Of a stretch of 37,884 nt of DNA, positions 1-37,884 are shown piece by piece. Origin of the DNA: Chloroflexota bacterium. GTDB taxonomy: Bacteria > Chloroflexota > UBA11872. Position 1 is the first letter of the stretch; each line of letters opens with the position of its first letter. A program made the position numbers and the translations under genes. Below the pieces are notes generated by a model that was not told the DNA's origin, did no database searches, and was given only the letters and a program-made list of their open reading frames with translations. The stretch covers positions 58,108-95,991 of the forward strand of contig JAPPKM010000090.1 in NCBI GenBank assembly GCA_028874315.1, given 5' to 3'.

Positions 1-107
1 TTTTTAAAATTTGAACTTGGCTGGCCGGTGGGTGATTGATTTTTTTTCTCTGGCCTTATTGGTTTGCGCCGGGGTGTATATATCTGGGGCGGGGCGCTGC
101 CGACTCC

Positions 108-125
108 GCGACGCATACGCGTCGC
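108..125 (-). terminator. GC hairpin after the downstream solute-binding protein gene
   Basis: A perfect 7-bp stem (GCGACGC/GCGTCGC) with a 4-nt loop sits 13 nt past the stop codon of the binding-protein gene that ends at 139. No U-tract follows on the minus strand, so this is a terminator candidate by position only. The rest of 1-138 is non-coding, AT-rich in its first 60 bases, and shows nothing else I can name. Confidence 0.35.
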
Positions 126-138
126 AGCGTTTACGCCG

Positions 139-1665
139 CTATGGGTAAACCGGCGTGCTGACGAACGGCTGCGGGCCGTCGTACGAGGACAGGTGCCGAA
201 CGCCCCAGTCCTGGCAAGCCTGCAAGGACTCTTCGGCGGTCTGCTCGCCAACCCAGCCCTTTTCGCCAAGCGCCCGGTGCTGCAGCCACCACTCCCGCCA
301 CGTGTTGAACGGGTAGAGGCTGCGGTTGTCCGGTCGGTCGGCGTAGACCTTGAGCCACTTCATCCCCTCCGGCGGCGGAGCCACGGAGGTCGGAGCGCCA
401 ATGGCGTCCCTGTGGACCGGCATGTGCCCTCGGTCGATACCGACGCGGCCCTGGTACTCCTCGCCTGCGAGGAACACCGCCAGCGCCGTCGACTGCTCGA
501 TCGAGCCGTCGCGCTCGGCGCTGTTGGTCACCAGGTCCGGCTGGTCGTTGGTGCTGTGGCCCGGCGGACCGCCGCGACCGGCGATCACTTCCGGCAACAG
601 CGTCCAGGTGAACCGGTCCTTGATACGCGGGACCGCAAACCCGGTCGAGTACACCCGGCCCGACGGCCAGATGCCGATCTTGCCGGCGGCAAACGGATTG
701 CCGAACTCGCCACCCAACTCCTTGACCTGGTCGGCCGGCGGCGACGTCTCGTGCACGAAGATCTTGTTGATCAGGTATTCCCAAGCCTCGCCAGCCTCGG
801 GCAGATCGTACATGGTCTTCGAAAGCGTGTCGTCGAACGGCTTGGCCATGCCGTTGGAGTACATCTGCGGCATGTACTGGAACTCGTAGTCGTCGCGCGC
901 CCAGGTGCCGTATGCCCCGGTGTCGGGGTTCGTCATCTTGGCGTCCCACTCCGTCCAGTCGTCCCAGGTCCACCCACCATCACTGTCCGGCAGGGTCACG
1001 CCTGCGCCCTCGGCCAGTGAGATGTTGGCCACAAACCCGCTGATCGCGAACTGGAACGGCATCCCGAACTGGGGGCCCGTCATCAGTTCCGGCTGCGGGA
1101 ACGAGTGGTCAATGTTGTTGAACGTGTACGCGTCCGGGAGGAAGTAGTAGTCCTCGGGGACGAAGTCGTCACGCTTGGCCAACTCGCCGGTGATTTCTGT
1201 GAAAGCGCCCTCTTCGTGGAAGCGCAGGAAGTCCGACTGCGAGAGCAACGCCACGTGCGGCGCCGTCCCGGCGGCAAACTGAATCGCCAGGCTGTCGATC
1301 AGGTTGGCGGCCGGTTCCAGCTTCACAAAGATGTCCGGTCGCTTCTCGGCGAAGCGCGCCAAACCCCACTGCATGGCCGCGCCACGCGGGCCGGCGGTGT
1401 GGTCCGTAACGAACCGGATTTCGACGTTCTCCATCGTCATCGGCTGCTCGGTCATCGCCGCTGCCGGAGCCGCCGCTGCCGGAGCTGCCGCTGCCGGAGC
1501 TGCTGCCGCCGCCGGAGCTGCCGCCGGAGCCGCAGCCTGCTGGGGTGCAGGTGCTGGCGCCGGAGCCGCCTCTTCCTCACCACACGCCGCCAGCATGACC
1601 GCCGACGTTGCGCCAATCCCCATTCCGGCGACAAAGCGCCGACGGGTCAGGGCTGGAATATGCAT
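139..1665 (-). CDS. ABC transporter extracellular solute-binding protein, Tat lipoprotein (copy 1)
   Basis: This 508-residue protein is a family 1 (MalE-like) periplasmic or surface binding protein of an ABC importer. The N-terminus MHIPALTRRRFVAGMGIG carries a twin-arginine motif, followed by a lipobox-like LAACGE, so export as a folded lipoprotein is expected. An Ala/Pro-rich linker (about residues 34-72) leads into the binding domain. The ATG at 1665 is preceded by GGAGGAGA at good spacing. It is the downstream member of a tandem pair with the gene at 2092-3582. Bases 470-1361 are identical to 2423-3314, while the signal/linker and the C-terminal ~110 residues differ. No permease or ATPase gene is in the window; they may lie to the left. 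The substrate cannot be told from sequence; sugars or oligosaccharides are usual for the family. Confidence 0.92.
   Translation of the reverse strand: MHIPALTRRRFVAGMGIGATSAVMLAACGEEEAAPAPAPAPQQAAAPAAAPAAAAAPAAAAPAAAAPAAAMTEQPMTMENVEIRFVTDHTAGPRGAAMQWGLARFAEKRPDIFVKLEPAANLIDSLAIQFAAGTAPHVALLSQSDFLRFHEEGAFTEITGELAKRDDFVPEDYYFLPDAYTFNNIDHSFPQPELMTGPQFGMPFQFAISGFVANISLAEGAGVTLPDSDGGWTWDDWTEWDAKMTNPDTGAYGTWARDDYEFQYMPQMYSNGMAKPFDDTLSKTMYDLPEAGEAWEYLINKIFVHETSPPADQVKELGGEFGNPFAAGKIGIWPSGRVYSTGFAVPRIKDRFTWTLLPEVIAGRGGPPGHSTNDQPDLVTNSAERDGSIEQSTALAVFLAGEEYQGRVGIDRGHMPVHRDAIGAPTSVAPPPEGMKWLKVYADRPDNRSLYPFNTWREWWLQHRALGEKGWVGEQTAEESLQACQDWGVRHLSSYDGPQPFVSTPVYP
470..1361. repeat. Direct repeat copy A: 892-bp identical tract
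   Basis: This tract matches 2423-3314 without a visible mismatch at an offset of exactly 1953 bases. Just outside it the two genes differ, for example at 465, 466 and 469 against 2418, 2419 and 2422, and at 1362 against 3315. Identity that includes synonymous sites, inside more diverged flanks, suggests recent gene conversion between the tandem copies. Confidence 0.9.
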
Positions 1666-1802
1666 ACCCTTCTCCTCCGCCCCCGCCAGACTCCGTCCCC
1701 TGGGGGCCTAGCTGACCTCAATACCACCCTCGGGAACCTTCCGTGCGGAGTGCACAGCCCGAAAGCATGCAGTGGCCAGCGACATTCGCTCGCGTACGGT
1801 GC

Positions 1803-1831
1803 GATATCTGGCGCAGCCGTGTCAAGTGATT
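1803..1831 (-). promoter_or_regulatory. Candidate promoter block of binding-protein copy 1
   Basis: On the minus strand the block reads AATCACTTGACA, then 13 nt, then TATCGC. It lies about 155 nt upstream of the start codon at 1665. The same block sits at the same distance upstream of copy 2 (3721-3748), although the sequence between has diverged. TTGACA matches a sigma-70 -35 box, but the spacing to the TATC element is shorter than the usual 16-18 nt. The exact promoter architecture is therefore uncertain. Confidence 0.42.
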
Positions 1832-1888
1832 CTTGGGCCGCCCTCGATAGCCTGGCCCACGGTGGCAAACCTCGTCGATCGCCTTCCG

Positions 1889-2058
1889 CTATGACGTGCT
1901 GCTCGACGTCCCGCTGTCGCCTTCGTCAGCCGTCTGCACACCGGTCAGGGCCTCGCGCAGCCTTATCAGGGTTTCCCGCACCGCCCCGCGCACGTGACCA
2001 CGGGCCCTTCGCACGCCAACGCCCGGCCGGAGCGAACCCCGGCCGGGCGTTGGCGATT
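1889..2058 (-). pseudogene. Remnant of the small conserved gene found intact at 3787-4023
   Basis: Read on the minus strand, this stretch encodes RPGVGVRRARGHVRGAVRE and then TLIRLREAL. This aligns with RPQVGVGKAGGHMRSAVRE and AMISLREVL of the intact gene, and both end in similar Ser/Asp-rich tails (stop TAG at 1889-1891). The N-terminal third (start codon, His/Gly-rich part and first beta-strand) has no counterpart. Its place is taken by the GC hairpin at 2014-2055. No ATG start is available in frame; a GTG at 2014 could at most give a ~41-residue product. It occupies the same place relative to copy 1 of the binding-protein gene as the intact gene does to copy 2, so it is most simply a by-product of the tandem duplication. 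Confidence 0.55.
2014..2055 (-). terminator. Strong GC hairpin after binding-protein copy 2
   Basis: CGCCAACGCCCGGCC pairs perfectly with GGCCGGGCGTTGGCG. Two further G-C pairs give a 17-bp stem closing an 8-nt loop. It lies 36 nt past the stop codon at 2092. No U-tract follows. It overlaps the 5' part of the small-gene remnant. Confidence 0.5.
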
Positions 2059-2091
2059 CCGCGGCACTTAAACGCCGCGCGGTTTACGCCG

Positions 2092-3582
2092 CTATGGGTA
2101 AACCGGCGTCTCAACGTACGGCTTTGGACCGTCGTAGTCGGACAGGTGCCGGACACCCCAGTCCTGCATGGCCTGCAGGGACTCGGCCGGCGACTGCTCG
2201 CCAACCCAGCCCTTGGTGCCCAACGCCCGATTCTGCTGCCACCACTCTCGAAAGGTGCTGAACGGGTAGAGGCTGCGGTTGTCGGGGCGGTCGGCGTAGG
2301 CCTTCAGCCACTTCATGCCCTCCGGGGGCGGAGCGACGGAGGTCGGAGCGCCAATGGCTGCCCGGTGCACCGGCATGTGACCGCGGTCGATGCCGACGCG
2401 GCCCTGGTACTCCTCGCTCGCCAGGAACACCGCCAGCGCCGTCGACTGCTCGATCGAGCCGTCGCGCTCGGCGCTGTTGGTCACCAGGTCCGGCTGGTCG
2501 TTGGTGCTGTGGCCCGGCGGACCGCCGCGACCGGCGATCACTTCCGGCAACAGCGTCCAGGTGAACCGGTCCTTGATACGCGGGACCGCAAACCCGGTCG
2601 AGTACACCCGGCCCGACGGCCAGATGCCGATCTTGCCGGCGGCAAACGGATTGCCGAACTCGCCACCCAACTCCTTGACCTGGTCGGCCGGCGGCGACGT
2701 CTCGTGCACGAAGATCTTGTTGATCAGGTATTCCCAAGCCTCGCCAGCCTCGGGCAGATCGTACATGGTCTTCGAAAGCGTGTCGTCGAACGGCTTGGCC
2801 ATGCCGTTGGAGTACATCTGCGGCATGTACTGGAACTCGTAGTCGTCGCGCGCCCAGGTGCCGTATGCCCCGGTGTCGGGGTTCGTCATCTTGGCGTCCC
2901 ACTCCGTCCAGTCGTCCCAGGTCCACCCACCATCACTGTCCGGCAGGGTCACGCCTGCGCCCTCGGCCAGTGAGATGTTGGCCACAAACCCGCTGATCGC
3001 GAACTGGAACGGCATCCCGAACTGGGGGCCCGTCATCAGTTCCGGCTGCGGGAACGAGTGGTCAATGTTGTTGAACGTGTACGCGTCCGGGAGGAAGTAG
3101 TAGTCCTCGGGGACGAAGTCGTCACGCTTGGCCAACTCGCCGGTGATTTCTGTGAAAGCGCCCTCTTCGTGGAAGCGCAGGAAGTCCGACTGCGAGAGCA
3201 ACGCCACGTGCGGCGCCGTCCCGGCGGCAAACTGAATCGCCAGGCTGTCGATCAGGTTGGCGGCCGGTTCCAGCTTCACAAAGATGTCCGGTCGCTTCTC
3301 GGCGAAGCGCGCCAGGCCCCACTGCATCGCCGCGCCACGCGGACCGGCGGTGTGGTCTGTGACGAACCGGATTTCAGCGCTTTCCTTCTCCACCATCTGC
3401 TCGGGCATCGCCGTCGCCGCCGGGGCAGCAGCAGGTGCCGCCGCTGGCGCAGCCGCGGCGGGTGCCTCGGCCGCTGGCGCGTCGCTCTCGCTCTCACCGC
3501 AGGCGGCCAACAAAACCGCCGACGTTGCGCCAATCCCCATACCGGCGACAAAGCGCCGACGGGTCAGGGCTGGAATATCCAT
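2092..3582 (-). CDS. ABC transporter extracellular solute-binding protein, Tat lipoprotein (copy 2)
   Basis: This 496-residue paralogue of the gene at 139-1665 has the same architecture: Tat motif (MDIPALTRRRFVAGMG), lipobox-like LAACGES, a shorter Ala/Pro linker, and a family 1 solute-binding domain. A longer frame opens upstream, but the ATG at 3582 has GGAGGAGA at the right spacing and aligns exactly with the start of copy 1, so 3582 is chosen. About 297 residues in the middle are identical to copy 1 at the DNA level. Differences concentrate in the linker and the last ~110 residues (for example KAYADRPDNRS against KVYADRPDNRS, and TFREWWQQ against TWREWWLQ). Both copies keep intact frames, so both are probably functional, possibly with different ligand or partner preference. 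Confidence 0.92.
   Translation of the reverse strand: MDIPALTRRRFVAGMGIGATSAVLLAACGESESDAPAAEAPAAAAPAAAPAAAPAATAMPEQMVEKESAEIRFVTDHTAGPRGAAMQWGLARFAEKRPDIFVKLEPAANLIDSLAIQFAAGTAPHVALLSQSDFLRFHEEGAFTEITGELAKRDDFVPEDYYFLPDAYTFNNIDHSFPQPELMTGPQFGMPFQFAISGFVANISLAEGAGVTLPDSDGGWTWDDWTEWDAKMTNPDTGAYGTWARDDYEFQYMPQMYSNGMAKPFDDTLSKTMYDLPEAGEAWEYLINKIFVHETSPPADQVKELGGEFGNPFAAGKIGIWPSGRVYSTGFAVPRIKDRFTWTLLPEVIAGRGGPPGHSTNDQPDLVTNSAERDGSIEQSTALAVFLASEEYQGRVGIDRGHMPVHRAAIGAPTSVAPPPEGMKWLKAYADRPDNRSLYPFSTFREWWQQNRALGTKGWVGEQSPAESLQAMQDWGVRHLSDYDGPKPYVETPVYP
2423..3314. repeat. Direct repeat copy B: 892-bp identical tract
   Basis: This is the partner of 470-1361 in the tandem binding-protein duplication. 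It is identical by eye across the whole tract at an offset of 1953 bases. Confidence 0.9.
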
Positions 3583-3720
3583 ACCCAATCTCCTCCACCC
3601 CCGCCAGACGTGGTCCTCCGGGAGCCTAGCTGGCCTTACGCCGCCTCCTGCGATCTTCTGTGCGAATTGCGCAGCGCGAAAGCAAGCAGGGGCCAGCGAC
3701 ATTCACTTGAGCACGTTGTG

Positions 3721-3748
3721 ATATTCGGTTACGAAATGTCAAGTGATT
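3721..3748 (-). promoter_or_regulatory. Candidate promoter block of binding-protein copy 2
   Basis: AATCACTTGACA, 13 nt and TATCAC lie on the minus strand about 155 nt upstream of the start at 3582. This mirrors the block at 1803-1831. A second conserved block, GAATGTCGCTGGCC, lies between it and the gene in both copies (about 3691-3704; about 1777-1790 in copy 1). Conservation between diverged intergenic copies is the main evidence. The remaining bases of 3583-3786 hold nothing else I recognise. Confidence 0.42.
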
Positions 3749-3786
3749 GTCGAAACGCACTCGATATGCAGACCGCCGGTGCCGAA

Positions 3787-4023
3787 CTAGTCGATGTCGA
3801 TTCGTTCCGACCTGCTGTTTGTCGTGCCGTCGTCCCGCTCGTCAACGGCCTGAATCCCAGCGTCCAGGACCTCACGCAGGCTGATCATGGCTTCCCGCAC
3901 GGCGCTGCGCATATGCCCGCCGGCCTTGCCCACACCGACCTGCGGTCGATCGATCTCGATCGTGATGCGAATCGGTCCGGCATGAACATGACCGCCGGCG
4001 CCACCCTTCTCCTCGGTCGTCAT
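3787..4023 (-). CDS. Small conserved protein of unknown function, upstream of the binding-protein genes
   Basis: The product is 78 residues, starting MTTEEKGGAGGHVHAG. The ATG at 4023 is preceded by GAGGG with a 5-nt spacer; an ATG five codons upstream (4038) lacks such a site. An N-terminal Gly/His-rich piece is followed by a short strand-like GPIRITIEIDRP and a probable helix (HMRSAVREAMISLREVLDAG), then an acidic/polar tail. I do not recognise the family. That it is a real gene is supported by a homologous remnant at 1889-2058 with conserved protein sequence. It is co-oriented with, and 204 nt upstream of, the binding-protein gene, which has its own putative promoter. Confidence 0.6.
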   Translation of the reverse strand: MTTEEKGGAGGHVHAGPIRITIEIDRPQVGVGKAGGHMRSAVREAMISLREVLDAGIQAVDERDDGTTNSRSERIDID

Positions 4024-4161
4024 TCCGGCCCTCAGCATCGGGGAACAGGAACACTCAGTATAGCCACGAAATCGTGCGGTCCAGACTTCAGAGGCTCAAC
4101 GATGTCCCGCACGTCCGCGAGCGTCGCTCGTGTGTCTCGCCCGGCGAGCCGCACGCGCCGG

Positions 4162-4695
4162 CTAGGGCTGGAGGCCTGAACGCGGTGCCGCCCGAGCGCC
4201 GAAGGCACGGCCGCAATTCATGCAGAAGTTCGCCATCGAATCGTTGATTCCGCCACATGCGTCGCATTCGATACTGGCGGGCACCTGGGTCCCGCAGTTT
4301 GAGCAAAAGTTCGCACTCTCAGGATTGAGGTGGCTGCAGATCTGGCAGGCGCGCCGCCGATTCATGCCGGCCGTCGCGTGTCCCAGGCGTGCCTGGGCGC
4401 CGTCGCGGGCACTGGTGAGCTGCCGGGCATCCAGATCAAGGGTTTGGGACAACGCCTGGATGTCGTCTTCCGGCACAAACGTGATCTTCCCGGTCTCGAC
4501 GTCGCTTAGCCATGGCCGGTCCCGGCCGATCGCCGTCGCCACCTGCGCCTGTGTCAGGCCGTGCAGGCGACGCGCGGTGAAGATCAGACCGCCAAACGTC
4601 CCGCGGTCAATGTCGTGAAACGCACGCTTCTGTAGCTTTCGCCGCGCCACTGGCGACCGATCAAGCGCTCGCAAGCTCCAAGGCAACCCGAGCAT
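4162..4695 (-). CDS. XRE-family regulator with two C-terminal zinc ribbons
   Basis: The product is about 177 residues. The middle part (FTARRLHGLTQAQVATAIGR through SDVETGK) is a helix-turn-helix of the XRE/Cro type. The C-terminus carries two zinc ribbons, CQICSHLNPESANFCSNCG and CDACGGINDSMANFCMNCG, each with two CxxC pairs. An ATG at 4695 is used; a TTG at 4719 is the alternative, and neither has a clear ribosome binding site. DNA binding through the HTH and a zinc-structured C-terminus for protein contacts or sensing are inferred. The ribbon type (NPxxxxFCxNC) is the same as in the membrane protein at 7800-8699. An inverted repeat just upstream (4724-4751) is a candidate autoregulatory operator. 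A short hairpin around 4118-4130 follows the stop. Confidence 0.82.
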   Translation of the reverse strand: MLGLPWSLRALDRSPVARRKLQKRAFHDIDRGTFGGLIFTARRLHGLTQAQVATAIGRDRPWLSDVETGKITFVPEDDIQALSQTLDLDARQLTSARDGAQARLGHATAGMNRRRACQICSHLNPESANFCSNCGTQVPASIECDACGGINDSMANFCMNCGRAFGARAAPRSGLQP

Positions 4696-4723
4696 GACGC
4701 ACGTGGGTGGTCCCGGCAATTTC

Positions 4724-4751
4724 GGAACAAACGATCATCGAGAGTTGTTCC
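4724..4751. promoter_or_regulatory. Inverted repeat, candidate operator for the XRE regulator
   Basis: GGAACAA and TTGTTCC form a perfect 7-bp inverted repeat separated by 14 nt. The half-site centres are 21 bp apart, two helical turns. It lies 29 bp upstream of the regulator's start, in the gap to the LysM gene. Dimeric XRE proteins typically bind such sites; binding here is inferred. A second palindrome, TGTCGCGACA, is at 4784-4793. Confidence 0.42.
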
Positions 4752-4840
4752 AAATCTGATGAGCATGACGCGGATGCCAGAATTGTCGCGACATTACCGA
4801 TACATGCATCGGCGTTGGCCCGACCCTCGGCGACATCCGG

Positions 4841-5254
4841 TTACGGGATTGTAATTTCCTGACCGACCTGCAGCGCATCCGGATTCACGATTCGGTTCGC
4901 TTCCACCAGGTCGTCCACCGTGACGTTGAATCGGGTAGCAATGCCCGAAAGCGTGTCGCCGGTCTGCACGACATACACCGTAGCGGTGGGTGTTGGCGTG
5001 GGACGTGGGATCGGTGTGGCCGTGGGGGTAGGCGCCGGCGTGGGCGTGGCGATCACACTGTCAAAGGCAGCGTTGGGGTCATCAGGCGTGGGTGTGATCG
5101 CCGTCGCGGGGGTTGGCGTGGTCGCCACGGCGGGCGCCTCGTCGTCTCGCGGCCGCAGCAACACAACCCAGAGCAGAAACACGATAAAGGCCACGACCAG
5201 CAGACCAGCAATGAGCTCTCCCCCGCGGGCGAACGTGCTCTCTGAGTCCTGCAT
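4841..5254 (-). CDS. Membrane-anchored LysM domain protein
   Basis: The product is 137 residues. After a short cytoplasmic N-terminus (MQDSESTFARGGE) comes one transmembrane helix (LIAGLLVVAFIVFLLWVVLL, about residues 15-34). A Thr/Pro-rich spacer of TPTP/TATP repeats follows (about 48-90), then one C-terminal LysM domain (VYVVQTGDTLSGIATRFNV through LQVGQEITIP). LysM domains bind N-acetylglucosamine polymers, so the protein is expected to hold the cell envelope or an extracellular polysaccharide. ATG 5254 is chosen over an upstream frame extension because it begins just before the membrane helix and lies 17 nt after the UDP-glucose dehydrogenase stop. The two genes are probably co-transcribed. 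Confidence 0.85.
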   Translation of the reverse strand: MQDSESTFARGGELIAGLLVVAFIVFLLWVVLLRPRDDEAPAVATTPTPATAITPTPDDPNAAFDSVIATPTPAPTPTATPIPRPTPTPTATVYVVQTGDTLSGIATRFNVTVDDLVEANRIVNPDALQVGQEITIP

Positions 5255-5271
5255 CCCCGGATCCCCCGCGC

Positions 5272-6612
5272 CTACTCGGCCAACAGGTGCGCCGCGTGGC
5301 TTTCGACGCCCGACGCATGGCGCCCCATGCCGAAGTAACGGAAGCCAAGCTCTTCCATGCGCTCTGGATCGTAAAGGTTGCGGCCGTCCACCAGCACGTC
5401 CCCGCGCATAGCCTCGCGAACTGCCGCCCAGTCGAGCTCGCGAAACTCGTTCCACTCAGTGGCCAGCACAATGGCGTCCGCTCCGCTGGCGGCTTGCACC
5501 GCCGACGTGTCGAACCGAACCGAGCGCCCCAGCGCCGCACGCGCTTTCGCGGTCGCTACGGGATCGTACGCGCGAACCCGCGCGCCCTCGCCCGTGAGCA
5601 GGTGGGCAATCTCGATCGCCGGTGCGTCGCGCACATCGTCCGTATTCGGCTTGAACGACAGCCCGAGGATGGCGACCTCCCGTCCGCGCAACCCCCCGAG
5701 CGCCTCTCGCAGCTTGCGGACGGCCGAACGGCGCGCGTCCCGGTTGATCTCGATCACGGCACGCAGCAACTGCGGGTGCGCCCCGTGTACGGACCCCATG
5801 TGTTCCAATGCGCGCACGTCCTTTGGGAAACAGCTGCCGCCCCATCCCAGCCCAGCGTTCAGGTAAGCCGGACCAACGCGAGCATCCAGCCCCATGCCAT
5901 GGGCTACCACCTCAACGTCGGCGTCCAGCGCCTCGCAGATCGCGGCGATCTCGTTAATGAACGAGATACGCGTGGCCAGAAAGGCATTGGAGGCGTACTT
6001 GATCATCTCGGCCGTGCGCAGATCCGTCACGATCACGGGACAATCGAACGACCGGTACAGCTCGGCTACGCGCTCCGCGGCCGCGGCGTCGGACGACCCA
6101 ATCACGACCCGGTCCGGATGCAGGAAGTCCTGCACAGCCGTGCCTTCACGTTGAAACTCGGGATTGGAGACTACCGGGAACCGTCCATCGTCGGCCCGGT
6201 GCTCATGGATGATCCGCGAGATCAGGTCACTGGTCCCTATTGGCACGGTGCTCTTCGTGACGATGAGTGCACCTTCCGAGAGGACAGGCGCCAGGGCCAC
6301 CGCGGCACTATCCACGGCCAGCAGGCTGGCCTCGCCGGCGGCGCCGGTCGGCGTATCCACCGCAATGAATACGTACTCCCGCTCCGGGACCGCGGCGGAA
6401 TAGTCCGTGGTAAACGTTAGGCGCCCGGCCGCCACGTTGCGTGCAACGAGCGATTCGAGCCCCGGCTCATAAATCGGCACACGCCCGGCGTGCAGACCGG
6501 CAATCTTGTCTTCGTCGATATCCAGACACGCCACGTCGTGCCCCAAGTCGGCAAAACACGCGCCGACCGAGAGCCCCACATAGCCGGTCCCGACAATGCA
6601 GATGGCGCTCAT
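5272..6612 (-). CDS. ugd: UDP-glucose 6-dehydrogenase
   Basis: This 446-residue enzyme oxidises UDP-glucose to UDP-glucuronate with two NAD+, supplying precursors for surface polysaccharides. It starts MSAICIVGTGYVGLSVG, the N-terminal Rossmann nucleotide-binding motif. The catalytic cysteine is Cys261 in GWGGSCFPKD. The central dimerisation domain and the C-terminal UDP-binding domain (ILGLSFKPNTDDVRDAP) are both present, and the length is normal for the UDP-glucose/GDP-mannose dehydrogenase family. ATG 6612 begins directly at the Rossmann strand; an 18-residue upstream extension of the frame is not family-like. The LysM gene follows after 17 nt. Confidence 0.95.
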   Translation of the reverse strand: MSAICIVGTGYVGLSVGACFADLGHDVACLDIDEDKIAGLHAGRVPIYEPGLESLVARNVAAGRLTFTTDYSAAVPEREYVFIAVDTPTGAAGEASLLAVDSAAVALAPVLSEGALIVTKSTVPIGTSDLISRIIHEHRADDGRFPVVSNPEFQREGTAVQDFLHPDRVVIGSSDAAAAERVAELYRSFDCPVIVTDLRTAEMIKYASNAFLATRISFINEIAAICEALDADVEVVAHGMGLDARVGPAYLNAGLGWGGSCFPKDVRALEHMGSVHGAHPQLLRAVIEINRDARRSAVRKLREALGGLRGREVAILGLSFKPNTDDVRDAPAIEIAHLLTGEGARVRAYDPVATAKARAALGRSVRFDTSAVQAASGADAIVLATEWNEFRELDWAAVREAMRGDVLVDGRNLYDPERMEELGFRYFGMGRHASGVESHAAHLLAE

Positions 6613-6709
6613 GGACCGATCATCGCACGTGTCGACGCAGCCGCGATTCGAACCAGCGGCCGCCAAGTACTTGGAGTTCCGTCAGATTGCCCAGCAGGAC
6701 CTCCTGCGA

Positions 6710-6820
6710 CTAGCGCCTCTCATGCACACAGTTCTGAAAGAACCGCACGCCAATTGGATTGATGACTTCGAGGGACGCACGCTGCCGCTGCGCAGCGGCG
6801 TGCGTCTCATTGAGCGCCCC
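6710..6820 (-). pseudogene. Decayed zinc-ribbon tail of DUF4328-like copy 1, behind an in-frame TGA
   Basis: Translating on in the same frame past the TGA at 6821-6823 gives an untranslated tail ending VINPIGVRFFQNCVHERR and then TAG at 6710-6712. It aligns with DVMNPTTMRFCQNCARERR at the end of the intact paralogue (7800-8699). Of the four zinc-binding cysteines only the last remains; the others are Arg, Leu and Phe. A short palindrome (GCAGGACCTCCTGC, 6694-6707) follows. Confidence 0.7.
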
Positions 6821-7627
6821 TCAGCACTCAAACCTCGGCGTTGGCTCGGTCACCATGCGCGCGTGCCCGTCCTGCATCGCGTTGATGCAGGACATGGTGC
6901 GAACGAAGAAGATGGCTGCTATCACCAGGGCTGTGGCCGCAGCTAATTCGCCGAGGCCGCGAACCATCAGATAACTCGCTGCGGTTCCATTGTCGGTCCA
7001 CTGCCCACTGACAGTCGAGTTGGGCTCGGGTAGCGCGGAAAAGAAAGCCACGACCATCCAGCCAGCGAGGTAGGCTGCCCACCAAACAATGAGTCCGCCC
7101 CAAACACGCGGCCGCGTTTCAGTAGAGCCCCGCGCGCGACTGGCTACCCAGAGGCGGCGAAACACACCCAAGGGCAGAGTCAAGCTCAAGGTCGCGGCCA
7201 CAGCCATTGACACATAGAGGGCCACAGCCTGCGGATGGGTCAAAATCAGCCAGACGGAGGTCCAAACAAGCGCAGGGAATAGCAGAAGCAGCGGGGCGAT
7301 CGAGAATCCGGACGGCCAACGAGCACCAGGTACCGACAGCGCACGCAGGTTCGCCATGGAGCGAGTAAGCCAAAAGGTCAATGCGACAGCAGCGAGCGCC
7401 TTGGCGAGTATCCCCACGCCTGCGACCAATGCTAGATGGTCTCCCCAGCTGCGCACTCCCTGCGCCAATGCGTTATGCGTGTCTATTTGCTGATTCGTCA
7501 ACATGAAGGACAACGTGACGTTTGTCAGCCCGTAAGTCAGCCAGGCGAGCCCGAGCAGCAGAGTGGATAAGCCGACCAGTGCATAGATAACAAGGGCGCG
7601 ACGTCGGTTCGAGCGATAGGCGCCCAT
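6821..7627 (-). CDS. DUF4328-like multi-pass membrane protein, copy 1 (zinc ribbon lost)
   Basis: The product is 268 residues with about six transmembrane segments. It begins MGAYRSNRRRALVIYALVG and has the DUF4328-type pattern: a helix pair, a WLTRSMANLRAL-like loop, then LPLGVFRRLWVASRA and GGLIVWWAAYLAGWM. I assign the family by overall pattern, with moderate certainty. It is the last of three tandem paralogues (7800-8699 and 8863-9846). It stops at a TGA whose downstream sequence still shows a degenerate zinc ribbon. ATG 7627 is preferred over an adjacent TTG and aligns with the start of copy 2. Function unknown. Confidence 0.75.
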   Translation of the reverse strand: MGAYRSNRRRALVIYALVGLSTLLLGLAWLTYGLTNVTLSFMLTNQQIDTHNALAQGVRSWGDHLALVAGVGILAKALAAVALTFWLTRSMANLRALSVPGARWPSGFSIAPLLLLFPALVWTSVWLILTHPQAVALYVSMAVAATLSLTLPLGVFRRLWVASRARGSTETRPRVWGGLIVWWAAYLAGWMVVAFFSALPEPNSTVSGQWTDNGTAASYLMVRGLGELAAATALVIAAIFFVRTMSCINAMQDGHARMVTEPTPRFEC

Positions 7628-7799
7628 CAATGATCGTTCCGCCCAGACGATGCTCGGGAAGACAGTCGTACAGTCGTCCTGTGGCAGCGCGCGAGGCGCG
7701 AGTTCAACGCCGCATCAGTGGCCTGTGACCTCATGCCACGACCGGGTTCCTCGGCTCAACTTTGGCCTCAGGACAAATGCAGGCAAGAATCACTTGCAA

Positions 7800-8699
7800 C
7801 TAACGCCGTTCGCGCGCACAGTTCTGACAGAATCGCATGGTGGTCGGATTCATGACGTCGCACGACTCGCACCGCCACTGCGTGGCGGCTCGCCTGGTGG
7901 GCGCAACCGCGCCGCGTTCCCGCCGTGGCCTTGGCTGCGGCAACGTCCGGGCTAACGCATCCTGCATCGCGTTGATTCGGAACATGATGCGAATCATCAT
8001 CGCGGCTGCTACGGCAAGAGCGACTCCGCTGGCTATTTCGAGGAGCGCGACTGCCAACAGATCAACCACTGCCTCGTCGGTGCTGTTCCAACGTTCCGGA
8101 ATCATGGCGCTTGCGAGACCAGTGGCGATCCAGGCAGCGAGGTATGCCGCCCACCATACCGAGACGCCGCCCCATACCGGCGGCGTTGATCCAGAAGCAC
8201 CGGGCATGCTGCTGGCGACCCACTGCCGCCGGATCAATGTCACGGGTATGGCCAGGCTGACCGCCGCCGCCGTGAACAGCGTGATTTGAGACACCGTGGA
8301 ATACGGAAAGGCTTGGAGAACAACAAAAAAAGCCACGACCATCACTGGAAATGTGAGGAACAACGGCGCGGCGGCGCAGCCCCACGGCCGTTGATCGTCG
8401 GGAACGAGCAGCGCATCCAAGATTGCCGTCGACCGAGCAAACCAGAACAGGAAAGCTATGCCAGCCATGGCCATTGAGAGCCCGCCGAACGCGCCGACCG
8501 CGGCCGGAACTTCGTCCCAGGGACGCATTGAGCGCGCCATCGAGCCGTAGGCTTCGACTCCCCGGCTCGCCAATGCCGCGCCTAACGCGGCGTGGCGTAG
8601 GCCCAGAACAACCACGGAGGACCCGTACAGGACAACGCTCAGGATGATGAGGACGCTGGTCGCCAACGCGCGACGCCGGTTGGATCGATATGCCCGCAT
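7800..8699 (-). CDS. DUF4328-like membrane protein with intact C-terminal zinc ribbon, copy 2
   Basis: The product is 299 residues, starting MRAYRSNRRRALATSVLII. It has about six transmembrane helices in the same arrangement as its neighbours, including GGVSVWWAAYLAAWI and a conserved RINAMQDALAR segment before the tail. The last 25 residues form one zinc ribbon, CESCDVMNPTTMRFCQNC, with all four cysteines. This is the same ribbon type as in the XRE regulator at 4162-4695. It is the reference copy against which the decay of the other two tails can be read. The gap 7631-7799 holds no gene; the gap to copy 3 (8700-8862) holds only that copy's decayed tail. Confidence 0.78.
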   Translation of the reverse strand: MRAYRSNRRRALATSVLIILSVVLYGSSVVVLGLRHAALGAALASRGVEAYGSMARSMRPWDEVPAAVGAFGGLSMAMAGIAFLFWFARSTAILDALLVPDDQRPWGCAAAPLFLTFPVMVVAFFVVLQAFPYSTVSQITLFTAAAVSLAIPVTLIRRQWVASSMPGASGSTPPVWGGVSVWWAAYLAAWIATGLASAMIPERWNSTDEAVVDLLAVALLEIASGVALAVAAAMMIRIMFRINAMQDALARTLPQPRPRRERGAVAPTRRAATQWRCESCDVMNPTTMRFCQNCARERR

Positions 8700-8802
8700 C
8701 AGTGCCCGTACCGTCCGGATCTCGCTGGGTCACTAGACGTACGTTCGGTGATTGGCCCGGCGCCCAGCCTCACCGCCAGGTGCGCGCAGGAATCTCGTAC
8801 AG

Positions 8803-8862
8803 CTAGTCTCCTTCGCGCGCACAGTTCTGGTAGGACCGCAAGGCAGTCGGGTTCAGGTAGTC
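8803..8862 (-). pseudogene. Zinc-ribbon tail of DUF4328-like copy 3, behind an in-frame TGA at a cysteine position
   Basis: Reading on through TGA (8863-8865) gives WQCQS-TGA-DYLNPTALRSYQNCAREGD and TAG at 8803-8805. This aligns residue for residue with WRCESCDVMNPTTMRFCQNCARERR of copy 2. The TGA takes the place of the second cysteine, and the third cysteine is Tyr. Simple decay is the favoured reading. Selenocysteine is the alternative, since the same gene chain contains a TGA-containing selD. Confidence 0.65.
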
Positions 8863-9846
8863 TCAGGATTGACACTGCCACTGGTCCGAACGGCGTCGCA
8901 TGGGCGGCGCGACAGGCGCCGGGAGGTCCGGATCGACCGCGTGCGAGTCTGCGGCCGCGGCGGCCGGTGTCCCGACGATGTCCTGCAGGTCGGGACCATC
9001 CAATCTGGCAGACGCACGCGCCTGAGCATTCTGCATCGCCGTGACGCGGAAGATGATGCACACAACGAACACGGCGGCAGTCGCCCACGCAACGCCTGCG
9101 ATGAACTCAAGCGATCCCATGCCCGTCGTGCGCAACGCAGATTCGAGAGGCGAATAGGCGCTTACTTCTGATTCTTCGAACATCGTCAGTGCCAATCGCG
9201 ACGACAGCCAATAGGCGGTGAACGCCACCCACCAGACCAGGATGCCGGTCCACGGGGAAGCCGCCCGATCGTCCGAGAGAGAGGAATCGGAACTCCGCGG
9301 GCTGCTGGCGATCCAGAGTCGACGGACGACGATCAAAGGAGCCGTCAGACTGGCGACCACTATCGCCGGTATCGCGAATTGCTCCTGCTGATCAGAGAGG
9401 ACCGCGTGGGCCGCGAACAGCGCGGGAATCAGCGCCAGGAGCGAAACAACCGCCAAACCTGTCCGCGCTCGGCTGCTCGGTATCCCGAAGTCGCGGAGAT
9501 TCTCCGCGGCACGTATCAGCCACAGGAGGAACACGAGGCCGGCCAATAGCATGATTCCAAACCAGACGCTTCGAACGGTGACGAGGACTCTCTCGAGCTC
9601 GGCCAGCGGGCCTCGTCCCCACTCATTGACGCGCGGATATACGTGTTGGAGTGGAAGCCAGTCCGGCGCTGCCAACAACACCCCCGTCGCGATGTACGCG
9701 CTGCCCCTCACGATCATGTCGACCGTGCCGACGACGGCGCTCAGGGCAATTAGACCGGCTGCTACTCGAGCGAGGCGCCTGAATGGATGAACTCTCCCCG
9801 CGAGCTCTGACGAAACTGAACGTGGCGGCGCGTCAGCCACCGTCAT
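8863..9846 (-). CDS. DUF4328-like membrane protein, copy 3 (truncated zinc ribbon)
   Basis: The product is 327 residues, with a longer N-terminus than its paralogues and about six transmembrane helices. It keeps the family hallmarks VVRRLWIASSPR, GILVWWVAFTAYWL and FRVTAMQNAQARAS. The ATG at 9846 overlaps the stop of the K+ channel gene (ATGA, 9843-9846), implying translational coupling. It therefore belongs to the selD-arsA-channel chain as well as to the paralogue array. It ends WQCQS at a TGA, leaving half a zinc ribbon; the rest is still readable downstream. Function unknown. Confidence 0.76.
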   Translation of the reverse strand: MTVADAPPRSVSSELAGRVHPFRRLARVAAGLIALSAVVGTVDMIVRGSAYIATGVLLAAPDWLPLQHVYPRVNEWGRGPLAELERVLVTVRSVWFGIMLLAGLVFLLWLIRAAENLRDFGIPSSRARTGLAVVSLLALIPALFAAHAVLSDQQEQFAIPAIVVASLTAPLIVVRRLWIASSPRSSDSSLSDDRAASPWTGILVWWVAFTAYWLSSRLALTMFEESEVSAYSPLESALRTTGMGSLEFIAGVAWATAAVFVVCIIFRVTAMQNAQARASARLDGPDLQDIVGTPAAAAADSHAVDPDLPAPVAPPMRRRSDQWQCQS

Positions 9847-10829
9847 TCGCCGGCCTGCTCCGTAAATCGCCGCACATTCGGCGGCGGCCCGGTCATGACG
9901 AGCACGTCGCCCGCGCAGAGCGTCTCGTCCCGCGGCGGCAGGCAGTGCTGCTCGCCGTTCCGTCCAATGGCCATCACTTCCACCCCGTGCTGGCGCAGCC
10001 CCACCGCGCCAATGTTCCGGCCCACGTACGAACTGCGGGAGGCGATCGCCACTTCCTCGATCGTCATGTCCTTGGACTTCGCGTCCAGCAACTCCGAAAG
10101 CGCCCAGGCGACGTTTGGCTTGAGCACATACGAGGCCATGTGCTGAGCGCCGGCCGCGTGCGGCGAAAACACCCGCGTGGCGCCGGCCACCATCAGCCGC
10201 TCGACCGTTTCATTGGTGTTGGCGCGTGCGATGACTGGAATCCCGGGCGCGGTCGCGCGCGCCGACAGCACGGTGTACACGTTGTCGGCGTCGTCGCCCG
10301 TGGACACCAGGACGGCAGCCGCCCGGTTGATTCCCGCGGCGCGCAGCGTCTCCGCCGAGGCGGCATTCCTGCACACCGTCAACACGCATTGCCCCTCGGC
10401 CCGTTCGCAGCGACCCGGATCATGGTCGATGGTTACCACGGACCGTCCTGCGGTGCGCAGGTTCTCGATGATCCCTTCGCCCACGCGACCGAAGCCGCAA
10501 ACGATGAAATGGTCGCGCAGAGCCGTCAGTGCTTGCTCCCTGCGACGTTGGGCAACGCGCGCGAGCAGATGACCGCTCACAAGATCCTCAACCGTCACGG
10601 CGCCGGTATATCCAGTCGCGGCAAGGCCGGCGATGATCAGCACGATCGCGAAGATGCGTCCGCCCTGGTCCAGCGGAACAATCTCGTTGTACCCGACGGT
10701 GCTGATGGTCACCACCGTCATATAGAGCGCGTCCAGCGGCTCCGCGCCGGCCACGACCATGAAGCCGACGACGCCCGCAACCGTCAGGCCGAGCATCGCC
10801 GCCACGCCCCAGATCACCCGCCGGGCCAT
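9843..10829 (-). CDS. Potassium channel with RCK (TrkA-N/TrkA-C) domains
   Basis: The product is about 328 residues. It is a two-helix K+ channel subunit: TM1 (VIWGVAAMLGLTVAGVVGFM), a pore helix with the selectivity filter TVGY at residues 44-47, and TM2 (IFAIVLIIAGLAATGYTGAV). A cytoplasmic RCK-N Rossmann domain follows (GFGRVGEGI, about 112-120, with IDHD after it), then an RCK-C domain. It should assemble as a tetramer gated by a nucleotide or ion ligand. ATG 10829 is used because it begins just before TM1. A GTG at 10880, directly after the ArsA stop, is the alternative, and there is no strong ribosome binding site for either. Its stop overlaps the next gene by ATGA. Confidence 0.9.
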   Translation of the reverse strand: MARRVIWGVAAMLGLTVAGVVGFMVVAGAEPLDALYMTVVTISTVGYNEIVPLDQGGRIFAIVLIIAGLAATGYTGAVTVEDLVSGHLLARVAQRRREQALTALRDHFIVCGFGRVGEGIIENLRTAGRSVVTIDHDPGRCERAEGQCVLTVCRNAASAETLRAAGINRAAAVLVSTGDDADNVYTVLSARATAPGIPVIARANTNETVERLMVAGATRVFSPHAAGAQHMASYVLKPNVAWALSELLDAKSKDMTIEEVAIASRSSYVGRNIGAVGLRQHGVEVMAIGRNGEQHCLPPRDETLCAGDVLVMTGPPPNVRRFTEQAGE

Positions 10830-10881
10830 CAGGTGCGTCGCCGCGGGCTGTGAAGCCGCGGGGGGACGCGCCGATACCACC

Positions 10882-12096
10882 CTAGGCGCCTTGCCTCGGC
10901 GGCGCGGCGGCTGTCGGGCGCGCCGAGAAGCGCACGCGGAGCTGGCCATCCACCAGCCGAGCGCCGCTATGGGTCATTCGAGCCAGCACGCGCGGCAGCA
11001 CAATGTTGCGTCGCGCGGCGCCCATGCGAATCACCAGTTCATCGCCACGTCGGACCAACGAGGCGTCGGATTTCTCGAGAAACGGGGCGGGAATCCGAAA
11101 CTCGAACCCACCCTCCACTTCGACAATCTCATAGGGCTTGTAGTCGATCAGCCGGTCCGAAGGCTCGCAAGTCGCGTGCATCTGCGCGCCCATGACGCGC
11201 AGCCGGTCAAGCCCCACGACCTCGTGGGAGAACTGGTGAACTCGCAGAATCGGTATCGGGTCGAACATGGCATGGATGTCCTGCAGATACGGCGCCTGCA
11301 TGGCCCGCCGCTGCTCCGCGAATCGTCCTTCGGCCTCTTCGGACACCACCCTGTTCACCACCACGGCATCGGTGATGTGGTCGTACAGGGTGAGGTAGGT
11401 GTAGCTGCGCTGTGCCTCGCGAATCACCATCTTTTCCGGATTTACAACCAGGCGCACGGTGGTCGTGTTCGAGGCCGTCAGGGTGTCGTGCAGCTGTTGC
11501 AGTTCGTCCACCAGGTCCGTCATGGCCTCGAACACATCGTCTTCGGGCAGCGGCAGGTCGGTGACCCGCCGGGCCATGGGCCGCACCATGCGTGCCAGGT
11601 GGCGGTTGATGGGCAGCAGCTTGTCCAGCCACCATCGACCAACTTCAGGGAACGCCAGCAGTCGCAGGGTTTCTCCCGTGGGTGCGCAGTCAACCACCAC
11701 CACGTCGTACTCGCCGGATGAGGCGTGCCGGTTCACCCAGAGCAGGTTGGCAAGTTCTTCCATCCCCGGAAACACAGCAATCTCTTCGGCGAGTACGTTA
11801 TCCATGCCGCGCCAGGTGAGTACCGCTTCAACCCAGTTCTGCACCGTGCCCCAGTACGTTTCGAGGTTGTAATAAACGTCGCATTCCTGCGCCCACAGGT
11901 TGTCGACCACGGGCTTGGGCACGGGTCCCAGCGGCGTATCGAGTGAGTCGCCCAGGCTGTGAGCCGTATCCGTGCTGAGAACAACAGTGCGCAAACCGGC
12001 ATCGGCGCAACGTAGCGCCGCGGCCGCCGCAACGCTGGTCTTGCCAACGCCGCCCTTACCGGTGTATAGCAGGATGCGCGGTGAACGCTTAGTCAT
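10882..12096 (-). CDS. ArsA/GET3-family ATPase
   Basis: The product is 404 residues. The N-terminus holds the deviant Walker A GKGGVGKT (residues 13-20), followed by switch-like STDTAHSLGDSL and VVVDCAPTGETLRLLAFPE, all hallmarks of the ArsA/GET3 branch of SIMIBI ATPases. The C-terminal ~85 residues (FEFRIPAPFL through GQLRVRFS) look like the HSP20/alpha-crystallin-like domain that many ArsA-like proteins carry. No CxxC zinc motif of GET3 and no ars genes nearby are seen, so arsenite efflux is unlikely. A role in targeting or maturation of membrane or metal proteins is more plausible but unproven. Its ATG overlaps the end of selD by 8 nt. Confidence 0.88.
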   Translation of the reverse strand: MTKRSPRILLYTGKGGVGKTSVAAAAALRCADAGLRTVVLSTDTAHSLGDSLDTPLGPVPKPVVDNLWAQECDVYYNLETYWGTVQNWVEAVLTWRGMDNVLAEEIAVFPGMEELANLLWVNRHASSGEYDVVVVDCAPTGETLRLLAFPEVGRWWLDKLLPINRHLARMVRPMARRVTDLPLPEDDVFEAMTDLVDELQQLHDTLTASNTTTVRLVVNPEKMVIREAQRSYTYLTLYDHITDAVVVNRVVSEEAEGRFAEQRRAMQAPYLQDIHAMFDPIPILRVHQFSHEVVGLDRLRVMGAQMHATCEPSDRLIDYKPYEIVEVEGGFEFRIPAPFLEKSDASLVRRGDELVIRMGAARRNIVLPRVLARMTHSGARLVDGQLRVRFSARPTAAAPPRQGA

Positions 12097-13171
12097 CGGA
12101 ATCGTCGACGGAGTCAGCCGGACGCACGTACATAAGCCAGCTGTCCTGCGACGTTACCCGGCCCACGGTGGCCGCGGCCGGTGTACCGGCACGCTCGAGG
12201 GCGTACCGCAGGGCGGCTTCGTCTTCAGGCGGAATGGCAATCAGCAGCCCGCCGCTGGTCTGCGCATCGGCCAGCAGAATGCGCTCGGACATCTCCACCG
12301 CCGGATGCCAGTGAACATCGCCTTCCAGTGAGGCCAGATTGCGCTCGGTCCCCCCGGGAACTTCATCGGCGGCGATGAGCGACCAAACCTCGGGAAGCGC
12401 CGGGACTTCGTCGACGTAAACCTCGGCCGAGACGCCGCTGGCATTCAGCATTTCGCGCAGATGCCCCAGCAGGCCATACCCCGTCACGTCGGTCACCGCA
12501 TGCGCGCCGTGATCACTCGCAGCCCTGGCCGCGTCGGCATTGAGCGTGGTCATCGACTCGATCGCGGCCTCTAACGCGGTCTGGCTGGCGGCGTCGAACT
12601 TGCCGGCGGTCGTGATGATCCCGGTGCCCAACGGCTTCGTGAGCACCAGCAGATCGTCCGGACGCGCGCCGGCGTTCGTGCTGACGGCCTCGGGATCCAA
12701 AGTCCCCAACACCGCCAAACCGAACTTGGGTTCAGGGTCGTCGATCGAATGTCCACCGCCGATTACCCCCCCCGCTTCCAGCACCTTGTCGGCCGCGCCG
12801 CGCTGAACGTCGGCCAGCAAGTCCAGCGGCAACGTGCCGCGCGGCCACCCGGCGATGTTAAGTGCCAGGAAGGGTGTGGCGCCCATGGCATAGAGATCGC
12901 TCAACGCATTCGCGGCCGCTATCGCGCCAAAGCTGTACGCGTCGTCCACGATCGGCGTGAAGACGTCCGTCGTGAAGGCAATGGCCAGGTCGTCGCGCAG
13001 GCGGTACACCGCGGCGTCATCCATGGCCTGTCCCCCGACCAGCAGGTCGGGAGCGACCATCGGCGGCATTAGGCGCAGCACGTGTGCCAGCTCGTCAGGA
13101 CTGAGCTTGCACGCTCAGCCGGCGCCGTGCGCGTACCGTGTAAGTTTGAGTGGCGTCTTTTCGCGATCCAT
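12089..13171 (-). CDS. selD: Selenide, water dikinase (selenophosphate synthetase), itself a selenoprotein (TGA = Sec19)
   Basis: SelD makes selenophosphate from selenide and ATP, the selenium donor for selenocysteine and selenouridine. An uninterrupted frame covers only 12089-13081 and lacks the catalytic N-terminus. Reading upstream through TGA 13115-13117 gives MDREKTPLKLTRYAHGAG-U-ACKLSPDEL, which matches the family motif HGAGCGCK with Sec in place of the catalytic Cys. The ATG at 13171 gives 360 residues, close to the usual SelD length. ATP-site motifs follow: DDAAVY, TTDVFTPIVDD, GGHSIDDPEPKFGLAV, DVTGYGLLGH, PGGTERN, DAQTSGGLL. A hairpin at 13084-13112 fits a bacterial SECIS. It is first in a chain with the ArsA-like gene (8-nt overlap). 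The start codon has AGGA directly adjacent rather than at normal spacing. Confidence 0.93.
13084..13112 (-). promoter_or_regulatory. Bacterial SECIS-like hairpin in selD
   Basis: Two nucleotides after the TGA, GTGC pairs with GCAC, then an A/G mismatch, then AGCTC pairs with GAGCT, closing a 9-nt loop AGTCCTGAC. Position directly 3' of the Sec codon, stem length and loop size fit a bSECIS bound by SelB. The fold is read by eye; loop identity has not been tested. Confidence 0.7.
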
Positions 13172-13248
13172 TCCTGAACGGTAGCGTAACGCCGCCGTCC
13201 GCGAACTCCGTTCTTGCACTCGAAAGCATTGAGGAGCCAGCGGTTCCG

Positions 13249-14571
13249 TTGTCCCTGTCGCACCGTCTCACCGTTCGGGGCCTGATTGTCGTTGGCCTGG
13301 CGCTGGCATTAGTCATCGGCGGTGTCGGGCGGGTTGCCGGAGCATCACCTTTGGAAGCCACGGCGGTAACGGGCGGCGCCTTCTTCGAGCGTGCGGACGC
13401 CGCTGGCCTGGGCTTTGCGATTCGCAACTACGCTGACGGTCCGGCCTTCTACGACGCCTACCTGCGACTTGGCGGCGCCCAAACGCTCGGCCCTCCGGTG
13501 TCGCGGCCATGGGTCGACGATGGAGGCCTTGTCTACCAGGTCACCCAGCGTGTCCTGTTGCAGTGGTCGCCGGCCGACGACCAGGTTGGTGTGGCCAGTC
13601 TATTCGAACTGCTGAACGACGCCGAGTTCGGCGATGAGTTGCGCGCACGTCACATCCCGACCGCTGAGACTCCGCCAACGCTAGCGCCTGAGCTCGCACA
13701 GCAGGCTCGGCTGAACTGGATGACCGACCGTGCCATTTCCGCGAAGTTCGCCAACAGCCCACGAGGTCGCGCCAGCCTGGACGCAAGCATCCAGTTTTAC
13801 GGCCTGCCGATGTCACGGCCGATACGTCTGGGTCCGTTTGTGGTCCAGCGATTCCAGCGCACCGCCTTGCAACACTGGGTGGAGCAGGTGGCGGACGGAC
13901 AGCCGGTTGGCTCGGTCGTGCTGGTCAACGCGGGCGATATCTACCGCGACCTGGCGCTGCCTGACGAGTTGCTCGCCGAACCGCACGAGCCCGATCACGC
14001 CGCCGTGTTGGACGTGCGGCTCGACCCACCGGCGGATGCCGATCTGCAAACGGCGCCAATTGCGCAGCGCGTCTACAACACGGACAGTCACATATTGCGC
14101 ACCGCACTGGCGCTGCTGGAGGGTGTGGAAGTCAATGCCGTGGCGCTGGAATTTGCCGCGTCTGCGCAACTCGCAATCGGGTTCGACACACTGCCCGGCG
14201 ACGTGCTGGCTACGTACCACGCATCGCTGGGGATTCGAGTCAACGAGAAATGGCGCCGCGAGGATCCGCCTCCGCTGGCGGCCGTGCTCGCCCACGAATT
14301 GCGGCATTTCGAAGACTTTAGGCTGGGCCGGCTTGGCGAGGACAGCCAGAGCTGCCTGGACGCGGAGGCGCGCGCGCTCACGCGCGAGGTCGAAACCTGG
14401 ACGGCACTGGTCTCCGACGACGACCCTTCCCCTCAGGCGAGTGAGCTGGTGCGCATCCAGAGCAGCCGGGCGGCGGTCTACGCCGAGGGTCCAGACGCAA
14501 TTGACGACTTGGCCCGGCGTCTTTACCAGGAGGACTGCGACAAGACGCCAGTCGTGGAGACCGAGGCTTAG
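13249..14571 (+). CDS. Exported HExxH putative metallopeptidase with N-terminal surface module
   Basis: The product is about 440 residues. A hydrophobic segment (LIVVGLALALVIGGVG) acts as signal or anchor. An N-terminal module of about 200 residues follows (YDAYLRLGGAQTLGPPVSRPW, VASLFELLN, WMTDRAISAKFANSP, YGLPMSRP, VVQRFQRTALQHW). The same module heads the beta-lactamase-like protein at 22647-24221. The C-terminal half has HELRH at residues 349-353 with Glu-rich helices after it, the zinc-binding signature of gluzincin-type metallopeptidases. Substrate unknown. The start is uncertain: TTG 13249 follows GAGGAG (13231-13236) with a long spacer. A GTG at 13150 would add 33 residues but would overlap the 5' end of the divergent selD. 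Confidence 0.72.
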   Translation: MSLSHRLTVRGLIVVGLALALVIGGVGRVAGASPLEATAVTGGAFFERADAAGLGFAIRNYADGPAFYDAYLRLGGAQTLGPPVSRPWVDDGGLVYQVTQRVLLQWSPADDQVGVASLFELLNDAEFGDELRARHIPTAETPPTLAPELAQQARLNWMTDRAISAKFANSPRGRASLDASIQFYGLPMSRPIRLGPFVVQRFQRTALQHWVEQVADGQPVGSVVLVNAGDIYRDLALPDELLAEPHEPDHAAVLDVRLDPPADADLQTAPIAQRVYNTDSHILRTALALLEGVEVNAVALEFAASAQLAIGFDTLPGDVLATYHASLGIRVNEKWRREDPPPLAAVLAHELRHFEDFRLGRLGEDSQSCLDAEARALTREVETWTALVSDDDPSPQASELVRIQSSRAAVYAEGPDAIDDLARRLYQEDCDKTPVVETEA

Positions 14572-14610
14572 CCGCCCACCTCGTTGGTGCCATCGCGAAC
14601 GCGGAACGTC

Positions 14611-14627
14611 GCCGTCGAAGCGACGGC
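14611..14627 (+). terminator. Hairpin after the HExxH gene
   Basis: GCCGTCG-AAG-CGACGGC is a perfect 7-bp stem with a 3-nt loop, 39 nt past the stop at 14571. No U-tract follows. It separates the HExxH gene from tyrS. Confidence 0.35.
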
Positions 14628-14765
14628 TGCGCGCAGAGGATCCGGGCGCGCGGTCGTAAGCTGTGAGGGCTTCGTTCTCGCGGGCTCGGAACGGCCATGT
14701 GCCGCCTGCCGGCCCACGGGTCCATCCGGCGTCGGAATCGACGCCGTCGCCTCCGATTGATCGCC

Positions 14766-16007
14766 GTGGACACTTCACTTTTTCAGACGCTTGCCGACCG
14801 CGGGTTCATCCATTCGGTTTCGAACGCGGATGGCTTGCGTGCGGCCCTGGATCAGCCTTCGACGTTCTACGTCGGGTTCGATCCGACTGCCCCAAGCCTC
14901 CACACCGGGCACCTGATCCCGTTGGCGTTGTCTGCCCACTTGGCACAGGCGGGTCACCACCCGGTGCTGCTGGCCGGCGGCGGAACTGGTCTGATCGGTG
15001 ATCCCACCGACCGGGCCGAGACCCGGGACCTACTCAGCGCGGAGCGCGTTGCCGCCAACACCCGGGCCGTCCGCCGCCAGGTCGATCGTCTCTTCGAGGA
15101 CGAGCAGGCCGATGTCGCGATCGTCGACAACGCCGACTGGTTAACCAAGCTTCGCTATCTGGAATTCCTGCGCGATATCGGCCGCTACTTCAGCGTCAAC
15201 GAAATCCTGGCCACCGAGACGTACCGCGCGCGATTGGAGAGCGGGCAGGGCCTGAATTTCGTCGAGATCAACTACCGCCTGCTCCAGGCCTACGACTTCC
15301 TGCACCTGTTCCGCGTACACGGTTGCATCCTCCAAATCGGCGGCAGCGACCAGTGGGCCAATATCTTGGCCGGCGTCGACCTGATCCGACGGATTGAGGG
15401 CGAGGAAGCATTCGGCCTCGTCACACCCCTCCTCACGACCAGCACCGGCCAAAAAATGGGAAAGACAGCCAGTGGCGCGCTTTGGCTGGATGCCGAATTG
15501 ACCTCGCCGTACGACTTCTTCCAGTACTGGATCAACATTGAGGACGCCTCGGTGGCACGCACGCTGGCGCTGCTGACAACGCTGCCAATGGACGAGGTCC
15601 GCGCGCTCGCCTCCCTGCGCGGTGCCCGGATACGTACCGCAAAGGAGCGCCTGGCGTACGAGATCACGGCCAGGGTTCATGGGGTGGAGGCCGCTGGCGC
15701 TGCGCGCGACGGCGCGCGCGTCTTGTTCGGACGCGACAGCGGTTCGGCAGCGGCGGCGCCGCAGACGCGCGTGACCGAAGATCAACTGGCCGCCGGTCTG
15801 GGTATCGTGGACTTGCTGTTGCGCACAGGCCTCGCCGCGTCGCGCTCGGCCGCACGACGGTTGATTGCGCAGGGCGGCGCCTACGCCAACGAGCAGCGCG
15901 TCGACAGTAACGACGCGGTCTTCCACGCGGATGCCTTTCACGACGGGGAACTCCTGCTGCGCTCCGGAAAAAAGCGCTATCACCGGGTCTTGGTGAGCAA
16001 TGACTAG
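14766..16007 (+). CDS. tyrS: Tyrosyl-tRNA synthetase
   Basis: The product is about 413 residues, a class I synthetase charging tRNA-Tyr. It has the bacterial TyrS signature FDPTAPSLHTGHL, with the HIGH-like HTGH at residues 46-49. Other motifs are GGGTGLIGDPTDR, the tyrosine/ATP site segment QIGGSDQWANI, and the KMSKS-equivalent KMGKT at about 230-234. A C-terminal S4 RNA-binding domain (SRSAARRLIAQGGAYANEQRV) completes it. GTG 14766 (VDTSLFQTLADRG) is preferred because family proteins begin close to this point; TTG 14757 and an upstream ATG 14697 are in frame. No T-box leader elements were seen in the 190 bases upstream. The GNAT gene follows after 12 nt. Confidence 0.95.
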   Translation: MDTSLFQTLADRGFIHSVSNADGLRAALDQPSTFYVGFDPTAPSLHTGHLIPLALSAHLAQAGHHPVLLAGGGTGLIGDPTDRAETRDLLSAERVAANTRAVRRQVDRLFEDEQADVAIVDNADWLTKLRYLEFLRDIGRYFSVNEILATETYRARLESGQGLNFVEINYRLLQAYDFLHLFRVHGCILQIGGSDQWANILAGVDLIRRIEGEEAFGLVTPLLTTSTGQKMGKTASGALWLDAELTSPYDFFQYWINIEDASVARTLALLTTLPMDEVRALASLRGARIRTAKERLAYEITARVHGVEAAGAARDGARVLFGRDSGSAAAAPQTRVTEDQLAAGLGIVDLLLRTGLAASRSAARRLIAQGGAYANEQRVDSNDAVFHADAFHDGELLLRSGKKRYHRVLVSND

Positions 16008-16019
16008 CGGCACACGTCC

Positions 16020-16502
16020 ATGAACTGGTCGGCCAGCGAGATTCGGCGGGTGGATGCCGAGAGTTCAGGCGAGCTATGGGAACGATTCCTCACGGCAATG
16101 GTGGCCTACTGGAACGAGAGCTTCCCGAGCGAGTTGAGCCACCTGGAGTGGCACGAGCTCTACACCGAGCGGATTCGCCGCCGACTCCAGGAGCGCCCAA
16201 CCTGGCTCTGGATGTACGAGCGCGAGGGACGCACGCTGGCACTCACGAACTTTCACCTGGACGGCGGCGTGGCGCACGTGGCCGAGGTCTGGGTCGCGCC
16301 CGAGTCTCGGCGTCACGGTCTCGGCGCCTTCATGATCCGGCAAATGCGCCGGACGCTGCGCGAAGCCGGAGTGACGCGCATGGCCGTCACGGTCCCTGCA
16401 AACGCGACTGTGGCCGCCAGCATCGACTTCTGGCACGACCTCGGTTTCGCCGAGGTCGCCGTACACCTGGAAGCCACGACCTTTGGGCCCAACGGCGACT
16501 GA
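16020..16502 (+). CDS. GNAT-family N-acetyltransferase
   Basis: The product is 160 residues. The acetyl-CoA-binding motif A is visible in HVAEVWVAPESRRHGLGAFMIRQM (the RxxGxG/A loop), followed by TRMAVTVPANATVAASIDFWHDLGF, typical of GNAT strands 5 and 6. The acceptor substrate cannot be predicted. It lies 12 nt after tyrS in the same direction and is probably co-transcribed. The parS site lies in the gap after it. Confidence 0.85.
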   Translation: MNWSASEIRRVDAESSGELWERFLTAMVAYWNESFPSELSHLEWHELYTERIRRRLQERPTWLWMYEREGRTLALTNFHLDGGVAHVAEVWVAPESRRHGLGAFMIRQMRRTLREAGVTRMAVTVPANATVAASIDFWHDLGFAEVAVHLEATTFGPNGD

Positions 16503-16552
16503 GCCGTCTGAGGCAGCCCACATTCCGTCACAGGCAGCTCGGCGCGAGCGAA

Positions 16553-16568
16553 TGTTTCACGTGAAACA
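16553..16568. other. parS: parS centromere site (ParB/Spo0J binding site)
   Basis: TGTTTCACGTGAAACA is a perfect match to the widely conserved bacterial parS consensus and part of an 18-bp perfect palindrome (16552-16569). ParB loads at such sites to organise and segregate the chromosome. In most bacteria they cluster near the replication origin. It lies in the non-coding gap 16503-16634 between two genes, as expected for a functional site. I saw no second copy in the window. Confidence 0.93.
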
Positions 16569-16634
16569 TCGCGTTGGCATGCACTTCTGGCGTCGTTACG
16601 CTCATGGGCGAGACGCCACCTAGAGGACTGCCGC

Positions 16635-17261
16635 ATGGCCGCCCAATCCTCGCTCCCGAGTCTCTCCACGCGCCGGGTGCCGTTACGCAAGCCCATGACT
16701 CCTGAGGACCTCGCCGACGCGCGCGTTCGCGAGGCCCTGGGCGAAACGGGCCGATGCGAATGGGCGCAGCGGCACGACGGGCTTCGGCAGTATCACGACG
16801 ACGTCTGGGGCGAACAGCCGGCAGACGACTCGGCGTTCTTTGAGCGCATGCTCCTCGAGATATTCCACGCCGGCCTCAGTTGGACGCTGATCTGGAATAA
16901 GCACGAGGGGATTCGCGCCGCCTACGACGGTTTCGCTGTTGACGCTGTGGCCGCCTACGGCACGACCGACATTGCTCGCCTGCTCGACGACCCCAATGTC
17001 ATTCGCAGCGAGCGGAAGATCGTGGCGGCCATCGAAAACGCGCGGACCGTGCAGGAGATCCAGGATCGCGGCGGCTCCTTCCAGGCCTTCCTGCTTGATC
17101 TCCCCACGAGCACCAACGCCAAGATCAACTCCCTTAAAAGGACCTTCCGCTTCATGGGGCCCGGCACGTCGCGCGCATTCCTGGAATCGACCGGCCTGGT
17201 CGCGCCGCCACACCACGACTACTGCTACAAGGCCAACCGCGAGGTCTGGTCCGACGTCTGA
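16635..17261 (+). CDS. tag: DNA-3-methyladenine glycosylase I
   Basis: The product is 208 residues, a base-excision-repair glycosylase removing 3-methyladenine from alkylated DNA. It shows CEWAQRHDGLRQYHDDVWGEQ (zinc Cys and His plus the family start), FHAGLSWTLIWNKHEGIRAAYDGF and the C-terminal zinc pair in HHDYCYKA. The ATG at 16635 has AGAGGA about 8 nt upstream and gives an N-terminal extension of about 20 residues relative to the usual start; ATG 16695 is the alternative. The next gene begins 10 nt after the stop. Confidence 0.93.
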   Translation: MAAQSSLPSLSTRRVPLRKPMTPEDLADARVREALGETGRCEWAQRHDGLRQYHDDVWGEQPADDSAFFERMLLEIFHAGLSWTLIWNKHEGIRAAYDGFAVDAVAAYGTTDIARLLDDPNVIRSERKIVAAIENARTVQEIQDRGGSFQAFLLDLPTSTNAKINSLKRTFRFMGPGTSRAFLESTGLVAPPHHDYCYKANREVWSDV

Positions 17262-17271
17262 GGGCACGCCT

Positions 17272-18303
17272 TTGACCACGGTCGCGCTGGATGACTTGCG
17301 ATGGTTCGGACGCGCGGCCTTGGCCACGCGTGGCGTGCGCAAGGCCGACGCGGCCCTGGTGATCGACGTCATGCTGGAGCAGGACCTGCGCGGCCACGGC
17401 CACCACGGAATCGTGCTGCTGGCGTTGCGAATACGGGACCTGGATGCCGGACGTGCCCGGGCCGACGCGAAGGTCGAAGTACTGGCCGACTTGCCCGCCT
17501 TCACGGCGCTCGACGCTCACGGCGCGCTGGGTCCGATTGGCGCCGTGCAAGCCATGGACGTCTGCATATCCAAGGCGCAGACCCAGGGGGCCGCCATGGC
17601 CTCGTTACGCGACATGCCGCACTGGGTCATCCCGGCCTTCTACAGCATGCGCGCGGCGGCGGCCGGTCTCGTTGGGTACTGCTGCTGCTTCACCGACCCC
17701 TCGTTCGCCCCGGTTGGCGGGGCCTCGCGCGTGCTGGGCAACAACCCCTTGTCATACGCGATCCCCGCCGATCCGCGCCCGCCGATCGTTGTGGACTTTG
17801 GCGTCTCCGCCTCAACCGGCCGGATGCGCGAATTGGTGGCCGACGGTCAGCCCTTGCCGGACGGCTGGGCTGTTGACACCGGCGGACGCCCACTCAGCGA
17901 CCCCGCGCAGGCCATGGCCGAAGGCGTCTTTCTTCCAATTGCCGAACATCGCGGCTACGGCCTGGGCCTCGTCCACGAATTGCTCGCCGCAACCCTCAAC
18001 GCCATGCCCATCGCGCTCGAAGCCCCGCCCGGTCGCTACGGCGGCTTCTTCATGGCCTCTCGCGTGGACACCTTCCGTCCGCGCGACCAGTTCCTTCGCG
18101 ACGTCAACCACGCGCTCGATCGAGTGACCGAGAGCCCAGGGCTGGACCCCGCCCGCCCCATCCGCTACCCGGGCGAGCAGTCTGGCCTCGCCCTCCGCCG
18201 CAACCGAGCCCGAGGCCAGGTCGACCTCAGCACCGCCTCCTGGAACCGCGTCCACGAAGTCGCGGAGCTCTCCGGGGTGCCGGTGCCCACGCCGGTGGGC
18301 TAG
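17272..18303 (+). CDS. Ldh2-family NAD(P)-dependent malate/L-lactate-type dehydrogenase
   Basis: The product is 343 residues of the Ldh_2 (malate/L-lactate/ureidoglycolate/sulfolactate dehydrogenase) family, structurally distinct from classical MDH/LDH. Hallmarks are QDLRGHGHHGI near the N-terminus, LGNNPLSYAIPA, VVDFGVSASTGRM, LPDGWAVD, DPAQAMAEG and EHRGYGLGLVHELLA. The TTG start at 17272 sits just after GAGGG overlapping the stop of tag; the frame stays open upstream but only as an alternative frame within tag. Substrate (malate, lactate, sulfolactate, ureidoglycolate) is not decidable from sequence. It converges with the GlyA-GcvT gene, with only 16 nt between stops. Confidence 0.88.
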   Translation: MTTVALDDLRWFGRAALATRGVRKADAALVIDVMLEQDLRGHGHHGIVLLALRIRDLDAGRARADAKVEVLADLPAFTALDAHGALGPIGAVQAMDVCISKAQTQGAAMASLRDMPHWVIPAFYSMRAAAAGLVGYCCCFTDPSFAPVGGASRVLGNNPLSYAIPADPRPPIVVDFGVSASTGRMRELVADGQPLPDGWAVDTGGRPLSDPAQAMAEGVFLPIAEHRGYGLGLVHELLAATLNAMPIALEAPPGRYGGFFMASRVDTFRPRDQFLRDVNHALDRVTESPGLDPARPIRYPGEQSGLALRRNRARGQVDLSTASWNRVHEVAELSGVPVPTPVG

Positions 18304-18319
18304 CCGCCAACGCGACCTC

Positions 18320-21300
18320 CTACCGGAAGCGCGAGACGACGACGGCGTTGGCCGGAAGCGGGTAGCGCCCGCCGCGTTTGAGTTCGCGGGGAACGGTGGC
18401 GCGGCCGCCGCGGCGGGCGGATACGCCGGCGAAAACGCGCAGCGGCGTGCCCTCGGCGCTCACGCGCTGCATCACGTGGGCCATGCCGACCTGCCGCTGA
18501 TTGGTGTCCAGGGCCGCGCTGGTAACGATCCCGACCCAGCCGCCGCGGGCGTCGACGACCGGATCGCCTTCACGGGCAATCGGCACGCGCTCGTCGGTGA
18601 TCGTGAAACGCACGATCTGGCTGGTACGGCGCTTCTCACGGGCGATGAAGCCGGAGCGTCCGATGAAGAACGGCTTGTAGAGCTTCACGAACCCGCCAAA
18701 GCCCGCGTCGCCTGGCGTCAGGTCCAGTTCGCCGCCCAGCTCGTGGCCGTAGAGCGGCAGCCCCGCCTCGGTGCGCGTGGAGTCGCGTGAGCCGAGGCCG
18801 GCCGGCCGCACGCCGTCGTCGAAGCCCGCGTCCAGAATCGCCTGCCACAGGTCGTTGGCCGCGTCGGGATGTACGAGCAGTTCGAAGCCCACGCGCTCGC
18901 CCGTGTAGCCGGTGTGCGCGACTTCCATCGGAATGCCGGCCAGCGTGAACGTTCCTACGTCAAAGGCGCGCATGCGCCGCAGCCGCCGGCGGGATTCCTC
19001 GTCGGGCGCCAGCCGTGCCAGCACGGCGCGTGAGCGAGGACCTTGCAGCGCCAAATCCAGGCGTTGCTGATCACCCTCCTCAGGGGCCTTCAGGTCGCGC
19101 AACGTCACCTGCACCGGCGCGGTCGCCCACGGGTCGTTGGGCTCGATCTCGTACTGCCGCTCGTTCACGCCGTTCAGCCACACCCAGTTCTTCTCGGTAT
19201 TGGCCGCGTTCACGACCGCCAGGAAGCGCTCGCGCTCCAGGCGATAGATGATCAGGTCATCCAGCGGGTGGCCGGTCGGGTCCAGCAGGTAGGTGTAGGC
19301 CGCGCGGCCGTTGGGAAGCCTCGAGGCGTTGGCGGTGGTGACCAGGTCAAGAAACTCGCCGGCGTGGACGCCCTCCACGGCGAACACGCCCATGTGTCCC
19401 ACGTCGAACAGGCCGGCCGCCTCTCGAACTGCCGCATGCTCTTCTGCGATGCCCCCGTAGTAGACCGGCATGGACCAGCCGGCGAACGGCACCATGCGCG
19501 CGCCCAGGTCGTTGCTATGCACGTCGTGCAGCGGCGTCTGTCGGAGCGGGTCGCCTTCGCGCCAGAGGCCACCCAACAGGGCTCCCCACACGGGGCCGCG
19601 CAATTGGACCTGGGCCAGTGGATCGCTGGCCTCCGCCGACCAGTCAAACGCCGGCCGCGCCTCGGGCTTCTCCGCGGGCAGCCGCCCACTTCGTCCCAGG
19701 TAGAACGGACGACCTAGATCAGGCGCCGGGGCCAGCGGCAATCGCGTTCGCACGATACTTCGCGACGCCAGGTTCGCTTTCACGGCAACGGCGTCAGCCG
19801 CCGGATAGAGAACCACGGCCGCGCGGCCGTCGCGGGCCAGCAGGACCGGCGCGCCGGCCATTTCAAGCCGGGTTATTCCTGGTTCCGCGCCCAGGTGGTC
19901 GGCGTCCGCCGCGTTGATCACGACCCCGGTGATACCCGGGGTCAGGTGCGCCGCGTCGGCAACGGCGATCGGTCCCACGATCTTGCGGCTGGGCTCGTCC
20001 GCGTCGATCAGCGCGTAGCCATCCGCGATTTCCCGCAGCCACTCGACCGCGCACTCGCTGATCGAGGGATCGAGCACGGCATAAAGCCGGCGGTCACGCG
20101 GCGACCTTTCGTCGTCCGGTCTCACAAACAGCGCTGGCTGGACATCGCCTGCGGGGTCGGAAATCCCGGCGTGAACTGCTTCGCCCGGACCCAGATCGCG
20201 AATCCGCTGATCCGAGATTTCGTCGGCGAACGCGAGCACCCGGCGCCCGCGCAATTCCAATACGCCTGAGGGAGACTGAGCGGGTGCCGCCGGTACATCT
20301 TCCGCGCGCCCGCGCGCCGCGAAGTCGGAAACATCCTGGCGGAGCTGGAGCTGCGCGAGAAAGTCGATCCGTCCGCGGTAGCGGGGCGACCGCCGGCCCG
20401 GGTACGTCACGCCCACCATCGCCTGGAATGCCCGCGCCAGGATGTCGGCTAGCACGCCCATGTCGTCGGTTGTGTAGCCACGCTGGGCCAGCCACGGTGT
20501 CCCCAGGCGCACGCCCGTCGGCGCCGCGAATCCCACGTCGCCGGGCAGCGAGTTCCGATTGGCCACAATGCCGATGCTGTCCAGCATCCGAACCGCCGGC
20601 TCGCCGCGCAGGTCGCCGCCGGCGCCCGTGCGCTTCAGGTCAATCACCAGCAGATGGGTATCGGTCCCTCCGTAAGCCAGTCCGACGCCACGCGCCGTCA
20701 GCGCCTCGGCCAGCGCCGCCGCATTGGCTCGGATCTGGTGCTGCGTGGCTTTGAAACCCGGAGAGTCTGCGACCTTAAAAGCCACGGCCATGGCCCCAAC
20801 CTTGTTGAGGTGCGGCCCGCCCTGTTCGCCCGGAAACACCGCCCGGTCGATCCGGCGCATCAGCCGTCGCCGGTGCGACAGGATCACCGCGCCGCGCGGT
20901 CCGAACAGCGTCTTGTGCGTGGTAAAGGTGACAATGTCCGCCAGTCCGACGGGCGACGGGTATTCGCCCGCCGCAACCATTCCCGCCGGGTGCGAGATGT
21001 CAGCCAGCAGGTAGGCGTCCACCTCGTCGGCGATGGCTCGGAACCGCTCCCAATTCGGCGTCCATGGGTATGAGGTGTAGCCGGCCACGATGATGCGCGG
21101 ACGGTCGCGTCGGGCGATGTCGGCGATCTGGTCGTAGTCCAGCCGGCCGTCCACGTCGTCGATGCTGTAGCTGGACGCTTGAAACCGGCGGCCGCTGCGG
21201 TTGACCGAGGCGCCGTGGCTCAAGTGACCGCCGTGGGCCAGGGCCAGACCGAGGATTCTGTCGTCGGGCTCCAACAGCGCTTCGTAGACGGCATTGTTGG

Positions 21301-21724
21301 CCGCCGCACCCGACAGCGCCTGCACGTTGACGTACAAGCTGTCGGCGGAGACGCGCGCATTGGCAAATAGCGACGCACAGCGCCGCTGGGCCAGCGCTTC
21401 CACCAGGTTGGTGTAGTCGTTGCCGCGGTAGTAGCGGCGGTCCCCGTAGCGACGGAAGCGCGCCAGCTGGCCTTCCGTGTCCGCCAGTCGCTCCGGCTCG
21501 TCGCGACGCATCGGCCCGCTTGGGTATCCCTCGCCATAGATGCTCGTCAGCGGCGATCCCAGCGCGGCTCGCACCGGGGCCGGCGTCAAGCTCTCCGACG
21601 GAATCAGGATCAGCTTGTCGCGCTGGCGGCGATGTTCCCGCGCAATCAGGTCCGCCACCAGGGGATCGACATCGTCGAGGTCCTGGTCGAAAACCAGATC
21701 GGCGTAGGTGGGACTAGCGGTCAT
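18320..21724 (-). CDS. Fused serine hydroxymethyltransferase - aminomethyltransferase (GlyA-GcvT)
   Basis: The product is 1134 residues in one frame. Residues 1 to about 470 are an SHMT-like PLP enzyme: EGYPSG, ALAHGGHLSHG, DISHPAGMV, PLP lysine Lys271 in TFTTHKTLFGPRGA, and GGTDTHLLVIDLK. There is an insertion of about 25 residues after EGYPSG, and LILIPSES in place of the usual ELIASEN. Residues about 728-1134 are the T-protein: ARMVPFAGWSMPVYYGGI, GLFDVGHMG, YTYLLDPTGHPLDDL, AHTGYTGERVGFE, GLGSRDSTRTEAGLPLYGHEL. In between are about 255 residues I cannot assign. SHMT interconverts serine and glycine with THF; GcvT moves the aminomethyl carbon of glycine to THF as methylene-THF. A fusion would place both methylene-THF-handling steps on one chain. 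No gcvH or gcvP is in the window. A dimethylglycine/sarcosine-type folate demethylase is an alternative role for the C-terminal half. Confidence 0.9.
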   Translation of the reverse strand: MTASPTYADLVFDQDLDDVDPLVADLIAREHRRQRDKLILIPSESLTPAPVRAALGSPLTSIYGEGYPSGPMRRDEPERLADTEGQLARFRRYGDRRYYRGNDYTNLVEALAQRRCASLFANARVSADSLYVNVQALSGAAANNAVYEALLEPDDRILGLALAHGGHLSHGASVNRSGRRFQASSYSIDDVDGRLDYDQIADIARRDRPRIIVAGYTSYPWTPNWERFRAIADEVDAYLLADISHPAGMVAAGEYPSPVGLADIVTFTTHKTLFGPRGAVILSHRRRLMRRIDRAVFPGEQGGPHLNKVGAMAVAFKVADSPGFKATQHQIRANAAALAEALTARGVGLAYGGTDTHLLVIDLKRTGAGGDLRGEPAVRMLDSIGIVANRNSLPGDVGFAAPTGVRLGTPWLAQRGYTTDDMGVLADILARAFQAMVGVTYPGRRSPRYRGRIDFLAQLQLRQDVSDFAARGRAEDVPAAPAQSPSGVLELRGRRVLAFADEISDQRIRDLGPGEAVHAGISDPAGDVQPALFVRPDDERSPRDRRLYAVLDPSISECAVEWLREIADGYALIDADEPSRKIVGPIAVADAAHLTPGITGVVINAADADHLGAEPGITRLEMAGAPVLLARDGRAAVVLYPAADAVAVKANLASRSIVRTRLPLAPAPDLGRPFYLGRSGRLPAEKPEARPAFDWSAEASDPLAQVQLRGPVWGALLGGLWREGDPLRQTPLHDVHSNDLGARMVPFAGWSMPVYYGGIAEEHAAVREAAGLFDVGHMGVFAVEGVHAGEFLDLVTTANASRLPNGRAAYTYLLDPTGHPLDDLIIYRLERERFLAVVNAANTEKNWVWLNGVNERQYEIEPNDPWATAPVQVTLRDLKAPEEGDQQRLDLALQGPRSRAVLARLAPDEESRRRLRRMRAFDVGTFTLAGIPMEVAHTGYTGERVGFELLVHPDAANDLWQAILDAGFDDGVRPAGLGSRDSTRTEAGLPLYGHELGGELDLTPGDAGFGGFVKLYKPFFIGRSGFIAREKRRTSQIVRFTITDERVPIAREGDPVVDARGGWVGIVTSAALDTNQRQVGMAHVMQRVSAEGTPLRVFAGVSARRGGRATVPRELKRGGRYPLPANAVVVSRFR

Positions 21725-21870
21725 CGGAGTCTCTGAGAGCCCAGCGCTTCCAGCTTACGGCCACGCGTGGACGCAGACCGTGAAGCGGCGCACCGAAATC
21801 GCGGTGGGTGTGCCGGCGTTCGCACGTGAAGTTGGTCAGACGGTATGCGGTGTGGCTGGGGTTCTAGCAG

Positions 21871-22575
21871 CTAGCGCTGAACCCGACGTCCCTCGCGGAG
21901 GGCGCGGGAGCGTGCCTGCTGCATGGTCTCGCGGACCCGGCCGCCGAAGCGTTCCTCAAGCCACGGATCGCCGCGAACGTGGTAGCCGGCACGTTCCCAG
22001 AATCCCGGCTCTTCGTGGTCCATGAACTCCAGGCCGCGCACCCACTTGGCGCTCTTCCAGAAGTAGAGGCTGGGCAGCACCAGTCGAAGTGGGCCGCCGT
22101 GCTCGTGACTGAGCGGCGCGCCGTCGTGATCGAACGCGAACAGGACGTCGTCCTGGTCCAGTTCGGACAGCGCCAGGTTGGCCGTGTAGTTCGGGTCGGC
22201 ATGCACCATCACGAATTGCGCTTCGGGTAGTGGCTTTACGCGCGACAGCACTTCACGAACGTGAATCCCCCGCCAGAGGTTGTCGTAGCGGCTCCAGTGG
22301 GTGACGCAGTGGATGTCAGAAGTCAATTCCACCTGCGGAAGCGAGGTGAACTCGTCCCATGACCACCGCACGTCTTCTTCAACCAGCCCGGTGACTCGGA
22401 AGTCCCACGTCGTCATGTCGTAGGGGCGAGGCTCCATGTAGTGCAAGACCGGCCACTTCTCGGTGAGGCGCTGTGCCGGCGGCAGGCGCGGCTCGCGCAG
22501 TTCGGGCGGGCGCGGCGTCACATCGGGAATGTCGGCTGCCGGCTCGGTGCTACCGCGAAAAAATCGGTTGAACAT
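21871..22575 (-). CDS. Sulfite-oxidase-fold molybdopterin oxidoreductase
   Basis: The product is about 234 residues, a soluble member of the sulfite oxidase/MsrP (YedY) molybdopterin family. The Mo-coordinating cysteine is Cys90 in DIHCVTHWSRYDNLWRGI. Family segments FRVTGLVEED, SWDEFTSLPQ, LAFDHDG-like FAFDHDGAPLSHEHGGPLRLVLP and YFWKSAKWVRGLEFMD are clear. No Tat signal is seen, so it may be cytoplasmic, unlike MsrP. ATG 22575 is used; a GTG at 22602 adds nine residues, and neither has a clean ribosome binding site. Substrate unknown. It lies 44 nt after the beta-lactamase-like gene. Confidence 0.87.
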   Translation of the reverse strand: MFNRFFRGSTEPAADIPDVTPRPPELREPRLPPAQRLTEKWPVLHYMEPRPYDMTTWDFRVTGLVEEDVRWSWDEFTSLPQVELTSDIHCVTHWSRYDNLWRGIHVREVLSRVKPLPEAQFVMVHADPNYTANLALSELDQDDVLFAFDHDGAPLSHEHGGPLRLVLPSLYFWKSAKWVRGLEFMDHEEPGFWERAGYHVRGDPWLEERFGGRVRETMQQARSRALREGRRVQR

Positions 22576-22646
22576 AGGGTCATTGATTTGAAACCTTCTC
22601 ACTCGACCGTACGCGCCTCTGGAACTGGACGCAACCGCGCGTCACG

Positions 22647-24221
22647 TCAGCCGACGGGTGCCTCGGTCTCGAATACGGGCGGGTCGACCGCGTCGACGAT
22701 CATCCGAGCCACGTCCGCGATAGCCTCCGCACTTCGATCTCGGTTCGGTGTGCGGTCCACAAGCACCACCACGGTTACCGGGCCCAAGTCGGTATAGACC
22801 ACGCCCGCGTCGTTGGTGGCGTCGGGAAAGTCGCCGGTCTTGTGCGCTACCTGGTGCTGACGCAGCCACCGCGGGATTCGGTTGGTGCGCCGTTCACCGA
22901 GCAGCAATTCGCGCATGGCCCGGATTTCGGTCAGGGTCGGCTGCCAGACGCCCGCACGAAGACCGACGATACGTTCCAGCACATCCGCCATTTCACGGGC
23001 GGTGGTGACTGGCTCGTTGGTGTTTACCGTGGTGGTCTGCACGCCCTCCCGGCGCAGATCAAAATCAATGTTCTGGTAGCCCACGCGGTCGCCCAGCAGG
23101 ATGGCCGAAGCGTTGTCGCTGACAGTGATGGCGTTCGACAGCGCATCTCCCACTTCAATCTGCTGACCTGGCTCCAGGCTGATGGGAGGGTGGGAGCGCT
23201 CGACGACTGTTTCGTCCATGGTCAGAAGTTCGTCGAATGCCAGCAGCCCGGCGGCGCGCTGACGAAAGGCCTCGCGCAGCAGCAGCGCCTTCCATACGCT
23301 GAGGGTGCGCATCTTGCGGTCGGCGTTGATGGCCACCAGCGGACGGTTGGCGCCGGAGTTGGCGGCGAAGACGGCCCACGTGCCAGGTTCCGTTCGAAGG
23401 CGGGCCCGCACAGCGGCCATGAGTCGCTCGTGGATGGTCCGACCCGCCGCGCCCAGCAACGCGTCCATGCTGGAGATGGGCGCGGCACGGTCGCCGGTCA
23501 CCAGGCCCAGTTCGACCAGCAATTGACCCGCCGGCCGGACACGCACGGCTCGACCGTCCACGGGGCGCTCAAGGATCCCGCGCTGGAAGCGCTGCACGAT
23601 GTTTAGGCCGAGGTGCTCAGGCTGCGACATTGGAAGTCCGAAACGTCGAAGCGCCCGAGTGCGGTTCCAGGTGAGAAAGCGGGTGGGCTCGGGGTTCGCG
23701 AAGTAGGCAGCCCGAATGGGGTCGTCGGTCATCCAGGCCAGGCGTGCGTTCGTGTCGGAGTCGGAGTCCAGGGGCATGGGCACCTGGTACTGGTCGTGCA
23801 GCCAGCGTGCGAAGCCGGCCGTGTCGAGAAGCTCCAGCACGTTGGCGGGTGCCAGGTTGGCGCCGTGGATTGGCGACTGGAGCCCGCCGTGGCTGAAGGC
23901 TTGGACGGCGAGGCCATCTCGCGCGTAGGGCAGGCTGATCGGATAGCCCATGACCTGCGGGCCGCCCGCCCGGCGGTAGGTATCCCACCAGGGGCGCCGC
24001 CCATTGAAGACGCCGTAACCCGCGTTCGACTCAGGAGACGCCTGCCGAAAGTGATGACCGTTCTCGATGGCAAAGTCCGGTGGAAGGTCGTCGTCGGTCA
24101 GCCCTGGCCCCACGAACGGCGCAGTGGCCAGCGTTCCGGCGACGATTCGTCCGAATGCGCGCCGCCCCAGCGGCCTTGCGCCGCCAAACTCGCGCGGGGG
24201 TAACGAGTCGAGGTCAGGCAC
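22647..24221 (-). CDS. Class A beta-lactamase-like serine hydrolase with N-terminal surface module
   Basis: The product is 524 residues. A Tat-like signal (RRAFGRIVAGTLATAPFVG) leads to a ~230-residue module (WWDTYRRAGGPQVMGYPISLPY, VLELLDTAGFARWL, WMTDDPIRAAYFANP, FGLPMSQPEHLG, IVQRFQRGIL) shared with the HExxH protein at 13249-14571. The C-terminal half is a beta-lactamase class A fold with all three motifs: SVWK (Ser308, Lys311), SDN (368-370) and KTG (461-463). Such Chloroflexota enzymes may hydrolyse beta-lactams or act on cell-surface amides or esters; activity is not certain. The start is GTG 24221, 5 nt after the upstream lipoprotein stop, so co-translation is likely. Confidence 0.88.
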   Translation of the reverse strand: MPDLDSLPPREFGGARPLGRRAFGRIVAGTLATAPFVGPGLTDDDLPPDFAIENGHHFRQASPESNAGYGVFNGRRPWWDTYRRAGGPQVMGYPISLPYARDGLAVQAFSHGGLQSPIHGANLAPANVLELLDTAGFARWLHDQYQVPMPLDSDSDTNARLAWMTDDPIRAAYFANPEPTRFLTWNRTRALRRFGLPMSQPEHLGLNIVQRFQRGILERPVDGRAVRVRPAGQLLVELGLVTGDRAAPISSMDALLGAAGRTIHERLMAAVRARLRTEPGTWAVFAANSGANRPLVAINADRKMRTLSVWKALLLREAFRQRAAGLLAFDELLTMDETVVERSHPPISLEPGQQIEVGDALSNAITVSDNASAILLGDRVGYQNIDFDLRREGVQTTTVNTNEPVTTAREMADVLERIVGLRAGVWQPTLTEIRAMRELLLGERRTNRIPRWLRQHQVAHKTGDFPDATNDAGVVYTDLGPVTVVVLVDRTPNRDRSAEAIADVARMIVDAVDPPVFETEAPVG

Positions 24222-24226
24222 GCGGC

Positions 24227-26077
24227 TCAGCCAACAGCGACGGGTACGGTGCCGAACACCGCCAGCGCCTGCCCCAGTCCAGGCGCCGAGTCCGCCATCG
24301 ACGGACCCTCCGCCCCCAGCGGATCGCCACGCTCATGCACGAACGAGGTTACGCGAAACCGCAGGGAGGCGAGATCGCGCTGCAACTCCAGCGCCGGCAC
24401 CAGGAGGACGACGCGCGACTCGTAAATGAACGCCCTGGCTCCCGTGGGCGCGGCGGCGCCAGGTTCGGCAGCTGTGCGCTTCTGGAGACGCCACGGCGGC
24501 GTGGCGTCCGGGCGGTAGATCACTTCGAACCACGTGTCGGTGTTCTGGAACAGATCGAAGTCGCCTACCTGCGGCCTCCAGTCGTCCGAGACGGTGTCGG
24601 TGGCCTGGAGCGCGAGCGCGATCTGAAAGCCGAGATTGCTGTCCGCTCGCGGGAGCGCGTCGGCCGTATCGATCACAAACGCCGCAAAGGTCCCGCCGGG
24701 GCTTGTCGGCGGCACCGGTTCCACCGTAAACCAGGCGCTACGCAGCAGGTCCAGGTCGGCCGCGGAAAGGTCCGTGGTTCCGCTGGCGAGGCGCCGGATA
24801 TCGGCGAAGGCAAATCCGTTGACCGGCGCAAGGTTGTGGATGGAAAAGTAGTCGGCGGTGCGGTCAATGTGAAAAAGCGGCTGGTCGTCGGCGGGAGCGA
24901 TGGCGAGGGTGCGGTCAACGGCCGCCGCGCCCAGCACCACCAAACCTTCGGCCACTTCGGCTTCCAGTTCCTGGCCCGTCCGGTAACGCCAACGCCCCTC
25001 GTCTTCGCCCCGGACGATGACGAGGGGAATGGCCTGCTCGGCGCCGGCGCGGAGGTCCAGCCTGCCAATACGATCAGGAACCAGGCTGGCGTCTCCGGTC
25101 ACGGGTACGAGTCGCAATTCGGACGCTCCGTCGCCGCCCAGGTTCACCAGCCGGCAGCCCGTGCGGTGCATGAGGGCTCCGCTGGGAACGTCAACGCTCG
25201 ACGGACAGATCGTGGCTATGAGCGGCGCGGCCGCGTCGCTGGCGCCGCCGGCAGCACGCGGCAGCACCAACTGGTAGTCCTCGATCTCTCCGGCCTGCCA
25301 GCGCCCGCCGCCGTCCCAGGCATCACCCACGATTCGCTCGCGCGTCAGCGCCACCCGCATCCAGGCTCCGTCGGGAAGCCGGTTGATCGTGCCAAGTACG
25401 AACGGCCGTGACGCAACCCGCCGGGACGCTCCGGGCGTCAGGTTCACGGACAGGTTCCGAACCGCCCATTCGGGAGTCACGTCCTCACCAACGCTCCAGC
25501 GGCCATCCAGGTTCATGTCGATCAGGACGTTCAGGTATCTGGGACCGCGCGGTGCGCCAGCCGCAAGCGATGCCGAAACTTCCAGGGTGGCTTGAGCCGG
25601 CGCCTGGTCCAGGTTCAGCGTCAGCGCGATCACACCGTCGTCGCCGCCGTCGCCGTTGACCAGGTTGGGCACGCCATCAGGGTCAGCCCGGTCGTCCGCG
25701 CCGGCCTCCGCGCTGACGATCTCGCCCAATCGATCGCTTCCCGGTCTGAGCACGTGCGCGCCGGGATTGGGGCTGCTTCGGGTATCGAGTCGGGTTGGGA
25801 AACGCCCGATGACGCGAGTGCCGCGATAGCCCGCGGGCGCGCCGTCGGGCGCATCGCCGAAGTCGGCGACCAGCGGCGGTGGAGCGGTCGGGCTCGCCTC
25901 GGTCCTGACAGCGGCCGTCGGCGTCCGCGTGACGGCCGGAGCGGCTTCCACCGTCGGCCGAGCGGCCGGCCCCGCCGCCGCCGGCGGCGCCCCCGATTCC
26001 TCCGCTGGTTCGCAGCCCAACAACGCCAGCCCGACCAGCAATAGCGTTAGGGCGCAGGTGCGGACGGCGGAGCGCAT
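24227..26077 (-). CDS. GEVED-domain lipoprotein
   Basis: The product is about 616 residues. The N-terminus MRSAVRTCALTLLLVGLALLGC is a lipoprotein signal with lipobox, followed by an Ala/Pro/Thr-rich linker (to about residue 70). A GEVED-type domain then begins DFGDAPDG, contains Asp-rich loops (ADPDGVPNLVNGDGGDDGV, DMNLDGRWSVGED) and ends GEIEDYQLVLP. The remaining ~350 residues hold beta-rich segments I cannot assign. GEVED domains occur in large secreted or surface proteins; the Asp-rich loops suggest calcium binding. ATG 26077 is chosen over a TTG six codons upstream because the signal peptide begins there. The gap 26078-26210 to queD holds no gene. Confidence 0.8.
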   Translation of the reverse strand: MRSAVRTCALTLLLVGLALLGCEPAEESGAPPAAAGPAARPTVEAAPAVTRTPTAAVRTEASPTAPPPLVADFGDAPDGAPAGYRGTRVIGRFPTRLDTRSSPNPGAHVLRPGSDRLGEIVSAEAGADDRADPDGVPNLVNGDGGDDGVIALTLNLDQAPAQATLEVSASLAAGAPRGPRYLNVLIDMNLDGRWSVGEDVTPEWAVRNLSVNLTPGASRRVASRPFVLGTINRLPDGAWMRVALTRERIVGDAWDGGGRWQAGEIEDYQLVLPRAAGGASDAAAPLIATICPSSVDVPSGALMHRTGCRLVNLGGDGASELRLVPVTGDASLVPDRIGRLDLRAGAEQAIPLVIVRGEDEGRWRYRTGQELEAEVAEGLVVLGAAAVDRTLAIAPADDQPLFHIDRTADYFSIHNLAPVNGFAFADIRRLASGTTDLSAADLDLLRSAWFTVEPVPPTSPGGTFAAFVIDTADALPRADSNLGFQIALALQATDTVSDDWRPQVGDFDLFQNTDTWFEVIYRPDATPPWRLQKRTAAEPGAAAPTGARAFIYESRVVLLVPALELQRDLASLRFRVTSFVHERGDPLGAEGPSMADSAPGLGQALAVFGTVPVAVG

Positions 26078-26210
26078 GAATCGGAGCCTATCCAAAGTTC
26101 AATTCAGGCTATCCGACGCCGAACCGGCGAAGGACCGATCGTCATCCTTACCTATGACAGCCCCATCGAATCCGGCGGCCGCACTGCCGTCGCAGTGGAT
26201 GCTCGTCGCG

Positions 26211-26675
26211 CTATTGGCGGGCTGTGGTTGTTTCTTGGCTCGCTCGTCGGCCGTTGGCGCCAGCGCTTACCCGGTCGGGCGCGTAGGTGGCGTGGGAGTC
26301 GGGGGTTTCCCAGAGGGTGACGGCGATGACGGGGAAGCCGAGGGCCTGGGTCTGCTCGTAAACGAGGCGGGCGAGGTTCTCGGTGGTGGGGTTGTCGTCG
26401 ATCAGGTAGGCGTGCTGCCCGAGGGCCTCGATGGCTGCCACCAGCGGGTCGTCCCGGCGCAGGATCATGCGGTGGTCCAGGTGCTCGTCGATCCAGGTCT
26501 GGATGCTGCGACGGACGTCGCGGAAATCGGCAACCATGCCCATCTCGTCGAGGGTGTCGGAGGCCAGGCGAATTTCGACGCGTCCGTTGTGGCCGTGGGG
26601 CTGGTTGCACTTGCCCTGGTAGTCAATGAGGCGATGGCCGAAGCAGAAGTCGATGTGCTTGACGATTTCGTACAT
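26211..26675 (-). CDS. queD: 6-carboxy-5,6,7,8-tetrahydropterin synthase (QueD/PTPS family)
   Basis: The product is 154 residues. The enzyme converts 7,8-dihydroneopterin triphosphate to 6-carboxytetrahydropterin, the first QueD step toward 7-deazaguanine (preQ0). Zinc histidines His14 (FGHRL), His27 and His29 (HGHNG) and the catalytic Cys23 in GKCNQPHGH are all present. MVADFRDVRRSIQTWIDEHLDH, NPTTENLARLVYE and LWETPDSHATY complete the signature. The last ~20 residues are an unconserved polar tail. A GGAG lies about 11 nt before the ATG. It follows the pteridine-reductase-like SDR by 17 nt, and queC is divergently transcribed next to that pair. Confidence 0.92.
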   Translation of the reverse strand: MYEIVKHIDFCFGHRLIDYQGKCNQPHGHNGRVEIRLASDTLDEMGMVADFRDVRRSIQTWIDEHLDHRMILRRDDPLVAAIEALGQHAYLIDDNPTTENLARLVYEQTQALGFPVIAVTLWETPDSHATYAPDRVSAGANGRRASQETTTARQ

Positions 26676-26692
26676 GACTGCAATCGCTCCTG

Positions 26693-27427
26693 TCAGGAGA
26701 CCGTGCGGCCACCGTCGACGGGGATGACGGCGCCGGTGACGAAGTCGGTGGCCTCCACGAGGTAGAGGACCGTCTGGGCGATGTCTTCGGGATGTCCAAT
26801 GCGGCCGAGCGGGGTGGCGGCCGCCACGGCATCGATGGTTGCCTGGCTGAAGTCGGCGGGCATCAGGATCGGACCCGGGGCAATGGCGTTGACCATGACG
26901 GTGGGCGCCAATTCCTTGGCGAACACGCGGGTGAGCGTGACGATACCGCCTTTGGCCACGAAGTAGGGCGCGTAGTTGACGTACGGTCGGTCGACTGCCC
27001 AGTCGGCGATGTTGACGATCTTGCCGCGGCCGCGGTCGCGCATGTGCAGGCCGAAGAGCCAGCAGCCTAGGTACGGGCCCTTGAGGTTGACGGCGATGTT
27101 GCGGTCGAAGTCGGCTTCAGTGAGGTCGTCCAGCGGGGTCTCGAAGTAGATGGACGCGTTGTTGAGCAGGACGTCGACGCCGCCGAAGCGTTCGATCGCG
27201 GCGTCGCGGATACGCTCGACGCCCTCTTTGGTCGAAACGTCGGCCTGAACGGCCAACGAGCCGACGCCCAGGGCGGTGAAGTCCTCCACGGCCTCGCGGG
27301 CTTCCTCGGCCGACGTGCGGTAGTTGACGACGATATTGGCGCCGCGCTCGGCCAGCCGGGTGGCGACGTGGCGCCCGACGCGCCGCGCGCCGCCCGTGAC
27401 CACGACTGTTGCGCCTTGAAGGTCCAT
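26693..27427 (-). CDS. Pteridine-reductase-like short-chain dehydrogenase
   Basis: The product is 244 residues of classical SDR type. The cofactor motif TGGARRVGRHVA has the RR(V/I)G form typical of pteridine reductases (PTR1/FolM) and NADPH preference. The catalytic set is Asp142, Tyr155 and Lys159. Asp replaces the usual Ser at exactly 13 residues before Tyr, the arrangement known in trypanosomatid PTR1 (Asp181/Tyr194/Lys198). The 17-nt gap to queD supports a pterin substrate. AGGAG precedes the ATG. Dihydropteridine or dihydromonapterin reduction is inferred; a general SDR role cannot be excluded. Confidence 0.86.
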   Translation of the reverse strand: MDLQGATVVVTGGARRVGRHVATRLAERGANIVVNYRTSAEEAREAVEDFTALGVGSLAVQADVSTKEGVERIRDAAIERFGGVDVLLNNASIYFETPLDDLTEADFDRNIAVNLKGPYLGCWLFGLHMRDRGRGKIVNIADWAVDRPYVNYAPYFVAKGGIVTLTRVFAKELAPTVMVNAIAPGPILMPADFSQATIDAVAAATPLGRIGHPEDIAQTVLYLVEATDFVTGAVIPVDGGRTVS

Positions 27428-27528
27428 GGTCTCCTGCCTTCGCCTGGCGGCCTCGGACCGCCTGCTCGCTCGGTTACATCGTACGCTGCGACGGGTTGCC
27501 GGGACGTAACCTTTTCCACGAGGGCTGA

Positions 27529-28209
27529 ATGGCTGAGCGAGCGCCGGTTTCGTCGCGCGTTGCGGCGCTGGTGAGCGGTTTGGACAGCTGCATCATGACG
27601 GGGCTGCTGGCGCGTGAGTACGAGGAAGTCACGCCGCTGTTTATTCGCGCCGGACTGCGCTGGGAAGACGCGGAGCTAGCGGCGCTGCAGCGATTCTTCA
27701 GTGCGCTGGACGCTCCGGCGGTGCGGCCGATCATCGAGTTGAAGCTGGATGTCAGCGCCCTCTACGGATCGCACTGGAGCGTGGGCGGGTCCGATGTTCC
27801 CGACGCGCAGCAGCCGGACGAAGCCTGGTATCTGCCGGGACGCAACTTACTGCTGCTGGGAGCGGCGGCCCTGTACGGCGGTGTCAATGAGACGCCGAAC
27901 CTGGCGATTGGGCTGCTCGCCAGCAACCCATTTCCCGACGCCACGACGGACTTTCTCCGCAGCCTGGAGCGAACCGCGGGGCTGGCCATGGACTTCAGCT
28001 TCAGCGTGCTGACCCCCCTGGGCGAGATGCACAAAGAGGACGTGATTCGAGCTGGCGAGGGTATGCCGGTTCACGCGGCGCTCTCCTGCGCCAGTCCCGT
28101 TGATGGGGGGCACTGCGGGGTGTGTGGCAAGTGCGGCGAGCGGCGACGCGGATTCATAGACGCGGGCGTAGCGGACCCGACGGATTACGTGAAGCTGGGA
28201 CGGCTCTAG
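27529..28209 (+). CDS. queC: QueC-like 7-cyano-7-deazaguanine synthase
   Basis: The product is 226 residues of the PP-loop ATPase superfamily. QueC converts 7-carboxy-7-deazaguanine to preQ0 with ATP and ammonia. The C-terminal zinc cluster is clear: Cys187, Cys196, Cys199 and Cys202 in CASPVDGGHCGVCGKC. The PP-loop reads VSGLDS (residues 15-20) rather than the usual SGGxDS, so one or two residues of the ATP-pyrophosphate loop are altered. LLASNPFPDATTDFLRSLE resembles the QueC substrate region. GAGGG precedes the ATG. It is divergent from the queD/SDR pair across a 101-bp gap. queE and queF are not in the window. Confidence 0.83.
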   Translation: MAERAPVSSRVAALVSGLDSCIMTGLLAREYEEVTPLFIRAGLRWEDAELAALQRFFSALDAPAVRPIIELKLDVSALYGSHWSVGGSDVPDAQQPDEAWYLPGRNLLLLGAAALYGGVNETPNLAIGLLASNPFPDATTDFLRSLERTAGLAMDFSFSVLTPLGEMHKEDVIRAGEGMPVHAALSCASPVDGGHCGVCGKCGERRRGFIDAGVADPTDYVKLGRL

Positions 28210-28276
28210 GCGTTGCTACCGACAGCTTCAAAACGGCAGCGCCCGCCAAATCAAGGACTTTGGCCGGCCGGTGCTA

Positions 28277-28305
28277 GCCTTGGGGGCCAGGACGGCGCCC
28301 AAGGC
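28277..28305 (+). terminator. Strong hairpin between queC and the Mrp gene
   Basis: GCCTTGGG pairs with CCCAAGGC (8 bp). Inside, after a G/G mismatch, GCC pairs with GGC around a 5-nt loop. It lies 67 nt after the queC stop and 38 nt before the next start. No U-tract follows, so it may be a terminator or a 5'-UTR structure of the Mrp gene. Confidence 0.42.
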
Positions 28306-28343
28306 GCGCGGCGCCGAATCATCACTCGACACCTAGCTTTGCC

Positions 28344-29438
28344 ATGACTTCCCTACCACAGGTGCCCTCGGATCGGGCCGCCGAGGTCACCCAGGCGCTG
28401 GCGCGCGTAATGGAGCCGGATCTGCAGCGCGGTCTGGTGGCGGCGCGCCTCGTTCGCAACGTGCGAGTTGAAGGGGACAAGGTGTCGCTCACGGTGGTGT
28501 TGACCTCGCCGGCGACGCCGCATCGAGAAGCGCTTGAGCGCGAGGTGCGCGAAGCCATCGCCGGGCTGGGATGGCCGAGCACGGTGGAGATCACCTGGAC
28601 GGCGGAGGTCTCGTCGAATACTGGTTTCGGTCACGACGGCGACGTGTTGGCAGGCGTGAGAAACACGCTGGCGGTGGCCAGTGGCAAGGGCGGCGTCGGC
28701 AAATCGACGGTGGCCGTGAACCTGACGGTGGCGCTGCGCGAGCTTGGAGCCAGGGTGGGGCTGCTGGACGGTGACATCTACGGCCCGAATGTGCCGGGGA
28801 TGCTGGGCATCGACGGGCGGCCGATCCTGGAGAACGACAAGATTCAGCCGCTCTCGGCGTTTGGCGTGCCGGTGATGTCGATGGGGTTTCTGACGGATCC
28901 GGGCCAGGCGGTGATCTGGCGGGGCCCGATGGTGGCGCAGGCGCTGCGGCAACTGCTGCACGACGTGGCCTGGGGCGAACTGGATTACCTGATCGTGGAT
29001 CTGCCGCCGGGCACGGGCGACGCGCCGCTTTCACTGTCGCAGTTGCTGCCTCTGTCCGGCGCGGTAATCGTGAGCACGCCGCAGGAAGTGGCGCTGCAGG
29101 ATGTGCGGCGCGGGATTGCGATGTTCGAGAAGCTGCGGGTACCGGTGCTGGGCGTGATCGAGAACATGTCGTACTTCATCAGCCCGGATACGGGGGCGCG
29201 GTTCGAGATATTCGATCACGGCGGGGCGCGGAAGGCGGCGGACGAGTTGGGCGTGCCGTTCCTGGGCGAGATACCGCTGGACCCGGAAGTGCGGGTGGCC
29301 TCGGACAACGGCCGGCCAGTGGCGTCGCGGGGGGCGGAAGACCCGGTGGCGGTGCCGTACTTCGAGGCTGCTCGGAAAATCACGTCGGAGATCACCAAGC
29401 TAAACGCAGCACGGCCGGATCCGCTGCCGGTCCTCTAG
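28344..29438 (+). CDS. mrp: Mrp/NBP35-family P-loop ATPase (Fe-S carrier)
   Basis: The product is 364 residues. The N-terminal ~90 residues are a MIP18/DUF59 domain. The ATPase domain has GKGGVGKS (114-121), LDGDIYGPNVPGML, DLPPGTGDAPLSLSQ and STPQEVALQDVRRG, all typical of Mrp/ApbC/NBP35 proteins that bind and deliver iron-sulfur clusters. After ENMSYF the usual CPxC that bridges a cluster between subunits is absent: the sequence is ISPDTG (from Ile279). This occurs in some family members and suggests weaker or no cluster holding at that site. No Shine-Dalgarno is seen before the ATG; it may share the hairpin-containing leader. Confidence 0.93.
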   Translation: MTSLPQVPSDRAAEVTQALARVMEPDLQRGLVAARLVRNVRVEGDKVSLTVVLTSPATPHREALEREVREAIAGLGWPSTVEITWTAEVSSNTGFGHDGDVLAGVRNTLAVASGKGGVGKSTVAVNLTVALRELGARVGLLDGDIYGPNVPGMLGIDGRPILENDKIQPLSAFGVPVMSMGFLTDPGQAVIWRGPMVAQALRQLLHDVAWGELDYLIVDLPPGTGDAPLSLSQLLPLSGAVIVSTPQEVALQDVRRGIAMFEKLRVPVLGVIENMSYFISPDTGARFEIFDHGGARKAADELGVPFLGEIPLDPEVRVASDNGRPVASRGAEDPVAVPYFEAARKITSEITKLNAARPDPLPVL

Positions 29439-29443
29439 CACCG

Positions 29444-29457
29444 CGGGCAGCTGCCCG
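29444..29457. terminator. Palindrome between convergent mrp and apt genes
   Basis: CGGGCAGCTGCCCG is a perfect 14-bp palindrome 5 nt past the mrp stop and 59 nt past the apt stop. It can form a hairpin on either strand and could end both transcripts. No U-tract is present. Confidence 0.38.
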
Positions 29458-29516
29458 TTCTGCTGAGGGGCAAAGCTGGCGTTTAGCTGCCTGCCTGGCG
29501 TGGCCGTTGCGCGCCG

Positions 29517-30044
29517 TCAGTCCCCGTTGTAGGTGATGACGGTGTGGACGGGGCAAGGGGCAAGGCGGGCGGCGCCGCCGAGGAAGGCCAGATCGATCAG
29601 GAACGAACAGCCGACGAGTTCGCCGCCCAGGCGTTTCACCAGATCTACGGCGGCGACGGCGGTGCCGCCGGTGGCGACGAGATCGTCGATGATGGCGACG
29701 CGGTCGCCGGGGCGGATAGCGTCGGTGTGGACCTCGATGGTGTCGGTGCCGTATTCAAGCTCGTAAGTGGCGGAGGTAGTGGCGGCGGGAAGTTTGTCGG
29801 GTTTGCGGAGGGGGATGAAGCCGCAGTCGAGTTCGCAGGCGACGGCGGAGGCGAAGATGAAGCCGCGGGACTCCACGGCGGCGACGGCAGTGAGGCTGGC
29901 TTGGCGATAGGGGGCGGCGAGGGCCTGAACGGCGGCCTTGAGGGCAGCGGGGTCGCCGAGCAGCGGGGTGATGTCCTTGAAGAGAATGCCGGGCTTGGGA
30001 AAGTCTGGGATGTCGCGAATGTAGTTGGTGAGGTCGGGGGGCAT
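29517..30044 (-). CDS. apt: Adenine phosphoribosyltransferase
   Basis: The product is 175 residues. The enzyme salvages adenine to AMP using PRPP. The N-terminus is IRDIPDFPKPGILFKDITPLLGD, a near-perfect Apt signature, followed by ESRGFIF, GFIPLRKPDKLP, LEYGTD and the PRPP loop AIIDDLVATGGTA. ATG 30044 has AGAGG 7 nt upstream; a longer upstream frame is low-complexity Arg/Pro/Ser and is not coding. Length is standard. It is convergent with mrp and divergent from the fmdB gene. Confidence 0.95.
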   Translation of the reverse strand: MPPDLTNYIRDIPDFPKPGILFKDITPLLGDPAALKAAVQALAAPYRQASLTAVAAVESRGFIFASAVACELDCGFIPLRKPDKLPAATTSATYELEYGTDTIEVHTDAIRPGDRVAIIDDLVATGGTAVAAVDLVKRLGGELVGCSFLIDLAFLGGAARLAPCPVHTVITYNGD

Positions 30045-30145
30045 TGAGGGCCTCTGTCGGGAATGGCCGCGGTCATGGTAGGACGCGGGCATCGGACGGC
30101 GGATAGAATCTGCGTGAGACAGCTTGGGCTGCGAAGGACTTTCAC

Positions 30146-30388
30146 ATGCCGGCGTACACGTATGAATGCGAGACCTGTCAGGACGTATTTGATGTACGGC
30201 GCTCAATGATGGATGAGAGTCCGGTGGTCTGCACGTCGTGTGCCGGCAGCCGGGTCCGGCAGGTGTATTACGCGCCGGCGATGGTGGGGCGGAGCTCGTC
30301 AGGTTCGGCGAGTCAGGCGCAGGCGGCGAACGACGCGTACATGAACGGTGGCGGCGGAGGCTGCGGAAGCTCCTGCGGGTGTCACTAG
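30146..30388 (+). CDS. FmdB-family zinc-ribbon protein
   Basis: The product is 80 residues. The N-terminal MPAYTYECETCQDVFDV, with CxxC, and CTSCAGSRVRQVYYAP, with a second CxxC, form the FmdB (putative regulatory, CxxC_CxxC_SSSS) ribbon. The tail is a flexible Ser/Gln stretch ending in Gly- and Cys-rich GGCGSSCGCH. GAAGGA lies upstream of the ATG at good spacing. FmdB proteins are widespread and poorly characterised, with a suggested transcriptional role. The gap 30389-30547 holds no gene. Confidence 0.88.
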   Translation: MPAYTYECETCQDVFDVRRSMMDESPVVCTSCAGSRVRQVYYAPAMVGRSSSGSASQAQAANDAYMNGGGGGCGSSCGCH

Positions 30389-30547
30389 CGGACACCGCAA
30401 GTAGGTAGAACCGCCGGAAACGAATCTCGCGCCGTAGGACCTAGTGTCCTCGCTTCCAGGTGGTTAGGCGGCGGATTCGCTCTCGCGGCTTGGTTGTGCT
30501 TTGCCCATGCCGACAAAGAGACCTTCCACCGCGCCCATGAGTTGGAC

Positions 30548-30787
30548 CTATTCCTGATCTAGCCCCGCTACGCGGTTCTCGAGGGCGTTCGTATCCTTTC
30601 CGGTGGCAGCGGCCTCCGCCCTTAATTCAATGCGCCAGGCGGCGATCTCCGCCTTCAACTCACTGCGCATGGCAGCCAATTCGGACCGTAGGCCACGGTA
30701 GAGGGCGATGTCCACGCTGACGACTCCGCCAAAGCCGATCAGCATCGCCGCGCCTACGCTCAGAATCCCGATCAGTTCCGGGCTCAT
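30548..30787 (-). CDS. Small membrane-anchored coiled-coil protein
   Basis: The product is 79 residues. One N-terminal transmembrane helix (LIGILSVGAAMLIGFGGVVS) is followed by a charged amphipathic helix with alternating Leu/Glu/Arg heptads (LRSELAAMRSELKAEIAAW), likely a short coiled coil. GAGAGG precedes the ATG by about 9 nt. I do not know a function; proteins of this build are common as uncharacterised small ORFs. It lies 38 nt downstream of the helicase gene in the same direction. Confidence 0.65.
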   Translation of the reverse strand: MSPELIGILSVGAAMLIGFGGVVSVDIALYRGLRSELAAMRSELKAEIAAWRIELRAEAAATGKDTNALENRVAGLDQE

Positions 30788-30825
30788 CCCGTGAACCTCT
30801 CGTGCGTTGGGCGGATACGAGCAGT

Positions 30826-32784
30826 CTAGCGGTCGACGTGCGCCGCGCCGTGGGGGTTCCTGGACTGGAAGAACCGCTGGACGTGATCGAGGCGGTGGGT
30901 GACGGGGGCCGGGGGTAGGGAGCGGAGGATGGTGGAGCCGTAGCGGCGGCGGCGGAGGCGGCTGTCAAGGACGGCGACGACGCCGCGGTCGCTGGTGGAG
31001 CGAATGAGGCGGCCGAAGCCCTGCTTGAGCAGCAGGGCGGCGCGGGGCAGGGCGAGCTCGGCGAACCAGTTGGCGCCCTGGCTGCGCAGGTGCTCGGTGC
31101 GGGCGGCGACGACCGGGTCGTCGGGCACGGCGAACGGGAGGCGGGCGATGACGACGAGGCGGAGGGCGTCGCCGCGGACATCGACGCCTTCCCAGAACGA
31201 GCGCAGGCCGAAGAGGACGCCGTTGTTGGCTTCGCGGAAGCGTTCCAGAAGGTCGGCAGGGGCGGCGTCGCCCTGGCGGAAGCGCGGGTAGGGGAAAGCG
31301 TTGCGGGTGCGACGCCAGGCGTCGTTCATGGCGCGGCGGCTGGTGAACAGGAGGAAGGCGCCGCCGCCTGAGGCGTTTACGAGATCGATAAGTCGGTGGG
31401 TGAGGCCGGCCAGGTAGGGCTCGTCGTCAGCGCCGGCGGTTGGTGGCGGCTGGAGGTCGGCCGGGGCATAGATCAGGGCCTGGCGGCGGTAGTCGAAGGC
31501 TGGGTCGGTGATGAGTTCGGCCGCACCGCCAAAACCCAGGCGGGAGATGAGGTAGGCAAAGGATCGGTCGACAGTGAGGGTGGCGGAGGAGGCGATGACG
31601 GCGGGACGGTGACGGGTGGCGCCGTGGATGAGGCGGTCGACTTCGAGCGGGGCGGCGTGCGCGGTGAGCGAGCCGTCGCGGCCGCGCTCGGCGAAATGGA
31701 CCCAGGCGGGGTCGTCCAGGCGGAAGACGCGATCGGCGTCGGCGGCCAGTTCGTGAATGCGGCGGGAGACCCAGGCGCGGGTGTCCTGGTCCTCGATCGC
31801 TTCGCAGGCTTCGAGCAGGGAGTGCGCCGATTCGGCGAGGGTGAGGCCGGGGCCGATTTCGTCGGTGATGGTGGTGCGGTTGAGGCCGACGGTGCGGTTG
31901 AGGGCGGCGAAGGCGCGGGAGCTGGCGGCGACGACGGCGGACATGGCGCGGGTGTGATCGGGACCCAGGGAGTCGCGCACGCGGGGGGCGTTCATGATTC
32001 GGGCGGCGCGGCCGTCGTCCAGATGGGCGGAGAAGGCGGAGGTGGCGGCTTCGTCCAGGGTGTGGGCCTCGTCGAGGATGAGGACGCCGTCAGGCGGGAG
32101 GGGCATGCCGGCGGCTTCGCCCCCGGCGCCGCGGAGCTTGGCGTCGGCGAAGACGAGGTGGTGGTTGGTGACGACGACGTCGGCCTGACCGGCCCGGGCT
32201 CGGGCCTTCTCGGCCCAGCAGTCGCCGTGGAAGGGACAGAGGTTGCCCTCGCAGGTATCGACGCCACGGGTGAGGTTGGAGACGACGTCGGGGGTTGCGT
32301 CGGCGCCGAGTTCGGCCATGTCGCCGGTGGCGGTGGTAGAGGCCCAGGTCTGGACATTGGTTAGGCGTTCGCCGACCAGGAGGTCCGGAGACTGGGCCTG
32401 GTCGTCCAGGGAGAGCAGGCAAAGGTAGTTGGCTCGGCCCTTTAGTAAAGCGGTTTTGGGGGCGACGCCCGCGACGCGCGCCGCCAGCGGCAGGTCGTGG
32501 GTCCAGAGCTGGTCCTGCAGGGCCTTGGTGGACGTGCTGACGATGGCGCGGTGCCTGGCCCGCAAGACCGGAACGAGGTAGGCGAGGGTCTTCCCGGTAC
32601 CGGTGTCGGCTTCAACGACGCCGCGCCCGCCCTCGGCCACCACGCCGTCTACGAACTCGGCCATCTGGACCTGGCAGGTGCGGGGCTCGTAGCCGGAGAG
32701 ATGTTCGGCGAGCGGGCCGCGTGGTCCGAAAAGCGCCCGCAGGTTGTCCGGCGCGTCGGGCGCCGGTGCGGGGCCGGGAGTTAT
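30826..32784 (-). CDS. DinG/XPD-type ATP-dependent DNA helicase with Fe-S cysteines
   Basis: The product is about 652 residues, a superfamily 2 5'-3' helicase. Walker A GTGKT is at about 62-66, and the Fe-S cluster cysteines are at about 122, 178, 183 and 189 (C-x4-C-x5-C for the last three). DEAH is at 238-241, and late motifs include LLFTSRRAMN, GLRSFWEGVDVRGD and LKQGFGRLIRS. It probably acts on R-loops or stalled forks. The start is a problem: no ATG, GTG or TTG occurs between the stop of the upstream PIG-L-like gene and the Q-motif region (YEPRTCQVQM). The coordinate given is an ATA at 32784 that overlaps the PIG-L stop (ATAA). A CTG near 32742, an upstream overlapping start, or a sequence error are alternatives. 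Confidence 0.85.
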   Translation of the reverse strand: MTPGPAPAPDAPDNLRALFGPRGPLAEHLSGYEPRTCQVQMAEFVDGVVAEGGRGVVEADTGTGKTLAYLVPVLRARHRAIVSTSTKALQDQLWTHDLPLAARVAGVAPKTALLKGRANYLCLLSLDDQAQSPDLLVGERLTNVQTWASTTATGDMAELGADATPDVVSNLTRGVDTCEGNLCPFHGDCWAEKARARAGQADVVVTNHHLVFADAKLRGAGGEAAGMPLPPDGVLILDEAHTLDEAATSAFSAHLDDGRAARIMNAPRVRDSLGPDHTRAMSAVVAASSRAFAALNRTVGLNRTTITDEIGPGLTLAESAHSLLEACEAIEDQDTRAWVSRRIHELAADADRVFRLDDPAWVHFAERGRDGSLTAHAAPLEVDRLIHGATRHRPAVIASSATLTVDRSFAYLISRLGFGGAAELITDPAFDYRRQALIYAPADLQPPPTAGADDEPYLAGLTHRLIDLVNASGGGAFLLFTSRRAMNDAWRRTRNAFPYPRFRQGDAAPADLLERFREANNGVLFGLRSFWEGVDVRGDALRLVVIARLPFAVPDDPVVAARTEHLRSQGANWFAELALPRAALLLKQGFGRLIRSTSDRGVVAVLDSRLRRRRYGSTILRSLPPAPVTHRLDHVQRFFQSRNPHGAAHVDR

Positions 32785-33482
32785 GGCAGCAGCCGGCGGG
32801 TTGGCAGGGGGCCGAGACGAGCGTCGGACCGGAAGGCCTCGGCGAAGGCGACGCCAGCCTGCAGGCCGCGGTAGGCGGCGACGGTTTCGGCGGCTTCGCC
32901 GAGTTCGAGACCGTGGGATTCTCGCAGGGAGGCGGCAAGCGATACGTGGGCGTCGAGGGCATGGTGCTTGGCTTCGAGCGTGTCGGTGATGTCGACGAAC
33001 TCGGTGGGCGTGAAGCCGGCGATCCAGGTGCGTTCGTAGGCGAGCAGAGCGGGGGGCTGGGGCAGGGCATCGTCTTCGCAAAGGACGTTGGGGGCAGCGG
33101 CCATCTCGGCGGCGGCGCGGGCCAGGTCCCAGGCGCCCGTGGCGTCAAGGACGTTGCCGAGGGGGGCGGGGGCCAGCAGGAGATCGGGTTTGCGTTCGCG
33201 AAGAATCTCCACAAGTTTGACGCGGGTGACGGCGTCGGCCTGGACGGCGAAGTCGGAGTGATCCATCCAGATCAGGTCAACGCCGAGGCGCTCCGCGGCA
33301 GTTTCCGCTTCGGCGCGACGGCGGGCGGCCAGTTCACGGGGCGGAACGTCCTCCAGGGCGGAGTTGCCGTTGGCGATGGTGACGATGGTGACGTCGTCGC
33401 CGCGCTTGCGATGGCGCGCCAGGGTGCCGCCGACGGCGAACTCAGCGTCGCCGGGGCGGGCTGAAGTGGCAATCACGCGCAT
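32781..33482 (-). CDS. PIG-L/LmbE-like protein with lost active site (probable pseudoenzyme)
   Basis: The product is 233 residues with the overall PIG-L deacetylase layout: MRVIATSARPGDAEFAVGGTLARH, VTIVTIANGN, RRRAEAETAAERLGVDLIWMDHSDF, AFTPTEFVDITD-like GFTPTEFVDITD and the C-terminal KHHALDAH. The zinc/catalytic motif AHPDDxE reads ARPGDAE, so the zinc-binding His is Arg9 and the general-base Asp is Gly11. The second zinc motif, normally HPDH, is replaced by VLDATGAW. Two of three zinc ligands and the base are thus missing, so hydrolysis of N-acetyl sugars is unlikely. Its stop overlaps the putative start of the helicase gene, implying coupled expression. It is divergent from obg across 107 bp. 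Confidence 0.82.
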   Translation of the reverse strand: MRVIATSARPGDAEFAVGGTLARHRKRGDDVTIVTIANGNSALEDVPPRELAARRRAEAETAAERLGVDLIWMDHSDFAVQADAVTRVKLVEILRERKPDLLLAPAPLGNVLDATGAWDLARAAAEMAAAPNVLCEDDALPQPPALLAYERTWIAGFTPTEFVDITDTLEAKHHALDAHVSLAASLRESHGLELGEAAETVAAYRGLQAGVAFAEAFRSDARLGPLPTRRLLP

Positions 33483-33589
33483 ACGGAAGTTAGTTCCCGG
33501 GACGAGCCGTTCGGTCGTGGAGTTTAGCGAGGACCAACGGGACCTCGTCGCTGCGCCACAATGCTGACGATCACTACGGAGTTTGTGTG

Positions 33590-34897
33590 ATGTCGCCAGA
33601 CGGAACCGCTGACCGCGGATTTTTCGATGAGGCGAGCATCTACGTTCGCGCCGGATCCGGCGGGGACGGGGTGTCGCATTTTCGGCGGGAGAAGTATGTG
33701 CCGCGGGGTGGGCCGGACGGCGGGGACGGGGGTCGCGGGGGCAACGTGGAGCTACGGGCGCGGGCGAACCTGCACGCGCTGACCGCCTTCCGCTACAAGC
33801 GGCGATTCATCGCGGCGAATGGCGGGAAGGGCGAGGGGAAGAAGCGACACGGGGCCAACGGCGAGAGCGTGACCGTGGATGTGCCCTGCGGGACCGTGGC
33901 GTATGACGACCGGAGCGGCGCGGTGCTCGCGGACCTGGTGGAGGAAGGCCAGTCCGTGGTGGTTGCCGAGGGCGGCCGCGGCGGGCTGGGCAACGTGCAT
34001 TTCAAGTCGGCGCGCTTCCAGACACCGGAACTGGCCACCCGCGGCGGCAGCGGGCAAGAGCGGCAGGTGCGGCTGGAGCTGGAGCTGCTGGCGGACATTG
34101 GCCTGGTTGGGGCGCCGAACGCGGGGAAGTCGTCGTTGCTGGCGAGACTGAGCGCGGCCAGGCCCAAAGTTGCGCCGTACCCGTTCACGACGCTCGAGCC
34201 GGTGCTGGGGGTGGTGCAGGCGGGCGACTCGGGCGTGGTGTTTGCCGATTTGCCGGGACTGATCGAAGGGGCTAGCCAGGGTGCTGGGCTGGGCATGGCG
34301 TTTCTGCGTCACGTGCGGCGGGCGCGGGTGCTGGTGCACGTGGTGGACGGCTCGGGTCTGGAAGGCGATCCGTTCGAGGCTTTCCAGGCGATCGATGCGG
34401 AGTTGGGGGCCTTCAGCGAGGATTTGCTGGAGCGTCCGCGAGTCGTGGCCTTCAACAAGATGGATCTGCTGGAAGCCCGCGAGTTGTGGCCGGACTTCGA
34501 GGCGCTGGTGCTGGCCGAGGGCTACGAGGCGGTGGCCATCTCGGCGGCAAGCGGCCTGGGATTGCGCGAACTGGTGGGACGGACCGTGGCAATGCTGGCG
34601 GAAGCGCCGCCGGCCCCGCGGCCGGAGCCTGACGAGACGGCTGTCTTGCGGCCTTCGCCAGTTGACGAGCCAGCGCAACTGTTTCGCAGGTCCGACGGTG
34701 CCTACGTGGTGCGGGACGCACGGCTGGAAGGCCTGGCGCGCAAGCTGAACTTCGATACGCCGGATGCGGCGGACTACTTTCAGCGGCAGCTTGATCGCAG
34801 CGGGGTCACCGAACGGTTGGAGCGGGCCGGGACCACGGCCGGCGACACGGTGGTGGTAGGTGAATTGGAGTTCGAGTGGATGGGTCTGGGGCTGTGA
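33590..34897 (+). CDS. obg: GTPase Obg (CgtA)
   Basis: The product is 435 residues, an essential ribosome-associated GTPase in 50S assembly and stress control. It has the N-terminal glycine-rich Obg fold (FFDEASIYVRAGSGGDGVSHFRR, GGDGGRGGNV, GGRGGLGN). The G domain carries GAPNAGKS (about 174-181), DLPGLIEGAS and NKMD. A C-terminal OCT domain (YVVRDARLEGLARKLNFDTPDAADYFQRQL) is present. ATG 33590 follows CGGAG by about 9 nt; a GTG directly before it is in frame. The length and domain order are those of Gram-positive and Chloroflexota Obg proteins with the OCT tail. Confidence 0.96.
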   Translation: MSPDGTADRGFFDEASIYVRAGSGGDGVSHFRREKYVPRGGPDGGDGGRGGNVELRARANLHALTAFRYKRRFIAANGGKGEGKKRHGANGESVTVDVPCGTVAYDDRSGAVLADLVEEGQSVVVAEGGRGGLGNVHFKSARFQTPELATRGGSGQERQVRLELELLADIGLVGAPNAGKSSLLARLSAARPKVAPYPFTTLEPVLGVVQAGDSGVVFADLPGLIEGASQGAGLGMAFLRHVRRARVLVHVVDGSGLEGDPFEAFQAIDAELGAFSEDLLERPRVVAFNKMDLLEARELWPDFEALVLAEGYEAVAISAASGLGLRELVGRTVAMLAEAPPAPRPEPDETAVLRPSPVDEPAQLFRRSDGAYVVRDARLEGLARKLNFDTPDAADYFQRQLDRSGVTERLERAGTTAGDTVVVGELEFEWMGLGL

Positions 34898-35027
34898 TAG
34901 GTTTTCTCCGAGCGACCATGCGATATCCAAGCTGCGAGACGCCTCGCGCCACACGCACCGCCACTATCTAGCCCCTGCCGCGCGCCGGTGGGGGCCGTGC
35001 CCGCGCCTATGCCGCGGGATTCCTCGA

Positions 35028-35078
35028 ATGACCACCTCGTTTCCTTTTTCCGCGTGGAGCGTCTTCCATGAGCGTTGA
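35028..35078 (+). CDS. Possible leader peptide upstream of thrS
   Basis: A 16-codon frame, MTTSFPFSAWSVFHER, ends at TGA 35076-35078 and overlaps the thrS start by 11 nt. It has two Thr codons right after the start and lies in the 170-nt thrS leader, which shows no T-box motif. No ribosome binding site is visible, so it may be chance. If translated, it could couple to or modulate thrS. Confidence 0.25.
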   Translation: MTTSFPFSAWSVFHER

Positions 35079-36861
35079 TCAGACGTACGACCGCCTCTAC
35101 CGGGTGCGGCATTCGGCCGCGCACGTGCTGGCCACGGCGATGCTGGACCTGTTTCCGGATGCCCAGATGGGGATTGGCCCGCCGACCGACGACGGCTTTT
35201 ACTACGACTTCGAGCTGCCGCGCGCGCTGACGCCGGACGACCTGAAGGCGTTGCAGAAGCTGATGCTGAAGCACAAGAAGGCCAACTATCCGTTCGAGTA
35301 CTCCGAGCACGACCGCGACGCGGCGCTGGCGTATTTCGAGGAAACCAACCAGCCGTTCAAGGTCGAGTTGATCAACGACCTGCCGGACGACGAGACGATC
35401 AGCTACTACACGTCCGGACCGTTCGTGGACCTGTGCCGGGGTCCGCACGTGGACAGCACGGGCGAGATCGGGGCGTTCAAGCTGCTGTCGATTGCCGGCG
35501 CGTACTGGCGCGGCGACGAGAACCGGGCGCAGTTGCAGCGGGTGTACGGCACGGCCTTCGAGACGAAGGCGGAACTGGACGCGCACCTGGCGCGGCTGGA
35601 GGAGGCCAAGCGACGCGACCATCGCACGCTGGCGCGCGACCTGGACCTGTTTTCGATCAATCCGGAGATCGGCGCCGGGTTGGTGCTGTGGCACGCCAAG
35701 GGGTCGCTGCTTCGCGAGCTGCTGGAGACGTTCTGGCGGGAGGAACACCGGCGGCGCGGGTACGACATGGTCTATTCGCCGCACATCGGGCGGCGCGAGC
35801 TCTGGGAGACCAGCGGGCACACGCAGTGGTTCTCCGAGGGGCTGTTCCCCGAGATGGAGCTGGAGCACCAGACGTTTATCAACAAGCCGATGAACTGCCC
35901 CTTCCACGTCAAGATCTTCGACTCGCAGACGCGCAGCTACCGGGACCTGCCGCTGCGGTACGGCGAACTCGGCACGGTCTACCGCTTCGAGCGCTCGGGC
36001 ACGCTACACGGAGCCCTGCGGGTGCGCGGGCTCACGCAGGACGACGCCCACATCTTCTGCCGCCGCGACCAGTTCACGGACGAGGTGGCCGGCGCCCTCG
36101 ACCTGGCCAGATTCATCTACGAGACCTTCGGCTTCAGCGAGTACATCGTGGAACTGAGCGTGCGCGACGCCTCGGGGTCCGAGAAGTACGCGGGCGACGA
36201 CGACCTGTGGGAGCTGGCCGAGCAAGGGCTGGTGGAGGCCCTGGATCGGCACGGAATGGCCTACACGCGCGTAGAGGGCGAGGCGGCCTTCTACGGACCT
36301 AAGATCGACATCCAGGTGGCCGACGCCATCGGCCGCCGCTGGCAGCTGACCACGGTCCAGGTCGACTTCAACCTGCCCGAACGCTTCGACATCACCTACG
36401 AGGACGCCGACGGCACGCGGCAGCGGCCGGTGATGGTGCACCGCGCCATCTTCGGAGCCATGGAGCGGTTCGTGGCCGTGCTGATCGAGCACTTTGCGGG
36501 CGCGTTCCCGGTCTGGCTGTCGCCGGTGCAGGTGGCCGTGATCCCGATTGCAGATCGGCACGCCGAATACTGCGAGGGCGTGGCCGAGCGGCTGCGAGAG
36601 GCCGGGCTGCGCGTGGAGGTGGACGCGCGAGCGGAGCGCATGAACCGGAAGATCCGGGACGCGCAGCTTCAGAAGACGCCCTACATGCTGATCGCCGGCG
36701 ACCGCGACATCAAGGCCGGGAAGGTCTCGGTTCGCCTGCGCACCGAGGAGGACCTGGGGGCGATGACAGTGGACGAACTGCTGGAGGCCGTGCTGCCCGT
36801 GGTCGAGACGCGCGCTCCGAACGACCTGGGGTTGGGCAGTGCGAGCGCCGCTGGTGGCTGA
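35068..36861 (+). CDS. thrS: Threonyl-tRNA synthetase lacking the TGS domain
   Basis: The product is 597 residues, a class II synthetase. It begins directly at the editing domain (RHSAAHVLATAM and CRGPHVDSTGEIGAFKL, with the HxxxH and C/H residues that clear Ser-tRNA-Thr). The ~60-residue N-terminal TGS domain of typical bacterial ThrS (about 640 residues) is absent. The catalytic core has NKPMNCPFHVKIF (zinc Cys), LTQDDAHIFC (zinc His), VMVHRAIFGAMERF (zinc His) and motif 2 YRFERSGTLHGALRVRG. The anticodon-binding domain (VAVIPIADRHAEY through GDRDIKAGKVSVR) is complete. GGAG lies 8 nt before the ATG. The sequence 34898-35067 holds only the short leader frame. Confidence 0.95.
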   Translation: MSVDQTYDRLYRVRHSAAHVLATAMLDLFPDAQMGIGPPTDDGFYYDFELPRALTPDDLKALQKLMLKHKKANYPFEYSEHDRDAALAYFEETNQPFKVELINDLPDDETISYYTSGPFVDLCRGPHVDSTGEIGAFKLLSIAGAYWRGDENRAQLQRVYGTAFETKAELDAHLARLEEAKRRDHRTLARDLDLFSINPEIGAGLVLWHAKGSLLRELLETFWREEHRRRGYDMVYSPHIGRRELWETSGHTQWFSEGLFPEMELEHQTFINKPMNCPFHVKIFDSQTRSYRDLPLRYGELGTVYRFERSGTLHGALRVRGLTQDDAHIFCRRDQFTDEVAGALDLARFIYETFGFSEYIVELSVRDASGSEKYAGDDDLWELAEQGLVEALDRHGMAYTRVEGEAAFYGPKIDIQVADAIGRRWQLTTVQVDFNLPERFDITYEDADGTRQRPVMVHRAIFGAMERFVAVLIEHFAGAFPVWLSPVQVAVIPIADRHAEYCEGVAERLREAGLRVEVDARAERMNRKIRDAQLQKTPYMLIAGDRDIKAGKVSVRLRTEEDLGAMTVDELLEAVLPVVETRAPNDLGLGSASAAGG

Positions 36862-36951
36862 GTCATCAACTGAATATGAACCGCGGGCCAATCCGCGGGG
36901 CCGCGCCGCTAGGATTGCGGTGAGCCCCACGTGACCCGGAGGACGCCCCGG

Positions 36952-37725
36952 ATGCCGCCCGTCAGCTACGACTTTCGCGAGTCTTCCGTCCTCATCACCG
37001 GCGGCACGCAGGGCATCGGCCTGGCGGTGGCGGAGGCCTTTGCACGGGCCGGGGCCGATGTAGCCATTTGCGCCCGGACCGAACCGGACGTGGTGAAGGC
37101 CGTGGCGGCACTGGACGAACTGGGTTCGGGGGTCGTCTACGGAACCACAGCGGACCTGGCTGAGCCGGACGACGTGGGCCGCCTGTTCGAGGACGTGCTT
37201 GCCAACCTTGGCGCTCCCGACATCCTGGTAAACAACGCCGCCGCCCAGGGCAACTTTCCGTTCCCGGAGATGGACCTGGAGCGCTGGCGCTGGATGTCGC
37301 AGGTCAATCTGGAGGCCCCGTTCGAGCTGTCGCGGCGTTTCGTGCTGGCGCGCGACGAGCCCGGCGGGGCCATTGTCAACGTGGTGACCAACCAGGTCAT
37401 TCGCCACGCCAGGGGGCGCGTGGGCTACGGTTCCAGCAAGGTCGGCCTGGTGGGGCTCACGCGCACCATGGCGCTGGAACTGGCGCACCGGGGCATCCGG
37501 GTGAACGCCATCGCGCCGGGGTTCGTGGACGTGCCGCGCATTTATCGCGAATTCGACGACGTCGACGACCGCCTGGCGGCCATGCCGTCAGGCCGCTTCG
37601 TCACGCCGGACGAAGTCGCGCAGGCGATCCTGTTCCTGTCGTCCGACGCGGCCTCGGCGATCAGCGGCGTCGTGCTCCCGGTGGACGGCGGGCACGCGCT
37701 GGACGGGACGTGGGTCCGCGATTGA
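36952..37725 (+). CDS. Short-chain dehydrogenase/reductase
   Basis: The product is 257 residues of classical SDR type. It has the cofactor motif TGGTQGIGLAVAEAF, the structural NNAA, the active-site YGSSK, and the C-terminal GVVLPVDGGHALDGTW. The residue 13 before the catalytic Tyr is Thr (VVTNQV) instead of Ser, which can serve as the same hydrogen-bond donor. ATG 36952 has CGGAGGAC at good spacing; a GTG seven codons upstream is the alternative. Substrate unknown. It is followed by surE after 37 nt. Confidence 0.9.
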   Translation: MPPVSYDFRESSVLITGGTQGIGLAVAEAFARAGADVAICARTEPDVVKAVAALDELGSGVVYGTTADLAEPDDVGRLFEDVLANLGAPDILVNNAAAQGNFPFPEMDLERWRWMSQVNLEAPFELSRRFVLARDEPGGAIVNVVTNQVIRHARGRVGYGSSKVGLVGLTRTMALELAHRGIRVNAIAPGFVDVPRIYREFDDVDDRLAAMPSGRFVTPDEVAQAILFLSSDAASAISGVVLPVDGGHALDGTWVRD

Positions 37726-37762
37726 CGCTGCATTGCACTTCGGCTGCCGGCGAGTCGCCTGA

Positions 37763-37884
37763 ATGAATCTGGTCGTAGCCAATGATGACGGGATCGACGT
37801 TCCGGGCATCTGGGCGCTGGCGCGTGAGTTGTCGAAGCTTGGACAAGTGGCGGTGTACGCGCCGACTCGAAACTTCAGCGGAGC
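37763..37884 (+). CDS. surE: 5'/3'-nucleotidase SurE, N-terminal part cut by the window edge
   Basis: The first 40 codons are visible. MNLVVANDDGIDVPGIWAL and then LGQVAVYAPTRNFSG match the SurE N-terminus: the metal-binding NDDG (residues 7-10) and the APxxxxSG loop. SurE is a survival-protein phosphatase acting on nucleoside monophosphates. The frame is open to the last base of the window. Confidence 0.88.
   Translation, partial: MNLVVANDDGIDVPGIWALARELSKLGQVAVYAPTRNFSG

Follow-up and report, generated by a model that had tools for sequence, protein, structure and literature searches.

A selD gene with an in-frame TGA at its catalytic codon in a Chloroflexota genome

A selD gene of 360 codons, encoding a selenide, water dikinase, lies on the minus strand at positions 12089..13171 of the window (the whole 37,884-nucleotide stretch analysed here, from a Chloroflexota bacterium; assembly GCA_028874315.1, contig JAPPKM010000090.1, positions 58,108 to 95,991), and the presence of an in-frame TGA at the catalytic codon of that gene is confirmed. 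The gene is best explained, with a probability of about 0.96, as an ordinary functional selD whose product would carry selenocysteine (Sec) at its catalytic N-terminal position, with the UGA at codon 19 being decoded by the Sec-tRNA-Sec/SelB system; in this reading, which is drawn from sequence, we infer the insertion of Sec, the activity of the enzyme and a selC gene belonging to the organism itself.

Translation on the minus strand from the ATG at 13171 gives MDREKTPLKLTRYAHGAG-U-ACKLSPDEL... and continues through 360 residues to a TAA (13171-12089), the length given in a preliminary description of this DNA. The only TGA within those 360 codons is codon 19 (13115..13117, minus strand), and the remainder of the frame is intact. 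The product matches the NCBIfam model TIGR00476 at 373.9 bits (cut-off 125) over nearly its full length (model positions 1-310 of 311), and NF002098 at 367.3 bits (cut-off 299). In an alignment with the solved SelD structure 3u0o, spanning residues 6-329, U19 falls opposite C17, the first Cys of HGAGCGCK in that protein, and the Lys three residues later is conserved, which bears out the earlier placement of the TGA exactly at the catalytic residue of this motif. Thus 3u0o carries Cys where the SelD of the window would have Sec; the two also differ at the following position, where residue 20 is Ala (HGAGUACK) rather than Gly, a variant that is common among homologues. Cys or Sec at the position equivalent to residue 19 is described, in a passage of PMC13188914, as the established catalytic residue of the family. 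As had also been anticipated, ordinary gene calling drops this part of the protein: in a table 11 listing of open reading frames the selD frame begins at GTG 13081 and runs for 330 amino acids, and residues 1-30, including the catalytic one, are lost.

The same codon was followed through 81 genomes, comprising that of the window and 80 relatives, in which a SelD-level match was defined by E <= 1e-50. Such a match was found in 67 of the 81, and 64 of those 67 contain one TGA inside the match; the exceptions are G061, G069 and G028, the last of which has a match that begins only at residue 60. Every relative from the same genus (12/12) and from the same family (6/6) has the internal TGA, at protein identities of 68-92%. 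The position of that codon was established for the 30 of the 64 TGA-bearing matches that were turned into loci (L001, L100-L128), and in all 30 it is the catalytic codon. Across 109 SelD loci that were read, a count that includes some contigs represented by two copies and from which four rows outside SelD had been removed, the catalytic codon is TGA in 78 and TGC or TGT in 31, such that Cys is the sole alternative residue. Among the 79 loci from named records, which come from the best 80 of 122 relatives, the codon is TGA in 48 and TGC or TGT in the other 31. Because the TGA in SelD is conserved in this way across relatives, its occurrence by chance is excluded.

The cellular machinery for Sec insertion is largely visible in the same genome, which is represented by a metagenome-type assembly of 3.34 Mb in 206 contigs, estimated to be 86.58% complete. 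Both selA (513 bits; cut-off 268) and selB (322 bits; cut-off 242) are present, and a search of this incomplete assembly with RF01852 did not find selC; all eight of the matches listed correspond to other tRNAs according to ARAGORN (Ser, Ser, Leu, Cys, Arg, Phe, Gly and Tyr). Of the 641 first-look candidates in that search, 150 were scored; in the run on all 81 genomes, the figure for this assembly was 45 of 646. No tRNA was found in the window, in the 20 kb before it, or in the 20 kb around either selA or selB. The relatives present a fuller picture: a strong tRNA-Sec match is found in all 12 from the same genus, and ARAGORN reports tRNA-SeC (tca) at each of the 10 selC loci tested from the same genus or family. 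Across the 81 genomes, a tRNA-Sec match of at least 59 bits (a cut chosen by the analyst, in the gap above tRNA-Ser-like matches) accompanies SelD in 61 of 67 genomes, versus 2 of the 14 without SelD (G023 and G058; Fisher p = 2e-8), and the six SelD genomes without such a match, among them that of the window, are all less than 90% complete. Of the expectations expressed in the preliminary description, that this lineage should possess selA, selB and tRNA-Sec, the first two therefore stand for the genome itself, and the third stands for its genus and was not borne out in its own incomplete assembly.

The missing selC is likely to reflect an assembly gap. In the relative G011 the gene occupies positions 3998-4094 of locus L163 and adjoins a gene for a solute-binding protein, and the corresponding loci of G004, G009 and G012 align to both of its flanks in unchanged order. 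The genome of the window aligns with L163 from position 4430 onward, with 89-98% identity, and that match stops at the final base (16245) of contig C145, 335 bases short of selC. The ending of a contig that carries the flanking genes at this point makes a gap the best explanation of the absence, as judged from the alignment. Weaker copies of some of the flanking sequence occur at other places in the same genome, and the alignment shrinks to about 120 nucleotides around selC for two further members of the genus, G002 and G003, and for four sister-genus genomes; the neighbourhood of selC is not fixed within the genus, and the argument from flanking genes rests on G011, G004, G009 and G012. As a separate observation, the assembly of the relative G008 contains two strong tRNA-Sec matches, at 73.1 and 71.2 bits (contigs C136 and C9); that on C136, a contig of 3,171 bases (L142, L164), is called as tRNA-SeC by ARAGORN and sits in a locus that has no match to the selC region of the genus, so that either the gene is present twice or the contig is a contaminant.

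Three other accounts of the interrupted frame can be weighed against these observations. A sequencing or assembly error, or a point mutation that has left a pseudogene, would mean that the codon is truly one for Cys or that the gene is dead, and the metagenome-type origin of the assembly, at 86.6% completeness and in 206 pieces, lends such an account some initial plausibility; set against the recurrence of the TGA within SelD in all 18 relatives of the same genus or family, and against an otherwise undamaged frame of 360 codons, it becomes very unlikely. Equally hard to credit is a shortened, SelD-like enzyme unconnected with selenium, starting after the TGA at GTG 13081. This start is what table 11 yields, but the peptide encoded ahead of the TGA retains the SelD signature LTRYAHGAG common to full-length Cys homologues, and in 12 of the 13 members of the genus, that of the window included, the ATG occupies the same position (the start in the remaining one, G003, lies 20 nucleotides later).

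That the UGA is instead read as some residue other than Sec, through a reassigned code or a near-cognate tRNA, is very unlikely. While selC was not detected in this genome, such a reading has to contend with the presence there of selA and selB and with a tRNA-Sec in every relative of the same genus, as well as with the use of TGA as an ordinary stop in the window, where it terminates 12 of the 29 open reading frames checked, and with Cys being the alternative at the catalytic codon in the 109 loci. The original reading of the gene as a Sec-containing SelD is accordingly upheld by the conservation of the TGA, by selA and selB in the genome and by further TGA-bearing genes described below, and these findings indicate that the Chloroflexota lineage to which the window belongs decodes UGA as Sec.

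A candidate bSECIS hairpin is found just 3' of the UGA (13084..13112, minus strand), as identified by folding and alignment. It consists of an upper stem (AGCUC/GAGCU) that is closed by a 9-nucleotide loop, AGUCCUGAC, and a lower stem (GUGC/GCAC), with a minimum free energy (MFE) of -14.5 kcal/mol. The bSECIS model summarized in PMC13188914 (in the legend to its Fig. 2) calls for a loop of 3-9 nucleotides with a G in its first two positions, an upper stem of 4-16 base pairs, an MFE of at most -7.5 kcal/mol and a spacing of 16-37 nucleotides from UGA to loop; a passage of the same paper notes that a subset of bSECIS elements fails this model. The hairpin of the window agrees with the model in its loop (9 nucleotides, with G second), its upper stem (5 base pairs) and its folding energy, and its loop lies slightly nearer to the UGA, at a spacing of 12 nucleotides (15 if an inner GU/AC pairing closes the loop), than the range of the model.

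Comparisons with randomized sequences gave a mixed picture of this element. Against dinucleotide shuffles the hairpin does not stand out (z = +0.30, with 116 of 200 shuffles folding at least as well). Against synonymous versions of the same coding sequence, the region folds more stably in Sec genes (mean z of -1.11; 34 of the 59 distinct sequences lie below -1) and does not do so in Cys genes (mean z of +0.19; 5 of 31 lie below -1), a comparison for which the p-values are too small, the sequences being related and the two sets differing in phylogeny and in base composition (many of the Cys genes are AT-rich). Other stretches of the Sec genes have a mean z of -0.10, and within the genus and family of the window 5 of 14 distinct sequences fall below -1. 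In the Acidimicrobiia, z lies between -1.19 and -2.00 for three Sec genes and between -0.24 and +0.66 for three Cys genes. Pairing was counted in a subset of the 59 distinct TGA sequences, namely 19 (12 from the same genus or family, four from other Chloroflexota and three from Acidimicrobiia), each chosen with the stem already visible; in other clades a stem is positioned differently. The pairs given above are preserved in 97.4% of cells, which equals the value for shuffled columns, and slid versions of the stem preserve 15-49%. None of the eight pairs displays a compensatory change in these 19 sequences, and covariation was set aside as proof of the hairpin. The short hairpin after the UGA would probably aid in the decoding of Sec.

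Upstream of the gene, six nucleotides before the ATG, is a 14-nucleotide block, CGTTACGCTACCGT (13178..13191, minus strand), which is present as CGTTACGCTACSGT ahead of selD in all 13 genomes of the genus, even where other upstream DNA fails to align. In 12 of those 13 an in-frame ATG follows six nucleotides after the block. In G003 the ATG is found 26 nucleotides after it, behind an in-frame stop, and so the block is non-coding in that genome. An in-frame GTG or ATG also lies 42 nucleotides before the end of the block in those other 12, which strictly leaves some room for a longer SelD N-terminus initiated there. The genome of the window contains CGTTACGCTACSGT once, within one mismatch, versus four matches of a reversed control pattern, so the weight of the element lies in its conservation and not in its rarity. 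The block is possibly a promoter or other regulatory element, on the strength of this conservation, and the TACGCT within it could act as a -10 element; no simple sigma-70-type promoter or terminator was found around selD in the interval 11900-13700.

On the downstream side, a gene for an ArsA-family ATPase (10882..12096, minus strand) begins with an ATG that overlaps the 3' end of selD by 8 nucleotides (12089-12096), and the two are possibly co-transcribed. Elsewhere in the window, two enzymes of one-carbon metabolism appear to be fused: a single frame of 1134 amino acids (18320-21724, minus strand) combines a domain of serine hydroxymethyltransferase with the folate-binding domain of an aminomethyltransferase (GcvT). 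A methyladenine-glycosylase frame (16635-17261, plus strand), which covers only positions 1-115 of the 177 in its model, overlaps the open reading frame at 16939-18303; the Ldh_2 domain of the latter begins at residue 116, and the overlap is probably due to an over-long start of that frame.

Searches for further selenoproteins and uses of selenium covered FdhA, AhpC/TSA, AhpD-like proteins and SelU. The check for other TGA-interrupted genes suggested at the outset was productive for one of these families: the genome of the window has 13 AhpC/TSA matches, and one TGA each is found in 4 of the 10 among the matches listed. These four genes (L185-L188; contigs C134, C58, C205 and C53) have the TGA in the contexts TWULSC, TPGU, TWUPNC and HWUSHC, which we take to be the active-site positions of such proteins, and the relatives contain similar TGA-bearing AhpC/TSA genes among the matches listed. 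The genome thus appears, from its sequence, to hold a multi-member set of Sec-peroxiredoxin-like genes, and these four genes rule out the idea that SelD is its sole selenoprotein, kept only to make itself. FdhA was rejected as a selenoprotein on the basis of an over-cut-off Fdh-alpha match without an internal stop in 13 of the 14 genomes searched; the genome of the window itself yielded only two below-cut-off stretches for Fdh-alpha. A use of selenophosphate for selenouridine was likewise rejected, as a search of 15 genomes for SelU (TIGR03167) gave no match and did recover the E. coli control. For AhpD-like proteins (PF02627, E <= 1e-5), two of the 15 genomes yielded three matches between them, all free of internal stops. 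Within the window, no other TGA-interrupted gene was evident by eye among the 29 open reading frames.

Selenoproteins of the SelD family are themselves long known. According to a passage of PMC4561486, many species have a SelD that is itself a selenoprotein, and 19% of the SelD genes in a prokaryote reference set encode Sec; together with the 48 TGA-bearing loci from named records above, this agrees with the earlier statement that Sec-containing SelD proteins are known in other bacteria. The Chloroflexi were listed in 2006 with three selenoprotein families, in a passage of PMC1794560, and are not mentioned in the relevant passages of PMC5029168 and PMC12013277; in the open literature searched, which is part of the whole literature, no title dealing with Chloroflexota selenoproteins, or with those of sponge Chloroflexi, was found. 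The SelD of the window belongs to the same family, and has its Sec codon at the same position in the N-terminal loop, as the TGA-bearing homologues of other Chloroflexota, Gemmatimonadota, Acidimicrobiia and Alkalicoccus, and it shares with the Sec-SelD/SPS2 proteins described in passages of PMC13188914, PMC4561486 and PMC1794560 the common occurrence of Cys homologues and, in its case as a candidate, a local stem-loop after the UGA. Nothing essential distinguishes it from these, and the gene is ordinary for the field, of a kind seen in many other bacteria.

In the mechanism proposed here, Sec-tRNA-Sec brought by SelB would decode the UGA at codon 19, most likely with help from the short hairpin that directly follows it. 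The resulting SelD would make selenophosphate, which SelA would use to form more Sec-tRNA-Sec, and this in turn would supply both SelD itself and the several Sec-peroxiredoxin-like proteins that the genome encodes. Under a shortage of selenium, translation would be expected to stop at codon 19 and to leave a peptide of 18 residues, such that the output of SelD would depend on selenium through a presumed feedback. A more elaborate proposal, in which selD throughout the genus is the hub of a selenium-sensing loop whose transcription is set by the 14-nucleotide element, whose output is tied by UGA-19 to its own product, and which supplies an unusual set of Sec-peroxiredoxin-like proteins while formate dehydrogenase operates without Sec, is speculative and considered unlikely.

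The finding of a Sec-containing SelD opens no long-standing question. It puts right a single gene annotation, in which plain calling of open reading frames loses the catalytic N-terminus of SelD, and, together with the TGA-bearing AhpC/TSA genes, it indicates that this lineage uses Sec in several peroxiredoxin-like proteins.
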